DNA of 64,000 nt from Planctomycetota bacterium (lineage in GTDB: Bacteria > Planctomycetota > Phycisphaerae > UBA1845 > UTPLA1). This document shows, in pieces, positions 1 to 64,000 of this stretch; positions within the stretch are counted from its first letter, which is position 1, and every line of letters begins with the position of its first letter. The notes beneath the pieces were generated by a model that saw only the letters and a list, made by a program, of their open reading frames with translations, did not search any database and was not told where the DNA came from. The translations under genes and the position numbers were made by a program. The stretch spans positions 1 through 64,000 of the forward strand of contig JACRIM010000027.1 of NCBI GenBank assembly GCA_016235815.1, given 5' to 3'.

Positions 1-1335
1 AATCGCGAACAAATGCTTCTGCCCACGAACGATCAGCGTGTTGCCGATGATGGCCGGTGTGGCCATGGAAGGTTCGCCGATGGAGTTCTTGCCGAGCAGC
101 TTGAACTCGGGGCCGTCCTGCACGACATACACGTCGCCATCCTCACTGGTGAAATACAACTTGTCTCCGGCGCAGACGGGGGATGCGGTGAAGCCCGTCA
201 GACCCTTGCCGAGCCGTGCCTGGAAAATCTGCTTGCCGGTCTTGGCGTCGCAGCAGGACATGACGCCGTTGTCTTTGCAGAGATAGAGTCGCTCACCGAC
301 GATGATCGGCGTCTGCATGTAGGTGCCCTTGCCGGGCAGGCGGAAGGCGATGTGTTCGGAGGAGTTTTCATCGCGCTTCAGCTTCAATTTTCCCTTGGCG
401 GTGGGCTTGAAGGCATAGACGGGGTTTTCGAAACCGTGGCCGTTGGTGATGTAGATGAGATCGTGCGCGACGATGGGCGTGGGCACGGGGATATCGCCGC
501 CGCCGTGCATCTTCCAGATTTCTTCGCCGGTCTTCAGGTCATAGGCGCCGATGTGGCGATAGCCGTTGAGGATGACCTGATCCTTATAGACGGCCGGCGT
601 CGACCACGTCGGCACTTCCTTGCGCGGCGTCATCCACACGTCGGTGCCATCTTCAATATTCAGCGCCGCGACGAACGACCCTTTCTGCACGTCGCATTGC
701 ACGATGACTTTGTCGCCGTGGATCACCGGCGAACTGGCAAAGCCCCACTGGGCATCGGGCACTTCGTAGTAGCCGCTGTCGAGCGTGCCGAGATCGCGCT
801 TCCACAGCAGCGTGCCGGCCATGTCGTAACAATACATCCCCTCGGAGCCGAAGAAGGCAATGACGCGGCTGCCGTCGGTGGCCGGTGTGCAGTTGGCGTG
901 GCTTGCCTTGGTGTGGCGTTTGATCTGCGGCGTGCCCTCGAAGGCTGTCTTGGCCCAGAGCTGTTTGCCGGTCTTGAGGTCGTAGCAGAGGACCTGCCAC
1001 TGAAACTGCGAATCATCCTTCACCGGCGCGATATCGCCATAGAGGCCGACACGTAGTGGTTGCTCGCCCTTCGTGCGAACGGCCGTCGTAAGAAAGACGC
1101 GATCGCCCCAGACAATCGGCGACGAAAGCCCGAGACCCGGCGTTTCGGTTTTCCACAGGATGTTCTCACCCTTTTCAACATCCCAGGTGATCGGCGGCTT
1201 GGCATTTTCGGAAACGCCCGACGCCGCCGGACCGCGAAACTGCGGCCAGTTAGTTGTCGGCTCTCCGGACGCAGGGATGAGCGGCAAGAAGGTGGTGAGT
1301 GCGAAGGCCAGACGAGTGGTCGTTCGAAGGTGCAT
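1..1335 (-). CDS. PQQ-like beta-propeller repeat protein, secreted (3' end outside window)
   Basis: Reading the minus strand from the ATG at 1335 gives 445 open codons that run off the window edge, so the C-terminus is missing. The N-terminus has a hydrophobic signal peptide ending near PASGE, followed by the WPQFRGP motif typical of planctomycete PQQ-type propellers. Repeats of the form 'YDLKTGKQLW' and 'YDLKTGEEIW' then mark successive blades. A GGAGAGG Shine-Dalgarno sits just upstream. Family members are exported BamB-like propellers, and binding of PQQ is not implied. A long reading frame on the opposite strand is its shadow. The exact role is unknown. Confidence 0.9.
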   Translation of the reverse strand, partial: MHLRTTTRLAFALTTFLPLIPASGEPTTNWPQFRGPAASGVSENAKPPITWDVEKGENILWKTETPGLGLSSPIVWGDRVFLTTAVRTKGEQPLRVGLYGDIAPVKDDSQFQWQVLCYDLKTGKQLWAKTAFEGTPQIKRHTKASHANCTPATDGSRVIAFFGSEGMYCYDMAGTLLWKRDLGTLDSGYYEVPDAQWGFASSPVIHGDKVIVQCDVQKGSFVAALNIEDGTDVWMTPRKEVPTWSTPAVYKDQVILNGYRHIGAYDLKTGEEIWKMHGGGDIPVPTPIVAHDLIYITNGHGFENPVYAFKPTAKGKLKLKRDENSSEHIAFRLPGKGTYMQTPIIVGERLYLCKDNGVMSCCDAKTGKQIFQARLGKGLTGFTASPVCAGDKLYFTSEDGDVYVVQDGPEFKLLGKNSIGEPSMATPAIIGNTLIVRGQKHLFAI

Positions 1336-1613
1336 GGGTGATCCTCTCCGTTGGTTAGTCCCGGAGTGTAAACGAGCGTGGCAAAGTTGGTTAACGGAGG
1401 CAGCCGTGCGGACTGGATGCGATCGCGGGGAGACCCATTCTGCTGAGCCTAGCCGTCGGTGCTGCGGCGGATCGATTTGAAAAGCGGCGTCATGCCGGAC
1501 CGTCTCATCGCCACTTCGCCAGTGACAAGATTCCATCGTCTTTGTATGTTAGAATGTTGTCGTAGGAGTTCCCGACACCAACCGCTGCGCCGGGAAAAAT
1601 GAGGATATTGCAC

Positions 1614-1856
1614 ATGAACGGTTCAACTGAATGGCGAAAGCGAATCAGCATTGATCCCGCGATCCATCATGGTGACCCCTGCATTGCCGGGACGCGCGTG
1701 CCGATCGCCGTGATCGTTGGCAGCGTCGCGGAGAATGACACTCACGACCAGATTATTCAGAGCTATCCCCAGCTGACAAAGGAAGACATCCAAGCTGCCC
1801 TTCTGTTCGCCGCTGAGGCAGTGAACCGGTTTGATTACATTCCACTGGCGGGCTGA
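1614..1856 (+). CDS. DUF433 family antitoxin-like protein
   Basis: The 80-aa product has the DUF433 signature: 'RISIDPAIHHGDPCIAGTRV' near the N-terminus, then an HTH-like segment ending in an ED-x-AALLFAAE helix. DUF433 proteins resemble VapB antitoxins and usually precede PIN-like toxins, as here. I chose the ATG at 1614 because GAGG lies nine bases upstream. An in-frame ATG at 1599 would add five residues. The stop is nine bases before the next gene, so the two are almost certainly cotranscribed. Confidence 0.85.
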   Translation: MNGSTEWRKRISIDPAIHHGDPCIAGTRVPIAVIVGSVAENDTHDQIIQSYPQLTKEDIQAALLFAAEAVNRFDYIPLAG

Positions 1857-1864
1857 TTTTGAAT

Positions 1865-2230
1865 ATGGGCATACGCATCAAGGTTGATGAGGATCTTCCG
1901 TCCGACATCGCCGCCATGTTGAGGGCCGCCGGTCACGACGCGGTGTCTGTTGTGGAGCAGGGCCTGACGGGCACAGCGGACGAAGCGCTGTGGCCGATTG
2001 TTCAGCGCGAGACACGATGCCTGTTCACTGCTGACAAGGGCTTTGCAGACATCCGAATTCGACCACCGGGATCGCACAGCGGCGTTGTCCTCTTTCGGTT
2101 GCCATTTGAATCCAGAGCAGGGTATATCAGGCTGGCACAGTTCTTTGTTCGCCAGTTCGATCTTAACGAAACTCGTGGGGCCATCATTGTTGTATCGCCG
2201 GATGAGATTCGTATTCACCGTGGGGAATGA
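1865..2230 (+). CDS. DUF5615 family PIN-like protein (putative toxin)
   Basis: The product is about 121 aa, starts 'MGIRIKVDEDLP' and has 'TADKGFAD' mid-protein. Together these are the acidic motifs of the DUF5615 branch of PIN-fold nucleases, in which Asp/Glu residues bind metal. It directly follows the DUF433 gene, the usual antitoxin-toxin order. A TTG at 1859 is a possible earlier start. RNase activity is inferred from the fold family only. The pair probably forms a VapBC-like type II toxin-antitoxin module. Confidence 0.82.
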   Translation: MGIRIKVDEDLPSDIAAMLRAAGHDAVSVVEQGLTGTADEALWPIVQRETRCLFTADKGFADIRIRPPGSHSGVVLFRLPFESRAGYIRLAQFFVRQFDLNETRGAIIVVSPDEIRIHRGE

Positions 2231-2240
2231 ATAGAAGCGA

Positions 2241-2372
2241 TTAGCTTCTGATGTATTTCTCCTTCCCCCAGAGCTGCGCCAACTCAACAAGCACCTTGAC
2301 GGCGTTTTCCATTTGCTTAAGCACGACGAATTTGAGCGGGAAGTGGAAGTTGTGCACGCCGACGGCCGTAAC
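2241..2372 (-). pseudogene. Decayed copy of the 3' end of pepT
   Basis: Reading the minus strand gives 'GVHNFHFPLKFVVLKQ' followed by 'MENAVKVLVELAQLWGKEK', then YIRS and a stop. This matches the last ~38 codons of the intact pepT at 5053-6282, with scattered substitutions and clearly over 80% nucleotide identity by eye. Upstream of about 2372 the similarity stops abruptly, so the enzyme body is absent. It is a fragment from a partial duplication or a deleted second pepT. Confidence 0.85.
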
Positions 2373-2716
2373 TGGCGTTGAACGGGGATGGCGCATTCCC
2401 GGTCGTCACTCGTTCCTATCAATTGCGGTGCTGGGAGGGCCTGCAAAGGTGTGACGTAAAGTGTGAGCGGGACAGGAGTTGTGACGGTGGTACCGGTGAA
2501 ATGGAATGGGCTGGCGTATTTTCTTTAAAAAAGACTGACGGTTGGTGAGGATTCCACGTTGCGCAGGCAGCGTGACGAACGACTTAAGAATGCAGAGCGA
2601 GTTACACGCATAATAGTAGAGCTGCGTGAGGGCGTCGGAACTTGCGTGAGTGAATGCCGAGTATTCGCGATTCGAGCGCCATGGCGTGTTGGGCGATTCA
2701 ACAGGAGAGGACAATC
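2373..2716. other. Intergenic region without a recognisable gene
   Basis: About 340 bases lie between the pepT remnant and the secreted propeller gene. Short open frames exist on both strands, but none shows protein-like composition. The distal part contains the AGGAGAGG ribosome-binding site of the next gene at about 2703-2710. Confidence 0.5.
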
Positions 2717-4840
2717 ATGAACTGGCGATTCTCCCGGATCATTGTGCCCGTACTTTGTGTCTTACTCTACCCGGGGACCGCGCAGCACGGACTGGCTCAG
2801 CCGAGAGAATCCGTGCCGTTGGCTCGGGAATCATGGTGCGAACCTGCCCCGCTAATGGTTCCGCGCGGCTTTGGTCCTTCGCAAGCGCCGCCGGGAAGCG
2901 TGCAGGTGAATCTCAATTCAGATGGGATGAATATTTTCTACGACGCTGCCAATGAACCGACGATCGCGATTGATCCGACAAACCCGCAACGGATGGTGAT
3001 TTGTTGGCGGCAGTTCGACACCATCGAGTACGGGTTTCGACAGGCCGGCTATGCGTACTCGTCGGATGGAGGTCAGACGTGGACCAACGGCGGCGTTATT
3101 GATCCAGGGCAGTTTCGAAGCGATCCGGTCTTGTCTGCAGGTCCCAACGGCGATTTCTATTTTTGCAGCCTGAAGATTGATGATCTGGGATATTTGTCCA
3201 ACGATCTCTTTGTGTCACACGACGGTGGCGCGACGTGGACGCTTCGAAGCACACCCGGCGGAGGCGACAAGCCGTGGATGATCGCGGACCAGACGGCCGG
3301 GCCCTATAGCGGCACGATCTATTTCGATTCGAATCAAGGTGGCAGTGCGCGGTCGATTGACGGAGGATTTAGTTGGTTGTCCACGTTCAGCTTCACCGGA
3401 CTGGGAACGATGGCGATCGGACCCGGCGGGCAGGTCTATTGCGGAGGCGGTTTCAGCGGCACATTTTACATTTCACGATCAACCAATGGAGGCCAATGGT
3501 TTGATTTCAGCGAAGTCAACATGGGGGGAACCATCGGCTTCGCCGGTCCCAACCCCGAAGGGCTGCTCGGACAAGCGTCCGTCGCCGCTGATCCACTGAA
3601 TGCGTCCCGAGTGTACATGTTGTGTTCCGTGAATGGCCCGGGAGCAGACCCTCTTGATGTGAAGTTCGCGAGGAGTATTAACGGCGGAATCACCTGGGAA
3701 CCACCGGTGCGCGTAAACGATGATCCATCGAACGCGGAGAATTGGCAGTGGTTCGGGACGATGTCGATCGCGCCCAACGGACGCTTGGACGCCATCTGGA
3801 ATGATTCGCGCAATTCACCGACGGAAGACAACTGTCAGCTGTACTACGCCTATTCATTGGATGGGGGGACCACCTGGTCTCAGAATCGGCCGCTGACGCC
3901 GTTATGGAACAGCTTCGTGGGTTGGCCGACGCAGGCCAAGATCGGGGACTATTACCACATGCTATCCGACAACGACGCGGCCAACCTTGCCTATTCCGCG
4001 ACCTTTAATGGCGAACAAGACGTGTATTTCACCAGAATTCTGTGGAACGACTGCAATCGCAACGGCGTTGCCGATGACGTGGAACTTGCCGGCGGCATGC
4101 ACGATTGCAACGGCAATGGAATGTTGGATGAATGCGAAGAAAGCCCGTTGCGCGACTGCAACGGGAATCTCGTGCCGGACTTCTGCGACATTCTAGGAGG
4201 TATGCCGGATTGCAACGACAACGACATTCCTGACGAATGTGAGCCTGACCTGTGCGCGCCGCTTCCAAATCCGATGGCATTCGAATTGCCCCCCACACCG
4301 ATCAGCACCAGCTCCATACGAATGGTTGCGGTTGAAGCCATCGACGAACGAAGCCCGCCAGTGCATTACGCCTTCCTCTACACGGGCGGGTTCGGGGGGC
4401 ATAACTCTTCCTTCAGCGGCCGCGAGTACATCGACACGAATCTGCCGCGGGCGAATTGGCCTTACCCTTACCAAGTGGCCGCTGCGGATTCAGCGAACAA
4501 TAGTTCTTGGTATTCTCCGGAGTCCGTCGGCTCCACTATGATCGAGACGCCGACCGGAGTTTCGATCGGCATCGTGACATCCACGTCCATCGCGCTTGCG
4601 GCGACAGGTACTTTTTCCAACACAGGGCTTGGCCAAACCGGGTTCTATTTCGAGATGACGCCGGCCGGGGGCACTGGAGCAAATCAGTGGGTGTCATCTT
4701 CGTCCACAACGGTTACTGGATTGTCGCCGGGAACACTCTATCGAATTCGTGTTAAAGCCCGGAATTGGCAGGCCTTTGAGACGCCATTTACGCCTCGTGT
4801 TCCTGCGCGAACACAGGGAGGTGACCCGTACGCATTTTGA
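2717..4840 (+). CDS. Secreted sialidase-like BNR-repeat protein with Asp-Cys-Asn repeats and FnIII-like domain
   Basis: The product is 707 aa, with a signal peptide in the first ~28 residues. The N-terminal two-thirds is a BNR/sialidase-type propeller with Asp-box-like motifs (SSDGGQTW, SHDGGATW, SINGGITW, SLDGGTTW). About residues 445-515 hold four acidic repeats such as 'DCNGNGMLDECE', probably calcium-binding. The C-terminus looks like a fibronectin type III domain (TVTGLSPGTLYRIRVKARN). I chose the ATG at 2717 for its AGGAGAGG site. No sialidase catalytic residues could be assigned, so an enzymatic role is uncertain. A surface or secreted role is likely. Confidence 0.85.
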   Translation: MNWRFSRIIVPVLCVLLYPGTAQHGLAQPRESVPLARESWCEPAPLMVPRGFGPSQAPPGSVQVNLNSDGMNIFYDAANEPTIAIDPTNPQRMVICWRQFDTIEYGFRQAGYAYSSDGGQTWTNGGVIDPGQFRSDPVLSAGPNGDFYFCSLKIDDLGYLSNDLFVSHDGGATWTLRSTPGGGDKPWMIADQTAGPYSGTIYFDSNQGGSARSIDGGFSWLSTFSFTGLGTMAIGPGGQVYCGGGFSGTFYISRSTNGGQWFDFSEVNMGGTIGFAGPNPEGLLGQASVAADPLNASRVYMLCSVNGPGADPLDVKFARSINGGITWEPPVRVNDDPSNAENWQWFGTMSIAPNGRLDAIWNDSRNSPTEDNCQLYYAYSLDGGTTWSQNRPLTPLWNSFVGWPTQAKIGDYYHMLSDNDAANLAYSATFNGEQDVYFTRILWNDCNRNGVADDVELAGGMHDCNGNGMLDECEESPLRDCNGNLVPDFCDILGGMPDCNDNDIPDECEPDLCAPLPNPMAFELPPTPISTSSIRMVAVEAIDERSPPVHYAFLYTGGFGGHNSSFSGREYIDTNLPRANWPYPYQVAAADSANNSSWYSPESVGSTMIETPTGVSIGIVTSTSIALAATGTFSNTGLGQTGFYFEMTPAGGTGANQWVSSSSTTVTGLSPGTLYRIRVKARNWQAFETPFTPRVPARTQGGDPYAF

Positions 4841-4867
4841 GGTTCCTCACGTCTCATGGACACCGGG

Positions 4868-5008
4868 TTACGAGGTAATGCCTTTGACTTCAAATTGGGC
4901 CGGGCTTTGGTAGCCCAGAGTCGAGTGGAGCCGTTGACGGTTGTAATGCACTTCGATGTGCTTTAGCACATCGGTTCGGGCCTGATTGCCGTTGCAGAGG
5001 CTCGTTTG
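4868..5008 (-). mobile_element. IS3-family transposase C-terminal remnant
   Basis: The minus-strand frame gives 'NQARTDVLKHIEVHYNRQR' followed by LHSTLGYQSPAQFE, the classic C-terminal signature of IS3-family OrfB integrases. An in-frame stop at 5009-5011 ends the frame upstream and no DDE core remains, so only the tail survives. It lies between the secreted propeller gene and pepT, near the second pepT fragment. Inverted terminal repeats were not identified. Confidence 0.82.
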
Positions 5009-5052
5009 TCAATCGTGCGACAGTAGAACCCGGCGAAGTGCAGAGGAGTTTT

Positions 5053-6282
5053 TTACTTCTCCTTCCCCCAAAGCTGCGCCAACTCCACCAGCACCTTGAC
5101 CGCGTTTTCCATTTGCTCCAGCACGGCGAACTCCAGCGGCGAGTGGAAGTTGTGCATGCCGACCGAGAGGTTCGGCGTCGGCAGGCCCATGACACTGAGT
5201 TTCGAGCCGTCGGTGCCGCCGCGGATGGATTTGTAGTGTGGCGTCATGCCCACGCGCTTGATCGCCTCTTCCGCAAGTTTGCAGGCGCGAGGTTCCTTTG
5301 CCAGATGCTCCAGCATGTTGCGGTATTGCTCCATCACATCGATCTTGATGGTCACGCCGGGGAACTCGGCTTCGATTGTCTTCGCGACGGCGCGGAGGAT
5401 GTCGGCTTGCGTCTTTAGCTCGGCCGTAACGAAGCTCCGCAGGAGCACCTTGATCTTTGTCTCAGGGACACCGCCTTCGATCACATAGGGATGAAGGAAT
5501 CCAACGCGGCCTTCCGTCGTCTCCGGCGCGAGGGTGTGCCACGGCAGGCGCGAGACGAATTCGGCGGCAAGGCGAATCGCATTGATCATGCGGCCTTTCG
5601 CGTAGCCGGGGTGGATGTTCTTGCCGGTGATCGTCACCGTCGCCATGTCGGCGGACCAGGTTTCATTTTCGATGCCGCCTTCGCCGTCGCCGTCGAGGGT
5701 GTAGGCGCAGATGGAGTCGATCTTCTTCAAGTCGAGCTTGTCGGTGCCGTGGCCGATCTCTTCATCGCAGGTGAAGAGGATGCGAATGGGGCCGTGCTTC
5801 AGCTCGGGGTGAGCGAGCAGATGCGCGATGGAAGTCATGATGACGGCGACGCCGGATTTGTCGTCAGCGCCGAGCAGCGTGGTGCCGTCGGTGGTGATGA
5901 GGGTCTTTCCTTTCATCGCTTCCATGCCGTCGGTCTCGCTGACCTTGATGACGCGTGACGGGTCGCCGGGCAGGGTGATGTCCTTGCCGTCGTAGTTTTT
6001 GTGGATGACGGGCTTGACGTTCTTCGCGGTGAACTCGGGCGACGTGTCGACGTGCGAGCACCACGCAATGGTCGGCGCACCGGGGACGTTGCCGGGAAGC
6101 GTACCCATGACGATGCCGTGCTCGTCCTGCTTGGCGTCGGTGATGCCCATGGCGCGAAGCTCTTCGGCGAGCATCTTGCCGAGGACGAGCTGGGTGGGCG
6201 TGCTGGGGTAAGTCTTGGAATCCTCGGCGGCAGTGGTTTCGACTTTGACGTAACGCAGAAAGCGATCGAGCAGGGTATCCAC
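5053..6282 (-). CDS. pepT: Peptidase T (tripeptide aminopeptidase)
   Basis: The 409-aa protein is full length for the M20B family. It is a cytosolic dizinc metallopeptidase that releases N-terminal residues from tripeptides. Visible catalytic features are the 'SHVDTS' motif (H77, D79), 'GADDKSG' with bridging D140, 'TCDEEIG' with general base E174 and ligand E175, and a His-rich C-terminal stretch. It starts at an ATG and stands alone. A decayed copy of its last ~38 codons lies at 2241-2372. Confidence 0.95.
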   Translation of the reverse strand: MDTLLDRFLRYVKVETTAAEDSKTYPSTPTQLVLGKMLAEELRAMGITDAKQDEHGIVMGTLPGNVPGAPTIAWCSHVDTSPEFTAKNVKPVIHKNYDGKDITLPGDPSRVIKVSETDGMEAMKGKTLITTDGTTLLGADDKSGVAVIMTSIAHLLAHPELKHGPIRILFTCDEEIGHGTDKLDLKKIDSICAYTLDGDGEGGIENETWSADMATVTITGKNIHPGYAKGRMINAIRLAAEFVSRLPWHTLAPETTEGRVGFLHPYVIEGGVPETKIKVLLRSFVTAELKTQADILRAVAKTIEAEFPGVTIKIDVMEQYRNMLEHLAKEPRACKLAEEAIKRVGMTPHYKSIRGGTDGSKLSVMGLPTPNLSVGMHNFHSPLEFAVLEQMENAVKVLVELAQLWGKEK

Positions 6283-6354
6283 GGGTTCTCCTTGGTGTGT
6301 CGGATGTATGGGTATTTAACGGCGCGGGGCATGGGTGTGCAAACGGCGCACCGA

Positions 6355-7128
6355 TTAATAGTCGGTGCCACAATTTGCAATTGGATGGCCAATGCGCATA
6401 TGGATCGGCGAGGTGACGATGCGCGGTGTGTCGGGGTCTCCCCATGCGGCGGCGAGGTCGGTGCGGACGAGGTCGAGCGGGTCGCGGTTGTGGGCCTTCA
6501 TGTAACGCTGAGTGCCGGACCAGGAGGTGAGGTAGTTCACGTAGTTTGCGAGAGTCCAGGTCATGCGGCAGGCAAAGAGCGGCGTCGGTTTGATCTCGTC
6601 GAAAGGGAAGGGGACGTTTTCGTAACGGCTCTCGATGTGGTCGCGGTCCTTCGGCCAGTAGGGGCGGGTGATGTCGCGATAGAGGTGCATCATCACGGCG
6701 TCGACGGCGTTATCGACATGAGGAAGCGAGTAGCACCACACGGCGAGGAGGCCGCCGGGGGCGAGGACGCGTCGGACGTTTGCATAGAAGGCGTCAAAGT
6801 TGAACCAGTGCAGGGCTTGGGCGACGGCGACGAGATCGACCCTCGCGGGTTCAAGGGCGGCGGCCTCGGCCGTGGCAACGCGGTATTCGATGCGCGGATG
6901 CGCTGCGGCATGGCTGATCTGCTCAGCGCTGGCATCGGTGGCGATGACGCGATCAAAGTGCTCGGCCAGCATGACGGCGGCCTGGCCATTGCCGGTGCCG
7001 ACATCCCACGCGAGAACGCGGCGCGGGCAGAGAGAGGCAAGGTAGGCGAAAAGCTCGGGCGGGTATGTGGGCCGGGCTTGGGCGTAGAGAGCGGCGTGGG
7101 CGGAAAAGTGGTCTTTGAAAATGGCCAT
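6355..7128 (-). CDS. Class I SAM-dependent methyltransferase
   Basis: The product is 257 aa. Motif I 'WDVGTGNGQA' (residues 41-50) binds SAM, motif II-like 'VIATDAS' follows, and 'ALHWFNFDAFYANVRRVLAPGG' spans the usual post-motif region. The N-terminal 'FSAHAALYAQARPTYP' is typical of the trans-aconitate/Tmt1-like methyltransferase group. The substrate is unknown. The gene begins just downstream of a short gene on the same strand and precedes pepT, but a shared pathway is not evident. Confidence 0.85.
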   Translation of the reverse strand: MAIFKDHFSAHAALYAQARPTYPPELFAYLASLCPRRVLAWDVGTGNGQAAVMLAEHFDRVIATDASAEQISHAAAHPRIEYRVATAEAAALEPARVDLVAVAQALHWFNFDAFYANVRRVLAPGGLLAVWCYSLPHVDNAVDAVMMHLYRDITRPYWPKDRDHIESRYENVPFPFDEIKPTPLFACRMTWTLANYVNYLTSWSGTQRYMKAHNRDPLDLVRTDLAAAWGDPDTPRIVTSPIHMRIGHPIANCGTDY

Positions 7129-7157
7129 GGCGCAGAGAACGCGCGATGAATGAAGGA

Positions 7158-7337
7158 TTACGAGGCTTCTGCAATTGGCTTTGGCTGGGACGGAAGCGGT
7201 TCTGTGATGTAGGTTGCGGGTTGCGACTTCGCCCCTTCACGGAGCATGTCGGCATAACGCTTCGGATCGGAACCGCAGGCCTCGGCGAGCTTTCGCCGGA
7301 TTTCTCGAAGTTCATCGATCAAAGGGATCTCGATCAT
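7158..7337 (-). CDS. Small conserved-type protein, 59 aa, antitoxin-like
   Basis: This short frame begins 'MIEIPLIDELREIRRKLAEA' and ends PIAEAS. GGGAG lies eight bases before the ATG at 7337. The first 40 residues are a charged amphipathic helix pair ('DELREIRRKLAEACG', 'DPKRYADMLREGAKS'). From memory, small proteins of this style often sit beside toxin genes in cyanobacteria and planctomycetes. No partner toxin lies beside it here, so it may be an orphan. Function unknown. Confidence 0.6.
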   Translation of the reverse strand: MIEIPLIDELREIRRKLAEACGSDPKRYADMLREGAKSQPATYITEPLPSQPKPIAEAS

Positions 7338-7368
7338 GGGTTAATCTCCCACGTTGATTGTAGTGGAT

Positions 7369-7827
7369 TCACTTCGAATCGGCGCGATGATTGGTTTCAG
7401 CGGTTCGCTGTTTTGCAATTGAAACTGCAAAAAACACCATGCAGGCGAGGGCGAAGACCATCGGCGGCGGAAATTGCAAGGCGAGGCAGATCATGAAGAG
7501 GATGGTCGTGAAAAGGATGTTCACAAGGGTGAGCGTTCGCAGGCGGCCGGCGGCGGCGACGGGGCCGAGGGCGATGAGGTTCAGGATGCCGACGTAGAGC
7601 AGGAGGGCCGAGTAGCTGGCGTTGAGGATGTTAACGGTATGCCAGCCAGTCGGGTGGAAGGGGCCGAGGTCGACCTTGAAGGCACGCAGGGCTTCGTCTG
7701 CTCGTATTTCGGCGGGGTCGGTGGGCGCCATGAAGAGGGATTTATAGACGGCGAGCAAATGGATGCAGCCGAAGAGGAGGAGCGTGATGGCGCCGGCCTT
7801 GAACCAGCCATGTCCGGGTCGTTTCAT
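7369..7827 (-). CDS. Small integral membrane protein, four predicted TM helices
   Basis: The product is 152 aa from the ATG at 7827, which has GAGGTGG just upstream. A longer in-frame extension to 8019 has no protein-like character and overlaps the next gene. Hydrophobic spans are near 'AGAITLLLFGCIHLLAVY', 'ASYSALLLYVGILNLIAL', 'LTLVNILFTTILFMICLAL' and 'MVFALACMVFFAVSIA'. An amphipathic loop with PTDPAEIRADEALRAFKVDLGPFHPTGW lies between the first two. It resembles small uncharacterised four-helix membrane proteins. No function can be assigned. Confidence 0.75.
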   Translation of the reverse strand: MKRPGHGWFKAGAITLLLFGCIHLLAVYKSLFMAPTDPAEIRADEALRAFKVDLGPFHPTGWHTVNILNASYSALLLYVGILNLIALGPVAAAGRLRTLTLVNILFTTILFMICLALQFPPPMVFALACMVFFAVSIAKQRTAETNHRADSK

Positions 7828-7847
7828 TTGAAGCCACCTCACCAGCC

Positions 7848-8423
7848 TTAGTCTATTCGCTGAAAGATGAACTCCCAATCCGGGCCATCGTTTTCGGGGT
7901 ACTGGGAAACGTCGGTTTGCATGTGAAGCGAAGATTGATGTTTGTATTCTTGTGCATCGTCGCGAGACACCCACACGCGGTAAGTGCCTGGCCTTACCGT
8001 TAAGACATGCTGAAGGCACTTGTCTCCTAACTCAAGCATATTACCAAATCCGATCTTGCCACTTGGAAGTTCAATTTGAACGGGATTGTTCACATTGCCC
8101 AACAACGGGCAAGGCATCTCGATAAGCGAAGACATGTCAGCTTGACAATCAATAACGCTAAACCTCGCCTTGTGAATCGAATCGACCAAAAGTGACCACA
8201 CCAGTGCCCGGGCTTTTGCGACTTCATTCAGATGCCGATTGAGGAACATTATCCAGTTACGTGGTTCCTCGGCCTCAGCCGCTGCTGCCTCCGCAGTTTT
8301 CCATGCGTGATCCACAAAATCTTTACTATTAAGCTCGCACTCTAAGTCCATAACGACAAGGTAGTAGCCGAATGTCGCGACTACTGAATCCACAGTAACT
8401 TGTCTCTCAATCTCAAGTTTCAC
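7848..8423 (-). CDS. Hypothetical protein, 191 aa, atypical composition
   Basis: I do not recognise the family. The product is soluble-looking, acidic, and has no signal peptide. The N-terminal half is helical (DHAWKTAEAAAAEAEEPRN). The C-terminal half has beta-rich segments ending 'RPGTYRVWVSRDD' and DGPDWEFIFQRID. It starts with GTG at 8423, seven bases after the hydrolase stop, with no convincing Shine-Dalgarno. The DNA is visibly more AT-rich, with different codon use from its neighbours, which suggests recent acquisition. Confidence 0.6.
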   Translation of the reverse strand: MKLEIERQVTVDSVVATFGYYLVVMDLECELNSKDFVDHAWKTAEAAAAEAEEPRNWIMFLNRHLNEVAKARALVWSLLVDSIHKARFSVIDCQADMSSLIEMPCPLLGNVNNPVQIELPSGKIGFGNMLELGDKCLQHVLTVRPGTYRVWVSRDDAQEYKHQSSLHMQTDVSQYPENDGPDWEFIFQRID

Positions 8424-8429
8424 GACTGG

Positions 8430-9212
8430 TCAGCCTTTTCGATTGAGGTAGGTCTTGAGAAACCCATCAATCTCCTTCCACGCCTTGTCCGCCTGCTCTT
8501 TGTTGTAGCCGCGTTTGTTGGTTTCGTTGAGGAAGGCGTGGCCCGCGCCGGGGTAGATGTGATGCGTGTGTTTCACGCCGGCTTCGTCGAGGGCCTTCTT
8601 AAAAGGCTCGACCTCGATGCCGCGGTCGATCGCGCCCCAGATGCCGAGGAGCGGGCCTTTGATCTTTTTGAGTTGATCCACGTCGGTGACGGGTTTGCCG
8701 TAGCAGACGACGGTGCATGCGAGCTTCGGTTCCGCGATGGCGAGCTTGAGGGCGAAGCCGCCGCCCATGCACCAGCCCATCGCACCAATGGGTTTGCCCG
8801 CGACCTGCTTGTGTTTCGCGAGGAAATCGAAGGCGGCCTTCATGTCGGTCACCGCCCGCTCGTCGGCCAGTCCGCGCATGAGTTCGTGGGCGTGTTCGGC
8901 GTCCTTGGCGACTTCGCCGTGGTAGAGATCGGGGGCGATGGCGACGTAGCCCATCGCGGCATAGCGGTCGGCCTGCTTCTTGACCCAGTCGTTGAGGCCC
9001 CACCATTCGTGAATGAGCACAAGGCCCGGGGCGGGCTTGTCACCGGCGGGTTGAGCGACGTAGCAGGTGAACTTGGCATCGCCGGTGCCGAGGGTGATAG
9101 ACTCGGCGGTGATCTTGGGCGCGGGTTTTTCTTGTGAATAACCCGGGATGGTCAGTGCAAGAAAGGCCGCTGCCGTCAAGAGCAGTGCGGAGGAGATGAA
9201 TCGTTTGGTCAT
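8430..9212 (-). CDS. Dienelactone hydrolase family protein, exported
   Basis: The 260-aa alpha/beta hydrolase has an N-terminal signal peptide (about residues 1-26, cleaved near GYSQ). The nucleophile elbow 'GWCMGG' gives Cys148, the acid is Asp196 in 'GAIDRG', and the base is His225 in 'GAGHAF', the Cys-Asp-His triad of the family. 'IHEWWGLNDW' matches the oxyanion-loop region. Members hydrolyse dienelactones or related esters. With no catechol pathway nearby and an export signal, the substrate is unknown. Confidence 0.9.
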   Translation of the reverse strand: MTKRFISSALLLTAAAFLALTIPGYSQEKPAPKITAESITLGTGDAKFTCYVAQPAGDKPAPGLVLIHEWWGLNDWVKKQADRYAAMGYVAIAPDLYHGEVAKDAEHAHELMRGLADERAVTDMKAAFDFLAKHKQVAGKPIGAMGWCMGGGFALKLAIAEPKLACTVVCYGKPVTDVDQLKKIKGPLLGIWGAIDRGIEVEPFKKALDEAGVKHTHHIYPGAGHAFLNETNKRGYNKEQADKAWKEIDGFLKTYLNRKG

Positions 9213-9236
9213 ATTTTCGACCTCATTGTATAGAAT

Positions 9237-9662
9237 CTACCGCGGACGTTTCTTCGGCTTTGCACGCGGTCGCGCAGCCACGCTCAGGCCTAAGTACTCT
9301 CGGATAACCTTCCGAATGTTTCGACATCGCGCCATGGCTTCGTGTACCTGAGCCTTGGTCGCGTTCTTGCCGGGGTATCGATAATCGACTGCATACAAGG
9401 TTAATGCGCGAAGCTCGGGGCGCCATAATTCCCATTCTGGAATCTCACTCAAAAGCAGATTGAGCAAGTCCGGCAGTTGATGCGTCTTTGGTATTCTCAG
9501 CCCGCTTCGGTGGAGGCAGGCTTTGAGATATTTCTCAATGCACTGTTGGCAAAGGAAGCACGCGAGGTTGCGATTAGGAGCAGTGCGTACGCGATTCTCC
9601 CGCTCGGCGGAGCGAAAATCGGCCTCGGCCTTCTCGATCCATTCACGGGTGCCGGCGTTCAT
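9237..9662 (-). CDS. HEPN domain protein of an MNT/HEPN toxin-antitoxin module (copy 1)
   Basis: The product is about 141 aa, starting 'MNAGTREWIEKAEADFRSAE'. It carries the HEPN core 'CFLCQQCIEKYLKACLHRSG', then 'KTHQLPDLL' and the closing YRYPG motif, with a basic tail (RPRAKPKKRPR). The ATG at 9662 lies inside the end of the nucleotidyltransferase gene (20-base overlap), so the two are translationally coupled. In characterised systems HEPN is an RNase toxin that the partner nucleotidyltransferase AMPylates. Toxicity is an inference. Confidence 0.85.
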   Translation of the reverse strand: MNAGTREWIEKAEADFRSAERENRVRTAPNRNLACFLCQQCIEKYLKACLHRSGLRIPKTHQLPDLLNLLLSEIPEWELWRPELRALTLYAVDYRYPGKNATKAQVHEAMARCRNIRKVIREYLGLSVAARPRAKPKKRPR

Positions 9663-9963
9663 ACAACGTCTCACCTTTTTCGATAATTTCCTGCATGAAT
9701 CCGTCGCGCATCCTGAGGCGCTTTGCCAATTCCGTCGGGCTACGGACGAGGAGATCCACACCAAATCGAGGATTTGCCCGATTCAGGATCTCCAACGCCT
9801 TGTGCGCGGAGTTGCCCGAATACGGCATAACCACAAGCAGATCGACGTCAGAATCGCGCTGGGGTTTTCCATAGGCATAGGAGCCAAAGAGAATGATGCG
9901 CAGAGGCCGGTATTCATCGGCGATGCAGCGGGCTAATGAACGAATGTCACGAAGGGCAACCAT
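9643..9963 (-). CDS. MNT-type nucleotidyltransferase, antitoxin of module 1
   Basis: The product is about 106 aa from the ATG at 9963. The minimal nucleotidyltransferase signature GSX10DXD is clear in 'FGSYAYGKPQRDSDVDLLVV', and the third acidic residue is in 'FGVDLLV'. In MntA/HepT-type modules this enzyme transfers AMP to the HEPN toxin and neutralises it. It overlaps the downstream HEPN gene by 20 bases. It is closely similar in design to the second module at 11.9-12.5 kb. Confidence 0.87.
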   Translation of the reverse strand: MVALRDIRSLARCIADEYRPLRIILFGSYAYGKPQRDSDVDLLVVMPYSGNSAHKALEILNRANPRFGVDLLVRSPTELAKRLRMRDGFMQEIIEKGETLYERRHP

Positions 9964-10013
9964 GTTGAAGCAATAGAGTACCACGCCGCTCACACGCAGG
10001 CACGCGCGATGAT

Positions 10014-10514
10014 TTATACCGGCTTCCGCACCCAGTACATGTAATCCAAATCCGGCGGCGGCGTGACGCCGACGTTGCGGAGCATGTTGACGATCTGTGC
10101 CCGGTGGTGGGTCGAGTGCACGATCATCTGGGTCATCATGTCGGCCAGTGTCGCTGAAAAAAGGCTGCCTTTGGAGTCGCGGTAGGTGATGGCGCGGGCG
10201 AGGTCGCGGTCGGCGAGCGTCGCCAGGAATGTGTCGCGCTCACGCCACGCGGCGGCGAACCGCTCGGCGATGCCGGGGATGGCGACGCGTTCTTCTTCAT
10301 TGGGCCACGGAGTCTCCGTCCCGCCCTGCCAGCGCTGGAGCCAGACGTGCTCACCGGCCCACACGTGCAGCAATTCCATCCGCAAGGATCCCCGCCCCAT
10401 GGCAAAAGGCTTGTCGAGATTCGCATCGGCAAGCGGACCTGCGGCACGGAGGACGATGTCGTTGGCCCAATCGGAATACTTAAAGAACGTTCGGGCGGAA
10501 TCAAGCGTGAGCAT
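10014..10514 (-). CDS. DinB-family four-helix protein, single domain
   Basis: The product is about 166 aa. DinB-family hallmarks are 'FKYSDWAND' at the start, 'LLHVWAGEHVWLQRW' mid-protein and 'IVHSTHHRAQIVNMLRNVGV' near the end, supplying the three His metal ligands. The ATG at 10514 has AGGA at good spacing, and another lies at 10520. Members are metal-binding, often thiol-dependent transferases or stress proteins, and the substrate is unknown here. It follows the tandem DinB gene by about 40 bases on the same strand. Confidence 0.85.
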   Translation of the reverse strand: MLTLDSARTFFKYSDWANDIVLRAAGPLADANLDKPFAMGRGSLRMELLHVWAGEHVWLQRWQGGTETPWPNEEERVAIPGIAERFAAAWRERDTFLATLADRDLARAITYRDSKGSLFSATLADMMTQMIVHSTHHRAQIVNMLRNVGVTPPPDLDYMYWVRKPV

Positions 10515-10554
10515 TCGCATTCCTGTTGTGGCCGGATTGGGGGGCGATGTCTTC

Positions 10555-11562
10555 TTACGCGTGAGAATCACGCAGCCACAGGGCCAAATCCAGTCCCGGG
10601 GGTTGTACGCCGACATGGCGGAGCATGTTCAGAACTTGTGCCCGATGGTGCGTGGCATGGCCGCAGAGTTGGACCATGCTCACCCCCAACGGGAATTGCA
10701 ACGTCACATCCGGTCGCGGCTGGACCTTGATCGGCCGCGCGAGGTCGGCGGACGTCAGCCCTGTGCCGAATGAATCGCGGAACCGCCATGCGTCCTCGAT
10801 GCTCATCATCAGGTCGAAGATGGGTAGAGATTCGTCGATGTCGGGGAAGCCGCCGGCCGGTCCGGAGGTCCAGTTCGTATGCCACCATACTTCGGCGTCG
10901 CGGAGGTGAATGAGTGTCTTGCGAATGGTGCCAAGGCCCATGTCGAAGGGCTTGTCGAGTTGCGCGTCGGCCAGGGTCGCGGCGATGTTCAGGAGCTTTC
11001 GCGTGCCCCAGTCGGAGTAGCGCTGGTAGAAGCGAACGGCTTCCAGCTCCAACGTCGGCACGGCGGGTTGTTCGAGGCGGAAGAAAATGTAATCGAGGCC
11101 GCGAGCAGGAAGCGTGACGCCGAGATGGCGCAGCATGTTGACGGCCTGGGCGCGGTGATGGATGGCGTGATTGCATACGTGAAGCATCTGGCCGCCAAGG
11201 GCAAGCGAATGGGTTTCGCCCTTCATGTTCGTGAACGTGAGCGGTGCGCGGAGGTCGTCGACCGAGAGCGTGTCGAAGTAGTCGAGGCGCTCGGCTGCGA
11301 GGGCGCGCGATCGTGAGAGGATCGTGGCGATGGGCAAGCCGGCCTCGGGCATGACGAATTTTGGATGCCCGCCGATGGTCCATCGGTCGAGCCAGACGCG
11401 CTCGGCGGCCCACACATGATGCAGCGTGTTGCGCAGCGAGCCGAGGCCCATCTCAAAGGGGCGGTCGAGCTGGGCATCGGTGAGTCCGCTGCAGAGGGCA
11501 AAGAGTTTGTCGCGTGCCCAATCGTTGTGGGCGAAGAGTTCGTCAAGCAGGCCGGGAAGCAT
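10555..11562 (-). CDS. Tandem DinB-domain protein (two fused DinB domains)
   Basis: The product is 335 aa, about double the normal DinB length. The first domain (~1-165) has 'FAHNDWARDKLF', 'LHHVWAAERVWLDRW' and 'NHAIHHRAQAVNMLRHLGV'. The second (~175-330) has 'YQRYSDWGTRKLL', 'LIHLRDAEVWWHTNW' and 'GHATHHRAQVLNMLRHVGV'. Both retain the His triad, so both may bind metal. I chose the ATG at 11562 because upstream in-frame sequence is Arg-rich non-coding. With the neighbouring single DinB gene this makes three domains in 1.6 kb, evidently from local duplication and fusion. Confidence 0.88.
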   Translation of the reverse strand: MLPGLLDELFAHNDWARDKLFALCSGLTDAQLDRPFEMGLGSLRNTLHHVWAAERVWLDRWTIGGHPKFVMPEAGLPIATILSRSRALAAERLDYFDTLSVDDLRAPLTFTNMKGETHSLALGGQMLHVCNHAIHHRAQAVNMLRHLGVTLPARGLDYIFFRLEQPAVPTLELEAVRFYQRYSDWGTRKLLNIAATLADAQLDKPFDMGLGTIRKTLIHLRDAEVWWHTNWTSGPAGGFPDIDESLPIFDLMMSIEDAWRFRDSFGTGLTSADLARPIKVQPRPDVTLQFPLGVSMVQLCGHATHHRAQVLNMLRHVGVQPPGLDLALWLRDSHA

Positions 11563-11603
11563 GGGATTGGTCCTGATTCGGGGGCATCCATCAATACCGT
11601 GAA

Positions 11604-11861
11604 TCAGTTTATTGCGGAGTAGGCGATTTGGGCAACCATGCCGATGGCACTGGCGGCGACGAGGATCGCGCCGATCCATGCGTACGCCTTGTCGGGGGCG
11701 GTGTGAAGCGCGGAGGTGATGGCGGAGTAGGAGATCGGGATACCTGCGACAAGGGCGATCGTACCGACCACCGCGAGGGGATGGCCTCAGCAGTAAACGA
11801 GCCGAAGGCCGAATCCGGCGGCGGGGAGGCAGGAGGTGAGTAGGGCGAGTTTGCCGGTCAT
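11604..11861 (-). pseudogene. Small membrane protein ORF interrupted by an in-frame TGA
   Basis: The minus-strand frame from the ATG at 11861 reads 'MTGKLALLTSCLPAAGFGLR' then LVYC, a TGA at 11787-11789, and continues in frame with two hydrophobic spans ('VVGTIALVAGIPISYSAI' and 'WIGAILVAASAIGMVAQIAY') to a TGA at 11604. The ATG overlaps the HEPN stop by four bases (ATGA), as in a coupled operon. It is most likely a nonsense-mutated gene, or the second part starts separately at a GTG. Selenocysteine is unlikely without a SECIS element or partner genes. Function unknown. Confidence 0.5.
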
Positions 11862-12247
11862 GCATCAGCCCTATTCAGAATCACCAACAGTTTTGATCGA
11901 TAGGCCTTGCAAAACGATAACGCTCGTTCCGCGGCGTTTCGGTCGGCGCTTTCGCCGGGGTACCTGTATTGGACGGCCGCAAGAGTTAGGAACCGTAATT
12001 CGTTCGCATCACTCAACCAGGTGGGTGAAATCAGACGAATTAATCCATCCAGGATTTGTAAATCATGGGTGAAGGGCGGTGTCTGGGAATTCGCAATGAC
12101 GACTGCTTTCATGAGTTTTTCGATCGCTTGCTGACAGTGGTAACACACGGCGTCATAGACCGGGCTGTCGCTGCGCGCGAATTCGTGCTCCGCGACTCGG
12201 AAATCACCGTTGGCTTTCAATATCCACTCGTCAACGACCGCGCTCAT
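11858..12247 (-). CDS. HEPN domain protein of an MNT/HEPN module (copy 2)
   Basis: The product is about 129 aa, starting 'MSAVVDEWILKANGDFRVAE'. HEPN features are 'VCYHCQQAIEKLMKAVVIA', 'FTHDLQIL' and 'AAVQYRYPGE'. Compared with copy 1 there is no Arg in the few residues before the conserved His, so an R-x4-6-H RNase motif is not obvious. Its ATG overlaps the MNT gene by 17 bases and its stop overlaps the next ATG. The predicted role is ribonuclease toxin or cofactor, regulated by the MNT partner. Confidence 0.85.
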   Translation of the reverse strand: MSAVVDEWILKANGDFRVAEHEFARSDSPVYDAVCYHCQQAIEKLMKAVVIANSQTPPFTHDLQILDGLIRLISPTWLSDANELRFLTLAAVQYRYPGESADRNAAERALSFCKAYRSKLLVILNRADA

Positions 12248-12548
12248 AAAGCACTTTGCCCTCATCCAATGCGGAACGAATCAACGGATCATACTCTCGA
12301 TAGCGTCGCTCAACGTCGTCGGGGCGACGTGTGATGAGGTCGATGGCAAAGGGTGGATCAATCCGTCCCAGGATTTCGAGCGACTTGTCAAGCCACTTTC
12401 CCTCAAAAGGCATGATGACGAGCAGGTCAACATCCGAGTATTCCCGTGCCTGCCCTCGGGCATGCGAACCGAAGAGGATGATCTTCTCCGGATCAAATTC
12501 TTCCGCTACGCGGCGTGAGAAGTCAGTGATGTCATTCATGGCGACCAT
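12231..12548 (-). CDS. MNT-type nucleotidyltransferase, antitoxin of module 2
   Basis: The product is about 105 aa. The motif 'FGSHARGQAREYSDVDLLVI' is a full GSX10DXD signature, and 'FAIDLITRRP' supplies the third acidic position. The ATG at 12548 has TGAGG upstream at normal spacing, and an in-frame ATG lies at 12539. It starts only 18 bases after the stop of the nuclease-like gene, which makes it part of that operon. The family AMPylates HEPN partners. Confidence 0.87.
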   Translation of the reverse strand: MVAMNDITDFSRRVAEEFDPEKIILFGSHARGQAREYSDVDLLVIMPFEGKWLDKSLEILGRIDPPFAIDLITRRPDDVERRYREYDPLIRSALDEGKVLYERGR

Positions 12549-12566
12549 GGGTTGCCTCACGACGGA

Positions 12567-13349
12567 TTACCCGAACAGGGCATCAAACGCATCCGGATCA
12601 TTTTCCTTCAGTCGTTCCGCAAACTGGTTCACATAAAACATGTCGGGGAGAAATCGCTGAGCCCTCATTCTAATGCTGAAGTCCGGCTCCTTGGGATTGA
12701 TATCGAAGAGTACAAGACCGACGCCGAAGAGCATGCAAAGGGCCTCCAACCGACTCAAGTCCTCTGGGGTAATGGTAACTGGTTCAATCACATATACGCG
12801 GGAAGCGAAAAGGCGATATGCGACGGCCTGACCAAATGCAAGAACCGGCTGATTGGCATCGACCTTTATCTCGGCTGCGACGATTTCCGGAGTGAACTGA
12901 ACAAGGTCGCGTTTGAGCGGACGGTAAACCCCAATGACATCTGGCGTACCCCACTTGGTACGCATCCCTGACCCGCCCAGCGGCAAAGCTTTCGTGCATT
13001 CCTCCAAATCGTTTTGGAGGTAATCAGCAAATAGCTCGTAGAACTCCTCTTCGCTGACTCTCGGAGCTTTCGTCGTCAGTGGTTCGATTGCGAACTCGTG
13101 ACCATTTCTTGCTTTGAATAGTCCCCGGGCGGGCTTGATTACCTGCTCTGGAAAAAATGTTTGTAAGTTCCAAGTTGATCCATGAATTGTGTTAACGGGC
13201 GTTTCAGGCGTGCGTTTTGCAACCTCGCGCACCAAGTCGCTGTAGCGAATACCAGCAGGACGAGATTTGATGATCTCCAATGCGAGCTTCTGGATTTCGT
13301 TTTTGCCGAGCTTCCCCATTTGGGCGATCTCCGAGGTATCGAGTGTCAC
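12567..13349 (-). CDS. Winged-helix plus PD-(D/E)XK nuclease-like protein
   Basis: The 260-aa product has an N-terminal HARE/wHTH-like domain (about 15-85: 'ALEIIKSRPAGIRYSDLVRE' then VAKRTPETPVNTIHGS). A restriction-endonuclease-like domain follows (about 105-215), with 'WGTPDVIGVYRP' providing Asp and 'PEIVAAEIKVDANQPVLAFG' providing Glu-x-Lys, plus a following QAVAYRLFAS helix. This spacing fits PD-(D/E)XK. It begins at a GTG that overlaps the DUF2442 stop by four bases. DNA cleavage is inferred; a transcriptional or toxin-associated role is also possible. Confidence 0.75.
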   Translation of the reverse strand: MTLDTSEIAQMGKLGKNEIQKLALEIIKSRPAGIRYSDLVREVAKRTPETPVNTIHGSTWNLQTFFPEQVIKPARGLFKARNGHEFAIEPLTTKAPRVSEEEFYELFADYLQNDLEECTKALPLGGSGMRTKWGTPDVIGVYRPLKRDLVQFTPEIVAAEIKVDANQPVLAFGQAVAYRLFASRVYVIEPVTITPEDLSRLEALCMLFGVGLVLFDINPKEPDFSIRMRAQRFLPDMFYVNQFAERLKENDPDAFDALFG

Positions 13350-13606
13350 GCCGCGTGATCCGTCACCTGCCGGCCCTTCTCAAACAGCACATCCGGACAA
13401 ATGTCCGCCCCGTTTGGCCAGACAATCGTGCCGACGTCCGGGTCAACGCGCACTTGCCGGAAGTAGGCGTCGTCCTTGAGCGGCTCAAACACACCATCGA
13501 ATGAAACCATGGCCCCCATGTCCACTTCGCGCCGTTCACCACCCGCGAACGTGAGGATCAGTCGATGTCCTTCGCCAAGTGCTACGTCGATCACATCGCG
13601 CGTCAC
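13346..13606 (-). CDS. DUF2442 domain protein
   Basis: The 86-aa protein matches DUF2442 closely: 'HRLILTFAGGERREVDMG', 'GVFEPLKDDAYFRQVRVD' and 'GTIVWPNGADICPDVLFE'. It starts with GTG, overlapping the upstream stop by four bases (GTGA), and ends in another GTGA overlap with the next gene. Many DUF2442 proteins are encoded beside DUF4160 or toxin-antitoxin genes and are thought to be antitoxin-like. No catalytic motif is visible. Here it is the second gene of the compact accessory operon. Confidence 0.87.
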   Translation of the reverse strand: MTRDVIDVALGEGHRLILTFAGGERREVDMGAMVSFDGVFEPLKDDAYFRQVRVDPDVGTIVWPNGADICPDVLFEKGRQVTDHAA

Positions 13607-13827
13607 GCCGGAACCTTCGCATAAACATCGCCAACGCCTTTAAGCCATTCGATATCACCACGGTCCGCATGTTCGCGGACCAGCCGAAGGTATTCGATGG
13701 TTTCGGATTCCAAACATGGCTCGGAGGGATCGTCAGTGGGTATCACGGCCTCGACCTCGATTTTGACGACGCAGGCCGTGCCGTGAATCCAGCGATTGAG
13801 TTTCACACGTTTGCCCGGCATCCTCAT
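13603..13827 (-). CDS. Small acidic protein leading the accessory operon
   Basis: The product is about 74 aa, starting near 'MRMPGKRVKLNRWIHGTACV', with an acidic middle (VIPTDDPSEPCLESETIEYL) and a C-terminal 'GDIEWLKGVGDVYAKV'. From memory, similar small proteins recur next to DUF2442 genes, but no function is known. The start is uncertain: ATGs at 13827, 13821 and 13845 are possible, and further upstream the frame looks non-coding. Its stop overlaps the GTG of DUF2442 by four bases. Confidence 0.7.
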   Translation of the reverse strand: MRMPGKRVKLNRWIHGTACVVKIEVEAVIPTDDPSEPCLESETIEYLRLVREHADRGDIEWLKGVGDVYAKVPA

Positions 13828-13945
13828 ATTCGGGCATTGTATCATCCGGTGGCCCACCGGCGATAACGATTTATGCATGACTCGGTCGCGGCCCATTCAA
13901 GAACCCGCTCCCTAATGGTCGCGACTCTGAAAGTCCGCCACAGTA

Positions 13946-15079
13946 TTACCCCTTCACCGCCTTCATAAACGCCGACACACCCGCGCCCATTTCGAATTTG
14001 TACCCCTGTTCGGCCAGTGTCCACTCCATCGCGGCGATCGCGCCGACAGTGTCTACGTCGTCGACGTAGCCCATGTGGTTCAGGCGAATCATCTTGCCCT
14101 TGAGTTCACCCTGGCCCGCTGCGACATGGATGCCGTATTTGCTGCGCATGCTCTTGCGCCACTTGTCGTCTTCCACGCCGGCCGGGATGTTGATCCCTGT
14201 CACGCTGTCTGCCGGGTCGGCGGCATAGATGGTGAGGCCCAGCGCCTTGGCCGCGGCGCGCGTGCCTTTGGCGAGGCTTGCCGACCGCTTCCAAACATTC
14301 TCAATCCCCTCAGCTTTGATTTGCCGGAGAGTGAATCGCAGGCCCCGGACAAGTTGATTGTTCGGCGTCCACGGCACGTCGCTGTCGGCCTGGCTCTTTT
14401 TATATGCCTTGAAGTCGTTATAGAAGCTCGGTGAGTCGTGCGACTCAATCACCTGCCACGCACGGTCGCTTACGGCGGCAAAGGCGAGGCCCGGCGGCAG
14501 CATCAGCGCCTTCTGCGACCCAGTTACGGCCACGTCGATGCCCCACTCATCCATCTTGAACGGGATCGTGCCGATTGAGGTGATGCCATCGACGAGGCAC
14601 AGTGCCCCGTGGTCCTTGCAAACCTTGGCGATGCCCTGGGCCTCGCTTAGCGCGCAGGTGCTGGTTTCGCTGTGAACGAAGATGACGGCCTTCACGTCGG
14701 GATTCTTCTTGAGCATGTCGGCGACGCCCTCGGCCTTGAAGCCGTGGCCGTAGTCGAGCTTGTATTCGACGTGCGGCAGTTTGAATCGCTTGAGAATCTT
14801 GACCCAACGCTCGGCGAATTTGCCTGCATGGCAGACGAGGGTTTTGGCGTCAGGCTTGCAGCAGCCGAGAATCGCACCTTCCATGGCGGCCGACCCGCTG
14901 CCGGTAAGGATGAGCGGCTGGCACTTGGTCTGATAGACGTAGCCGAGCAGCTCGGTGCACTCTTTGAACATCTCCTTGAAGCCGCTGGTGCGATGGTGGT
15001 CGAGGGGCTGGGCCATCTCCAACAACACGTCAGGGCTGACCATGGTGGGGCCTGGGGTGAAGAGTCGCAGTTTCATCAT
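13946..15079 (-). CDS. Class V aminotransferase (alanine-glyoxylate / serine-pyruvate type)
   Basis: The 377-aa PLP enzyme is full length. 'TPGPTMVSPDV' at the N-terminus and 'LTGSGSAAMEGAI' (residues ~59-70, cofactor phosphate region) are typical. D164 in 'LVDGITSIG' pairs with the pyridine ring, and K190 in 'GSQKALMLPPG' is the Schiff-base lysine. The family includes alanine-glyoxylate, serine-glyoxylate and phosphoserine-related aminotransferases, so the amino donor cannot be fixed from sequence alone. It is divergent from the HD-GYP gene. Confidence 0.9.
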   Translation of the reverse strand: MMKLRLFTPGPTMVSPDVLLEMAQPLDHHRTSGFKEMFKECTELLGYVYQTKCQPLILTGSGSAAMEGAILGCCKPDAKTLVCHAGKFAERWVKILKRFKLPHVEYKLDYGHGFKAEGVADMLKKNPDVKAVIFVHSETSTCALSEAQGIAKVCKDHGALCLVDGITSIGTIPFKMDEWGIDVAVTGSQKALMLPPGLAFAAVSDRAWQVIESHDSPSFYNDFKAYKKSQADSDVPWTPNNQLVRGLRFTLRQIKAEGIENVWKRSASLAKGTRAAAKALGLTIYAADPADSVTGINIPAGVEDDKWRKSMRSKYGIHVAAGQGELKGKMIRLNHMGYVDDVDTVGAIAAMEWTLAEQGYKFEMGAGVSAFMKAVKG

Positions 15080-15324
15080 GATGACGATCTCCTGTTTTTT
15101 GGCGGTCCTTTTCGTCGGCCGCGCGATATCAACGGCTGGGTGATGGTGCAGCCATGGGGATTATAAGGAAGCGCGGCGTTCGCGCCATTTCGCCCGAGAA
15201 CCCGCCCCGCATTCGTCGTTTTCGGGCGGTCGAAATTGCGTGCTCAAGCCGTCGCGCGAGCGGTTCGAATTGGGGAAAGCGTGTTCAGAACTGCAAGTCC
15301 GAATGCGCATGGGCCAGGGTGTTT

Positions 15325-16794
15325 ATGAGCACAACCACACTGACACACAATGCCGAAACAAAACCGGTTCCGGCAGGGCCGACGGCGCTGCAGCGGGCCG
15401 CGGTACTTTCGGGCACGACGGGGTCCCACGTCACGTCTAGTCAGGCCGGGTATATCCCCGTACCCATTTCTCGCATTCCCCTTGGGGCGATGAAATCCAT
15501 CCCGATCTACCTGCGCTCAAACGGACTGAATGATTTCAGTGACGACGGCACGAAATTCGTGCTGTATCGCTCGAAGCTCACGCGCTTCACCGATGCCGAC
15601 CGCCAGCGGCTGTCGGAGAGCGGCGTAAAGTTCATTTATGTGCCGATGACCGATCACGACAAGTTCCGAAAGCAGACGGAGGACCAACTGGCAACCATCG
15701 CGGCCGATCCGTCCGTCGCTCAGGCCGAAGCCGCAGCGCTGGTCTATGAGACGAGCATGGAACTGGTGAACGAGGTGCTCACGGAGCCGCACCTGGCAAA
15801 GCAACTGCCGCGGCTTGAGAAAGTGGCCCGGGCTGTCACGATGCTGACGATGAAGCGACCGGATGCCTTCGAGGGGCTTTTTGCAACGGCGCACCACGAC
15901 TTTTACACGGCGACTCATGCAGTGAATGTGGCGACGTGGATGGTTTCACTGGCATACGCGCTGGGATATGAGGATGAGGAAAAACTGAACCTCGTGTGCC
16001 AGGCGGGGATGCTGCACGACATTGGGAAGATCTATCTGCCGCCGGATTTGCTCAACAAGGCGGGCAAACTCACGGAACGCGACTGGGAACTGGTGCAACA
16101 GCACCCGGTGCTCGGGCGCAAGCATCTTCAGCAACATGGCGGAGTCGATCCGATCATCATGCGCGTGGCCGAAGAACACCACGAGCGGCTCGACGGGACC
16201 GGATACCCACATGGACTGGTGGGGGATCAGATTCATCCGCTCAGTCGCATCTGCGCCATCGTCGATTCGTTTGATGCGATGACGGCGTTTCGACCTTACA
16301 AGGCGAAGACGCTGACCGTTCCACAATCGATACAAATTCTGCAGGCGGAAACGCCGGATCGCTACGACCCAACGGCCATGGCGGCGTGGTTGAAGATGAT
16401 GGACTCGGTGCGCGACATACCGATCGTGGTCAAGCGGCAGGGACCATCTCAAAAAAGCGATCGGAAAAAATCGAAAAAAGAAGCGTGCCAGCGGCGGTAC
16501 CAGCGATTCAAGTTTCACTGCCAGGCCAAGGTTTATGTCATTGTCGTTGGCACGACCGGTTGGACGGTGGGCGAGCCGATCAAAGTCACGGCGCACAACA
16601 TTTCGAGATCGGGCATTGCGTTTCTCAGCCAGGTTCCGATTAATGTCGGAAGTTGCGTGCGCGTGCAACTCCTCGCACAGGGGCCGAGTCGCAAATCGCT
16701 CGACGGGCGGATCATGCGATGTCACGCCTACAGCGATGGGTGCTTTGACATCGGCATGACCATCGCGAAGCTGCCGGAAGTGGAAACGCGATAG
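15325..16794 (+). CDS. HD-GYP phosphodiesterase with C-terminal PilZ domain
   Basis: The product is about 489 aa from the ATG at 15325 (AGGG upstream; earlier in-frame sequence is not protein-like). The central HD-GYP domain has the metal site 'HDIGK' and the diagnostic 'HHERLDGTGYP', followed by 'RICAIVDSFDAMTAFRPYK'. The C-terminal ~110 residues form a PilZ domain with 'RRYQRFKF' and 'NISRSG' for c-di-GMP binding. It therefore likely hydrolyses c-di-GMP and senses it through PilZ. No membrane segment or receiver domain was seen. Confidence 0.92.
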   Translation: MSTTTLTHNAETKPVPAGPTALQRAAVLSGTTGSHVTSSQAGYIPVPISRIPLGAMKSIPIYLRSNGLNDFSDDGTKFVLYRSKLTRFTDADRQRLSESGVKFIYVPMTDHDKFRKQTEDQLATIAADPSVAQAEAAALVYETSMELVNEVLTEPHLAKQLPRLEKVARAVTMLTMKRPDAFEGLFATAHHDFYTATHAVNVATWMVSLAYALGYEDEEKLNLVCQAGMLHDIGKIYLPPDLLNKAGKLTERDWELVQQHPVLGRKHLQQHGGVDPIIMRVAEEHHERLDGTGYPHGLVGDQIHPLSRICAIVDSFDAMTAFRPYKAKTLTVPQSIQILQAETPDRYDPTAMAAWLKMMDSVRDIPIVVKRQGPSQKSDRKKSKKEACQRRYQRFKFHCQAKVYVIVVGTTGWTVGEPIKVTAHNISRSGIAFLSQVPINVGSCVRVQLLAQGPSRKSLDGRIMRCHAYSDGCFDIGMTIAKLPEVETR

Positions 16795-16819
16795 CGATTC
16801 ATGTTCACGAGATCGGATT

Positions 16820-18136
16820 CTACGATTCTCGCTCATCCAAAACCGGAATGCTGATCGGCGGTGACTGCGTCACGTCCATGCGGGTGATATCGTCGACCGC
16901 GGCGCGAACGCTTCGCTCTTTTGTCGGGTGCGTGGTCACGATCACGGGGACCGCGGCGGAGGAGACGGATTGCGGCGGCTCGTGTTGGACAATGGTGGCG
17001 ATGCTGATGCCGTGGCTGCCGAGGACGGTGGCGAGCTTGCCGATGCCGCCAGGCTGATCGCGCAGGCCGACTCGGATGTAGTGCGGACAAGCCGTTTCGC
17101 CGGTTGGACGATAGGTCGCCGCCGGTGTTTGATCGGGAAGCAGGACGAGGCGTTCAAAGGTGCGCCGGGCATTGCCGATGGCGGTGTCGACAAGGTCTGC
17201 AACGACCGCGCTTGCGGTGGCTGCCCCGCCGGCGCCGCGCCCATAGAAAAACGTGTGGCCGATGGGGTGGCCGTAAACACTGACCGCGTTAAATGGGCCT
17301 GAAACATTCGCGAGCGGGTGCGTCGTCGGGATGAAGGTGGGCTGCACGGACAAATCGAGTCCGTCGTCAAAGCGCCGGGCGATGGCGAGCAACTTGCAAC
17401 GATATCCAAGCTGATCGCCGGCGGTGAGGTCGCTTAGTTCAATCTTCTCGATGCCCTCCACGTTGATCTTATTGAAATCGCAGGCGGCTCGCATGGTGAT
17501 GCCCGCGAGAATGGTGAGCTTGTGAGCGGCATCGCCTCCGGAGACATCCAGCGTCGGGTCGGCTTCGGCGTAACCGGCGGCCTGCGCCTCGGCGAGGGCG
17601 TGCGCGTAGCTGGCGTTGTTCTCCAACATGCGCGTGAGGATGTAATTGCTCGTGCCATTGAGGATGCCCATGACGGCGTCAATGCGGTTGGCGATAAGGC
17701 CGCGGCGAATGGCCTCGATGAGTGGGACACCGCCGCAGACCGACGCTTCGAAAGCGACGCAGCGACCGGCCTTGCGCGCGGCGGCGAATACCTCGCGACC
17801 ATGCAATGCGAGGAGTGCCTTGTTCGCGGTGATAACATCCTTGCCTGCGAGCAGCGCGGCGAGAATAAGGGTCTTGGCGTGATCGGTGCCGCCGGCCAGT
17901 TCAATGACGATCTGAGTTCCGGCATCGGCGAGCAATTTGGTTGCGTGGGTGGTGAAGAGCTTTGAGGGGAGGGTTATGTCACGGCTGCGACTTGGATCGC
18001 GAACCAGAATGTTCCGAAGTTCGAATCGGCAGCCGCTGGTCTGTCGGAGTTCGTCGGCGTGCTCGGTGAGCATCCGCGCGACCTGGGCACCGACTGCACC
18101 GCAACCGATTAGGCTCACACCGATGGGGGCGTTCAT
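16820..18136 (-). CDS. hom: Homoserine dehydrogenase with ACT domain
   Basis: The 438-aa protein converts aspartate semialdehyde to homoserine in threonine and methionine synthesis. The Rossmann motif 'GVSLIGCGAVGAQVARML' is at the N-terminus, 'VITANKALLA' and 'MGILNGTSNYILTRM' mark the catalytic domain, and 'GRGAGGAATASAVVADLVD' follows. The last ~80 residues are an ACT domain ('RVGLRDQPGGIGKLATVLGS'), consistent with threonine feedback. I chose the ATG at 18136 for the Rossmann-fold start. Divergent from rpsA. Confidence 0.94.
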   Translation of the reverse strand: MNAPIGVSLIGCGAVGAQVARMLTEHADELRQTSGCRFELRNILVRDPSRSRDITLPSKLFTTHATKLLADAGTQIVIELAGGTDHAKTLILAALLAGKDVITANKALLALHGREVFAAARKAGRCVAFEASVCGGVPLIEAIRRGLIANRIDAVMGILNGTSNYILTRMLENNASYAHALAEAQAAGYAEADPTLDVSGGDAAHKLTILAGITMRAACDFNKINVEGIEKIELSDLTAGDQLGYRCKLLAIARRFDDGLDLSVQPTFIPTTHPLANVSGPFNAVSVYGHPIGHTFFYGRGAGGAATASAVVADLVDTAIGNARRTFERLVLLPDQTPAATYRPTGETACPHYIRVGLRDQPGGIGKLATVLGSHGISIATIVQHEPPQSVSSAAVPVIVTTHPTKERSVRAAVDDITRMDVTQSPPISIPVLDERES

Positions 18137-18483
18137 GGGTTGGCGACTGTAGGGGCTACCCGAGGAGCGGGCAAGAATCACAGGGCGGGGTAATTCACGG
18201 TGCCGTCGAAATCGTGGATTGACAGGGGTTTATGCGCTGGGGGATCCGGCTTCGCGCGGCCGATAGATTGATGTATACTGCCCGGCTGTCAGTTGCCACC
18301 CCAATCACTCCTTTCGCGGATGGTCCGCCACAGGTCATTGGGCAAACAAAACCAGGGCTTCGGGCGAATTTTCGCCTTCGGCCGCTCGGTCGCGCTGTCC
18401 GCTCGTGACGCGCCCGGGAAACTCCACATTAGATCGCGGCCACGAACCCAAAATCTTCGTTTCGCCGCAGAAGCGACAACACC
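18137..18483. promoter_or_regulatory. Divergent hom / rpsA control region
   Basis: The 347 bases between the divergent starts should hold both promoters. On the plus strand a consensus TTGACA lies at 18219-18224 but lacks a -10 at normal spacing. A good -10 (TATACT, preceded by TG) at 18274-18279 lacks a clear -35 and would leave a ~200-base rpsA leader. No riboswitch or autoregulatory structure was identified by eye. Confidence 0.4.
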
Positions 18484-20328
18484 ATGCATCACAACATCAA
18501 TGACGCCATGATGGCACAGATCGACGTCTCGGATGACGAACTGAATCGCGAACTTCAAGCGGCCTTCGACGCGCCGGTCAGCACGGCCGTGCTGGAGCAG
18601 GCCATTGGCTCGTCGGTAGCCGAATACAAGGCCGACTCGCTGCTCAAGGGCAAGGTCCTCGGCATCAGCGGTCAGGAGGTCGTCGTCGACGTCGGCCTGA
18701 AGAGCGAAGGCTATGTTCAGCTCCACGAATGGGATGATCCCTCGCAGGTCAAGATCGGCGAGGAAATCGAGGTCCTCCTCGAGCAGGTCGAGAGCGAGAC
18801 GGGCACGGTCATTCTCTCCAAGAAGAAGGCCGACCGGATTCGCGGTTGGCAGCGCGTCCTGGAAACCTGCAAGGAAGGCGATCGCGTCAGTGGTCGTTGT
18901 GTTCGCAAGATCAAGGGCGGTCTGCTCGTCGATATCGGCGTTCCGGTGTTCCTGCCGGCCAGCCAGGTCGATACGCGGCGCCCCGGCGACGTCGGCGACT
19001 TCATCGGCAAGACGGTCGACGCGGTCATCCTCAAGATCGACACCGAACGCCGCAACATCGTCATCAGCCGCCGCAAGCTGATCGAGCACGATCGCAACGA
19101 GGCCAAGAGCAAGTTGATGTCGACCATCGAGATCGGCCAGATCGTCGAAGGCACGGTCAAGAACATCGCCGATTTCGGCGCATTCATCGACCTCGGCGGC
19201 ATCGACGGCCTGCTGCACATCACCGACATGAGCTGGGACCGCATCGGCCACCCGAGCGAGTTGCTCCGCGTCGACCAGAAGGTCAACGTGAAGGTGCTCA
19301 GCATCGACAAGGAGAAGGAAAAGATCGCCCTCGGCTTGAAGCAGACCCAGATCAACCCGTGGGACGAGGTCGAGGCCCGCTACCCGCTCAATTCGCGGGT
19401 CAAGGGCAACGTCGTCAACATCACCAACTACGGCGCATTTATCAAACTCGAAGGCGGCATCGAAGGTCTTGTGCATATTTCCGAGATGTCCTGGACGCGA
19501 CGCATCACGCACCCGTCGGAGATGCTCACGGTCGGCCAGGAGATCGAAGTCGTCGTCCTCGAAATCAACCAGGCAAAGCAGGAAATCAGCCTCGGTATCA
19601 AGCAGACCGAGACGAACCCGTGGACGCGCGTGGCCGAGAAGTATCCGCCGAACACGGTCGTCAGCGGCAAGGTTCGCAACCTGACGAATTACGGTGCGTT
19701 CATCGAGATCGAAGAAGGCATCGACGGCCTGCTGCATGTGTCCGATATGAGCTGGACCAAGAAGGTCAGCCACCCGTCGGAACTGATCAAGAAGGGCGAC
19801 GACATCCGCTGCGTCGTGCTGACCGTCGATCAGGAGAAGCAGCGAATTGCCCTCGGCCTCAAGCAACTCACCGAAGACCCCTGGTTGCACGCCATTCCGG
19901 ATCGCTACATCCCGGGCATGATCGTCCGCGGCAAGGTCACGAAGATCACCAACTTCGGCGTGTTCGTCGAATTGGAGCAGGACCTCGAAGGCCTGTTGCA
20001 CGTCTCCGAACTGACCGACCAGCGCATTGAGGATCCGCACGAGGCCGTGCAAATCGGCGAGGAGATCGAGGTCAAGATCCTCCGCGTTGATATTCAGGAT
20101 CGCAAGATCGGCCTCTCCAAGAAGCGCGCCGATTGGGCGAGCGGCGAAGGCGAAGGCGGCACCGCCAAACCGGCCGGACCGGTCAAGGCGCGGCGCGGCG
20201 GCCTCCACGGCGCGGGCGAAGAGGGAATGGGCATGATCCAGGCGACGTCGCTGCTAAACGACCCGGCCGCAGAGGCCGAAGCACCCGCCGGCGAGGCACC
20301 TGCTGCCGACGCCGAACAGGCCTCCTGA
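18484..20328 (+). CDS. rpsA: 30S ribosomal protein S1
   Basis: The 614-aa protein binds mRNA on the 30S subunit. It has six S1 OB-fold repeats from about residues 45 to 545, the last four with the canonical 'VKNIADFGAFIDLGG..GLLHITDMSW' pattern, as in full-length S1. The C-terminal ~65 residues are Ala/Glu/Gly-rich and low complexity. A very long reading frame on the opposite strand across the gene is a codon-bias shadow. The gene precedes a sigma factor gene. Confidence 0.95.
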   Translation: MHHNINDAMMAQIDVSDDELNRELQAAFDAPVSTAVLEQAIGSSVAEYKADSLLKGKVLGISGQEVVVDVGLKSEGYVQLHEWDDPSQVKIGEEIEVLLEQVESETGTVILSKKKADRIRGWQRVLETCKEGDRVSGRCVRKIKGGLLVDIGVPVFLPASQVDTRRPGDVGDFIGKTVDAVILKIDTERRNIVISRRKLIEHDRNEAKSKLMSTIEIGQIVEGTVKNIADFGAFIDLGGIDGLLHITDMSWDRIGHPSELLRVDQKVNVKVLSIDKEKEKIALGLKQTQINPWDEVEARYPLNSRVKGNVVNITNYGAFIKLEGGIEGLVHISEMSWTRRITHPSEMLTVGQEIEVVVLEINQAKQEISLGIKQTETNPWTRVAEKYPPNTVVSGKVRNLTNYGAFIEIEEGIDGLLHVSDMSWTKKVSHPSELIKKGDDIRCVVLTVDQEKQRIALGLKQLTEDPWLHAIPDRYIPGMIVRGKVTKITNFGVFVELEQDLEGLLHVSELTDQRIEDPHEAVQIGEEIEVKILRVDIQDRKIGLSKKRADWASGEGEGGTAKPAGPVKARRGGLHGAGEEGMGMIQATSLLNDPAAEAEAPAGEAPAADAEQAS

Positions 20329-20349
20329 CAAAATCGTGCAATCCGCCGA

Positions 20350-20384
20350 CCGGGGCGTACGGTCCTAGAATCCATACGCCCCGG
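20350..20384 (+). terminator. Hairpin downstream of rpsA
   Basis: A perfect 10-bp GC-rich inverted repeat (CCGGGGCGTA, 15-nt loop, TACGCCCCGG) starts 22 bases after the rpsA stop. The 3' side lacks a T-run, so it may terminate inefficiently, need Rho, or protect the mRNA end. Confidence 0.5.
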
Positions 20385-20475
20385 ATTGGCAGTTTGTCGG
20401 CGCATCACGCCGGTGCGGTCGAATGCCGATCATTAGGGTTGGCGCGTCACCGGTGGGTGGCGCGGCGGTCGTGCT

Positions 20476-21366
20476 TTGGAGGGATTTGCCATCGTCGTCG
20501 AACCCGGACTACAGCAGTATCTTCGCCAGATCAATGAGTGCGCGCTCCTGACCGCGGACGAAGAGAAGGAGTTGGCCCGCACGATCCAGCGCGGCGCCAG
20601 CGCGTCGGCCCGGTTTTCGCGCGGTGAATTGTCACTCGCGGAAAAGGAACAATTCGAGGAAGAGGGCAACAAAGCCCGCGAGCGGATGATCCGCTCAAAT
20701 CTTCGCCTCGTGGTGAACATCTCCAAGCCGTTTTCGAATCGCGGCATGTCGCTGTCGGACCTGATCGAAGAGGGAAACCTCGGGTTGCTTCGGGCGGTCG
20801 AGGGTTTCGACCCGGACATGGGGGCGCGGTTTTCAACGTATGCAAGCTGGTGGATCAAGCAGTCCATCAAGCGGGCACTCATCAACACCGTTCAGCCGGT
20901 GCATATTCCGGCGTACATGGTGGAACTCATCGCACGTTGGAAGCAGGTTCACATCGAGCTTCAAGATCAGAGTGGTCGCACACCGTCGATTCAGGAAATC
21001 GCCAAGCGCATGGAGCTGCCGGAAAAGAAGGTTCGCATCATCAAGCGGGCCGTTCGGGCGTTTAACGCGCCGACGCAGGCAATGTCCAGTGAGTCCGGCT
21101 CGCTCATGTCGGACATGTTGCCGGATGAGAAATCGCTGCGGCCCGATGACCTCGTGCTCGATGATGATGAGGCTCAGCGAGTGGCCGGGTTGCTGGAGTC
21201 GCTGGACGAGCGCGAGCAGACGATCCTGCGATTGCGCTATGGATGGGGCGATGTCGAGCCGCTGACGCTGAAGGAAATCGGCGCCAAGATCGGCCTGACC
21301 CGCGAGCGCGTACGCCAGTTGGAGGCCGAGGCGCTGGCGAAGCTGGAAAAGGCACTCGGGAACTAG
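20476..21366 (+). CDS. Primary-type sigma-70 RNA polymerase sigma factor
   Basis: The product is about 290-296 aa. Region 1.2 'QQYLRQINECALLTADEEKE' opens the protein. Region 2 follows with 'MIRSNLRLVVNISK', 'LSDLIEEGNLGLLRAVEGFD' and 'FSTYASWWIKQSIKRAL', the core-binding and -10-recognition segments. Regions 3 and 4 end in 'IGLTRERVRQLEAEALAKLE', which recognises -35. It is shorter than RpoD because region 1.1 is absent. No ATG or GTG lies upstream of region 1.2. The only canonical option is TTG at 20476, which overlaps the GGAGGG site, and ATC at 20491 has ideal spacing. The coordinate given uses the TTG. Confidence 0.93.
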   Translation: MEGFAIVVEPGLQQYLRQINECALLTADEEKELARTIQRGASASARFSRGELSLAEKEQFEEEGNKARERMIRSNLRLVVNISKPFSNRGMSLSDLIEEGNLGLLRAVEGFDPDMGARFSTYASWWIKQSIKRALINTVQPVHIPAYMVELIARWKQVHIELQDQSGRTPSIQEIAKRMELPEKKVRIIKRAVRAFNAPTQAMSSESGSLMSDMLPDEKSLRPDDLVLDDDEAQRVAGLLESLDEREQTILRLRYGWGDVEPLTLKEIGAKIGLTRERVRQLEAEALAKLEKALGN

Positions 21367-21904
21367 ACCTATCTCATTCCCGTGGCACAGGCTTCTCGCT
21401 TGTGGCTAAACAACGAGATACTCCAACAACGTGCGACGCCGCAGCAAAGATTCTTCGACTCCGCATAGAATGGTGGGCGTGGGTCCAACACTCCACTCCC
21501 ACGTGGATAGCTCCGCATCACTGCGGGGATTTTCGCGGCAGTGAATCAGGACTAAACTACTACCGGATAAACACAATTGGTGCGTGCCGCGGCACTTGCG
21601 TGATTGTCGGGTTTTGTGGCACGCGAATTGCTGGTGAGTATGCAGTCATTCCTGCGGGGTGATGTGGACCAAGCGTCCGGTCGTCACCACGCCACAGGGC
21701 ATTCGAGTTCGGGCGAGTGAGAGAAGAGGGGTAGAAGCGCATCGTGATCGGTGCGCTTGGCGCGCCGATGCGGCTCGTGGGCGGTGCGCGCGTTGGTAGG
21801 GTGCAGCGCGAGGTAAAGAAACGGCACGGAAACTTCAATGCACGAGGCTATAATAAGAGTAATTACACTGATGCTCGAATCCGCTGGCGAGAGGAGTTTT
21901 TCCA
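21367..21904. other. 538-base intergenic region with a candidate promoter
   Basis: No protein-like frame was found on either strand. A perfect -10 hexamer (TATAAT, 21849-21854) lies ~50 bases before the PEP-CTERM gene and would give a ~44-base leader. The matching -35 position is poor. A GAGGAG ribosome-binding site precedes the ATG at 21905. Confidence 0.4.
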
Positions 21905-22621
21905 ATGCTTCATGCTAACAAAGTACTCGTTTATGTTGTTGCACTCGTGTTGGCATCACCGCTAATCACTCACGCCGGCATCATCGTCGATCAGCCGCCC
22001 TTCGTCGGCGCCGGCGGCCCGGCGAGCGACACGGCATTTATTAATGATTACGGGGAAGATAGCTGGGAAATCTCCGCGGACGAGTTCATCGCTCCTATGA
22101 ACGCAACGATCCATCGGGTTGTCTGGTGGGGTTTCTACGGAGGGAACAATCCTGCCGGCAGTTTTTATCCGCCAACTGGCAATGAATGGATGCGGATACG
22201 ATTTTACGCGCCGCGCGCGGGCGACGGGCTACCGGGCAACATTTCGTACGAATCGACAATTCTGAATCCAAGCCGAACTCCGACTGGCGCTTCCTATGGG
22301 CCGCATCCAGCCTATCGCTTTGAGGCCGACCTGACAACATCGTTCAGCCTGGCAGTGTCAACACATTATTGGTTGGAGGTCACTCAGGTAAATGATATTA
22401 AGAGTGTTTTTAGAAGGTTTTATTTCCCCGATTCCAGCACGCCTCTTGCTGTACTCAACAACTGGCTGAGTGACTGGGATCGCGCTTCGCTGGGCGGACT
22501 CTGCTTCCAATTGTGGGATATGCCCGAACCATCAACGCTATGGTTTTTGATAATTACATTCATCGCGTCTTTGTGGAAGGGGGTGCGAATGACCAACCGC
22601 CCATTAGCAGGATCGGCGTAG
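21905..22621 (+). CDS. PEP-CTERM sorting-domain protein, exported
   Basis: The 238-aa product has a signal peptide (first ~24 residues, ending THAG) and a beta-rich body. Its C-terminal sorting signal is 'MPEPSTLWFLIITFIASLWK' plus a basic tail, the PEP-CTERM arrangement of Pro-Glu-Pro, hydrophobic helix and positive residues. Such proteins are processed by exosortase, which is not in this window. The TM segment is followed by an unusually long tail (GVRMTNRPLAGSA). The body resembles surface proteins of unknown ligand. It stands alone. Confidence 0.85.
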   Translation: MLHANKVLVYVVALVLASPLITHAGIIVDQPPFVGAGGPASDTAFINDYGEDSWEISADEFIAPMNATIHRVVWWGFYGGNNPAGSFYPPTGNEWMRIRFYAPRAGDGLPGNISYESTILNPSRTPTGASYGPHPAYRFEADLTTSFSLAVSTHYWLEVTQVNDIKSVFRRFYFPDSSTPLAVLNNWLSDWDRASLGGLCFQLWDMPEPSTLWFLIITFIASLWKGVRMTNRPLAGSA

Positions 22622-22727
22622 GCTGACCGAATCAGCCGATTCCGAATTCAGCCAGTACATTTGTTGGAGGTAATATCATGTCGTGTAAAAGTAATGGTAG
22701 TATTTAGTCGCCTCAATAGCAAGTTTT

Positions 22728-25220
22728 GTGCTGAGTTGGTTGCTCCTTGTATCGCCCGTGCACGCGCAATACGCCCCGGAACTTTGCATTCCAAATCCGA
22801 TGCTCTCATGCGATCCGGCCTGTCAATCAACGCTTCCAGTGTTGGCCTGCCCTCCCGCGCCGTCATCTTTTGTCGTCGGCGGGTTAACCATCAAAGAGGG
22901 TCGCGTCGCTCCTGATGGCACGGATGGAATGAACCACGGCCAAAATGCGACCGTGTCCATTGACGATGCTCCGGGGGCCAATGGGCGGTTCGTAGTAGCA
23001 TGGCAATCCGCAATAGAATCTCGGTACTATGAGAACATTGGCACTTGGAAGGATACGCAGGTGCTTCTCAATCGTTTCACCGCCGATGGCGCGTGTTTCG
23101 ACCCCAACACCGGACCGAGACCGCTTTCCTGTCGGCACTGCACCCTGAATACCTTTCACACGGATCCGTCGGTATCCGTTCGAAATGGGACTGTTTTTGC
23201 GGGCTGGATCGGTGAGTGGACGGTTCAGGGAATATTCGTCGCCGGATATCGGCCCGCGATTCTGTTTCGTGATTTCAGCTTCACCGCCGATCCGTCATCG
23301 TGGACGACCCTCGGCCCGCAGAATGAGTGCGACCTGCAGAATCGCTACCCATCCGTCGGCCTCGGCGGATCGTCCAAATTCATCGGATGGACACGGGAGT
23401 ACACCAATCAGTCCTCCTACAAGCACGGCCTTCTCCATAGCGCGGCCTCGGCTACTCAACTTCCACTCGAAATATGCCAAGCGGGGACAAATGGCAATTG
23501 TACCGAGCGCCCAACTCAATGGGGGCCTTGTGTAGCCTCTCGATCGGACGACTACCATGTGATGGTATGGTGTAAAGAAGAAGAAATGTGGCAATACCCT
23601 CACTTTGACATATACATGACAATCCTCGATTCGGCTGGGGAGCAAGTCGTCGCGCCGATTTGTGTCAATCAAACAACGAAGGAAGATCCCAGCTACCCAA
23701 CCGTCCAACGTTTCCCGGCCGTTGCCGCCGACGATGCCGGAAACATCGCCGTCGTGTGGACCGGATCACCGCTCGTAGGTCATCCAAGTCAGGGCGATGA
23801 ATATGCTCGACGTGTGTATCTGCGTCTGTTTCGTTGGGAACCCGGCATGACCACTCCTCTCGCCGTGGCCGACGAGGTGCAGGTCAACAGTGCCTACAGT
23901 TACACCTTGCCTTACGACCCCCTTTACTACGAAGTCGGCAACAATGTCAATCCCACGGTGGCCCTGAGCAAGGAAAACAACGGTCGGATGCTCGTCGCGT
24001 GGAACACGCGGGCCAATTCGGGAAGCGGCGGCTTCGAGGTTCACGGCCAATACTTCCATCGTTTGCGGCCGCTAGGCACCGAGTTTCGCATTCACCAAGA
24101 CACCGTCGACGTGCCGCCGGAAATCGTGGATCGGCGCCTCGGCCAGAGCGGTCAACACACCATTTCCTACGGCCCGGATGATCAGGTCGTTGTGGCATGG
24201 ACGCGGTCCCACACGCTCTCCCTTACAAACATCCCTGACAAGAATCAAGACGTCTACTTTACGATCCTTCCTCCCGGCTTCGCCGACTATCTGGCAAGTC
24301 AGGTTGCGCAATGCTGCAAGGGAGACATGGACGGATTGGGCTCCGTGAACGGTGATGATACTCAGTTCTTCATCGACATGGTGTTGGCACCGCCCAGCCC
24401 GGCATCCTTTGCGAATATCCTCGATTATTACGCCGCGATCTGCCCGGCAGACACCAACAACGATGGCGCGCTCAATGAGTACGATGTCGACCCCTATATC
24501 ACACTGTTCTTTCAGGGTACGTGCAATCCGCAGGGAATTGCGTTGCCAACGTCGCCTCCGTTCTACGATTGCACGGGCAATATTGTTGAGGACTTAAGGG
24601 ACATAGCAAACGCGACAAGTCAGGATTGCAACAACAACGGCATGCCGGATGAATGCGAATTCTTGCTATGGATCGGGGGCACCAATGATTGCAACGCCAA
24701 CGGCATCCCCGACGAATGCGACATCGCCTCGGGCCTCGAACAGGACTGCGGAATCAACGGCATCCCCGACTCCTGTGAAATTGCCGTGAACCCGGCCCTC
24801 GATTGCAACCAAAACGGCGTCCTTGACGAGTGCGACCTGAAGCAAGGCCCGCCCGATGGGAGCCTTGACTGCAATGACAATGGCATTCCCGATGAATGCG
24901 ATGTGGCTAATCAAACAAGTGCCGACTGCAACCAAAACGGAATCCCCGATTCCTGCGACATCGCCAGCGGTCACAGTCCCGATCGTTTTCCTCGCGACGG
25001 GATTCCGGACGAATGCGCGATCTTGGACAATGGACCGACGATGCTTGAAACCACCCTGGTTTGCGAACCTGCGAGCGACCTCGACGTCGCGTGGGCCGAA
25101 CTGCGAGTTTGGGCCGCCCAGCAGCAATGGGGCCCCGATGCGGGCATCACCGGTGCGGAGCAATACCAACGCTACGTCGATAAGCTCTGTGAGTTGGGCT
25201 TGGTCGACGTGGTGGAATGA
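22728..25220 (+). CDS. Large secreted protein with dockerin-like pair and Asp-Cys-Asn repeats
   Basis: The product is 830 aa from a GTG. The first ~520 residues are beta-propeller-like with no recognised catalytic site. About residues 525-600 look like a dockerin/EF-hand pair ('GDMDGLGSVNGDDTQFF' and 'CPADTNNDGALNEYDVD'). About 625-765 hold roughly nine 'DCNNNGMPDECE'-type repeats, probably Ca-binding. The GTG at 22728 truncates the signal peptide. A well-placed GGAGGT and ATG at 22678 in another frame would complete it if one base were gained or lost in the TATTTAG stretch (22701-22707). Probably secreted or surface-attached. Confidence 0.82.
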   Translation: MLSWLLLVSPVHAQYAPELCIPNPMLSCDPACQSTLPVLACPPAPSSFVVGGLTIKEGRVAPDGTDGMNHGQNATVSIDDAPGANGRFVVAWQSAIESRYYENIGTWKDTQVLLNRFTADGACFDPNTGPRPLSCRHCTLNTFHTDPSVSVRNGTVFAGWIGEWTVQGIFVAGYRPAILFRDFSFTADPSSWTTLGPQNECDLQNRYPSVGLGGSSKFIGWTREYTNQSSYKHGLLHSAASATQLPLEICQAGTNGNCTERPTQWGPCVASRSDDYHVMVWCKEEEMWQYPHFDIYMTILDSAGEQVVAPICVNQTTKEDPSYPTVQRFPAVAADDAGNIAVVWTGSPLVGHPSQGDEYARRVYLRLFRWEPGMTTPLAVADEVQVNSAYSYTLPYDPLYYEVGNNVNPTVALSKENNGRMLVAWNTRANSGSGGFEVHGQYFHRLRPLGTEFRIHQDTVDVPPEIVDRRLGQSGQHTISYGPDDQVVVAWTRSHTLSLTNIPDKNQDVYFTILPPGFADYLASQVAQCCKGDMDGLGSVNGDDTQFFIDMVLAPPSPASFANILDYYAAICPADTNNDGALNEYDVDPYITLFFQGTCNPQGIALPTSPPFYDCTGNIVEDLRDIANATSQDCNNNGMPDECEFLLWIGGTNDCNANGIPDECDIASGLEQDCGINGIPDSCEIAVNPALDCNQNGVLDECDLKQGPPDGSLDCNDNGIPDECDVANQTSADCNQNGIPDSCDIASGHSPDRFPRDGIPDECAILDNGPTMLETTLVCEPASDLDVAWAELRVWAAQQQWGPDAGITGAEQYQRYVDKLCELGLVDVVE

Positions 25221-25237
25221 GACGATTGAGTATGTGA

Positions 25238-25262
25238 CCCCGGGCCGCATGGCGGTCCGGGG
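25238..25262 (+). terminator. Hairpin between convergent genes
   Basis: An 11-bp stem (CCCCGGGCCGC, 3-nt loop, GCGGTCCGGGG, one G-T wobble) lies 18 bases after the secreted-protein stop. A weak T-containing tail (CCTTCATTC) follows. It may serve both convergent genes. Confidence 0.6.
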
Positions 25263-25309
25263 CCTTCATTCACAACGAATGAATCTTGTAACGGGCTACA
25301 CAGGATTTA

Positions 25310-25915
25310 TCAGGCCGTTGTCGCACGCCGGTGTATTTTCGGCGCAACCGGTGCGAACTCCGGGACCTCCTTCAATCCCGCGTCCGCGCTGCGGTCGTCG
25401 ATGAGCAGCCAACCGCCGGGGTTGACGGCTGCGGAGACATTGCGGATTCCTTTTGAAGGGTCTTCCAACCGGCAGACAATATTGAAGGCAATGACGACGT
25501 CAGCGGTGGCGGGCGGCGGTCCGAGGGAGAGGTCGGCACAGAGGCAGATCGCGCCGTGAAGCCGTCGGGCCACGGCGTCGAGAATCCGCTGCGAGCGATC
25601 CACAACGATCAACCGGTGGGGGACTGTGAGGATCGATTCGACCTCGCACGGTTCGAGTGACGTGAGCGGCAGGAACGGGATTCGCCGGAGAAGCTGGTCG
25701 CTGTAACGGGCCGCGTCGCCGATGAGTTTGCGGATTGAGCCGGCGTTTGTTGCCGCATCATTCAAGAATAGTGAGGCAATCGTCGTCACCGCACCAGGGC
25801 CGATGATCATGACGGTCGGGTTTTCACGGCCCGACCGTCGAAGGATCGCGTCCAATTCGCGAAAATATTCGCGGTGGCGATTGTGCCAGGATGTGGAGCC
25901 GACGGGTTGAAACAC
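25310..25915 (-). CDS. Class I SAM-dependent methyltransferase-like protein
   Basis: The 201-aa product starts at GTG (25915). A Rossmann-type fold is suggested by 'VMIIGPGAVTTIASLFL', 'LIVVDRSQRIL' (acidic end of beta 2), 'GAICLCADLSLGPPPATADV' and 'VNPGGWLLIDDRS', matching motifs I, II, IV and post-motif in order. Motif I lacks the usual GxGxG, so SAM binding is uncertain. It follows the lipoprotein gene by 29 bases on the same strand. The target is unknown. Confidence 0.65.
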   Translation of the reverse strand: MFQPVGSTSWHNRHREYFRELDAILRRSGRENPTVMIIGPGAVTTIASLFLNDAATNAGSIRKLIGDAARYSDQLLRRIPFLPLTSLEPCEVESILTVPHRLIVVDRSQRILDAVARRLHGAICLCADLSLGPPPATADVVIAFNIVCRLEDPSKGIRNVSAAVNPGGWLLIDDRSADAGLKEVPEFAPVAPKIHRRATTA

Positions 25916-25944
25916 GCGATTGGTCCGAGCCGCGGGGGCGCTTC

Positions 25945-27477
25945 CTAGGGCGCGGTCGTGCCGGTCGAACCGACGAGCTTCAGCGTCGCGCTCGCGCTGT
26001 TGAGCTTGCCGGCCAGCACATCTTCCACTTCAACCTTGATGACATACTCGCCGGGGGCCAGCGTCTTTGGAATCGTCCGATCGGCGATGAGATAGAAATC
26101 GCGCCGCGGCTGTCGGGCGAGGTCTTCGATGTTCTCGTCCTTGCCGCTCCAGATTTCTTCGCCCGCGCGGCTCATCAGGCTCTGCCGCATATTGAGCAAC
26201 ACGCGGTGCTGGCCCGACGCGGTTTTCTCTGAGGTGAAGTTGTCCACCTCAATGTAGATCAACACGCGGTTGGGCTTGCCGGCGGGGAATTCGGCCGGCT
26301 CGAATGGGGTGTAGCGCCCGTAGCCTTCGATGGCCTTGCAAAGCACGATGCGCGGAACGCGAAGGTCAGCGCGGGAGCGGACGAGGTTTCGCAACTCCTC
26401 CACGGCTTCCAATTGCTTGTTGGCCCATGCGGCCGGGTCGCGTTGGGCGGAGGAACGGGCCGTCATGAGTGAATGAAGCTGAGCCTGGAGGATTTCCTCC
26501 ACCTCTTTGTTCATGCCCGCCGCAGGGGCCGTGACTTTGTCGTCCTGTCCGTTCACCAAGTACATCAGTCGGAGTTTGAATTGCTCCTCGACATTATTCG
26601 GATCTTTGATAACAGCGGCTTCCTGTTCGGCGAGGCGCTTCTTAAATGTGTCCACTGGTTCCGGCGTGGCGACGGCCGGCGTATTCGCCGCGGTTCGGTC
26701 AGGAGTGACCGACTGCTCGATCGGCTTCTCCGGCGGTGGAGCGGTCGTCACTTTGATCTCGCTGATGACCGGCGGCTTGGGCTTGGTCGACTCCGGCTTT
26801 TTCACTTCGGCCGGTTCGGGATTGGCCGTCGCGCCGTCCTCCGGCGTTTGGCCGGGGTCATCGATCTTCGGTGCGGTCTTGACGGGCGGCTTATTCGCGG
26901 CGACGGACGACTCGGTCCTTGGCGCTGGTTCCGGTTGGTTCTTGGCGGTTTCCGAGCCTTGTTCGGCGAGTTCGTCTTGCTTTGCCGAGTCGTTCGCGAT
27001 CGGCTCCTGTTGTGACGATGTTTCGACAGGGTGCGCCGTCGGAGCCAGTGCTGCATCGCGAGTGGGTGCCGGCTCTGAGCCGGCGGGGTAGTCGCCGTTC
27101 TCCTTGGTTCGCGCGGCGGTCTGTTTGATACGGGCCTGCCGGTTAGGGTCGTTCTGGCGGCGCATCTTGGACTGGAAGTCGTTACCCTCATAGTTGGGGT
27201 CGTACTTCTGATTCTGATTCATGTTGCGGACGTATTTGTCGACCTTCTCGTCCACCTCTTTGGCCTTGGCGTCGTCGGTGTTCTGGTTGCCGGATTGCTT
27301 GGGGCGGTCTGCGGCTGCGACGGCCGGCTCGTTGGCGGGCTTACGGGCCTTGGTGACCGGCTTGTCGTTCTTCTTCGTTCCGAACCAATCCCAGTTCTCC
27401 ATGTTGCAGGCCGCGCCGAGCGCGAGCAGGAGAAGGGCAACGACTCCATTCGTGATGAACATCCGTGATAAACGCAT
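25945..27477 (-). CDS. Proline-rich lipoprotein of unknown function
   Basis: The product is about 510 aa from the ATG at 27477. The signal peptide ends in a lipobox ('LLLALGAAC'), so lipidation at Cys is likely. A long low-complexity region rich in Pro, Ala, Lys, Glu and Thr (about 30-270) resembles a periplasm-spanning linker. The C-terminal ~230 residues form a globular domain with 'VLIYIEVDNFTSEKTASGQH' and 'LAPGEYVIKVEVEDVLAGKL', beta-rich and possibly ligand- or peptidoglycan-interacting. It lies just downstream of holA. Family not recognised. Confidence 0.75.
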   Translation of the reverse strand: MRLSRMFITNGVVALLLLALGAACNMENWDWFGTKKNDKPVTKARKPANEPAVAAADRPKQSGNQNTDDAKAKEVDEKVDKYVRNMNQNQKYDPNYEGNDFQSKMRRQNDPNRQARIKQTAARTKENGDYPAGSEPAPTRDAALAPTAHPVETSSQQEPIANDSAKQDELAEQGSETAKNQPEPAPRTESSVAANKPPVKTAPKIDDPGQTPEDGATANPEPAEVKKPESTKPKPPVISEIKVTTAPPPEKPIEQSVTPDRTAANTPAVATPEPVDTFKKRLAEQEAAVIKDPNNVEEQFKLRLMYLVNGQDDKVTAPAAGMNKEVEEILQAQLHSLMTARSSAQRDPAAWANKQLEAVEELRNLVRSRADLRVPRIVLCKAIEGYGRYTPFEPAEFPAGKPNRVLIYIEVDNFTSEKTASGQHRVLLNMRQSLMSRAGEEIWSGKDENIEDLARQPRRDFYLIADRTIPKTLAPGEYVIKVEVEDVLAGKLNSASATLKLVGSTGTTAP

Positions 27478-27506
27478 GGCGAAATCCTTATCGTGGCAAG
27501 GCCGAT

Positions 27507-28517
27507 TCAGGCGGCCGAACACAACTCAACAATGAACCGCTCAACGGACGTCGAAACATGTCCCAGCCCGGTTTTCGAGGCCACGTCGAGGCGCAATAGT
27601 TTAACCAAATGGTCCTGCCATTGCGTCAGGGAAAAACGCTCCAATTGCCGCTTGATTTGCGTGAGATCACCCCAGAGGCCGGCCCGTTTGGCGACCTCGG
27701 GCATGGCGAGGCCCTGTTTCATCAGTCGCTTGCCCTCGGCGAGCTTTCGAAAGCCATAGGCCAGGCCGCCAATAGACCGATAAGGGGCGTCGCGATCGGT
27801 GGCAATGACCTGTTCCCACATGGCCAGCGCACCCTTGGCATCGCGGCGGGCAATGCAATCCGTGATTCCGAAGACCTTCTCTTCACGGGATGCGCCGACA
27901 AGCTCCTCAATCTGGGTCATGCCGATCATCGTCTTGGGCATGACATACGTTGCGAGCTTGGACAGCTCCATATCCAGCAGGCCGAGTGAAGGGCCGACGA
28001 GGTCGACGAGTCGCCGGGCGGCTGCGCCATCGAGCGTGCAGCCATAGGCACTGCGGGCATGGGCGACCAGCCAGCCGGGCACCTCGTTGGCCTTGGGTGA
28101 ATCACAGGGAATGTTGCCGCCGAGAGCGTCGACGATTTTGTAAAGCCGTGTTGATTTGGACCATGAACGACAGACGAGCACCAAGACGCCGGTGATGGGC
28201 GGTGGAGGCTCTACCTTGGCATCTTTTTTGGGGGGCGGCTTTGTCAGGAACCGTTCGATGCCATCGCGATTCTCGGAGACGAACTCATCCGCATCGCGAA
28301 CGATGACCATGCGAACCGGGGCGAGCAGCGAAGGGGTCCGAACTTCATCGAGCACGTCGGCGAGGAGTGCATTGTCGCCATCGAACTCCGCCAACGCCAT
28401 GTCATCTCGGGCGGGACCGATGATGCGCGAGATCAGCGCGTTCATGGCACGAAGGCGGAGAAAATCCTCAGCGCCGAAGATGACGTAGATCGGCAAGTTT
28501 TTGTCCGACACACCCAT
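27507..28517 (-). CDS. holA: DNA polymerase III delta subunit
   Basis: The product is about 336 aa from the ATG at 28517 (AAGGG upstream; the longer in-frame extension is Arg-rich and non-coding). It opens sliding clamps within the clamp loader. Visible features are 'IYVIFGAEDFLRLRAMNALI' at the N-terminus, 'VRTPSLLAPVRMVIVRDAD' and 'LVGASREEKVFGITDCIARR', the last typical of the HolA middle domain. The length fits the family. Its stop is 30 bases before the lipoprotein start. Confidence 0.88.
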   Translation of the reverse strand: MGVSDKNLPIYVIFGAEDFLRLRAMNALISRIIGPARDDMALAEFDGDNALLADVLDEVRTPSLLAPVRMVIVRDADEFVSENRDGIERFLTKPPPKKDAKVEPPPPITGVLVLVCRSWSKSTRLYKIVDALGGNIPCDSPKANEVPGWLVAHARSAYGCTLDGAAARRLVDLVGPSLGLLDMELSKLATYVMPKTMIGMTQIEELVGASREEKVFGITDCIARRDAKGALAMWEQVIATDRDAPYRSIGGLAYGFRKLAEGKRLMKQGLAMPEVAKRAGLWGDLTQIKRQLERFSLTQWQDHLVKLLRLDVASKTGLGHVSTSVERFIVELCSAA

Positions 28518-28617
28518 GGAATGGCCCTTATGGTACGCCAAACGGTGCGTGGGGCCAATGCGGAGATGGTGGCCGGCGTTTTCGCGGACGCGGGAGTTGT
28601 GAATGCCCCAAGCGCCT

Positions 28618-30528
28618 TCAGGTGTGTGTGACGGCGGGTCGCGGCGGTTTGCGGCGAGCCGGGCGCTGCGCCTCGTCAAACGGCATTCGCAGGGATAGCG
28701 TCTCGCCGTGCAGTGTGCTTTCCACCGGGCAGCCGAGCTTTTCGAAAACGCGGATCATCCGAAGATTAGTCGCCAGCACGTCAGCCGTGAAGCCGGAAAG
28801 ACCACGCGAGCGGGCGATGTCGGCGAGTCGATGCGTGAGTAGGCTGGCGATACCACGCCCCTGATACTCATCCGCGATAACGCAGGCGGCCTCGGCGTAA
28901 TTCGTTTCGGTATCCAGCGCCCAAAGCGCCATGCCGACGACAACTTCGATCTCGCCTCGGCGCGTGATGGCGACCAGGGTCATATCCTTGTCGTAGTCCA
29001 CGTTGCAGAAGCGCTGAAGGCTCTCGTGGGGGAGGAACTTCTTCACCGCGAAGAATCGCTGATAGATCGTTTCCTGGCTGAAGCGATAGAACATATCGTG
29101 CAGCATTTCCTCGTCGGTCGGTTTGATTGGCCGAATAAACAGACCGGTGCCGTCCGACAGAGAAACGCGCGATTCGAGATCCTTCGGGTAGATCGGCGCA
29201 CTGATCGGAAGTTCCAGCTGATCTTGATAGACGAAGCATCGTTTCTTGGCTTCGGCGAGCAGCCACGGGCGGAACTTCGGATGGGCGATGGAGATCAGCG
29301 CCATCGCTCGTTCACGGACGTTCTTGCAGTGCAGATCGGCGACGCCGTATTCGGTTACGACGTAATGCACGTCGCCGCGCGTCGTCACCACGCCCGCACC
29401 ATCTTCAAGTCTTGGAACGATTCGCGAGATCATGCCGCCGCGGGCCGTCGACGGCATGGCGATGATGGGCTTACCTCGCTTGGATCGTGCCGCGCCGCGA
29501 ATAAAGTCGACCTGCCCGCCGATGCCGCTGTAGAAGCGCGTGCCGATGGAGTCGGCACAGACCTGGCCGGTGAGGTCGATTTCGAGGGCCATGTTGATGG
29601 CGATCATGTCGTCGTTCTGAGCAACGATGAACGGATCGTTGGTGAACTCCGTGGGGTGCAGTTCGACCATCGGGTTTTCGTTGACCCAGTCATAGGTGGA
29701 CTGCCGGCCCATGAGGAAGCTGGCCACGATCTTTCCCGGAAGTAATGTTTTTCGCTTTCCCGTAATTACGCCGCGCTTGGCAAGGTCCACGACGCCGTCG
29801 CTGAACATCTCGGTATGAACGCCGAGGTCGTTGCGATTACCCAGGTAGTGGACAACGGCGTTGGGGATTCCGCCGATTCCAAGCTGAAGCGTCGCACCGT
29901 CGGGGATCAACTCGGCGATCAACTTGCCGATCTCTTCCATTTCGCTCTCTGGCGGCGGCATCACCAATTCCGGTAGCGGGCGAGCGATATCCACCATTGC
30001 ATGAATCTGATCAACGTGGATTCGGCTGGGGCTGGGTACGCGCGGCATGAGGGGGTTCACTTGAGCGATGACCAGTCGCACCGCATCCAGTGCTGCGGGC
30101 GCGATATCGACATGCGTCCCGAAGCTGCACCAACCGTCTTCGTTCGGCGGCGTAACCGTCATCAAGGCGACGTCGAGCGGCAGCTTTCGCGCCCGAATCA
30201 TCGCGGGGATTTCGGAGAGAAAGATGGGCGTGTAATCGGCGCGGCCCGCGGTCACGGCCTCTCGAACGTTGGGGCCGATGAACAGGGCATTGTGACGAAA
30301 ACGGGATGCATATTCCGGCCGGCAGTAGGGAGCTTCGCCGAGGGTCATCAAGTGGGTGATTTCGTTATCGCCGAGCTGCAGATTGTCGGAGACGAGACCT
30401 TCGACCAGGCCAAGCGGGACTGCCGATCCCGACGAAATGTAGAGGTGCTCGCCGCGGCGAATGAGTCGCAGGGCGGCCGAAAGCGTCGTGATCTTGTCCT
30501 TGTATTGAACTCGCCAGTCGGTGGCCAT
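28618..30528 (-). CDS. Acetyl-CoA hydrolase/transferase fused to a GNAT acetyltransferase domain
   Basis: The product is 636 aa. Residues ~1-430 are a class I CoA-transferase/hydrolase ('IYLISSGSAVPLGLVE'-like start, 'GATLQLGIGGIPNAVVHYLG', 'HTEMFSDGVVDLAKRG', 'EYGVADLHCKNVRERA'). The glutamate that forms the CoA thioester in CoA transferases probably lies in the C-terminal lobe. Residues ~455-620 form a GNAT domain with 'VIADEYQGRGIASLLTHRLA' binding acetyl-CoA. The fusion may couple acetyl-CoA/acetate exchange to protein acetylation, which is an inference. It is divergent from the ketoacid oxidoreductase operon. Confidence 0.88.
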   Translation of the reverse strand: MATDWRVQYKDKITTLSAALRLIRRGEHLYISSGSAVPLGLVEGLVSDNLQLGDNEITHLMTLGEAPYCRPEYASRFRHNALFIGPNVREAVTAGRADYTPIFLSEIPAMIRARKLPLDVALMTVTPPNEDGWCSFGTHVDIAPAALDAVRLVIAQVNPLMPRVPSPSRIHVDQIHAMVDIARPLPELVMPPPESEMEEIGKLIAELIPDGATLQLGIGGIPNAVVHYLGNRNDLGVHTEMFSDGVVDLAKRGVITGKRKTLLPGKIVASFLMGRQSTYDWVNENPMVELHPTEFTNDPFIVAQNDDMIAINMALEIDLTGQVCADSIGTRFYSGIGGQVDFIRGAARSKRGKPIIAMPSTARGGMISRIVPRLEDGAGVVTTRGDVHYVVTEYGVADLHCKNVRERAMALISIAHPKFRPWLLAEAKKRCFVYQDQLELPISAPIYPKDLESRVSLSDGTGLFIRPIKPTDEEMLHDMFYRFSQETIYQRFFAVKKFLPHESLQRFCNVDYDKDMTLVAITRRGEIEVVVGMALWALDTETNYAEAACVIADEYQGRGIASLLTHRLADIARSRGLSGFTADVLATNLRMIRVFEKLGCPVESTLHGETLSLRMPFDEAQRPARRKPPRPAVTHT

Positions 30529-30883
30529 AGTGGGTTCTCATTTCATGTCCGTTGCGCCCGTTGAATTCCCATGCAGCCGCAACATGCGGATTGGATCGCA
30601 GGGCTGCGACGCCCAGAACCCTAATGAGCAATTACCGTGCCACGCCTGAGATTCAGCGGTTTTCGTCATCGCCCGTTGCCACAGGAGTTTAGCTGGGTGA
30701 TTTGCGTCGTTTTCCGGCCTAAGCGGAATTTGCCGACCGGCAGGTCGAACTTATCCGCAGTAGGGCGTGAGAATCCGCAATCGGGCGGGGCTGGTCCCTG
30801 AGGAATCCCCGATAAACGAAGTTTCAGACCGGAAAATCCGGTGGCACCGGACTTGCCAAGAAGAACGGTGGAAAAGCCGCACC
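30529..30883. other. Divergent intergenic region upstream of the 2-oxoacid oxidoreductase operon
   Basis: About 355 bases with no convincing gene. In-frame open sequence continues upstream of the ferredoxin gene to a GTG at 30767 but looks non-coding. No convincing -35/-10 pair was found. Confidence 0.4.
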
Positions 30884-31195
30884 GTGGCGAGGATCCATGT
30901 CGCCCCGTTGCCTCTCGACCGATGGCTGAATCGTCTGGTTTGTCGGGAGTGTGGGTCGCTGGAGGATGCGATCGTGGAACGCCTGGACATCGATGTACGA
31001 CGCTGCAAGGGATGCGGGCTTTGTGTTGAGTTTTGCCCGAAGCACTGCCTCGAACTCGGCGATGGAATGAACGCCATCGGGTATCACCCCGCTGAACTGC
31101 ACAAACCTGAAGCCTGCACATCGTGTTCGCTCTGCGCCGAGGTTTGCCCGGAAGCCGGCATCAGGGTCTTTCGCAAGAAAAAGGGGAAGCCATGA
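30884..31195 (+). CDS. 2-oxoacid:ferredoxin oxidoreductase, 4Fe-4S (delta) subunit
   Basis: The product is about 103 aa and carries two ferredoxin motifs, 'CKGCGLCVEFCP' and 'CTSCSLCAEVCP', for two 4Fe-4S clusters that take electrons from the TPP subunit. An additional 'LVCREC' sits near the N-terminus. The start is uncertain: GTG at 30884 gives a family-like length, GTG at 30767 would add 39 residues. The stop overlaps the alpha-subunit ATG by four bases. It is the first gene of the delta-alpha-beta-gamma operon. Confidence 0.85.
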   Translation: MARIHVAPLPLDRWLNRLVCRECGSLEDAIVERLDIDVRRCKGCGLCVEFCPKHCLELGDGMNAIGYHPAELHKPEACTSCSLCAEVCPEAGIRVFRKKKGKP

Positions 31196-32337
31196 GTGCG
31201 ACCTTGGAGCATCCCGGCGCGAAAAACGTCGCAGCGGAATCTGAGCCGCGCGGCACTGAGCAAGTCGCAGGCACCAAGCGACTCGTCAAAGGAAATGAGG
31301 CGCTCGCGTTGGGCGCCGTGCATGGCGGGCTTGAGGCATTCTTTGGATATCCCATCACGCCGCAGAATGAGATTCCCGAAATTCTATCGGGGCTGCTTCC
31401 CTCACTGGGACGCGTCTTCCTCCAGGCGGAGAGCGAAGTAGCCTCGATCAACATGGTCTATGGCGCGTCCGCGGCCGGGCATCGCACCATGACGAGCAGC
31501 AGCAGCCCGGGCATCAGCCTGATGATGGAAGGGTTAAGCTACATCGCCGGCGCGCGGCTGCCATGCGTCATCATCAATGTCATGCGCGGCGGGCCGGGAC
31601 TTGGCAACATTGCTCCGTCGCAAGCGGACTATTTCCAGGCGTGCAAGGGCGGTGGGCACGGCGACTTTCACAGCCTTGTGCTGGCGCCGTGGAACGTGCA
31701 GGAAATGTTCGAGCTTCCTGCGCTGGCCTTTGATCTGGCCGACCGCTATCGCACGCCTGTCTTCATTCTGGCCGACGCGGTGCTTGGTTCGATGTTGGAG
31801 CCGGCCGTCGTGCCGGACCAGATTCCACCTTTGCGGAAGGTTTCGAAAGAGTGGGCTACCGTTGGTCGCGGCCGCAGAGCCGTGAAGAACGTGGTGAATT
31901 CGCTCTATCTGGACCCGGAGGTACTGTCCGCGCACAACGAAACGCTCCAGTCGACGTATCGCGAGGCACGACGGGAGATTCGGTACGACACCCGCTTCAC
32001 GGACGATGCGGAGATTCTCCTCGTCGCATTCGGAATTGCCGCCCGCGTCGGTCTTTCAGCGGTTCGACTCCTGCGAAAACAGGGCATGAGAATTGGTCTG
32101 CTGCGCCCCATCACCCTCTTCCCATTCCCGAGCGACGCAATCAAGCACCTTGCCAAACAGGTCCGCCAGACCTTCGTCTTCGAACTCAACAGCGGGCAAA
32201 TGGTGGAGGACGTGAGGCTCGCGGTGAATGGAATCAGCCCCGTCGATTTCTATGGCCGAATGGGTGGCGTATTGCCGGGACCGGAGGAATTGGCCGAACA
32301 GATTCGCTCGCGGATCGGTCGAGGAGATTCGCTATGA
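31192..32337 (+). CDS. 2-oxoacid:acceptor oxidoreductase, alpha subunit
   Basis: The product is 381 aa from the ATG at 31192. 'KGNEALALGAVHGGLEAFFG' plus YPITPQNEIPE is the pyruvate:ferredoxin-oxidoreductase domain I signature, and 'GLSYIAGARLPCVIINVMRG' with GPGLGNIAPSQADYF follows. The middle and C-terminal part is domain II. The layout best fits KorA/VorB (2-oxoglutarate or branched-chain 2-oxoacid) enzymes, and the substrate cannot be decided from sequence. Stop and next start overlap by four bases. Confidence 0.9.
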   Translation: MSATLEHPGAKNVAAESEPRGTEQVAGTKRLVKGNEALALGAVHGGLEAFFGYPITPQNEIPEILSGLLPSLGRVFLQAESEVASINMVYGASAAGHRTMTSSSSPGISLMMEGLSYIAGARLPCVIINVMRGGPGLGNIAPSQADYFQACKGGGHGDFHSLVLAPWNVQEMFELPALAFDLADRYRTPVFILADAVLGSMLEPAVVPDQIPPLRKVSKEWATVGRGRRAVKNVVNSLYLDPEVLSAHNETLQSTYREARREIRYDTRFTDDAEILLVAFGIAARVGLSAVRLLRKQGMRIGLLRPITLFPFPSDAIKHLAKQVRQTFVFELNSGQMVEDVRLAVNGISPVDFYGRMGGVLPGPEELAEQIRSRIGRGDSL

Positions 32338-33200
32338 GCATTGAAATGGCGATGATGGGCAAGGCTTCTGCCGACGATCGTCCCGCAACAACCTGCGATG
32401 ATGTCGAGTGCGTCATGGCGCGGCCTGCCTCGATGACCGACAAGCTCATGCACTATTGCCCCGGTTGCACGCATGGCATTATTCATCGGCTGGTCGGCGA
32501 AATGATCGATGAGTTCGGTTTGCTCGATCACACCGTCGGGGTCTGTCCGGTCGGGTGTTCGGTGTTCGCATACGAGTACTTTCAATGCGATGCCATCGAG
32601 GCCAGTCACGGGCGTGCGCCCGCTGTAGCGACGGCCGTAAAGCGAACCGACTCCTCGCGGTTTGTCTTCACGTATCAGGGCGACGGTGATCTGGCCTCGA
32701 TCGGCATGGCTGAGACGATTCACGCCGCAGCACGCGGCGAACGGATCACGATCTTCTTCGTGAACAACGGCATCTATGGCATGACAGGCGGTCAGATGGC
32801 CCCGACCTCGCTGATCGGACAGAAGACGACCACGTCGCCGAGCGGGCGAATCGCCGAAACGACGGGGATGCCGATCGGCGTATGCGAGTTGCTTTCCAGT
32901 TTGAAGGGCGTTGCCTACCTCGCCCGAGTTCCGATCAGCAGCCCGAAGAACATCAACACGGCGCGCAAATACATGCGCAAGGCGATTCGCGCTCAGTTGG
33001 AAAACAAGGGGCTGGGGCTTGTTGAGTTTCTCAGCACCTGCCCCGTGCAATGGGCCATGTCGCCGATCGCGGCGATGAAACACATCGACAACACCGTTAT
33101 CAAGACATTTCCGCCGGGCGTCTTCGTGGATCGCGTGGACCCGGTGGATGCGACATCGACGCCAATGCCGGCAGTCGCTCACACAGGAGCCGAGGCATGA
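32334..33200 (+). CDS. 2-oxoacid:acceptor oxidoreductase, beta (TPP) subunit
   Basis: The product is 288 aa from the ATG at 32334. 'HYCPGCTHGIIHRLVGEMID' begins the TPP domain and 'TYQGDGDLASIGMAETIHAA' carries the GDG motif. The 'FFVNNGIYGMTGGQMAPTS' segment binds TPP-Mg. It decarboxylates the 2-oxoacid to acyl-CoA with the alpha and gamma subunits. It overlaps both neighbours by four bases, so all four subunits are likely translated together. Confidence 0.92.
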   Translation: MSIEMAMMGKASADDRPATTCDDVECVMARPASMTDKLMHYCPGCTHGIIHRLVGEMIDEFGLLDHTVGVCPVGCSVFAYEYFQCDAIEASHGRAPAVATAVKRTDSSRFVFTYQGDGDLASIGMAETIHAAARGERITIFFVNNGIYGMTGGQMAPTSLIGQKTTTSPSGRIAETTGMPIGVCELLSSLKGVAYLARVPISSPKNINTARKYMRKAIRAQLENKGLGLVEFLSTCPVQWAMSPIAAMKHIDNTVIKTFPPGVFVDRVDPVDATSTPMPAVAHTGAEA

Positions 33201-33754
33201 AAAATGAAGTTTTGATCGCAGGCTTCGGCGGCCAAGGCATCCTGCTGATGGGACGACTGCTGGCGGAGGCGGCCATGAAGGATGGATATCACGCGACGTG
33301 GTTCCCGTCCTATGGCCCGGAAATGCGCGGCGGCACGGCGAACTGCACCACTATTTTTTCCGACGAGGAAATCGGATCGCCCATTGCCGCCTGCTATGAC
33401 ATTGTGATTGCCATGAACCAGCCGTCGCTGGAGCGATTCGGTCCCAAGGTTCGCCCCGGCGGGCATCTGCTGGTGAACAGCTCGATGGTACCAATCAAGT
33501 GTGAACGGCGGGACATTCAATGTGCTTATGTGCCCGCCGTGACCATCGCCGGGCAGATGGCACAGGAGCGTGTGGCAAATGTGGTGATGTTGGGATCGCT
33601 CCTGGGTATCTGCCCGGCGCCGATTTTGTCGGCCTATGAGGAGGCCATTCGGTCAATCATCGGCGTCAAGAAGCCGGAGCTTGTGAAGATCAATCTCGAC
33701 GCCCTCGCGGCCGGCCGGGCGGCGGTTGAGGAACAGCTGTGTGCGCCCGTATAG
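33197..33754 (+). CDS. 2-oxoacid:acceptor oxidoreductase, gamma subunit
   Basis: The 185-aa product starts 'MKNEVLIAGFGGQGILLMGR' (POR gamma-domain glycine-rich loop) and contains 'TWFPSYGPEMRGGTANCTTI', the CoA-site signature. It contributes to CoA binding in the KorABCD/VorABCD complex. ATG at 33197 overlaps the beta-subunit stop by four bases. A 77-aa gene follows 17 bases later and may be cotranscribed. Confidence 0.92.
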   Translation: MKNEVLIAGFGGQGILLMGRLLAEAAMKDGYHATWFPSYGPEMRGGTANCTTIFSDEEIGSPIAACYDIVIAMNQPSLERFGPKVRPGGHLLVNSSMVPIKCERRDIQCAYVPAVTIAGQMAQERVANVVMLGSLLGICPAPILSAYEEAIRSIIGVKKPELVKINLDALAAGRAAVEEQLCAPV

Positions 33755-33770
33755 CAGGCAGGAGCGTCCC

Positions 33771-34004
33771 ATGATGAAACAGCCTCTTGACTTCGAAATC
33801 GAATCCGCCAAGTCCTGGTTGGACAACCATTGCCATCATGCAGGTGTCCGGCAGGTGCTCCTGCGCGGCGTGGAGTATGTTGAAGCGATGGAGCGCGCCG
33901 GCCTCACGCCGACCCTCACGCCGGGCGACGAGCTGTACGACTTCCTCTGCGACCCCGGCGCCGCTTCCGCCCGCTTCAAAAACTTCATGCCCCCGACCCT
34001 TTAG
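33771..34004 (+). CDS. Small hypothetical protein, 77 aa, at the end of the oxidoreductase operon
   Basis: AGGAG lies eight bases before the ATG at 33771, 17 bases after the gamma-subunit stop. The product is helical and acidic ('FEIESAKSWLDNHCHHAGVR', 'YVEAMERAGL') with no known motif apart from a CHH cluster. Co-orientation suggests a link to the oxidoreductase, but the role is unknown. The downstream inverted repeat at 34029-34065 may mark the operon end. Confidence 0.6.
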   Translation: MMKQPLDFEIESAKSWLDNHCHHAGVRQVLLRGVEYVEAMERAGLTPTLTPGDELYDFLCDPGAASARFKNFMPPTL

Positions 34005-34696
34005 ATCTGGTCTCACGCGCATGATCCTCAATCTTAATTAGGGACAATCCAATAATTAAAGATTGCCACCTATTTCTTGCCACGGGCGCGTTAAAGAGAT
34101 CGAGTGTTTAAGGCTGAACCGGAGGTCCCTTATCGGCAATCGCGTAGGTTCCCGGCCGCCGACCCCCGGCCCACGCAATACTTTGCCTCGACTCGACTGT
34201 TCGATTTTTCGGCGTGCAATTCCCCTGCCGTGGCAGGATTTTTCCCCTTGCCCCCGTCCGGCCGCGCGCTATATATTAGTTAGGGAACTGTTAGCACTCG
34301 CTCAGCCCCCTGAAAGGAGGCCCGCATGATCCGCGCCTACGCATGCGCCCGCATCGCGCAGCGAATTCCTCGATTTTCTACATTCTTAATTGAACATTCT
34401 GGACTCAGCGAGGCCATCCCAAATTTCCCCGGCCCCATCGAGCCACGCCGGGAAACGCCAGCAAACGCCAGCTGTTTTTCATTTCCCACGTCAATTTGCC
34501 GCAATTCCAACCTCACCCCCACGTCGCGCAGCGACCCTAACCTATCTCGCCATTCGCCATTCGGCACTCACCCCGTCCCACTTTTTCCCAGTTTGTGTCA
34601 GTTCTTTTTTTTCGACCCGTCCCACCGCGACCAGCGTTGGTTTCAGGTCTCGGCTCGTGCCGCGCCAACCGCATCACTCTATAATGAACATGCAAC
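34005..34696. other. 692-base intergenic region with AT-rich inverted repeat
   Basis: No convincing gene. An imperfect 12-bp AT-rich inverted repeat lies at 34029-34065 just after the oxidoreductase operon. A very strong AAAGGAGG lies at ~34312-34319 before an ATG at 34326, but the 124-codon frame reads as non-coding. The rest is pyrimidine-rich on the plus strand. TATAAT at 34680-34685 lies only 11 bases before the lipoprotein ATG, so its transcript could be nearly leaderless. The -35 is poor. Confidence 0.45.
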
Positions 34697-36346
34697 ATGA
34701 GCCGATTGCGATTATTCCTGACGGGGACGCTGATCCTTTGCGCATCTTGCGCCAAGACCGCCCCCTTGCGCCTGCAAATCGACCCCGATGTCAAACGGCC
34801 CGACAAATCCGTCGTACTCTTCTTTGTCGATGGCCTCGATCACGATCGCTTTCAGTCGCTCCTCGACGCGGGAAAGCTGCCCAATATCAAGCGGCATTTT
34901 GTTGATGGCGGGGTGCGTGTCGAACACGCGGTGACGTCGATCCCCTCAATGACATATCCAAACACCGTCTCGCTGTTCACGGGGCGTTTTCCCGGGCACC
35001 ACGATGTAACCGGGAATCAGTGGTTTGACCGCCGGACACTGGCGTATCCGAATTACATCACCGCTGCGGAATACTCGGCGGTCAACCTACACTTTCGATG
35101 GCCGACGCTGTATGAATTGCTGCCGGATCAATTCAGCGTGAATGTGCTTGGTAATGTTGCGCGTGGCGCCACCTACAACGTCGACTATCACGTCTCCGAA
35201 GGCATAGGCTGGTATCTGGGTTGGTATTCACGCATGGATGAACTGACGGCGGGATGTATCGAGGACATCGGCCGCCTTGCCAATCGTATCGACCGCTGGC
35301 CCAACATCATCACGATGTATTTCATCGGCGTGGATCAGTTGGGGCACGATGCCGGTTCGGATTCAGCGGCTTATGCGGAAGGCGTGATTGGTGTTGATCG
35401 CCAGATCGGGCGCGTGTTGGACGCGCTCAGGCAAAACGGGCTTGCCGATTCGACCCATACCGTCCTGGTGACCGATCACAGCCACACCCCGACACACAAG
35501 CACCGAAGCCTCGACCTGATTTGCTGGCTGCGCGACCATCGCGGGCTGAAGATTCACGAGGGACGCGTATTTGGTGATGACTACGCGGATCGGCTGCGCG
35601 AGCTGCGCCGTTACGACGCCGTGTTGGTGGACGGTTCATATCGGCGCATCGTGCTGCATCTGCGCGGCAAGGCCGGGTGGTTCGTCAAACCAGGCATCGA
35701 CGAGATTGACGCGGTGATGCAAGCGTCCGGCACGTCGCCGCGACTGGCGGATTTGGAGGGCGTCGGGCTGGTTTGCACGACCGGCGGGCCCAATCGGATT
35801 CGAATTCTGTCGCCGCGAGGCGATGCCGTCGTGCAACGCCGGTTGGAACAGGGCGTTTCGCAATATCGACTCGATATGGAAGCGCACGATGGTATGAAGC
35901 CCGCCGATCCACTGGAGTGTATGGCCGACGCGGAAATGCGTTCATTCGTGGATTCCGGCTGGCATTCAACGCGCGAGTGGCTGGCCGCGACAGCGAAGCA
36001 AAAATATCCCGACTTCGTGCCGCAGGTGGTCGAGTACTTCGATTCCATTCGATCGGGTGAGCTGCTTATCTTCGCTGCGGAGGGGTGGTCGTTTTCCGGG
36101 CATGGTCGCGGGGAGCATGGTGCGGCATTAGCCGCCGACATGCGAATTCCGCTGTATTTTGCCGGGCCGGGCCTGCCACACGGCGGATCAATCCCCTGCG
36201 GGCGCATTGTCGATGTGATGCCGACCGTGATCGATTTGCTTGGTCGTCCGGACGCTCTCACCGGCGCGCCGCCGATTGATGGGGTTAGTTTGTTGCCACA
36301 ACTTCGAGCGGCCGGCGGGACGGCTGCTGCTCAATCCACGCCATGA
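34697..36346 (+). CDS. Alkaline-phosphatase-superfamily phosphodiesterase lipoprotein (ENPP-like)
   Basis: The product is 549 aa. The signal peptide ends in a lipobox ('LILCASC'), predicting a lipid-anchored protein. Catalytic-core features of type I phosphodiesterase/nucleotide pyrophosphatases are D45 in 'VVLFFVDGLDHD', the likely nucleophile T86 in 'SIPSMTYPNTVSLFTG', 'FIGVDQLGHDAG' and 'VTDHSHTPTHKH' with metal-binding Asp/His, and 'GHGRGEHG' near the C-terminus. The substrate is unknown. The stop overlaps the next ATG by four bases. Confidence 0.87.
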   Translation: MSRLRLFLTGTLILCASCAKTAPLRLQIDPDVKRPDKSVVLFFVDGLDHDRFQSLLDAGKLPNIKRHFVDGGVRVEHAVTSIPSMTYPNTVSLFTGRFPGHHDVTGNQWFDRRTLAYPNYITAAEYSAVNLHFRWPTLYELLPDQFSVNVLGNVARGATYNVDYHVSEGIGWYLGWYSRMDELTAGCIEDIGRLANRIDRWPNIITMYFIGVDQLGHDAGSDSAAYAEGVIGVDRQIGRVLDALRQNGLADSTHTVLVTDHSHTPTHKHRSLDLICWLRDHRGLKIHEGRVFGDDYADRLRELRRYDAVLVDGSYRRIVLHLRGKAGWFVKPGIDEIDAVMQASGTSPRLADLEGVGLVCTTGGPNRIRILSPRGDAVVQRRLEQGVSQYRLDMEAHDGMKPADPLECMADAEMRSFVDSGWHSTREWLAATAKQKYPDFVPQVVEYFDSIRSGELLIFAAEGWSFSGHGRGEHGAALAADMRIPLYFAGPGLPHGGSIPCGRIVDVMPTVIDLLGRPDALTGAPPIDGVSLLPQLRAAGGTAAAQSTP

Positions 36347-36876
36347 CCGCTCCGCCACGATTTCTGATTCGCCTGAGCTACGGCCCTTCGCTGGCCATGA
36401 ATCGCCTGATGTGCGCGTTGGGACTGTGGAACCAGTGGGACGCCGTGGATGAACACGTGTTGATCGGTGCCGTGCCCGGGCGGCGGCACATGCGCCAATT
36501 GCGGGACTGCGGCGTGACGGCCATCGTGAATCTTTGTAAGGAATTCGTTGGGCATCGTGCGGAGATGGCCGCGCATGGCATCGAGCAACTTCACCTGCCG
36601 ACGTTGGATTACCATTGCCCGAGCGCCGACGATCTCCTGCGCGGGCTGGAGTTTCTCCGGAATCGGCGGTCGCGTGGTGCCAAGACGCTGGTCCACTGCA
36701 AGGCCGGCCGCGGGCGAAGCGCGACGCTGGTGCTCTGTTATGTCATGGCTACACGGGGCTGCTCGGCCACGGACGCCTATCGGTTTTTGCGCACGCGACG
36801 ACCGCACCTCACACGGCGGCTGGATCGGCGGGAGCCGGTGATGGCCGTGGAGCGGGCACTTCGAGGAATGGCGTAA
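36343..36876 (+). CDS. Dual-specificity phosphatase, PTPMT1-like
   Basis: The 177-aa product has the cysteine-phosphatase loop 'VHCKAGRGRSATLV' (C119, R125). The upstream pattern 'GAVPGRRHMRQLRDCGVTAI' resembles PTPMT1, a phosphatidylglycerophosphate phosphatase. Asp89 in 'LPTLDYHCP' is a plausible general acid. Its ATG overlaps the stop of the phosphodiesterase gene, so the pair is coupled. A role in phospholipid or head-group metabolism is an inference from the PTPMT1 resemblance. Confidence 0.85.
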   Translation: MTAPPRFLIRLSYGPSLAMNRLMCALGLWNQWDAVDEHVLIGAVPGRRHMRQLRDCGVTAIVNLCKEFVGHRAEMAAHGIEQLHLPTLDYHCPSADDLLRGLEFLRNRRSRGAKTLVHCKAGRGRSATLVLCYVMATRGCSATDAYRFLRTRRPHLTRRLDRREPVMAVERALRGMA

Positions 36877-37013
36877 GTCGACGCGAGCCAGTCTTGATTC
36901 GGCTATACTCTGGGTGTGGGTGATCTCCCCAAACGGGACCTTTCGCCGCGTCACCCCCGGATCGAAGCGAAGCCTGCGATCAGAAATGACATTCTGTCTG
37001 GAAGGAGTCTGCC

Positions 37014-37760
37014 ATGGGCGTTCTCGATGGTAAGGTGAGTTTTGTCACGGGTGGATCCCGCGGGATCGGCCGAGCGATTTGTTTGGCGTTGGCCGAGGCC
37101 GGGTCCGACATCGCGCTGAACTACTCCACGTCGCGTGAGGCCGCCGAAGAAGTGGCCGCTTTGATTCACAAGATGGGTCGCAAGGCGCTTATCTATCAGG
37201 CCAACGTCTCCAACCCCGACGAAGATGACACGATGGTTGCCCAGATCGTGAAAGACTTCGGCTTGGTTCACATCGTCGTCAACAACGCCGGCATCACGCG
37301 CGACAAGTCGTTCGTGAAGATGGATCGGCCGATGTGGCACGAGGTGTTGAACGTGAACCTGACCGGCCCGGCGATGATTATTCATCGCCTCATCAAGCCG
37401 ATGATGGAGCATGGGTGGGGGCGCATTATCAATATCACCAGCATCGTCGGCCAGATGGGCAACTTCGGACAGGCGAACTATGCGGCGGCCAAGGGCGGAC
37501 TGATCGCGCTGACGAAGACGCTGGCCCGCGAGTTCGCCAAGAAGGGCGTCACGGTAAACGCTGTCGCACCGGGGTTCATCGAGACCGACATGACGGCGGA
37601 AGTGCCGCCGGCGTCGTTGGACATCGTGAAGCAGATGACGCCGATGGGCCGTCTCGGCAAGCCGGAGGAAGTGGCGGCGACGGTTGCGTTTCTTGCATCA
37701 CCGCAGGCGTCGTTCATCACCGGCGAGATCATCGGCGTCAACGGCGGCATGTACATGTAG
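37014..37760 (+). CDS. SDR oxidoreductase, 3-oxoacyl-(ACP/CoA) reductase (FabG/PhaB type)
   Basis: The product is 248 aa. 'FVTGGSRGIGR' binds NADP(H). The catalytic set is S143, Y156 and K160 ('NYAAAKGG'), and 'VNNAGITRD' is canonical. The loop 'IVGQMGNFGQ' strongly recalls acetoacetyl-CoA reductases (PhaB), which supply (R)-3-hydroxybutyryl-CoA for polyhydroxyalkanoate. A strong GGAAGGAG site precedes the ATG. It lies 20 kb from the PHA synthase genes, so a fatty-acid FabG role is not excluded. Confidence 0.88.
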   Translation: MGVLDGKVSFVTGGSRGIGRAICLALAEAGSDIALNYSTSREAAEEVAALIHKMGRKALIYQANVSNPDEDDTMVAQIVKDFGLVHIVVNNAGITRDKSFVKMDRPMWHEVLNVNLTGPAMIIHRLIKPMMEHGWGRIINITSIVGQMGNFGQANYAAAKGGLIALTKTLAREFAKKGVTVNAVAPGFIETDMTAEVPPASLDIVKQMTPMGRLGKPEEVAATVAFLASPQASFITGEIIGVNGGMYM

Positions 37761-37802
37761 GCGAAGTCGTCGATTTGCGACTGCTTGTTTAGTGAACAGA
37801 CC

Positions 37803-38231
37803 ATGAGCGACACCATCCAAAGCGGCCGCGCCGCCGAGCCGGTCGGGGCCTATCCCCACGCCAAGCGCGTCGGCGATTTTCTGTTTCTCTCGGGGATCGG
37901 CCCGCGCAAGCGCGGCAGCAAAGAGATCCCCGGCGTGACGCTGGATGATCGCGGCAACATTCTCGCTCACGACATTGAGGCGCAGTGCCGAAGCGTCTTC
38001 GATAATGTGCGATTCGTGCTGGAGGACGCCGGTGCAAAATGGGAGGACATCGTCGACGTCACGGTTTTCCTGACGCACATGAGTGACGATTTCCCGGTGT
38101 TCAACAAGATCTACGCCGAGCATTTCGCAGGGCCGGGAAAGCCCAACCCGACGCGCACGACGGTGGAGGTGACCGCATTGCCGACGCCGATTGCGATTGA
38201 ATTGAAGGTCATCGCCGTTTTTTCGTCATGA
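37803..38231 (+). CDS. RidA/YjgF-family protein (2-aminomuconate-deaminase-like)
   Basis: The product is 142 aa. RidA features are 'AYPHAKRVGDFLFLSG', 'QCRSVFDNVRFVLEDAG' and 'RTTVEVTALP', including the conserved Arg that binds carboxylate. RidA proteins hydrolyse reactive enamines, and one subgroup is 2-aminomuconate deaminase of 3-hydroxyanthranilate breakdown. It converges without a gap on tryptophan 2,3-dioxygenase, which favours a role linked to the kynurenine genes. Exact specificity cannot be read from sequence. Confidence 0.87.
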   Translation: MSDTIQSGRAAEPVGAYPHAKRVGDFLFLSGIGPRKRGSKEIPGVTLDDRGNILAHDIEAQCRSVFDNVRFVLEDAGAKWEDIVDVTVFLTHMSDDFPVFNKIYAEHFAGPGKPNPTRTTVEVTALPTPIAIELKVIAVFSS

Positions 38232-39020
38232 TCATAGTTCATGACGGATCGCCCACAGATCGGGGAAGGCCGGTTGGAAGAGGCTGCGCTTGAGGAACTC
38301 GACGCCGAGTGAGCCGCCGGTTCCCTTCTTGTTGCCGATGGTTCGCTCCACCAGCTTGACATGCCGGTAGCGCCATTCCTGCAGGCCTTCGTCGAAGTCG
38401 GTCATGGATTCGAAGAGAATGGCGACCTCGGGGCGCGATTTGTACAGGCGCAATATCTCGCGCTGCACGTCGACGTTCGGCGCGTTCGATGTTCGCACAT
38501 CCCGCTGCTTCAATTCAGTGGGCACCGTCGCGCCGCAGTGACCGAGGAAGTCGTAGAAGTGATCGATGACGCTGCGGTCGTCGAGGCGGGCCTTCAGGCG
38601 GGCGTATCCCTGACTGTCCTTCCCGTACAAGGCTGCGAAGTCGAGATCAGTTCGCTTCTGCCCGAGGGCGAATTCCAACTCGCGGAACTGCGCCGATTGA
38701 AAGCCCGACGCTGTCTCCAAACGATCACGAAAACTCGAGAAGCTCATCGGCGTCATGGTCTCAAGAATGTCGAGCTGTCCCACCAGCGTCTTCATGACGG
38801 TTCGCACGCGCTTAAGGCTGTGGACGGCACCAAAGAGGTCGTTCCCTGAGAAGTCCCGGTTGATCTTGTCCAACTCGTGCAGCACCAGTTTGAACCAAAG
38901 TTCGTAGACCTGGTGAATCACGATGAAGAGCATCTCATCATGCTCAGGCGGCTTCGAGCGCGGCTCCTGCAGCTCCAGCATCGCTTCCAATTTGAGATAG
39001 TCTGTATAAGTCAGGGCCAC
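38232..39020 (-). CDS. kynA: Tryptophan 2,3-dioxygenase
   Basis: The 262-aa heme enzyme opens the indole ring of tryptophan to N-formylkynurenine. 'FIVIHQVYELWFKLVLHELD' (substrate pocket, His36), 'MTPMSFSSFRDRLETASGFQ' and 'WRYRHVKLVERTIG' (axial heme His) followed by NKKGTGGS are highly conserved signatures. The length is full. It is followed on the same strand by a gap of 12 bases from kmo, upstream in transcription, so the two form an operon. Confidence 0.95.
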   Translation of the reverse strand: MALTYTDYLKLEAMLELQEPRSKPPEHDEMLFIVIHQVYELWFKLVLHELDKINRDFSGNDLFGAVHSLKRVRTVMKTLVGQLDILETMTPMSFSSFRDRLETASGFQSAQFRELEFALGQKRTDLDFAALYGKDSQGYARLKARLDDRSVIDHFYDFLGHCGATVPTELKQRDVRTSNAPNVDVQREILRLYKSRPEVAILFESMTDFDEGLQEWRYRHVKLVERTIGNKKGTGGSLGVEFLKRSLFQPAFPDLWAIRHEL

Positions 39021-39032
39021 GGACGACTCCCG

Positions 39033-40472
39033 TCATGCAGACGACGGGCTTGCCCGCCGTTTCGATTTGAAGATTACCACCTGCATCGCCACATAGACAA
39101 TGGTGGCCGCCATGGAGACGCAGGCGACCAGTCGCTCCGTTGTGAACAAACGCAGCAAGGTCGCCAGTACGACCACGGCGAATAACGCGGAAAACACGAA
39201 GACGCGGCGGTCTTGTCGCCTGGCCCGCGCGACCGCTTCGGCGTAGGGTATGCACGAGAAACTCACCATGCCGTAGAGCGGCCGATACCACGATGGCATC
39301 AATGTGTGCAGCGTACGTTCGACCTTCTTTTTCCATCGAAAGCTTCGGGACGCCGTCTTGTCGCGCATCTCGATGAAGTTTTCGATGGCCAGGTCCGCGA
39401 GTGTGTCGCTGTTTTCCTTCCGTCGCGATTCATAAGCCTCGAAGGCGCGTCGCCAGTCGGGGCCGTGTTGGCGCATGCACTCATCCAGCGCGACCACGTC
39501 TTCAAAGGCCGCGTTCATTCCCTGCCCATAGAAGGGCACAACGGCGTGGGCGGCGTCGCCGACGAGGGCGACCTTTCCTTCGTATTGCCATGGCCGACAT
39601 CGCACCGTGACCATCGAGCCGGTCGGATTCGTGCGGAAATCGTCGAGTAGTGTGGGCATGAGCGGCACGGCATCGGGAAACTCCGACTCGAAGAATCGCC
39701 GCACATCGTCATCGCCTCGCAGCGACGCGAAGCTGTCGGGGCCTTCGAATGGGTAAAACAGCGTGCAGGTGAACGAGCCGTCAGGGTTCGGCAGGGCAAT
39801 CATCATGTAACTTCGTCGCGGCCAGATGTGCAGGGCGTTTCGTTCCATGCGAGAATCGCCGTTGGGGCCTGGCGGAATCGTCAATTCCTTGTAGCCATGC
39901 CGCAGATAGTCCTGTCGATAGTCAAACCTCTCCAACCGTTGCATCGACTTCCGCACCGCTGAAAAAGCCCCATCCACGCCGATGAGCAGATCGCTCTCCA
40001 CGACCGTCTCGGCGTTCGTCGCGGTATGCACCAGTCGCGCCGACGGTCGATCCAAATCAACATCCACGCAACGATGATCGAAGTGTACTCGCACGTTGGG
40101 CAGCTTCTGTGCCGCCGCCAGCGTCACGCTGTTCAACGCCGCCCGCCCGATGGAGTTGATGCACTTCGTCGGGTCTTTGTCATACGGTTGGAAGTGCAAC
40201 CCCCCGGCGCGATCGTGAATCATCCGCCCGCGCATCTGTATCGCGTGCGACAGGATTTCATCCGCCAATCCCACGCGCTGCAGGGCGTCGATCCCGCGCG
40301 TCGAAAGGGCCAGATTGATCGACCGTCCGCCGACGAAGTTGCCCGCGCCAGGGTCGCTGCGCCGCTCGTACAGCGTCACATCCTGCCCCGCGCGACCAAG
40401 ATACGTAGCCAACAACCCGCCGGCCAACCCCCCGCCGATCAACGTGATTCGTGGTTTTTCGATCTGCGCCAT
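39033..40472 (-). CDS. kmo: Kynurenine 3-monooxygenase
   Basis: The 479-aa FAD enzyme hydroxylates kynurenine to 3-hydroxykynurenine with NADPH and O2. 'LIGGGLAGGLLATYLGRAG' binds FAD, and 'ALVGDAAHAVVPFYGQGMN' is the second FAD motif with the family-typical FYGQGMNAAFED. The last ~60 residues contain two hydrophobic spans ('VFVFSALFAVVVLATLL', 'CVSMAATIVYVAMQVVIF'), so the C-terminus is probably membrane-anchored, as in eukaryotic KMO. It precedes kynA on the minus strand. Confidence 0.95.
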   Translation of the reverse strand: MAQIEKPRITLIGGGLAGGLLATYLGRAGQDVTLYERRSDPGAGNFVGGRSINLALSTRGIDALQRVGLADEILSHAIQMRGRMIHDRAGGLHFQPYDKDPTKCINSIGRAALNSVTLAAAQKLPNVRVHFDHRCVDVDLDRPSARLVHTATNAETVVESDLLIGVDGAFSAVRKSMQRLERFDYRQDYLRHGYKELTIPPGPNGDSRMERNALHIWPRRSYMMIALPNPDGSFTCTLFYPFEGPDSFASLRGDDDVRRFFESEFPDAVPLMPTLLDDFRTNPTGSMVTVRCRPWQYEGKVALVGDAAHAVVPFYGQGMNAAFEDVVALDECMRQHGPDWRRAFEAYESRRKENSDTLADLAIENFIEMRDKTASRSFRWKKKVERTLHTLMPSWYRPLYGMVSFSCIPYAEAVARARRQDRRVFVFSALFAVVVLATLLRLFTTERLVACVSMAATIVYVAMQVVIFKSKRRASPSSA

Positions 40473-40605
40473 GACGAGGCGTATTTAACGCGATGGTGCG
40501 AGTGCCGCCAACCTGCCCCGAATTAATCCACCGGAACCAGCGCAGTCGACGAACTCCGTCTTGCAAAAAAGCACTATCATGGTTCAGCATAGAGAGGTAA
40601 CACGC

Positions 40606-41265
40606 ATGTCAACGTTGGATAATGCCCTCGAAGCCGTGAAGAGTGGAAACGTCACGGCCTTCCGCGCCCTCCTCGCCGCCGACCCTGCCCTCGCCGACGC
40701 AACCATCGACGGCGGCATGTCGCTGCTCCTCCTCGCCGTCTTTTTCGGCCATGGCGAGATCATCGATGCGATGCTCGCAACCGGTCGAACGCTGAACATC
40801 TACGAAGCCGCCGCACTCGGCAAACAGGTGGAACTGACCGCCTTCCTCGACGCCGACCCCAGCGCGATTAATGCCTTTTCGTCGTACGGTTTCACGCCGC
40901 TTCACCACGCTGCCTACATGGCCGATGTGTCGACGGTCAGGCTGCTGCTCGATCGCGGCGCTGATGTCAACGCCGTCTCCCGCGATCACATGCAGCTTAC
41001 GCCTTTGCATCAGGCCGCGGTCAAGGGCAAGCGCGACATGGTGGCCATGCTGCTGGACCACGGCGCCAACCCCACGCCGCCACACCCGCAGGGCTACACC
41101 CCGCTCCACGCGGCGGCCGGCGGCGGCGATCTCGTTTCGATTCGCCGATTGCTGACCATGGGCGCGGACCCGACGCAAACATTTCAAGGCAAGACCGCGG
41201 CCGACATCGCGATGGAAAAGGGCCACAAAGACGCAGCGGCGGCGATACGGGCGGAGATGGTGTAG
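40606..41265 (+). CDS. Ankyrin-repeat protein
   Basis: The product is about 219 aa from the ATG at 40606, with GAGAGG upstream (an ATG at 40579 is possible). It has about five ankyrin repeats, for example 'YGFTPLHHAAYMADVSTVRL' with LLDRGADVNA, 'LTPLHQAAVKGKRDMVAMLL' and 'QGYTPLHAAAGGGDLVSIRR'. No signal peptide. It is a cytoplasmic protein-interaction module of unknown partner, placed between kmo and kynU but on the opposite strand, so a kynurenine role is not implied. Confidence 0.9.
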   Translation: MSTLDNALEAVKSGNVTAFRALLAADPALADATIDGGMSLLLLAVFFGHGEIIDAMLATGRTLNIYEAAALGKQVELTAFLDADPSAINAFSSYGFTPLHHAAYMADVSTVRLLLDRGADVNAVSRDHMQLTPLHQAAVKGKRDMVAMLLDHGANPTPPHPQGYTPLHAAAGGGDLVSIRRLLTMGADPTQTFQGKTAADIAMEKGHKDAAAAIRAEMV

Positions 41266-41275
41266 TCGGCCGTTC

Positions 41276-42577
41276 CTACCGATGTCGCGCCAGCACCTGT
41301 GCGAACCGCCATACATCGTGAAACGTGTTGTACAGCGGCACCGGGGCGACGCGGATCACGTTAGGTTCGCGGAAGTCCCCCTTTATGCCGGCTTCTTCCA
41401 GTTCTTTGAACAGCCCGCGCGGGTTTTCGTTCACGAGGATCGAGAGCTGACAGCCGCGCTCGGCGGAGCGTTTCGGCGTGATTACCTGATAGCGATTGGA
41501 CGGCATCTGATCGATCAGGAATTGCAGATAGCCCGTGAGCAGTTCCGACTTGGCCCGCAGGCGATCCATGCCGGATTCGTCGAACACATCCAGCGATGCT
41601 CGCAGCGGCGCGAGAGAGAGAATCGGCGGATTGCTGACCTGCCAGCTATCGACCGATGCCACCGGCTTGAAGTCCGGCTCCAGGTGCATGCGAAATCGGG
41701 TGGCCGGGTCGTTGCCCCACCAGCCGGAGAGGCGAGGCACGTCGAGATCGGGGTTCGCCGCATGCTTCTCATGCACGAAGCAGCCTGCCACCGCGCCGGG
41801 GCCCGCGTTCATGTACTTGTAGTGACACCACACGGCGAAGTCGACCCCCCAATCGTGCAATGCCAGCGGCACGTTTCCGATGGCGTGTGCGAGGTCGAGG
41901 CCCAGCGTGCAGCCCTCGCGCTTGGCCGCGGCTGCAAGCCGACGCATGTCCAACACTTGACCGGTGAAGAAGTTGACGCCGGCCAAAAGCACCAGCGCGA
42001 ACTGATCGCCGTGGTCCTCAAGGATGGACTCGATGTCGCCGAGGCGCACGGTCTCCTCGCCCTCGCGCGGGCCGACGATCACGAGGGCGTCGTTGGGTTC
42101 GAAGCGGTGGCAACGAATCTGGCTCTTCACGGCGTATGTGTCCGACGGAAACGCCGGCGCTTCCATGAGGATCTTGTATCGCTGCTTCGTCGGCCGATAG
42201 AAGCTGACCATGAGCAGGTGCAGGTTCACGGTCAAGCTGTTCATGACGACGACTTCATTCGGCCTTGCGCCGACGAGTCGGCCGAGCTTGTCGCGGAAGA
42301 CCTCGTGGTAGGAATACCACGGCGTGTGACCGGTGAAATGCCCATCGACGGCGAGCCGTGCCCAGTCGTCGAGTTCCTGTTGGACGTACGCGGCGGCCCC
42401 TTTGGGCATCAAGCCGAGCGAGTTGCCGCAGAGATAGATGAGCGGCTTTCCATTCGCACCCGTCGGAATATGGAATCGGTCGCGGAGGGACCGCAGCGGG
42501 TCCTCGGAGTCCATTCGCAACGCAAACGACTCGTCTGCGGAGTATTGGACTGATGCAGTTGCGGTGCCTGTGTTCAT
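41276..42577 (-). CDS. kynU: Kynureninase
   Basis: The product is about 433 aa from the ATG at 42577 (the longer upstream extension is not protein-like). It is a PLP enzyme cleaving kynurenine or 3-hydroxykynurenine to anthranilate or 3-hydroxyanthranilate plus alanine. 'PLIYLCGNSLGLMPKGAAAY', 'GLDLAHAIGNVPLALHDWGV' (with PLP-contacting Asp) and 'WCHYKYMNAGPGA' (Schiff-base Lys about residue 253) are diagnostic. With kynA and kmo it takes tryptophan to 3-hydroxyanthranilate. No kynurenine formamidase or 3-hydroxyanthranilate dioxygenase is present. Confidence 0.95.
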   Translation of the reverse strand: MNTGTATASVQYSADESFALRMDSEDPLRSLRDRFHIPTGANGKPLIYLCGNSLGLMPKGAAAYVQQELDDWARLAVDGHFTGHTPWYSYHEVFRDKLGRLVGARPNEVVVMNSLTVNLHLLMVSFYRPTKQRYKILMEAPAFPSDTYAVKSQIRCHRFEPNDALVIVGPREGEETVRLGDIESILEDHGDQFALVLLAGVNFFTGQVLDMRRLAAAAKREGCTLGLDLAHAIGNVPLALHDWGVDFAVWCHYKYMNAGPGAVAGCFVHEKHAANPDLDVPRLSGWWGNDPATRFRMHLEPDFKPVASVDSWQVSNPPILSLAPLRASLDVFDESGMDRLRAKSELLTGYLQFLIDQMPSNRYQVITPKRSAERGCQLSILVNENPRGLFKELEEAGIKGDFREPNVIRVAPVPLYNTFHDVWRFAQVLARHR

Positions 42578-43006
42578 TGGGTCGCGTCGAGTAAGCAGCG
42601 TTTGATGATGTCGTGTCCGAGCGTAGTCTATTTCCAATCCGCTCCGGGTCCAAATCGTGAGTGTGGAGATGGCCGGCACACCCAGGCAATGGACGGATTG
42701 TCCGATAAACGACGGCCCGGAGTCCGACTTGGCCGGGATTCGCGCGAATAACGGTCCTTCGTTGCGCTCTTATCGGGATTAATCAAGAAAAACAATTGGT
42801 GCAATACGATATTTGACTTGCGTTTTCTGCGCGGGTGCGGTTTGATCCCTCTCTGACATGTGCCGCCCCTTCGCCAGCGCGCGGCATCGGAGTTTTCAGC
42901 GATTCGCGATTCCGCGAGTCCGGCACAGACAATCTCACAAACCAACAAGCTTGAACGAGGCAAGGTCCGCGCCGGTCGCGGCCCGCGTTTCCTACGAGGT
43001 GGAATT
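42578..43006. other. Divergent intergenic region upstream of kynU and the outer-membrane-type gene
   Basis: About 430 bases with no supported gene. A TTGACT at 42813-42818 could be a plus-strand -35, but no -10 at 17 bases is recognisable. GAGGTGG just before 43007 is the ribosome-binding site of the next gene. Confidence 0.4.
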
Positions 43007-43969
43007 TTGAAAAACGTACTTACACTCCTGTCATGCACGTTGATCGCGTCACTCTCCACGACCATGGTTCATGCGGATACTCCGCAGAACGCTGAGAATT
43101 CGCCGGCCATCAGCAACGCCGATCTCACTCGGCCGATGTCGCTGGACGAAACCAAGACTGAGACGACCAGCGAAAAACCCTCGTCAAGCGGGGGCTTCTG
43201 GATCTTCCCCGATCAGGCTCCGCTCACGGGTAGCATCGCCACGGATCGTCCCGGCTTCTCGGATTCCGCGGGCCTGGTTCCTCGAGGCCGGTTCCAGATC
43301 GAAAGCGGCTACACCTTCTCGTATGACCGGGAAGACGATCGCCGCGTGATCGACCATACGATGCCTGAAATCGCCCTTCGCACGGGCCTCACGGACTGTC
43401 TCGAATTCCGCGCCAAGTGGAACGGCTATTCCTATTCCGAAGTGCTCGATCGCATCACGACGCCGGCCGGGCGACACATTGATCACATTGACCATATCGA
43501 TGGCGGTTCCGACATGACGCTTGGAATCAAGGTTCCGCTGTTGAGGCAGAAGGAATGTCTGCCGAATGTCTCCATGATCGCCTCTCTCGGTGTTCCGACC
43601 GGCTCGGACAGCAAGAGCGCGAACAACGTCGTGCCTGAGATCAAATTCCCGTGGAACTATGCCCTCACCAAAGAATTGACGATCTATGGCTCGCTGCTCG
43701 GTCGCGTCAATGACGGATCGAATGGCCAGTTTTTCCAAACGGCCGCGACGGTCGCGGCGGGGTACCAGGTGTGCAGCCGCGCGACCTTGTATCTTGAATA
43801 CTTCGGTGTGTACCCCGGCAATCGCTCGGAGGATAGTGCGCATATCCTGAGCGCCGGCCCTATCTTCAAAATCACGGACAACATTTCAATGGACATGAGA
43901 GCCGCGGTCGGCCTGAATGAACAGGCGCCGGACTTTCAGGCCAGCGTTGGTTTTGGCATTCGTTTCTAA
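43007..43969 (+). CDS. Outer-membrane beta-barrel-type protein (phenol-degradation MetA-like transporter family)
   Basis: The product is about 320 aa from a TTG start, preceded by GAGGTGG; an upstream ATG frame lacks a signal peptide. Residues 1-23 are a signal peptide ending in VHA. The rest alternates polar and hydrophobic residues ('GRFQIESGYTFSYDRED', 'ATLYLEYFGVYP') and ends in a C-terminal aromatic (FGIRF), as in outer-membrane barrels. It resembles the PF13557-type 'transporter' group. The ligand is unknown. A 40-aa gene follows. Confidence 0.78.
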   Translation: MKNVLTLLSCTLIASLSTTMVHADTPQNAENSPAISNADLTRPMSLDETKTETTSEKPSSSGGFWIFPDQAPLTGSIATDRPGFSDSAGLVPRGRFQIESGYTFSYDREDDRRVIDHTMPEIALRTGLTDCLEFRAKWNGYSYSEVLDRITTPAGRHIDHIDHIDGGSDMTLGIKVPLLRQKECLPNVSMIASLGVPTGSDSKSANNVVPEIKFPWNYALTKELTIYGSLLGRVNDGSNGQFFQTAATVAAGYQVCSRATLYLEYFGVYPGNRSEDSAHILSAGPIFKITDNISMDMRAAVGLNEQAPDFQASVGFGIRF

Positions 43970-43997
43970 GAACCCTTTGCATTTAGGAGAGATACTC

Positions 43998-44120
43998 ATG
44001 CTGATTGGCGACATTCTTTACTCCGTGTTTACGGCGCTCATTAACACGATCGTGACGACGCCGTTCTTCTCGTTCCTCAACAATTTATTCGGTATTCCGT
44101 TCCGGCTCGCCGGCGTCTAA
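43998..44120 (+). CDS. Very small hydrophobic protein, 40 aa
   Basis: AGGAG lies about eight bases before the ATG at 43998. The product starts 'MLIGDILYSVFTALINTIVT' and ends RLAGV, with one hydrophobic span of about 18-20 residues. It begins 28 bases after the outer-membrane-type gene, so it is probably cotranscribed. A similar tiny gene lies at 52405-52536. Function unknown; short membrane peptides may be regulators or toxins. Confidence 0.65.
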   Translation: MLIGDILYSVFTALINTIVTTPFFSFLNNLFGIPFRLAGV

Positions 44121-44282
44121 TCGACGCGGTCGTCGAACTCATACCGTCTGAAACTTGAACAAGCCGTGGCGCGGCCGCAATTTGCCGTGCCCCGGCTTTT
44201 CTTGCGCGCTGGTTTTATCCGAGCGGCCCGTCGCGTACATTGTTGCACCAACCCGCAACACGCGGCAACCGAGGTCTTCTTG

Positions 44283-45587
44283 ATGCGAGCAAAGCTGCAC
44301 CATGTCATTCTCGCTGCGATGATCGTGGGCGCAATCGCCGGCCTTATCGCCAATGAGATGGCGCCTCGCACCGCGTCGGGCGCGCCGAATGCGATGCTTG
44401 CGTGGATCGTGACGAATATCGCGGAGCCGGTCGGGCAGGTCTTTTTGCGGCTTATCTACATGATCGCGCTGCCGCTGGTATTTTGTGCCTTGGCGCTGGG
44501 CGTCGCGGGGATTGGCGATGTCCGCAAGCTTGGCCGGATCGGGCTGCGAACACTTCTGCTCACGGTCGTCCTCTCCGGCTTTTCCGTCTTTCTCGGCGTC
44601 ATGCTCACCAAAACGATTCGCCCGGGAGCCGCACTCCCTCCAGACAAGCGCGCTGCACTGATGGAACGTTTCACCGCCCAAGCCGGCACCACGCTGGCCA
44701 ATGCCGGCAAGGCCAAGACCATCCGCGATGCCCTGCTGGACATCATTCCAAAGAACCCGCTTCAGGAGATGGTCGGCGCCATGGATGGCAGCTCGCCCGG
44801 TGGCGGGATGTTGGCGGTGATGTTCTTTGCGGTAATGGTCGGCATCGCCATCACCATCGTGCCGGATAAAACGCAGCCGCTTGTGGCCCTGCTGGAGAGC
44901 ATGTACGAAGTCGTGATGACCATCATCAACATGGCCATGCGGCTGGCCCCGGTCGGCGTGGCGGCGCTGGTTTTTTCTCTCACCTCGCTCATGGGCTTTG
45001 ACATTGTTCGCACACTCGGCTGGTTCGTCGTGTGTGCCCTGGGCGGGTTCATTATTCAAATGGCACTTGTGTATTCCGGCATCGTCGCCCTGTTCGGCGG
45101 CATGACGCCACGGCGGTTCTATTCTGGTATCAGCGAGGCCATGGTCACCGGCTTTGCCACATCCTCCTCCAGCGCGACCCTTCCCACGGCCCTTCGCGTC
45201 ACGCAGGAAAACCTCGGAGTCCGACGCGACATCGCGGGCTTCGTTCTCACCGTCGGGTCCACGGCGAACCAAAACGGCACGGCACTGTATGAAGGCGTCG
45301 TCGTCCTCTTTCTTGCCCAGGTTTTCGGCGTGGAACTGACGCTCATCCAGCAGGTGACCGTGGTCCTCATGGCTGTCCTCGCCGGGATCGGCACGGCCGG
45401 CATCCCCGGCGGTTCGCTCCCGATGATCGTTCTAGTGTTGCAATCGGTCGGCGTGCCGGGCGAAGGCATCTGCATCATCCTTGGCGTTGACCGTTTACTC
45501 GACATGTGCCGCACCGTTGTTAATGTCACCGGCGACATTGCCATCGCCGTCTGCGTTAATCGCAGTGAGTCGCGTGCCGCGAGATGA
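44283..45587 (+). CDS. Dicarboxylate/amino acid:cation symporter (DAACS family)
   Basis: The product is 434 aa from the ATG at 44283, with roughly eight TM helices plus re-entrant loops. 'FATSSSSATLPTALRVTQEN' is the Ser-rich HP1 loop and 'TVGSTANQNGTALYEGVVVL' carries the substrate-contacting TM7 motif (NQNGTA in place of NMDGTA). 'GIPGGSLPMIVLVLQSVGVP' is HP2. Family members import glutamate, aspartate or C4-dicarboxylates with H+ or Na+. The variant TM7 motif makes the specificity uncertain. Confidence 0.92.
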   Translation: MRAKLHHVILAAMIVGAIAGLIANEMAPRTASGAPNAMLAWIVTNIAEPVGQVFLRLIYMIALPLVFCALALGVAGIGDVRKLGRIGLRTLLLTVVLSGFSVFLGVMLTKTIRPGAALPPDKRAALMERFTAQAGTTLANAGKAKTIRDALLDIIPKNPLQEMVGAMDGSSPGGGMLAVMFFAVMVGIAITIVPDKTQPLVALLESMYEVVMTIINMAMRLAPVGVAALVFSLTSLMGFDIVRTLGWFVVCALGGFIIQMALVYSGIVALFGGMTPRRFYSGISEAMVTGFATSSSSATLPTALRVTQENLGVRRDIAGFVLTVGSTANQNGTALYEGVVVLFLAQVFGVELTLIQQVTVVLMAVLAGIGTAGIPGGSLPMIVLVLQSVGVPGEGICIILGVDRLLDMCRTVVNVTGDIAIAVCVNRSESRAAR

Positions 45588-45658
45588 TGGCCGGGCTGCC
45601 CCGCGTTTCAATTCTCCTCCGATTTCATTACAATGCGATGCGGAAGGGAATCCGCACC

Positions 45659-47428
45659 ATGCTCACACTTGTCCACGTCACCCATGAAGCCGTTCACAAG
45701 ATGGGCGGCATCGGCTCGGTTCTTGAGGGTCTTATCACGGCCCATGACTACACCGAGCAGATCGACCGCACCATTCTTCTTTGTCCGCTGTTCACGCGCG
45801 AAGGCCCGGCCGATGCGCGATTGGGCCTTGAGGGCGAGGTGCTGTATTCCTCCGTGGACGGCCGCTTAAATCACCCGCTGGCCGAGTCATTCCGACAGAT
45901 TCAGAGCCGCTTCCACGTGGACATCGTTTATGGGCGCCGAATCCTTCGCGAGCCTTACACCGGCACGATTCAGCGTCCCGAAGTCATCCTGATCGATGTC
46001 ACGCGGGCCGCCCTTGAGCCGGTGAACGAACTGAAGTTCAAGCTCTTCGATGCGTTCGGCCTTGCCTCGACTCGCTATGAAACAAGCTGGGATTACGAGC
46101 AATACGTCCGCCTCGCCGAGCCGGGGTTGGCGTGTTTACGGGCGCTGGGCGCAGCACAGCGCGGCACGTTTATCGTCGCGCACGAATTCATGGGCCTTCC
46201 CACGGCGCTCGCGGCCAAGCTGCACCCGGAGCTTAATCTCCGAACCATCTTTCACGCCCATGAAGTCGCGCCAATCCGCCGAATCGTGGAAGATCACCCC
46301 GGCCACGACACGATGTTTTACAACGTCCTGCGTAAGGCGGCGAAGCAGGGCCTCTCGATTGACAAAGTGTTCGGCGATCAATTCGGCTACTTTCGTCACG
46401 CACTCGTAGTCGCCGCCCGCCATCTCGATATGACGTTTGCCGTCGGCGACGAAGTCGTGCGCGAAATGCGTTTTCTGGGACCGGAGATGGCCCGCGCCGA
46501 CATTCGCCTGACCTACAACGGCATCCCCGCCTACGAAACAACGTACGCCGAAGCGGCGACGAGCAAAGCGAGAATTCAAGATTACCTGCAATCACTCCTC
46601 GGCGACCGGCCGGATTACATTTTTACGCACGTTACACGCCTCGTCACGAGCAAGGGCCTTTGGCGCGACATCGGCGTCATGAAGTATCTCGATGAGGACC
46701 TTCGCAAGATGGGCAAATCCGCCGTCTTGATTGTCCTCTCGACGGAAATTGGCGGTCCTCGGGCGCGGGCCGACATCCTGAACATGGAGCGCGAGTGGGA
46801 TTGGCCCGTCGGCCACCGAGAAGGCATGCCTGACCTCACCCACGGCGAGGCCGTCTTCTACGCCGGCATTCAGGCTCATAACGCCCGCGCCCGCAATGCC
46901 AAGATTCTCTTCATCAATCAATTCGGCTTCGATCGCGAAACCTGTGGCGACCGAATGCCCGCCGACATGCAATTCTGGGATATCCGCCAGGGCAGCGATG
47001 TCGAGTTCGGCCAGTCGATCTATGAGCCGTTCGGAATCGCCCAGTTGGAGGCACTTTCCTTCGGCGCGCTTTGTGTAATGAGTTCCGTGTGTGGGTGCGC
47101 CGGATTTGTTGAAAAGGTCGCCGGCCCCGACGGCACGCCCAACGTGATCATCGCGGATTACACGAAATACAAGGCTTCGCCTGACACCATCGACGGCTAC
47201 AAGGCCATTACGCGAGCCGAGCGCGAGGCGTTTGATGATTCGGTGGCTCGCTCGGTTGCCGCCGAGATCATGAAACGGCTGCCCCGCACAGCCGACGAAA
47301 AGGCCGCCATGATTCGCCGCGGGTTTGATCTCGCTCAAAAGATGAGTTGGGATGTGATCGCGAGCGACTACGTGATACCGGCGGTTCGAGAACTTACGGC
47401 CGCGCACAAGTTTTTCGGCGCAGCGTGA
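45659..47428 (+). CDS. Glycogen/starch synthase-like glycosyltransferase
   Basis: The product is about 589 aa. 'VHVTHEAVHKMGGIGSVLEG' at the N-terminus resembles the KxGG nucleotide-sugar loop of GT5 glycogen synthases. The C-terminal 'SIYEPFGIAQLEALSFGALC' matches the E-x7-E motif. It is longer than typical bacterial GlgA (~480 aa). The start at 45659 aligns with the beginning of the fold, and alternative in-frame ATGs lie at 45584 and 45638. The first of these overlaps the symporter stop by four bases. Substrate inferred only. Confidence 0.8.
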   Translation: MLTLVHVTHEAVHKMGGIGSVLEGLITAHDYTEQIDRTILLCPLFTREGPADARLGLEGEVLYSSVDGRLNHPLAESFRQIQSRFHVDIVYGRRILREPYTGTIQRPEVILIDVTRAALEPVNELKFKLFDAFGLASTRYETSWDYEQYVRLAEPGLACLRALGAAQRGTFIVAHEFMGLPTALAAKLHPELNLRTIFHAHEVAPIRRIVEDHPGHDTMFYNVLRKAAKQGLSIDKVFGDQFGYFRHALVVAARHLDMTFAVGDEVVREMRFLGPEMARADIRLTYNGIPAYETTYAEAATSKARIQDYLQSLLGDRPDYIFTHVTRLVTSKGLWRDIGVMKYLDEDLRKMGKSAVLIVLSTEIGGPRARADILNMEREWDWPVGHREGMPDLTHGEAVFYAGIQAHNARARNAKILFINQFGFDRETCGDRMPADMQFWDIRQGSDVEFGQSIYEPFGIAQLEALSFGALCVMSSVCGCAGFVEKVAGPDGTPNVIIADYTKYKASPDTIDGYKAITRAEREAFDDSVARSVAAEIMKRLPRTADEKAAMIRRGFDLAQKMSWDVIASDYVIPAVRELTAAHKFFGAA

Positions 47429-47443
47429 ATTTCCCAAGTTGCC

Positions 47444-47764
47444 TTAATCGGCCGGTTCCATGGTGACGGTGAGCGACCGCGATTGAAATTGATCGACATA
47501 AAGCTCGGCCCGCTCCCGGTGGGTAATAAGCAAAAGGGCGCAGCCGGTAGAGTCCGCCTCCTGAGTTCGGGCATAGGCGTCCTGCAGATTCATTCCGCAG
47601 AGCATCATGACGGTCTCGATAACGTAATCGACTTCGTTGTGGTCGTCGTTGTGCAGGATGACCTTGAATTGCGGAAGCAGCCGCGGCTTTGCGGCCTCGG
47701 GAAGCGTCGCCGTCGTGGCGGACTGGGTCGGTTCGGCGGCGGCGGACTTGCTGGACTTACCCAT
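47444..47764 (-). CDS. clpS: ATP-dependent Clp protease adaptor ClpS
   Basis: The 106-aa product has a disordered Ala/Pro/Thr N-terminus and the ClpS core 'KVILHNDDHNEVDYVIETVM' (the Asn-Asp-Asp N-degron pocket), 'QDAYARTQEADSTGCALLL' and 'HRERAELYVDQFQ'. It delivers N-end-rule substrates to ClpAP. The gene is convergent with the synthase gene and ends 16 bases from it. No clpA is in the window. Confidence 0.93.
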   Translation of the reverse strand: MGKSSKSAAAEPTQSATTATLPEAAKPRLLPQFKVILHNDDHNEVDYVIETVMMLCGMNLQDAYARTQEADSTGCALLLITHRERAELYVDQFQSRSLTVTMEPAD

Positions 47765-47903
47765 AGCGGAAGCACCTCACTCCTTGCATCGGAAAATCGT
47801 TCATAGAAGTATAGCCCGGCACCCGTCCGGGGCAAGCAAACCGGCATTCGAGAATCGCCGCGCCGGGTATAATCCCGCGGCGTAACCTCGCACGGAGGCC
47901 TTG

Positions 47904-48821
47904 ATGCCGGAGATTGGTCAGCCCCCAGCCACCGCCGCCGACTCGGAGCGTCTGCTCGAACCGGATTTCCTGCGCCGGCTTGAGCAGTTGGAAATCGTTT
48001 CCCGGCGCATCCATGCGGCCCGGCAAAAGGGAGAACGCCGATCCAAGCGAAAGGGAGAGTCCTCCGAGTTTGCTGACTACCGCAACTATGTCGTCGGAGA
48101 TGACATTCGCCACATCGACTGGAATGTCTATGCCCGCCTGGAGCGGCTCTTCCTCAAACTTTTCCTCGAAGAGGAAGAACTTCACGTGTCGGTGCTGTTT
48201 GACGTGTCGGCGTCCATGGCCGACGGATCACCGAGCAAGGCGCTATATGCGAAACGCGTGGCGGCGGCCTTGGCGTACATCGGCCTTTGCAATCACGACC
48301 GCGTCAATCTTTACGCCTATTCCGATCGACTCGTGGGCCGCATGGCGGGCCTTCGCGGCCGCCGTACCACGGCTCAGGCGATGTCATTTATCGATGAAAT
48401 CCCTGTCGAAGGTGGGAGTCGTTTCTCCGACGCGGCAAAGCAATTCGCCCTCCGGCACACGCAAAAAGGCGTCGTCATGGTCGTGTCGGATTTCCTGGAC
48501 AAGGGAGGGTACGCCGACGGCCTTCGCTATTTGCTGGGCCGCCACATGGATATCTATGTCCTGCAAGTGCTCTCGCCTCAAGAAGTCGCACCGGAGATGA
48601 CGGGTGACCTGAAGCTCGTTGATTGCGAAGACGAGGATGTGGCCGAGGTCACGATCAGCCGGGCCTTGATCGAAAAATACAAGGCGAATCTGCAGGGATA
48701 TTGCGACGAATTGCGGTCCTATTGCCACCAACGGGGCATTTCCTATTTGTACACATGCACGGATCAGCCGTTCGAGAATCTGATCCTGACCTATCTGCGG
48801 CAACGGGGGCTGGTGCGATGA
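47904..48821 (+). CDS. DUF58 domain protein
   Basis: The product is 305 aa from an ATG with GGAGG upstream. Signature 'DDIRHIDWNVYARLERLFLK' (DUF58) lies in the first half. It is followed by a vWA-like fold with 'VLFDVSASM', a degenerate MIDAS (D-x-S-x-S), and 'SRFSDAAKQFALR'. DUF58 proteins occur with MoxR ATPases and BatA-type VWA proteins. MoxR is not beside it here. The stop overlaps the next gene by four bases, so it is coupled to it. Confidence 0.92.
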   Translation: MPEIGQPPATAADSERLLEPDFLRRLEQLEIVSRRIHAARQKGERRSKRKGESSEFADYRNYVVGDDIRHIDWNVYARLERLFLKLFLEEEELHVSVLFDVSASMADGSPSKALYAKRVAAALAYIGLCNHDRVNLYAYSDRLVGRMAGLRGRRTTAQAMSFIDEIPVEGGSRFSDAAKQFALRHTQKGVVMVVSDFLDKGGYADGLRYLLGRHMDIYVLQVLSPQEVAPEMTGDLKLVDCEDEDVAEVTISRALIEKYKANLQGYCDELRSYCHQRGISYLYTCTDQPFENLILTYLRQRGLVR

Positions 48822-50929
48822 AATTTCTTTCATTGCAGACGGCCCTGTGGGCAACTGCCATCGCGATTCCGTTGCTGCTACTTTTGTATTTTCTCAAGCT
48901 CCGGCGAATCGAGCGGACCATCTCCTCGACGCTGCTGTGGAAAAAAGCGGTGCAGGACCTGCAGGTCAACTCGCCGTTCCAGCGACTACGGAAGAATCTC
49001 CTCCTGCTTCTGCAACTGCTCGTGCTCGCCGCCGTCCTCTTCGGCCTGGCGAATCCCATTGCAAACATGAACCGCGTGCCGGGCCGCCGCATCGTGTTAC
49101 TGATCGATCATTCCGGTTCCATGAACGCGATCGAAGGCGACGGCAAACCGCGACTCGATCACGCCAAGCGGGCCGCAGTTTCCTTTGTGGATGAAATGCC
49201 GGCGGATTCAAGGGCCATGGTCATCAGCTTTGCCGATCGAGCCTCGGTGGTGTGCAGCTTCACCGATGACAAGCGACGGCTCCGCGAGCTGATCCGCGCC
49301 ATCCCTTCGACCGACAGCCCGAGCCGCATCGGCGAAGCAATGCAACTTGCGGCGGCCCAGGGATTGCAGGGTGAAAAGGACGCAACGGGCGCCGACGTTA
49401 CTCAAAAACCACAGACCTCACCGATTGAAGTCGAATTATTCAGCGATGGCCGTATTGCAGACATCAGCGGCAACTCGGAATCAGCAGCGACCGACGCGTC
49501 CGCGACCGATGCCGAGCCACCGCCCAATTCACGCTCAACTCAGGCCGATCTCGATCTTCGGGCCATCGATCGCGTGCAATACTTTCGCATCGGTGAATCC
49601 GTGGACAACGTGGGAATCGTCGCCTTCGACGTGCGCCGCGATTTTGAACGGCCCGGTTTTCTTTCGCTTTTTGTCGAAGTGGAAAACTTTGGGCCGACAG
49701 CGGTAACCTCCGACGTGACGCTGTCGCTCGATGGGAAGCTCCTGCCCGGGTCGGGGGCGGTGCAGGAAGTCACGTTGGGGCCGAGTGCGATGGCGGATAT
49801 TGGCGGGTTGAGTACAACCCGCCCTACGAGTACTCGCCCGCAGGATACAAGCGAAACACCGTCGAGTCGCACCATCCTGTTTGAATTCGAACACGATGCC
49901 GAAGGCGTGGTCACCATCCGTTGGGAACGGCCGGACGCGCTCGCGATCGACAATGCCGTGAGCGCGCCGATCGAACCGCCCCGGCCGATTCGGGTGCTCA
50001 TTGTTTCGAGTCGTCCGTTGGTGGAATACTGGCTTCGCAAACCGATGGACAAACTCGGCGTCGGCGTGGTCGACTCGATAACCACGAAGCAATATGAGTC
50101 CTCGCCGGAATCCAAACTCAGCGTCGATGGGCGCAGCGCCTATGACGTCGTGTTCCTCGACAACTACGACACGGATCGCCTGTCGCCGGGCAACTATGTA
50201 TTCTTCAACGGTCTGCCAAAGATCGAAGGCGTCTCACGCGGCGATGAGGTCGTCGGCAAACCCCTGGTGTACGGCCGCGAGTTGCATCCGCTGCTACGCG
50301 CCGTGAGTTACGAATCCATCTACGTCGGTCGTTGGCGACGGCTGAAGCTGCCCGCGTATGCGATGCCGCTGATCGAAGGCGAGGATTCGACGGTGGCGGC
50401 CTTGCTCGCCGATCCGGGGCATCGCTATGTCCTCCTCGCGTTCGACCTGTTGGAGAGCGATTTCAGTTTCCGGCCGTCGTTCCCAATGTTTTTGCAGAAC
50501 ATCGTGGGCTATCTTGCGGGCGGCGGCGTTACGGAGACAGGACGAATGGCAAAACCCGGCGAGACCGTGACGATTCCCGTCCCCGGCGGCGCTGAGAGGG
50601 TGACAATCCATCGACCAGATGCAACGGATCAATTGTTGGAAACAGGCGGGCGCATGGCGGTTCAATTCGCGTCGACGCGGGAAGTCGGCGTTTTTCGAGC
50701 CACCTTCGACGACGCGAAGAAGTCCGGCGAGGCCTTCACCGTGAACCTGCTCGATCCCAACGAGTCACGGATTGAGCCGAAGAAGGAAATCGCAATGGCC
50801 GGACAGCGGGCCGAGACCGTGGAGGATGCGCGAAAGGTGCCACAATCGCTTTGGCCCTATGCGGTGGCCGCCGCATTGGCATTCGTCATATTGGAGTGGT
50901 GGGTGTACAACCGCCGCGTGATGGTTTGA
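48818..50929 (+). CDS. BatA/VWA-domain membrane protein
   Basis: The product is about 703 aa from the ATG at 48818. The N-terminal BatA domain has two hydrophobic spans ('LWATAIAIPLLLLLYFLKL', 'LLLLLQLLVLAAVLFGLA'). A vWA domain follows with a complete MIDAS 'DHSGSMN' and 'SFADRASVVCSF'. A long periplasmic-type region precedes a C-terminal TM helix ('WPYAVAAALAFVILEWWVY'). The partner DUF58 gene overlaps its start. It probably works with an unlinked MoxR ATPase, perhaps in metal insertion or envelope-complex assembly. Confidence 0.88.
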   Translation: MKFLSLQTALWATAIAIPLLLLLYFLKLRRIERTISSTLLWKKAVQDLQVNSPFQRLRKNLLLLLQLLVLAAVLFGLANPIANMNRVPGRRIVLLIDHSGSMNAIEGDGKPRLDHAKRAAVSFVDEMPADSRAMVISFADRASVVCSFTDDKRRLRELIRAIPSTDSPSRIGEAMQLAAAQGLQGEKDATGADVTQKPQTSPIEVELFSDGRIADISGNSESAATDASATDAEPPPNSRSTQADLDLRAIDRVQYFRIGESVDNVGIVAFDVRRDFERPGFLSLFVEVENFGPTAVTSDVTLSLDGKLLPGSGAVQEVTLGPSAMADIGGLSTTRPTSTRPQDTSETPSSRTILFEFEHDAEGVVTIRWERPDALAIDNAVSAPIEPPRPIRVLIVSSRPLVEYWLRKPMDKLGVGVVDSITTKQYESSPESKLSVDGRSAYDVVFLDNYDTDRLSPGNYVFFNGLPKIEGVSRGDEVVGKPLVYGRELHPLLRAVSYESIYVGRWRRLKLPAYAMPLIEGEDSTVAALLADPGHRYVLLAFDLLESDFSFRPSFPMFLQNIVGYLAGGGVTETGRMAKPGETVTIPVPGGAERVTIHRPDATDQLLETGGRMAVQFASTREVGVFRATFDDAKKSGEAFTVNLLDPNESRIEPKKEIAMAGQRAETVEDARKVPQSLWPYAVAAALAFVILEWWVYNRRVMV

Positions 50930-51019
50930 CAGTCGGCGCGTGATGCCGGCGGGTCCGCAACGATTCAACTAGGGCAGCCGATGCAACGCTCGCCGAGGCG
51001 AGGTGGGAGTCGATCTGAA

Positions 51020-52291
51020 ATGTCACGACGTTTTAACATTGGGTGCGGTCTTTTTGTCTCGTTTGCGGCGTTCGTTTCCGGATGTTCCCAATCGGCCTGG
51101 CCGCAATGGGGCGGGCCGAATCGCAATTTCACGGTGGCCTCCGGTCATTTGGCGGAATCGTGGCCCGAAGGCGGACCCAAGCGATTGTGGAGTCGGGCGC
51201 TGGGCGATGGCTACTCCACCATCGTGTCCGACGGCGCAACGCTCTACACGATGTATCGCAAAGACAAGGATGATCCGAACGAGCATGTGATCGCCCTCGA
51301 TTCCGCGACCGGCGCGACGCGCTGGGAACATTCCTATCCAGCGCCCTATCTGTGCCTCGATCCAAATGATGAAGACAAGAAGCAAACGCCGCAATTCGGC
51401 GCAGGCCCGAATGGCACGCCCGTGCTGGTCGGCGGTCGGCTGTATTCCATCGGCTTCACCGGCATGATGTGTTGCCTTGACGCCGCGACCGGCAAGCAAC
51501 TCTGGTCCCACGACCTGTTCAAGGAGTACGGCGCGACCATGCTCGTCTGCGGATATGCCGCGAGTCCGATCGCCTATCACGACACCATCATCGCGCTCGT
51601 CGGCGGAAAAGGCCACGGCGTGATGGCGTTCGATCAGGCCACGGGCAAGGTTGTCTGGCAGGGCGGCGACATGGATTGCAGCTACTCTTCGCCGGTGCTG
51701 ACGACGGTCGATGGCGAAGATCACCTCGTCGCATACATGTCGGGTGAAGTCATCGGATTGTCGCCAAAGACCGGCGAGATCCATTGGAACATTACACACC
51801 GCAATCCGGTGAACTCCAATTGCATTTGCACGCCGATCGCCTGTCCGAATAATCAGGTGTACTTCGTCAACGGCGGCGACTCGGCCGGCGGCAAGATGGT
51901 TCGGCTCGCGAAAAAGGCCGGCAAGATTCAGCCCGAAGAAATCTGGGCCAACAAGAAGCTCGCCGGCGGATTGACAGATGCAATACGAATCGGGGATTAC
52001 TTTTATGGAGGCAACGGGCGAGGATTCTTCGTCGGCTTCAACGCCAAGACCGGACAAATCGTCTGGCAGGAACGCGGTTATCCCAGTGCCCGTGCCATTG
52101 CGGCGGATGGAAAGCTCATTCTCTTGGACGAGGAAGGTCGCCTATCGCTGGTCACGGCGACCCCCGGCGGTCTTGTGCAGCACGGCAAGGCGCCATTGTT
52201 GACGAAAGAAGCCTGGTCGGCACCCACCCTCATAGGCACGAAACTCTACCTGCGTGATCGCAAAACGATAATGGGCGTGGACTTAGGTTAA
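51020..52291 (+). CDS. PQQ-like beta-propeller repeat lipoprotein
   Basis: The product is about 423 aa. The signal peptide with lipobox 'FAAFVSGC' predicts a lipid anchor, then 'AWPQWGGPNRNF' opens the propeller as in the gene at the window start. Blade repeats include 'LDSATGATRWEHS', 'LDAATGKQLWSHDL' and 'FDQATGKVVWQGG'. The C-terminus 'LYLRDRKTIMGVDLG' completes the last blade. The family scaffolds proteins or binds cofactors; no PQQ-dehydrogenase catalytic residues were seen. The gene is on the plus strand after BatA. Confidence 0.9.
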   Translation: MSRRFNIGCGLFVSFAAFVSGCSQSAWPQWGGPNRNFTVASGHLAESWPEGGPKRLWSRALGDGYSTIVSDGATLYTMYRKDKDDPNEHVIALDSATGATRWEHSYPAPYLCLDPNDEDKKQTPQFGAGPNGTPVLVGGRLYSIGFTGMMCCLDAATGKQLWSHDLFKEYGATMLVCGYAASPIAYHDTIIALVGGKGHGVMAFDQATGKVVWQGGDMDCSYSSPVLTTVDGEDHLVAYMSGEVIGLSPKTGEIHWNITHRNPVNSNCICTPIACPNNQVYFVNGGDSAGGKMVRLAKKAGKIQPEEIWANKKLAGGLTDAIRIGDYFYGGNGRGFFVGFNAKTGQIVWQERGYPSARAIAADGKLILLDEEGRLSLVTATPGGLVQHGKAPLLTKEAWSAPTLIGTKLYLRDRKTIMGVDLG

Positions 52292-52404
52292 TCCGCGATT
52301 TCTTCCCACTCGTGTCCCGCGCCTTGCCGAAATCTCGGGTTCCCCTGAAGATACCGGCATTCCAATGAGTCCTCGCGCTTGCGAGAAAACAGAGGGTTAT
52401 ACGT

Positions 52405-52536
52405 ATGTTTGGACTTCTCGGTGGCTTCAGCCTGGGCGATCTGGTCTTTCCGCTCCTCGTGGGTGTCTTTTTCTTTATCAACGACATCATCCGAAACCTC
52501 TTCCCGGCCATTTTCAATCCGACCGGAATGATGTAA
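52405..52536 (+). CDS. Very small hydrophobic protein, 43 aa
   Basis: AGAGGG lies about nine bases before the ATG at 52405. The product is 'MFGLLGGFSLGDLVFPLLVG' then VFFFINDIIRNLFPAIFNPTGMM. It has one strongly hydrophobic span and a short tail. It resembles the 40-aa protein at 43998-44120 in size, hydrophobicity and the IINDI/NNL-type Asn cluster, though not clearly by sequence. Function unknown. Confidence 0.6.
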   Translation: MFGLLGGFSLGDLVFPLLVGVFFFINDIIRNLFPAIFNPTGMM

Positions 52537-52767
52537 TCGGAGTTCACGCGGCGTCGCCATATATTAGTTGACGGGTCGGTGGTCGGTCGTGCGCCGACGT
52601 TCACTGCCATCGTTCAGAATGGCGGAGGCCAATCGCTTCCAGTACATTCGCCCGTATGTCATGGTGCCGTGTCTGTAACCGGACAGTCCCGCGTTGCATT
52701 ACGACTGCACCATGTTGAACGGATTTCTTGAGCGCGCATTTTCACCATCACTTCCAACGAGGGTGCG

Positions 52768-53751
52768 ATGACTAAGGACATTTTCGTATTCGTCGAACAG
52801 CGCAACGGTGCCGTGCTTTCGGCAGGGCTTCAGGCCCTGTCCGCGGCGACCCAACTCGCCGGCAAGACCGGCGGCAACGTCGTGGCCGGTATCATCGGTC
52901 ACGACCTCAGCGCCGCGGCCGGCAAGATTGATAACTCGGGCGCTACGGCGGTTTACGTCTGCGATGCGGAACCGTTGAAAAACTACAACGCATTGAAGTA
53001 CACCCGCGCCCTGGCTGGAATGATCCGCAAGGCCGATCCGCAGATCGTGTTGTTGGCGGCGTCCTTCATGGGCCGCGACCTGGCCCCTCGTGTCGCCATG
53101 CGTCTTGATGCGGGCTTGGCCACCGACTGCACCGAAGTCGATATCGAAGGTGGCGCGCTCATCGCACGACGGCCGATTTACAACGGAAAAGCTTATAGCC
53201 GCGTGCATTTCAACAGCGGGCGCGTACAGATTGCTTCCGTGCGGCCGAACACATTCCCGCTTCCAAGCGGCGGTGGTGCGGCCGAGCGTATTGCTTTCGC
53301 GTTTGCAGCCGACGCCGCTGACGACCGCCAGGTCACGAAGGAAATCGCCCGTACCGGTGGTGAAGAAAAGGACGTAACCGAAGCGTCGATCGTGGTCAGC
53401 GGCGGTCGCAGCCTCAAGAGCGAGGAAAACTTCAAGATTCTCTACGATTTGGCCCATGCCCTCGATGGCGCGGTGGGTGCGAGTCGTGCGGCATGCGACG
53501 CGGGCTATCAACCGCACAGCCGACAGGTCGGCCTCACCGGCAAGACGGTGACGCCGCAGTTGTACGTGGCGTGCGGCATCAGCGGCGCAATCCAGCATCT
53601 CGCGGGCATGCGCGGCAGCCGCCGAATCGTCGCCGTGAATACGGACGCCGAAGCGCCCATCTTCAAAGTGGCGGATATTGGCGTCGTGGCCGATCTCTTC
53701 ACGTTCGTTCCGCTCCTCACGGAGGAAGTGAAGAAAGTGAAAGGACATTAG
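52768..53751 (+). CDS. etfA: Electron transfer flavoprotein alpha subunit
   Basis: The product is 327 aa. The C-terminal FAD domain carries 'SRQVGLTGKTVTPQLYVACG' followed by ISGAIQHLAGMRGS, the EtfA signature, and 'IVAVNTDAEAPIFKVADIGV'. The N-terminal domain is ETF-like. It passes electrons from acyl-CoA dehydrogenases to the quinone pool with EtfB, which is not in the window; none precedes or follows it. The downstream Fe-S protein is the likely membrane acceptor but is separated by a HEPN pair. Confidence 0.93.
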   Translation: MTKDIFVFVEQRNGAVLSAGLQALSAATQLAGKTGGNVVAGIIGHDLSAAAGKIDNSGATAVYVCDAEPLKNYNALKYTRALAGMIRKADPQIVLLAASFMGRDLAPRVAMRLDAGLATDCTEVDIEGGALIARRPIYNGKAYSRVHFNSGRVQIASVRPNTFPLPSGGGAAERIAFAFAADAADDRQVTKEIARTGGEEKDVTEASIVVSGGRSLKSEENFKILYDLAHALDGAVGASRAACDAGYQPHSRQVGLTGKTVTPQLYVACGISGAIQHLAGMRGSRRIVAVNTDAEAPIFKVADIGVVADLFTFVPLLTEEVKKVKGH

Positions 53752-53783
53752 GCTCACGTTTCCATCGCCGCACCTGTTGAATT

Positions 53784-54203
53784 ATGAGCCAAACACTAAA
53801 CCGGACCAGATTTCGGCGCCTTGCGGAAACACGCCTGCAGGATGCACGGACGCTGCTGGTCCATCGACGATTCTCCGCTGCATATTATCTGGCAGGCTAT
53901 ACGGTCGAGTGCGCTTTGAAGGCGTGCATCGCAAAGAAGACCCGTCGATACGATTTCCCGGACAAGGATCGTGTACAAAAGAGCTACAGCCACAATCTCA
54001 AACAGCTTTCCGAGCAGGCCGGCCTTAGCATTGAGCTTGAGCGACTCGGTGACCAACGATTCGCCGATTACTGGGATGTTGTAAAGGACTGGTCAGAAGA
54101 ATCGCGTTATACTGTAGTGAAGGAACGGATGGCCCGGCAGATTGTTCGGGCAATCTCAGACCCACGACATGGTGTACTCCGATGGTTGCGCGCTCACTGG
54201 TAG
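53784..54203 (+). CDS. HEPN domain protein of a two-gene module
   Basis: The product is 139 aa. HEPN features are 'ARTLLVHRRFSAAYYLAGYT', 'VECALKACIAKKT' and 'YSHNLKQLSEQAGL'. The HEPN family includes RNase toxins of toxin-antitoxin and abortive-infection systems. It overlaps the next gene by 22 bases and begins 32 bases after etfA. There is no nucleotidyltransferase partner, unlike the two MNT/HEPN modules at 9-12.5 kb. A toxin role is inferred. Confidence 0.8.
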   Translation: MSQTLNRTRFRRLAETRLQDARTLLVHRRFSAAYYLAGYTVECALKACIAKKTRRYDFPDKDRVQKSYSHNLKQLSEQAGLSIELERLGDQRFADYWDVVKDWSEESRYTVVKERMARQIVRAISDPRHGVLRWLRAHW

Positions 54204-54568
54204 AGAAGGACATAGACGCCGGCAGACGAGTTGCCGATGCCCTTAGCCAGGCACAAACTCCGGTGCAGGCGGTGCTCTGGTTGTATTTGCCTGAGTTTGA
54301 GGAGTTTCGCCTACTTGTTGCGACGAGCATTGTGGATCGAGATGGCCCGCTTGCGGCTTACAAGGCGATTCGCGAGGCATTGGAGGGAATACCTGAGTCG
54401 CAGCGACCGGCGCCATTTTCAATTAGCGCGGTCAGTCCCAGCGATTCCGTAGTGCGCGGACTCCGAAAGGTCGTTCGGGCCGGACCTGCGGGCAGCGATG
54501 TCCGAATTAGCAATACACTTGTGGATGACGTCTATGTTCAGGACGCCTTCGTTTACAGACTAAACTGA
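54182..54568 (+). CDS. Unknown partner of the HEPN protein
   Basis: The 128-aa product is unlike any family I recognise. It starts 'MVARSLVEKDIDAGRRVADA' and has an amphipathic core with 'PVQAVLWLYLPEFEEFRLLV' and 'AYKAIREALEGIPESQRPAP', with a beta-rich C-terminus ('VRISNTLVDDVYVQDAFVYR'). No MNT, HTH or PIN motif is visible. It is fused by a 22-base overlap to the HEPN gene, so the two are probably co-regulated and may be antitoxin and toxin. Confidence 0.65.
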   Translation: MVARSLVEKDIDAGRRVADALSQAQTPVQAVLWLYLPEFEEFRLLVATSIVDRDGPLAAYKAIREALEGIPESQRPAPFSISAVSPSDSVVRGLRKVVRAGPAGSDVRISNTLVDDVYVQDAFVYRLN

Positions 54569-54602
54569 CCTCACATCGCCCATCTCGGGTCGTACCATCC
54601 TC

Positions 54603-56642
54603 ATGAATCCCCACGCGATGACAATCCTGTTGTTCGCTGCCTGGAGCATCTTTGGATGGCAGATCCTTCGCCGCTATCGCCTGATGACCGTCGGTCCGGG
54701 CGAGATTCGGCTCGACAACATCGGCGAGCGTCTCAAACGCACGTGGGAATACGCTTTCGTCCAGAAGCGTATGCCTCGTTACTACTGGGCCGGCATCGCC
54801 CACAAAGTCATCTTCGCCGGATTCATGGTGCTGCTGTTCCGTACGCTGCTGCTGTTCGGCCGCGGATACTCGGCGGAGTTTGATTTCTGGGGCGTCCTAT
54901 CCATCGACAGTGCCATCGGCGGCGCCTATTCCTTTGTGAAGGATGTTTTCGCCGTTCTCGTTATCCTCGGCGTTCTGGTCTTTTTCTACTACCGACTGGT
55001 CAAGAAACTCCCGCGCATGACCCTTTCCGGAGAAGGGTTGCTCATCCTCGGCATCATTATGTCCATGATGTTCAGTGATATTCTCCACGACGCTGCCGAG
55101 CAGGTCTTGCAGGGCAGAAGCTGGACATGGGCCGAACCGGCAGGCTCGCTGGTCGCACTCTTACTGGTTCGCGCGAGCGAGGGCACGCTTGATGTGCTAT
55201 CCCAACTTGGCTTCTGGACGCACGTCAGTCTCGTCCTGCTGTTCCTGAATCTCCTGCCGAACAGCAAGCACTTCCATGTCATCACCGCGATTCCAAACGT
55301 CTTCACGCAAAGCCTGTATCCGCGCGGGCGATTGCCAAATGTCGCCGACATCGAGGGCAAGATCGAGCGCGAAGAGACGCTGGGGCTGAAGTCCATCGAG
55401 CAGCTCACGTGGAAGGGTGTGCTCGATTTGTACACTTGCACTGAATGCGGCCGCTGTACTGACAACTGCCCCGCCGCGAATTCCGGAAAGCTCCTCTCGC
55501 CGAAGCAACTGACGCTCGACCTGCGAGACTATCTGTACAAGAACGAAAAGGCACTCGTCGGCGCGAAGGGGTCCGGTGCAAACGGCGACTCATCGTCCGG
55601 CTCATTCAGCCTTGCCGAGTTGGTGCCAAACATCATCAAACCCGAAGTGCTTTGGGCCTGTACGACCTGCGGGGCGTGCGAGACGGAGTGCCCGGTGTTC
55701 ATCACCTATGTCGACAAAATCGTCGACATGCGGCGCAATCTCGTCATGGAGAAGTCCGAGTTCCCCGCTGAATTGCAGAACGCCTTCCGTGGCATGGAAT
55801 CGAGCGGCAATCCGTGGAGCTTCCCAGCGAGCGACCGTGCCGCCTGGACCGAGGGATTGGACGTTCCGCGCATGGCCGAAAAGCCCGACGCAGCCGTGCT
55901 CTTTTGGGTCGGCTGCTCGGCGTCTTTCGACGATCGGGCGCGAAAAATCGCCCGCGCCACGGCCAGTCTGCTAAAGGCCGCCAAGGTTGATTTTGCCATC
56001 CTCGCCGAAGAGGAGCAATGCACTGGCGACCCGGCGCGCCGAGCGGGCAACGAATTCCTTTTCCAAATGCTCGCCCAGATGAACGCCGAGACGCTGAACC
56101 GCTATCAACCCAAGACCATCGTCACGACCTGCCCGCATTGTTTCAATACGCTCCTCAACGAATACCCCGACTTCGGTGCGAAGTTCAAAGTCGTGCATCA
56201 CTCCGAGTTTTTGTCCAACCTCGTCCGCGAGGGCAAACTCAAGCCCACGAACCGCATCGATGCCAAAGTCGCCTTTCACGACTCGTGCTACCTCGGCCGC
56301 TACAACGAAATCTACGAGCCGCCGCGCGAGACGCTGCGAAAAATCCCGGGCCTCACGGTCCTTGAGCCGCGCGAAACACGCGATCGGGGCATGTGCTGCG
56401 GAGCCGGCGGTGCCCAAATGTTCAAGGAAGAGGAACACGCCAGACCCGGCGTGACGGGTGAGCGCGTCAATGAAAAGCGCACCGATCAATTGCTCGCCAC
56501 GAAACCTGATATGGTCGCGTCGAGCTGCCCCTTCTGCCAGCGCATGTTGATCGACGGGCTGGCCGGAAAAAGCCGCGAAGATGTCAAGCAATACGACATT
56601 GCCGAACTGCTCTGGCAGTCAGTGGAAACGCCGTCCGCCTGA
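54603..56642 (+). CDS. Membrane-bound Fe-S oxidoreductase, ETF:quinone-oxidoreductase (EtfD-like)
   Basis: The product is 679 aa. Residues ~1-240 hold about six TM spans (NarI-like cytochrome-b-type). A dicluster 4Fe-4S segment follows, with 'CTECGRCTDNCPAANS' about residue 280 and 'CTTCGACETECPVF' about 353. Then two CCG domains of the heterodisulfide-reductase type occur ('GRYNEIYEPPRETLRKI', 'MCCGAGGAQMF' near 600, 'SSCPFCQRML'). This matches EtfD-like proteins that pass ETF electrons to menaquinone. It lies two genes after etfA, interrupted by the HEPN pair. Confidence 0.9.
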   Translation: MNPHAMTILLFAAWSIFGWQILRRYRLMTVGPGEIRLDNIGERLKRTWEYAFVQKRMPRYYWAGIAHKVIFAGFMVLLFRTLLLFGRGYSAEFDFWGVLSIDSAIGGAYSFVKDVFAVLVILGVLVFFYYRLVKKLPRMTLSGEGLLILGIIMSMMFSDILHDAAEQVLQGRSWTWAEPAGSLVALLLVRASEGTLDVLSQLGFWTHVSLVLLFLNLLPNSKHFHVITAIPNVFTQSLYPRGRLPNVADIEGKIEREETLGLKSIEQLTWKGVLDLYTCTECGRCTDNCPAANSGKLLSPKQLTLDLRDYLYKNEKALVGAKGSGANGDSSSGSFSLAELVPNIIKPEVLWACTTCGACETECPVFITYVDKIVDMRRNLVMEKSEFPAELQNAFRGMESSGNPWSFPASDRAAWTEGLDVPRMAEKPDAAVLFWVGCSASFDDRARKIARATASLLKAAKVDFAILAEEEQCTGDPARRAGNEFLFQMLAQMNAETLNRYQPKTIVTTCPHCFNTLLNEYPDFGAKFKVVHHSEFLSNLVREGKLKPTNRIDAKVAFHDSCYLGRYNEIYEPPRETLRKIPGLTVLEPRETRDRGMCCGAGGAQMFKEEEHARPGVTGERVNEKRTDQLLATKPDMVASSCPFCQRMLIDGLAGKSREDVKQYDIAELLWQSVETPSA

Positions 56643-56660
56643 CGGAGAAAGCAGCAACCC

Positions 56661-57122
56661 ATGAGCGAAGCCTACAACGAAATGCTGACCAAACTCCCGC
56701 TTTTCTCCGGCTTCACGCCGCACGGCACGCAGTCCGTCATCGAGCAGGGGCAAATCCGCGACTGTGCCGCCGGCGATGTCCTTTTCAAAGAGGGCGATGC
56801 GGCGACCGTCGTCTTACTCGTCCTCTCCGGCAAGCTGCAGGTCTTTGTTGAGCGCGGCGGCCGTGATATCGTGCTGACGGATTCGCCTCCCGGCCAGGTC
56901 GTCGGTGAGTTGGCCGTCTTGTGCGGCATTACCCGATCCGCCTCGGTCCGCGCGGCCGAGAAATCGGTCGTGCTGCAATGGTCGGCCCAGCAATTCCATC
57001 GGCTGTTGCTGACAAATGTCCTGCTCTCGCAGCGAGTTTTTCGCGACGCCCTGCGAATGCTGATCGACAAGGAACGCTCCCTCATCGAATCGCTCGTCGG
57101 CACAGCCGGTGCGGGAATCTGA
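56661..57122 (+). CDS. Cyclic-nucleotide-binding domain protein
   Basis: The 153-aa product is a single cNMP-binding beta-roll: 'GDVLFKEGDAATVVLLVLSG' and 'SPPGQVVGELAVLCGITRSA', the latter matching the phosphate-binding cassette GELAxL..xxRSA with the conserved Arg. No DNA-binding helix or kinase domain is present. It begins 18 bases after the Fe-S protein, so it is probably in that operon and may modulate it by binding cAMP or cGMP. Effect unknown. Confidence 0.88.
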   Translation: MSEAYNEMLTKLPLFSGFTPHGTQSVIEQGQIRDCAAGDVLFKEGDAATVVLLVLSGKLQVFVERGGRDIVLTDSPPGQVVGELAVLCGITRSASVRAAEKSVVLQWSAQQFHRLLLTNVLLSQRVFRDALRMLIDKERSLIESLVGTAGAGI

Positions 57123-57209
57123 GTCGACCAACCCTGCATTTGGCGGCGCGTTGATTGATAATCTGCAAATCCCCTATCATGGGCGATTGAGCATCAAGGA
57201 GCGGCATCC

Positions 57210-57422
57210 ATGCCCGGGAAATCCGACGATAACTTCAAGAAGCATTTCGAGCGTCAGCGCGACAAGAAGGACCGTGATCGCAAGGGTCTGCCCGGCGAGG
57301 ATGAGGCCCCGCTGCCGCCGCCGGTGGAGCCGATCAAGAAGGGCGGCGACGAGCCGGGCCGAAATGATCCGTGCCCCTGCGGCAGCGGCAAGAAGTACAA
57401 ACAGTGCTGCCTCCTGAAGTAG
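57210..57422 (+). CDS. SEC-C motif small protein, 70 aa
   Basis: The N-terminal ~50 residues are lysine/aspartate-rich and likely disordered ([17 protein letters not shown]), ending in Pro-rich linker. The C-terminus '[17 protein letters not shown]' is a SEC-C zinc motif, as in the SecA tail at the end of this window. It may bind zinc and ribosomes or SecB-like partners. It lies between the cNMP gene and the KDO transferase gene. A hairpin (57428-57448) follows. Confidence 0.85.
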
Positions 57423-57482
57423 TAGCCGCCGACCGCTGCGCCGTCGGCCCTGTCCGGATCGGAGCGTTGACCCGTCGTCACC

Positions 57483-58880
57483 ATGCCGCCGCTCCTGCTT
57501 GATCTCATCTATCTCCCTGTCTTGCTGGGCTTCGTTCCCATTCTGCTTTTCCAACGGTTCGTCAAAGGGAAGAAACGCGGCGGCTGGGCGCAGCGATTTG
57601 GCTCAATCCCGTTTCAGTCGTCCGGCAAACCCGTCATCTGGGTTCACGCCGTGTCGCTCGGCGAGGTCAACGCCACGCGCTCCCTCGTTGCCGAAATCAC
57701 CATGCGACTGCACGATCACGACGTTGTCATTTCCACGACGACCGACACCGGGTACGCCGCCGCCTGCCAGCATTACAGCGCGAGCCGTGTGTTTCGTTAT
57801 CCGTTGGATTTCTCATTCGTGGTCCGGCGCGCGTTGAATCGGGTGCGGCCCGCCGCCATCGTGCTGATGGAATTGGAGGTCTGGCCGAACTTCATCGAGA
57901 TCGCGGCGTCGCGCGGCATCCCGATCGGCATCGCCAACGGCCGCGTGACCGAGGAAAAGTCGATGCGACGCTTCCGCACGCCGATCATCCGCAGCCTTGC
58001 ACGGCGAATGTTCTCACGCATGGCGTGGGTCGGCGCGCAGGACGAAGCCTATGCAGCGCGATTCCGCGAACTGGGCGTACCCGCCGATCGGGTTCACGTT
58101 GCAGGGAATCTAAAGTACGACACGGCGAGTGTGAGCGACTCCGTGCCCGGTGCGACGGATTTGGCGGCGGCGATGGGAATCCGCACCGACGCGCCGCTTT
58201 TCGTCGCAGGCTCCACCGGTCCCGGCGAAGAGGAACTGCTGCTCACGGTATATCGCGACGTTTTGCAATCGCACCCTACAACACAACTCGCGATTATCCC
58301 GCGAAAGCCCGAGCGATTCGACGACGTGGCCAGGCTGATTGAATCGAGCGGATTCGCGTGTGTGCGTCGGAGTCATTCGGATCAGACTCGCGATCCCAAT
58401 CAGAACCGCGACCCCAATCAGAGCCGCGACCGAGATCAGAGCCGCGACCCCAATCAGAGCCGCGACCGTCAGGGAGCGGGTTCTGTGACAACGCCAGGCG
58501 CGACGGCGGGGCAGGTTGTATTCCTCGGCGACACGATGGGCGAACTCCGAAAGTTCTATTCTCTCGCCACAGTTGTTTTCGTGGGGCGCAGCCTCGTCCC
58601 GATGGGTGGCTCCGACGTGATGGAAGTCGCGGGGCTGGGCCGGGCCATGTGCTTCGGGCCCTTTATGGAGAACTTCGCCGACGCAGCAGAAAAACTGCTC
58701 TCGGCCACCGCGGCCGTTCAAGTGAGTACGTCGGAGGAACTCGCATTAACGCTGAATGAACTGCATGAGAATCAAACGCGGCGCGAGCAAATGGGGCGCG
58801 CGGCGCAGGACGTAGTCCGGCAGAACGCAGGTGCGACGGCGCGAACAGTGGACCTTCTCGTGAACGCGATGCGCGGTTGA
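57483..58880 (+). CDS. waaA: 3-deoxy-D-manno-octulosonic acid transferase with a repeat insertion
   Basis: The 465-aa GT30 enzyme adds KDO to lipid A. The N-terminal membrane anchor ('DLIYLPVLLGFVPILLF') precedes 'IWVHAVSLGEVNATRSLVAE', where Glu is the catalytic base. 'ELEVWPNFIEIAASRGIPIG' and 'RMAWVGAQDEAYAARFRELG' are family features, and 'VFVGRSLVPMGGSDVMEVAG' is near the C-terminus. Length exceeds the usual ~420 aa because of an in-frame repetitive insert at residues ~300-330 (five 18-bp units, DPNQSR-like). Implies LPS-type lipid A in this organism. Confidence 0.9.
   Translation: MPPLLLDLIYLPVLLGFVPILLFQRFVKGKKRGGWAQRFGSIPFQSSGKPVIWVHAVSLGEVNATRSLVAEITMRLHDHDVVISTTTDTGYAAACQHYSASRVFRYPLDFSFVVRRALNRVRPAAIVLMELEVWPNFIEIAASRGIPIGIANGRVTEEKSMRRFRTPIIRSLARRMFSRMAWVGAQDEAYAARFRELGVPADRVHVAGNLKYDTASVSDSVPGATDLAAAMGIRTDAPLFVAGSTGPGEEELLLTVYRDVLQSHPTTQLAIIPRKPERFDDVARLIESSGFACVRRSHSDQTRDPNQNRDPNQSRDRDQSRDPNQSRDRQGAGSVTTPGATAGQVVFLGDTMGELRKFYSLATVVFVGRSLVPMGGSDVMEVAGLGRAMCFGPFMENFADAAEKLLSATAAVQVSTSEELALTLNELHENQTRREQMGRAAQDVVRQNAGATARTVDLLVNAMRG
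58381..58470 (+). repeat. Five in-frame 18-bp tandem repeats inside waaA
   Basis: Five units of 18 bases (consensus ATCAGAGCCGCGACCCCA, 1-4 mismatches) end in AGGGAGCGGG. Each adds six residues of the type DQSRDP or NQSRDR. The ending resembles dispersed 'DREGAV/PLPDGRGS'-type elements that I recall from Acidobacteria and planctomycete genomes. The array preserves the reading frame and inserts a hydrophilic loop. Confidence 0.9.
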
Positions 58881-58924
58881 TAGTCCGCACGGCGGACCCT
58901 ACGTGTCTGTCCGCAATCTCCAGC

Positions 58925-59740
58925 CTACGCCGCCGGATGCCAACCCGCATCAACCCAGAGCGACCCACTCACCGCGCTATTCCGGAGCATGAAGCAGATC
59001 GCGTCGGCGACTTCATCGGGGCGGAGCAGGCGGCGAAGTTGTGTCTGCGGCAGGATGTAATTCTTGACCAGATCATCACCGAGGGCCTGCACCATCGGCG
59101 TGTCGGTGTAGCCGGGGTGGATGATGCTACAGCGCATGCCGTAGTAGATGGCCTCGGTCGCCAGTGTGGCTTGGGCGCCTTCGAGTCCCTTCTTGGCGGT
59201 GGCGTAGGAAATCTGGCCGCGATTACCGGCGGACGACACCGAGCCGATGAAAACGATCGCGCCTTGTGTGCGCTCGGCCGGCTCCCATCGGCCCAGGCCG
59301 CGACGATTCCGGTCTTCGGCGACGCTGGCAACGGATTCCATCGCCCACATGATCGGGGCGATGAGATTGATGGCGAAGACGTCTTCCAAATCCTTGCGCG
59401 AATAAATCTCGGCGCGGCCGGTATCCTTGCTGACCTTTACGGCAAGGCGATCGCGGGTGATGCCTGCGGCCGGTACGCAAATCTGCACCGCGCCGAATCG
59501 CATCTTGAGATCGCGATAGACCTCTTGTCGAAAGGCGTCGCTGGTCACATCGCCGGTGTACGGAAACATGATCTCCCGACCGGCGGCGCGGTTCATGTTC
59601 GCGCAGAGGTCGCCGATGCCGGCGCTGCGGTCCACGGCCCCGATGGCGTGGATGCCCTGCTTGATCATTGCGTCGCACGTTGCCCGACCGATGCCGCTGG
59701 CGGCTCCGGTGATGACGGCGGTTTTCCCGGTGAAATCCAT
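58925..59740 (-). CDS. SDR oxidoreductase in the PHA gene cluster
   Basis: The product is about 271 aa from the ATG at 59740 (GTGGGG upstream). 'AVITGAASGIGRATCD' binds NAD(P)H. The active site is Ser in 'IGSVSSAG' with 'ISYATAKKG' supplying Tyr and Lys. The C-terminal half is a normal SDR fold. It follows phaC by 62 bases on the same strand, and could reduce a ketoacyl-CoA or oxidise a hydroxyacyl-CoA. A polyhydroxyalkanoate role is likely but unproven. Confidence 0.85.
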   Translation of the reverse strand: MDFTGKTAVITGAASGIGRATCDAMIKQGIHAIGAVDRSAGIGDLCANMNRAAGREIMFPYTGDVTSDAFRQEVYRDLKMRFGAVQICVPAAGITRDRLAVKVSKDTGRAEIYSRKDLEDVFAINLIAPIMWAMESVASVAEDRNRRGLGRWEPAERTQGAIVFIGSVSSAGNRGQISYATAKKGLEGAQATLATEAIYYGMRCSIIHPGYTDTPMVQALGDDLVKNYILPQTQLRRLLRPDEVADAICFMLRNSAVSGSLWVDAGWHPAA

Positions 59741-59802
59741 GACGAACCCCACTTTTTCTAGCGACACGGCGCTTGGCCGCGGCGCGGTTCCCTGGGGAAT
59801 GA

Positions 59803-60912
59803 TCAGTCCTCGATCGGGTCGGATCGCTTGGCCAACCATTCACAGACTTTTGGCCACAGTTCCTTCTGGGCCTTGGTGCCGACCGACAGGCCGATGTGGC
59901 CCGCCGGGAAGTTAATCGCCTGGCGATCCTTCGAACCGACGAGGTCATTGAACGGCGCGCTCTGCCCGCAGGGGACAAGATGATCGCCGCTGGCCATGAG
60001 GTTCAGGACCGGGCAGGTGATGTTTTCGAGTTTGATGATCTTGTTGCCGAGGCGAACCTTGCCCTGCACGAGCAGGTTCTTCTGGAAGCAATCCTTCACG
60101 AACTGGCGGAATGTCTCGCCGGCGATCGGGATGTTGTCGTTGACCCATGTTTCCATGGCGAAGAAGTCCTCGAGGAACTTCTCATCGGTCATCTTGTCAT
60201 AGAAGCCGATGTATTTCTCCATCAGGTTCGAGACGGGCTTGAGCAGGGCGAAGGAGCCTTGCAGCCACTGCGGCGGGGCGTTGCCGAAGGTGTCGACGAC
60301 CTTATCGACGTCGAACCACTTCTCATCGCTCCACGTGCAAAGCAGGCTGCTGCGGTCCGACCAGTCGATCGGCGCCGCCATGAGGATGAAGTTCTTGATC
60401 AGCTCGGGGTGCAGGCTGGTGTACATGGCGCTCATCGTGCCGCCCATGCAGTAGCCCAGCAACGAGACCTGGTCTTCGCCGGTGTACTCGCGAACGTGGT
60501 TGACCACGTTGTGCATGTAGCGCTCGACGTAATGATGCAGTGTTAAATGGCGGTCGTTGTCGGTGGGGACGCCCCAGTCGATCATGAAGACGTCGAAGCC
60601 CGCCTTGAGGAACTGCTGCACGACGCTCTTATGCGGGAGCAGATCGAGGATGTACGGCCGATTGACGAGCGCAAAGACCATGATCAGCGGCGTGCGATGG
60701 GCCTTGGGCACGTCGGACTGGTAGTGATAGACCTTGAGCTTGTCTTCTTGGTAGGACACGTCGCGCGGGGTCGCGCCGACACGGACTTTGGAGGCGATCT
60801 CCATGACCTTCGGCATGGCGGCCATGCGCTCGCGAAAGCCCTCGAAGTCGGGGATGAAGGCCTGCTGCGGCATTTGGAACGCGGCGAAGGGGTTTTGTGG
60901 GAAAGTGCTCAT
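59803..60912 (-). CDS. phaC: Class III polyhydroxyalkanoate synthase, PhaC subunit
   Basis: The 369-aa protein polymerises (R)-3-hydroxyacyl-CoA. The lipase-like box is 'GYCMGG' with nucleophile Cys155. The acid is Asp310 in 'ASGDHLVP', and the base is His339 in 'PAGHIG', close to the C149/D302/H331 spacing of the class III enzyme of Allochromatium. The length (~355-370) also fits class III, which works with PhaE. The ATG is 15 bases after the phaE stop, so both form one transcript with the downstream dehydrogenase. Confidence 0.95.
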   Translation of the reverse strand: MSTFPQNPFAAFQMPQQAFIPDFEGFRERMAAMPKVMEIASKVRVGATPRDVSYQEDKLKVYHYQSDVPKAHRTPLIMVFALVNRPYILDLLPHKSVVQQFLKAGFDVFMIDWGVPTDNDRHLTLHHYVERYMHNVVNHVREYTGEDQVSLLGYCMGGTMSAMYTSLHPELIKNFILMAAPIDWSDRSSLLCTWSDEKWFDVDKVVDTFGNAPPQWLQGSFALLKPVSNLMEKYIGFYDKMTDEKFLEDFFAMETWVNDNIPIAGETFRQFVKDCFQKNLLVQGKVRLGNKIIKLENITCPVLNLMASGDHLVPCGQSAPFNDLVGSKDRQAINFPAGHIGLSVGTKAQKELWPKVCEWLAKRSDPIED

Positions 60913-60927
60913 TCGTTCTTTCTTATC

Positions 60928-61428
60928 TTATTTCCGTTTGGCGGATTTGCCGCGACCGGACGGGCGCGTTGCCCGGCTCGCCCCGGCATCGCGCTTCGCC
61001 CGTCGCGGTACTTCCACTGCTGCGGCCTTTCCGTTTACTTTCTTTTCAAGGGCGTCGAGACGATCAAGGACGCGCTCCTCAATTTTGAGCAACGTGCCGG
61101 CGAGATCGTCAATATCCGCACGGGCCGGGGACTGCATGCCCTTCTGGGCCTGGCCGAGGAATTGGTCGAGTTGCTGCTTGAAGGCCAGCGACTTGTCCAT
61201 GGTCTGCTTCATCATGGTCAGGAACTGCTCGGACCGCATGTAATCTTCGCAGTACTTGGCCATGGCGTCGAAGAAGACGCGCTGCATCTGCTTAATCATT
61301 TCGTTCGAGGCTGCCGGCGACGGCGTTGCCATGCGGGCGGCCTCAGGGGGGGCGCCCATTTTTCCGAAGAAATCCGTCCAGAACTGAGAGAACGGGTCGG
61401 TGTTGGTTGCGCCGTTGTTGTTCGACAC
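60928..61428 (-). CDS. phaE: Class III PHA synthase, short PhaE subunit
   Basis: The 166-aa product starts at a GTG with AAGGAG nine bases upstream. 'SQFWTDFFGKMG' and a helical 'YCEDYMRSEQFLTMMKQTMD', then 'LLKIEERVLDRLDALEKKVN' near the end, match the PhaE C-terminal helix region that PhaC needs. Typical PhaE is ~350 aa, so this is a reduced version. The tail is highly basic (RRAKRDAGASRATRPSGRGK), perhaps contacting DNA or granules. It precedes phaC. Confidence 0.82.
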   Translation of the reverse strand: MSNNNGATNTDPFSQFWTDFFGKMGAPPEAARMATPSPAASNEMIKQMQRVFFDAMAKYCEDYMRSEQFLTMMKQTMDKSLAFKQQLDQFLGQAQKGMQSPARADIDDLAGTLLKIEERVLDRLDALEKKVNGKAAAVEVPRRAKRDAGASRATRPSGRGKSAKRK

Positions 61429-61470
61429 GATGCCGGACTCCTTACACCACACGGGGCCAAAATATAAGAA

Positions 61471-61508
61471 AGGCCACGAGAGCGGTTTGTGGGCCGCTCC
61501 CGTGGCCT
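61471..61508 (-). terminator. Intrinsic terminator/attenuator between phasin and phaE
   Basis: A 15-bp stem with one mismatch (AGGCCACGGGAGCGG, loop, CCGCTCTCGTGGCCT on the minus strand) is followed by TTTCTTATATTTT. It lies 106 bases after the phasin stop and 42 bases before the phaE start. It would end most phasin transcripts, with readthrough feeding phaE-phaC. Confidence 0.85.
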
Positions 61509-61614
61509 GGGGGGTGGATCAACGTTATGAACGATCGTGGCGTCGCATGATGACCGCCGCTTTCTGATTGTTCAGTGCGAATCACGTCGCGACAGTCGCG
61601 CCGCGGATTCGATG

Positions 61615-62088
61615 TTACTTGACGGCCTTCTTCTCGGTGATGGTCATCGCCTTGTTGAAGAAGTTCGACCAGTTTTCGATGGTCTGGGCGTTCGTTCGCG
61701 AGGCGGTCTCGATGTTGCTTCGCATGGCTTCAAACGCGCCCTGCCAGAGGTCGCGAGCCTGGGTGAAGGCATCGTTCTTGCTGTTGCCGTTCTCGGTGAC
61801 CGCGAACGTCTTGCGGATCATCTCAAGGCCGGTCTTGCAGCCTTCGTCGAAGAATCGCTGCGTCTGCTCGGTGTTCTTGCGGACGAGGTTGATGGAATCG
61901 GTGGCGAGGGTCTCGACCCGATTCTTGACATCGCCAAAGTTCTCGCCGCGACCGAACATCTCGGTCATGGTCTTGAAGGCATCGTTCTGAAACTTCATGC
62001 CGGTGTCAAAGGCGGCCTTGAAGTTGTCATTGGCCTGCTTGAAGAATTCGGTGGTTTCTGCTTTGTTCTGTTCGACGGTCTGGTTCAT
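61615..62088 (-). CDS. Phasin (PHA granule-associated protein)
   Basis: The product is about 157 aa from the ATG at 62088 (GGAAAGGG upstream). It is all-helical and starts 'MNQTVEQNKAETTEFFKQAN'. 'DNFKAAFDTGMKFQNDAFKT' and 'NIETASRTNAQTIENWSNFF' show the phasin/PhaP heptad-like character. It coats PHA granules and prevents coalescence. It is upstream of phaE and divergent from phaR, with a good promoter at 62144-62172 and candidate PhaR operators. Confidence 0.85.
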   Translation of the reverse strand: MNQTVEQNKAETTEFFKQANDNFKAAFDTGMKFQNDAFKTMTEMFGRGENFGDVKNRVETLATDSINLVRKNTEQTQRFFDEGCKTGLEMIRKTFAVTENGNSKNDAFTQARDLWQGAFEAMRSNIETASRTNAQTIENWSNFFNKAMTITEKKAVK

Positions 62089-62143
62089 GGCGGTTGCCCT
62101 TTCCAAAAAATACGTTGTGTCGCACCCCGTTACGTCCTGTTAG

Positions 62144-62172
62144 ACTATATCGGCGGATTTGCCTCCGTGCAA
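62144..62172 (-). promoter_or_regulatory. Sigma-70-type promoter of the phasin gene
   Basis: On the minus strand TTGCAC (62167-62172) and TATAGT (62144-62149) are separated by exactly 17 bases. The predicted start near 62137 leaves a ~49-base leader before the phasin ATG. Confidence 0.75.
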
Positions 62173-62178
62173 GAACAT

Positions 62179-62196
62179 TTTGTGCGTTTGCACAAA
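62179..62196. promoter_or_regulatory. Candidate PhaR operator 1 (18-bp palindrome)
   Basis: TTTGTGC-GTTT-GCACAAA is a perfect 7-bp inverted repeat seven bases upstream of the phasin -35. It has the TGC...GCA core described for PhaR sites in other bacteria. Binding is inferred. Confidence 0.55.
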
Positions 62197-62233
62197 TTTA
62201 TTTTTGAGCCGTAAGTCGTTATTTTTCAACAGT

Positions 62234-62248
62234 TTGCATGACATGCAA
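62234..62248. promoter_or_regulatory. Candidate PhaR operator 2 (15-bp palindrome)
   Basis: TTGCATG-A-CATGCAA is a perfect 7-bp inverted repeat 68 bases before the phaR start, again with TGC...GCA. It may mediate phaR autoregulation. Confidence 0.55.
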
Positions 62249-62316
62249 TGGCGACATTACGCAAAAGCGCTACGAATTTGTGCGTCGGCGTACGCCGGCG
62301 GGGAGCCTGAACCACC

Positions 62317-62928
62317 ATGGCGACGACCGGCGAGCAGCCCGAAATCCTCGAAATCAAGAAATACCCCAACCGGCGGTTCTACGACGTGACCCGCAGCCGT
62401 CACGCCACCCTCAACGACCTGCACGAGCTGGTTCAGTCCGGCCGACAGATCCGCGTCATCGACAGCAAGACCGGCCACGACATCACCAACATCGTGCTCA
62501 CCCAGATCATTCTCGAACACGACCCCCCCAAGCTCGATCTCTTTCCCGCGAGCCTGCTGCATCAGGCAATTCAGGCGAACGAGCAGATGGTCCGCAAATT
62601 CGTGGACACCTATTTCGCGCAGGCCGTCGATGCCTTCAGCCACTCGCGCAAGCAATTCGAGGAGTTCCTGAAGAAGTCGGGTTTCAGCGCGCTGGCCCCG
62701 ACGGCACCCTTCGACTGGGTGCGCATGCTCTTCCCCGGCATGAACGGCAGTTCGGTTGGACCGATCCCAGGAATGGGCAGCATGATGCCCCCGCCTCCGC
62801 CGCCACCCGCAACAAACGACGACGGCGTCGATGCGCTGCGTGAACAGGTTGCGCGACTTAGCGCGGAACTGGAAGCCATGCGCGAGGCGGCACCACGTGG
62901 GGCTAAGAAGACACGACAGAAAAAATGA
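62317..62928 (+). CDS. phaR: PHA synthesis regulator PhaR
   Basis: The product is 203 aa. The N-terminal DNA-binding/accumulation domain has 'IKKYPNRRFYDVTRSRHATL' and 'IRVIDSKTGHDITNIVLTQI', the highly conserved PhaR signature. The middle holds a helical PHB-binding region and a Pro-rich segment (PPPPPPP). The C-terminus is a short coiled coil with a basic tail. PhaR represses phasin genes until it binds nascent PHA. Divergent from the phasin gene. Confidence 0.93.
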   Translation: MATTGEQPEILEIKKYPNRRFYDVTRSRHATLNDLHELVQSGRQIRVIDSKTGHDITNIVLTQIILEHDPPKLDLFPASLLHQAIQANEQMVRKFVDTYFAQAVDAFSHSRKQFEEFLKKSGFSALAPTAPFDWVRMLFPGMNGSSVGPIPGMGSMMPPPPPPPATNDDGVDALREQVARLSAELEAMREAAPRGAKKTRQKK

Positions 62929-63009
62929 GCGGGCAATCGAGCAATCCTCTCACGGTGCGTCTGAACTGGCAACGAGCCGCACGCGCCAGCTAGCGGTCCC
63001 GTACCATGC

Positions 63010-63037
63010 AAAAAAAGCCCGTGCTTGCGCGTGGGCC
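63010..63037 (-). terminator. Probable intrinsic terminator of secA
   Basis: On the minus strand GCCCACGC, a short loop and GCACGGGC form an interrupted stem (6 of 8 pairs) followed by TTTTTT. It lies about 14-40 bases beyond the secA stop, between convergent secA and phaR. Confidence 0.6.
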
Positions 63038-63050
63038 TCGTAGCGACGGA

Positions 63051-64000
63051 TTACTGCGCCACGCCCTTGCCGTGACACTGCTTGTATTTCTTCCCGCTGC
63101 CGCAGGGGCACGGATCGTTTCGACCCACCTTTGGTTGATCTCGGCGAATCGTCTCGATCTTTTGCTCTACGCCCTGTGCCTGCATCGCCGCGCTGCGATC
63201 CTTATCGACCTGGCCGGAGAAACCGAGGTTCGTGCTCTCTGCGTGCCGCGCCGCGCCGATGTTGTACCGGCTGCGCTGCTCGGCATCGTCGGCCAGCCTC
63301 GCCTTGAAAATGATGCCGGTCAGTTTGTCCTGAATGCCGCCCATCATCTCCTGGAACATCTGGAAGCCTTCGCGCTTGTAGGCGATCTTCGGATCCTGAT
63401 CGCCGCCGAAGTGGCGCAGGCCGATGGCATCCTTCAGCATGTCGATGGCGTGCATGTGCTCCTTCCACGCCTGATCGTAGAGCTGCAAAAGCACATACCG
63501 CTCCAGCATGGTGAGTTCGCGACGAATCAACTCCCGCCCGAAGCCGAGCAGTGCTTCGCGCCGATCCGTCGCCTGTTCATACGCCGCGTCGTTAAACGCC
63601 GGGCCGAATCGCTGCCGCGCCCATTCCGCCGGGTCGCCGCCGCCTTTGAGCGCCGCATCGACCTCCGATTCCATTCGCCCGTTTGACGCGTATTCGCGCC
63701 CGATGGCGAATAGCTCATCCGCAACTTCGTGAATCGGCCGTCCGGCAATCTTTTCCGGCGTCCATCCGAGGTTGAATTTGAAATTGACCCATTGCACGAG
63801 ATGTTCGGCGGCTGCGGTTGGATCGACGTCTTCGCGCAGCACCGTCCGCTCCATGATCCACTCGATGGGATAGCGGGCCTCGCGCTCTTTGTACGCGCGT
63901 TGAACGGCATTCCTCAGATGGGCGAGCGCATCGCGTTCCGGCAGTCTGCGGAATTCCTCTGGATTCAGCTCTACGCCGAACTTCTGATGTGCCCATGCGA
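63051..64000 (-). CDS. secA: Preprotein translocase ATPase SecA, C-terminal part (5' end outside window)
   Basis: The frame runs from the window edge to a stop at 63051 (about 316 codons), so the DEAD-motor N-terminal part is missing. Visible parts are the helical scaffold ('REARYPIEWIMERTVLRED') and 'LQLYDQAWKEHMHAIDMLKD' with AIGLRHFGGDQDP, the conserved W.EHL..MD.LR..IGLR motif. A C-terminal zinc motif '[18 protein letters not shown]' closes the protein. It drives Sec-dependent export, which fits the many signal-peptide proteins here. Confidence 0.93.
   Translation of the reverse strand, partial: AWAHQKFGVELNPEEFRRLPERDALAHLRNAVQRAYKEREARYPIEWIMERTVLREDVDPTAAAEHLVQWVNFKFNLGWTPEKIAGRPIHEVADELFAIGREYASNGRMESEVDAALKGGGDPAEWARQRFGPAFNDAAYEQATDRREALLGFGRELIRRELTMLERYVLLQLYDQAWKEHMHAIDMLKDAIGLRHFGGDQDPKIAYKREGFQMFQEMMGGIQDKLTGIIFKARLADDAEQRSRYNIGAARHAESTNLGFSGQVDKDRSAAMQAQGVEQKIETIRRDQPKVGRNDPCPCGSGKKYKQCHGKGVAQ

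Follow-up and report, generated by a model that had tools for sequence, protein, structure and literature searches.

A HEPN gene and its overlapping partner gene between etfA and an EtfD-like gene: a candidate toxin-antitoxin-like module with an undescribed partner family

During analysis of a Planctomycetota genome we examined two small overlapping genes, encoding a HEPN protein and a 128-aa partner, which on balance probably constitute a mobile pair of toxin-antitoxin (TA)-like type that has settled within a metabolic operon. The partner represents a real and widespread family that has no model in the libraries searched. The best reading is that this partner family is undescribed, HEPN TA-like modules as such being already known; the pair was not described in the literature searched (mostly open papers) on PDC-M28, on HEPN with BolA and on TA systems within housekeeping operons. 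The features of the locus are as follows, with positions given in the window, by which we mean the whole stretch of 64,000 nucleotides that was analysed.

52768..53751, + strand: etfA, electron transfer flavoprotein alpha subunit (Pfam ETF E=1.3e-40, ETF_alpha E=2.7e-35), upstream and outside the cassette
53784..54203, + strand: HEPN protein, 139 aa (Pfam PF05168 E=1e-6, AF2 model, alignment and motif tally)
54182..54203, + strand: overlap of 22 bases between the HEPN and partner genes (from the sequence)
54182..54568, + strand: partner protein, 128 aa (no family match; AF2 model and 24-member alignment)
54603..56642, + strand: EtfD-like membrane iron-sulfur oxidoreductase (Pfam CCG E=9.3e-34, 4Fe-4S domains), downstream and outside the cassette

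The extents of the two genes, their overlap and their position had been given by a first-pass annotation of the DNA letters and are exact. All four genes are read from the same strand, with spacers of 32 bases between etfA and the HEPN gene and 34 bases between the partner and the EtfD-like gene. The ATG of the partner is formed from the final base of one HEPN codon (A) and the TG of the TGG codon for W134, itself a further conserved tryptophan of the HEPN family, and the overlap suggests that translation of the two proteins is coupled. A simple scan found no sigma-70-like promoter around the cassette, which is therefore probably transcribed with the etf genes. Neither a target-site duplication nor a recombination signature was found at its edges. 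In the module that we favour, the HEPN protein would act on or bind RNA and the partner, its synthesis coupled through the overlap, would bind the HEPN protein and restrain it. Riding on the etf transcript would ensure steady co-expression of the two proteins and could make loss of the cassette costly.

The association of the two genes is nearly constant. In nearly all loci whose flanks are long enough, the gene immediately preceding the partner encodes a member of the same HEPN subfamily. Of the 22 other loci in which the HEPN gene is intact, 19 have a partner start codon at exactly the 22-base overlap (ATG in 15 of these 19) and two overlap by 7 bases. Given that homologues with open frames occur across phyla and that the overlap is maintained in these 19 loci, the pair is no product of chance. 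Searches seeded with the HEPN protein recovered approximately 30 intact relatives, all except one (L200) with a recognised downstream partner, and partner-seeded searches revealed nine loci in which an intact partner adjoins a frameshifted, truncated or absent HEPN gene (L092, L093, L095, L099, L101, L108, L083, L084 and L087). Partners thus outlast broken HEPN genes and intact HEPN genes are almost never alone, as would be expected if the HEPN protein is the harmful half, although this asymmetry is partly a product of partner-seeded searching and some HEPN frameshifts may be assembly errors. As in type II TA systems, the genes are small, adjacent and co-oriented, and their distribution is patchy and includes mobile elements.

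Homologues of the partner were gathered by single-protein and profile searches; an initial contig scan that used the window protein by itself as query gave no match. The family comprises about 30 loci from many phyla, and is also carried by two plasmids and by a phage recorded from Klebsiella. Within the order to which the window belongs, homologues are present in 6 of 114 genomes, including that of the window, and others occur in additional genomes of the phylum. Named metagenome-assembled genomes contribute 25 loci, three of them partial, from Planctomycetota, Acidobacteriota, Desulfuromonadaceae and other Deltaproteobacteria, Chloroflexi, Nitrospirales, Hydrogenedentota, Roizmanbacteria and Proteobacteria; the Phycisphaerae representative L090 and genome G017 of the window's order are one genome, so that the window most likely stems from this planctomycete lineage. 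The window partner has no match in Pfam, NCBIfam or PADLOC, and none of 24 family members has a meaningful match in these libraries. A scan of IMG/VR with the partner profile also gave no match. Hence the suggestion of the first-pass annotation that the partner is of a new kind stands with respect to all families searched, including known antitoxins, and the scans agree with its statement that helix-turn-helix and PIN domains are absent. One of the plasmids, pAJ4131 (13.9 kb), carries two BrnT/BrnA pairs in addition to the HEPN pair (L115:3837-5494); one of these, with a DUF6236 gene, is directly upstream of the HEPN pair and the other is elsewhere.

The first gene product clearly belongs to the HEPN superfamily, as previously noted, with a PF05168 score of 29.4 bits against a cut-off of 22. 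Its AF2 model (pLDDT 90.5) aligns with solved HEPN structures (TT1696, ST0689, AF0298, sacsin and TM0613) at Z 10-13 over 109-117 residues, the scores including 13.0 for 1ufb, 12.9 for 1wol and 11.5 for the sacsin HEPN domain; searching solved structures by sequence yielded no relatives of either protein. Residues Y39, E42, C43, K46, H70, W97, W103, R108 and Y109 are conserved in the alignment, and Y39, E42, K46, H70, W97, W103, R108 and Y109 are among the invariant positions. However, none of the 24 HEPN proteins has the canonical RX4-6H RNase motif at the conserved R108-Y109, so that the usual kind of RNase activity is not predicted. HEPN proteins lacking this motif may either employ alternative active-site residues or bind RNA non-catalytically (Anantharaman et al. 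2013, PMC3710099). The designation "toxin" must accordingly be amended to one that derives from gene organisation and distribution rather than from an active site. Both the missing motif and the lack of a recognised DNA-binding domain in the partner, which many type II antitoxins possess, count against a TA-like module. In its favour are the near-constant pairing and conserved overlap, the wide but patchy family with plasmid and phage members, the empty or differently filled sites in relatives, and the several genomes that have lost the HEPN gene but kept the partner.

The AF2 model of the partner (pLDDT 86.6, pTM 0.80) is confident and has no clear match to any known fold. The predicted order of elements is alpha-beta-beta-alpha-alpha-beta-alpha followed by a C-terminal beta hairpin. 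Foldseek returned nothing under E 0.04, with RimP-N and BolA among the top rows (BolA at E 0.1-1), and no significant similarity was found in a viral structure library. All VIA rows fell below Z 6.5 and are rated non-diagnostic by that server: a nucleotidyltransferase at 6.4, RsfS at 5.3 and BolA at up to 4.8. The first of these, the putative nucleotidyltransferase 2rff (rmsd 3.8 over 88 residues), was the top structural row for an assignment to the minimal nucleotidyltransferases (MNT). This assignment was dropped, since the partner has no GSX/DXD motif, as the first-pass annotation had observed, shows no profile similarity (0.1-0.2% in hhalign comparisons with 21 MNT sequences) and has a different order of elements. 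Its predicted element order resembles that of BolA, which lacks the C-terminal hairpin; firm membership of the BolA family is not supported by direct profile comparison (0.6-0.7% in hhalign), nor is there a match to Pfam BolA (PF01722). We note that related HEPN proteins in the order are accompanied by a second partner group, p2 (84-125 aa), which is BolA-like at 92-96% probability in profile comparisons using just three BolA sequences. Diverged members of the window family score 96.8% against that family and give a weak collinear alignment with p2 (20-33%), which makes a common BolA/KH-like origin of the window partner and p2 plausible. The structural and profile comparisons hint that the window partner leans towards a BolA/KH-like fold rather than MNT. 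The combination of a HEPN protein with a small alpha/beta partner is a module of wider occurrence, whose partners fall into at least two groups, p2 being the BolA-like one, and the first-pass interpretation of the pair is to be amended in this sense.

To place the insertion in context, 40 etfA-etfD junctions were measured in the window's order. Most are short, and the window-type pair is absent from nine other junctions of the window's own family in which etfA adjoins etfD; the pair is thus not fixed at this site. Gaps of at least 500 bases occur at 10 of the 40 junctions, with the following contents.

Window-type pair: window and G054
p2-type HEPN pair: G076 and G077
DUF4258 gene with a YgiT/MqsA-like gene: G082, G075 and G073
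YgiT-like gene with another open reading frame: G080
Lipoprotein-like open reading frame: G103
No clear gene: G100

DUF4258, seen with its YgiT/MqsA-like partner in the etfA-etfD gap of loci L024, L027 and L031, has been regarded as the toxin domain of a TA system whose partner lies strictly downstream (PMC10790755). The pair of G054, a member of another family, is sister to the window copy (support 97/89), yet its EtfD matches that of the window at only 51% over the N-terminus and EtfD proteins of the window's own family are mostly more alike. This could reflect one old insertion that has often been lost, or a junction that was filled twice. The first-pass description of a TA-like cassette with a new partner inserted into a metabolic operon therefore holds for the two-gene module, the partner and the operon, but not for a single insertion, given the sister pair in G054 and the other HEPN or DUF4258/YgiT pairs at this junction. 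A claim that the junction is a unique hotspot was withdrawn, because atpG-atpD junctions, used as a control, are filled at least as often, mostly by four-helix-bundle proteins, which occur there in genomes of a single family, and in one case by a HEPN/p2 pair. TA-like or HEPN pairs occupy 8 of 40 etfA-etfD junctions versus 1 of 27 atpG-atpD junctions (Fisher p=0.07). The etf junction is a permissive site and no proven hotspot.

Window-type pairs are also found between ftsH and fusA, lptF/G and selO, aroF and tyrA, mraY and murD (where the HEPN gene is broken), and the genes for an HSP70 protein and a 2Fe-2S ferredoxin. HEPN/p2 pairs lie between nuoC and nuoD (L219, L220, L221, L222, L223 and L228, at approximately 1270-2240 on the coding strand), between nuoB and nuoC (L224), in atpA-atpG and atpG-atpD, and ahead of groEL; within one family of the order, the nuo site is occupied in several genomes. 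The operon-sited pairs (ftsH/fusA, lptF/G-selO, mraY/murD, aroF/tyrA, HSP70/ferredoxin, nuo, atp and groEL) are co-oriented with their neighbours, and a copy in Polaromonas (L107) has flanking genes on the opposite strand.

Such locations raise the alternative that the pair is an operon-embedded regulator, in which a non-catalytic HEPN protein, together with a partner of KH/BolA-like type, would attach to the polycistronic mRNA and adjust expression of the energy operon that hosts them. The lack of a catalytic motif and the recurrent nuo site are in keeping with this proposal, as is the presence of related pairs in nuoB-C-D, atpA-atpG, atpG-atpD and etfA-etfD and of the window type at HSP70/ferredoxin. 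A precedent is provided by MtlR-like HEPN proteins, which have been proposed to be non-catalytic RNA binders in their own operons, such as the mannitol operon (PMC3710099). They likewise lack the canonical motif and lie within metabolic operons; the likeness is one of description, and the present HEPN protein differs in having a dedicated overlapping partner and in occupying many unrelated sites. We consider regulation of the host operon unlikely, since the same cassette families adjoin unrelated genes (ftsH/fusA, aroF/tyrA, mraY/murD and a hutU-like gene) and occur on plasmids and in a phage, most relatives lack the pair at this position, and decay of the HEPN gene with retention of the partner is not obviously expected of a regulator.

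An anti-phage (abortive infection) module, in which infection would free the HEPN protein from its partner, appears improbable to a similar degree. The HEPN protein matches the first component of the PADLOC candidate PDC-M28 (PDC-M28A, E=1e-10), its fold resembles AbiV (Z 7.8), and the pair is found in a phage and on plasmids, one partner, that of a Deinococcus plasmid (L009:5001-6383), running on into a DUF3800 domain in the sole fusion seen. However, PDC-M28 requires a 438-aa B component and the adjacent gene encodes the 128-aa protein, which has no PADLOC match; the 438-position M28B model gave only short-stretch matches in the window's genome, on other contigs, and this difference in the second component rules out PDC-M28 itself. 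No other defence genes were seen beside the window copy. That the two are ordinary accessory genes of the ETF pathway, as their position between etfA and its likely electron acceptor gene might suggest, is highly improbable and largely refuted by distribution, as they are absent from most etfA-etfD junctions and have homologues in unrelated operons and mobile elements.

The TA-like module that we prefer resembles HEPN-MNT (HepT-MntA) systems in comprising two small adjacent genes for a HEPN-fold protein and a small alpha/beta partner. In contrast to those systems, the partner lacks MNT motifs and profile similarity, the HEPN protein lacks RX4-6H, and the HEPN gene comes first, whereas the MNT gene normally precedes that of HEPN (PMC3710099). 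The arrangement also recalls the HEPN-NamA neighbourhoods (Anantharaman et al. 2013), in which a HEPN gene adjoins that of an uncharacterised conserved protein; NamA, however, is predicted to have an RNase H fold (PMC3710099) and the present partner is a small alpha/beta protein, in one homologue fused to DUF3800. A large group of HEPN proteins without an MNT partner or RNase motif is hereby given a defined partner family, and a compact pair now allows a direct test of how motif-less HEPN proteins act. Such cassettes are also seen to settle in core energy-metabolism operons, a finding relevant to how TA-like modules persist when they have no promoter of their own. More speculatively, HEPN proteins and BolA/KH-like partners might together form a class of two-gene modules, so far undescribed, that act on RNA and settle in core operons, respiratory ones among them (etf, nuo, atp and HSP70/ferredoxin), on which their expression would depend, either as selfish addiction cassettes or, at the nuo site, as domesticated RNA-level regulators; we regard this as possible but rather doubtful. 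The window partner would then be one branch of a partner superfamily.

Several further genes were seen during the survey. The four-helix-bundle protein of the atpG-atpD gap, open or decayed in L164, L167, L169, L170, L171, L180, L182 and L183, resembles by eye the 23S rRNA intervening-sequence (IVP) type. In L190 and L192, from two other genomes, the same gap contains a gene that by eye encodes an SGNH-hydrolase-like lipoprotein (GDSITQAGGYLR). The window itself contains two ordinary MNT-HEPN pairs on the minus strand (9237-9993 and 11858-12560), approximately 42 kb from the etf locus, in which the MNT motifs read GSYAYG..SDVDLLV and GSHARG..SDVDLLV and the HEPN genes that come next carry a YRYPG motif.
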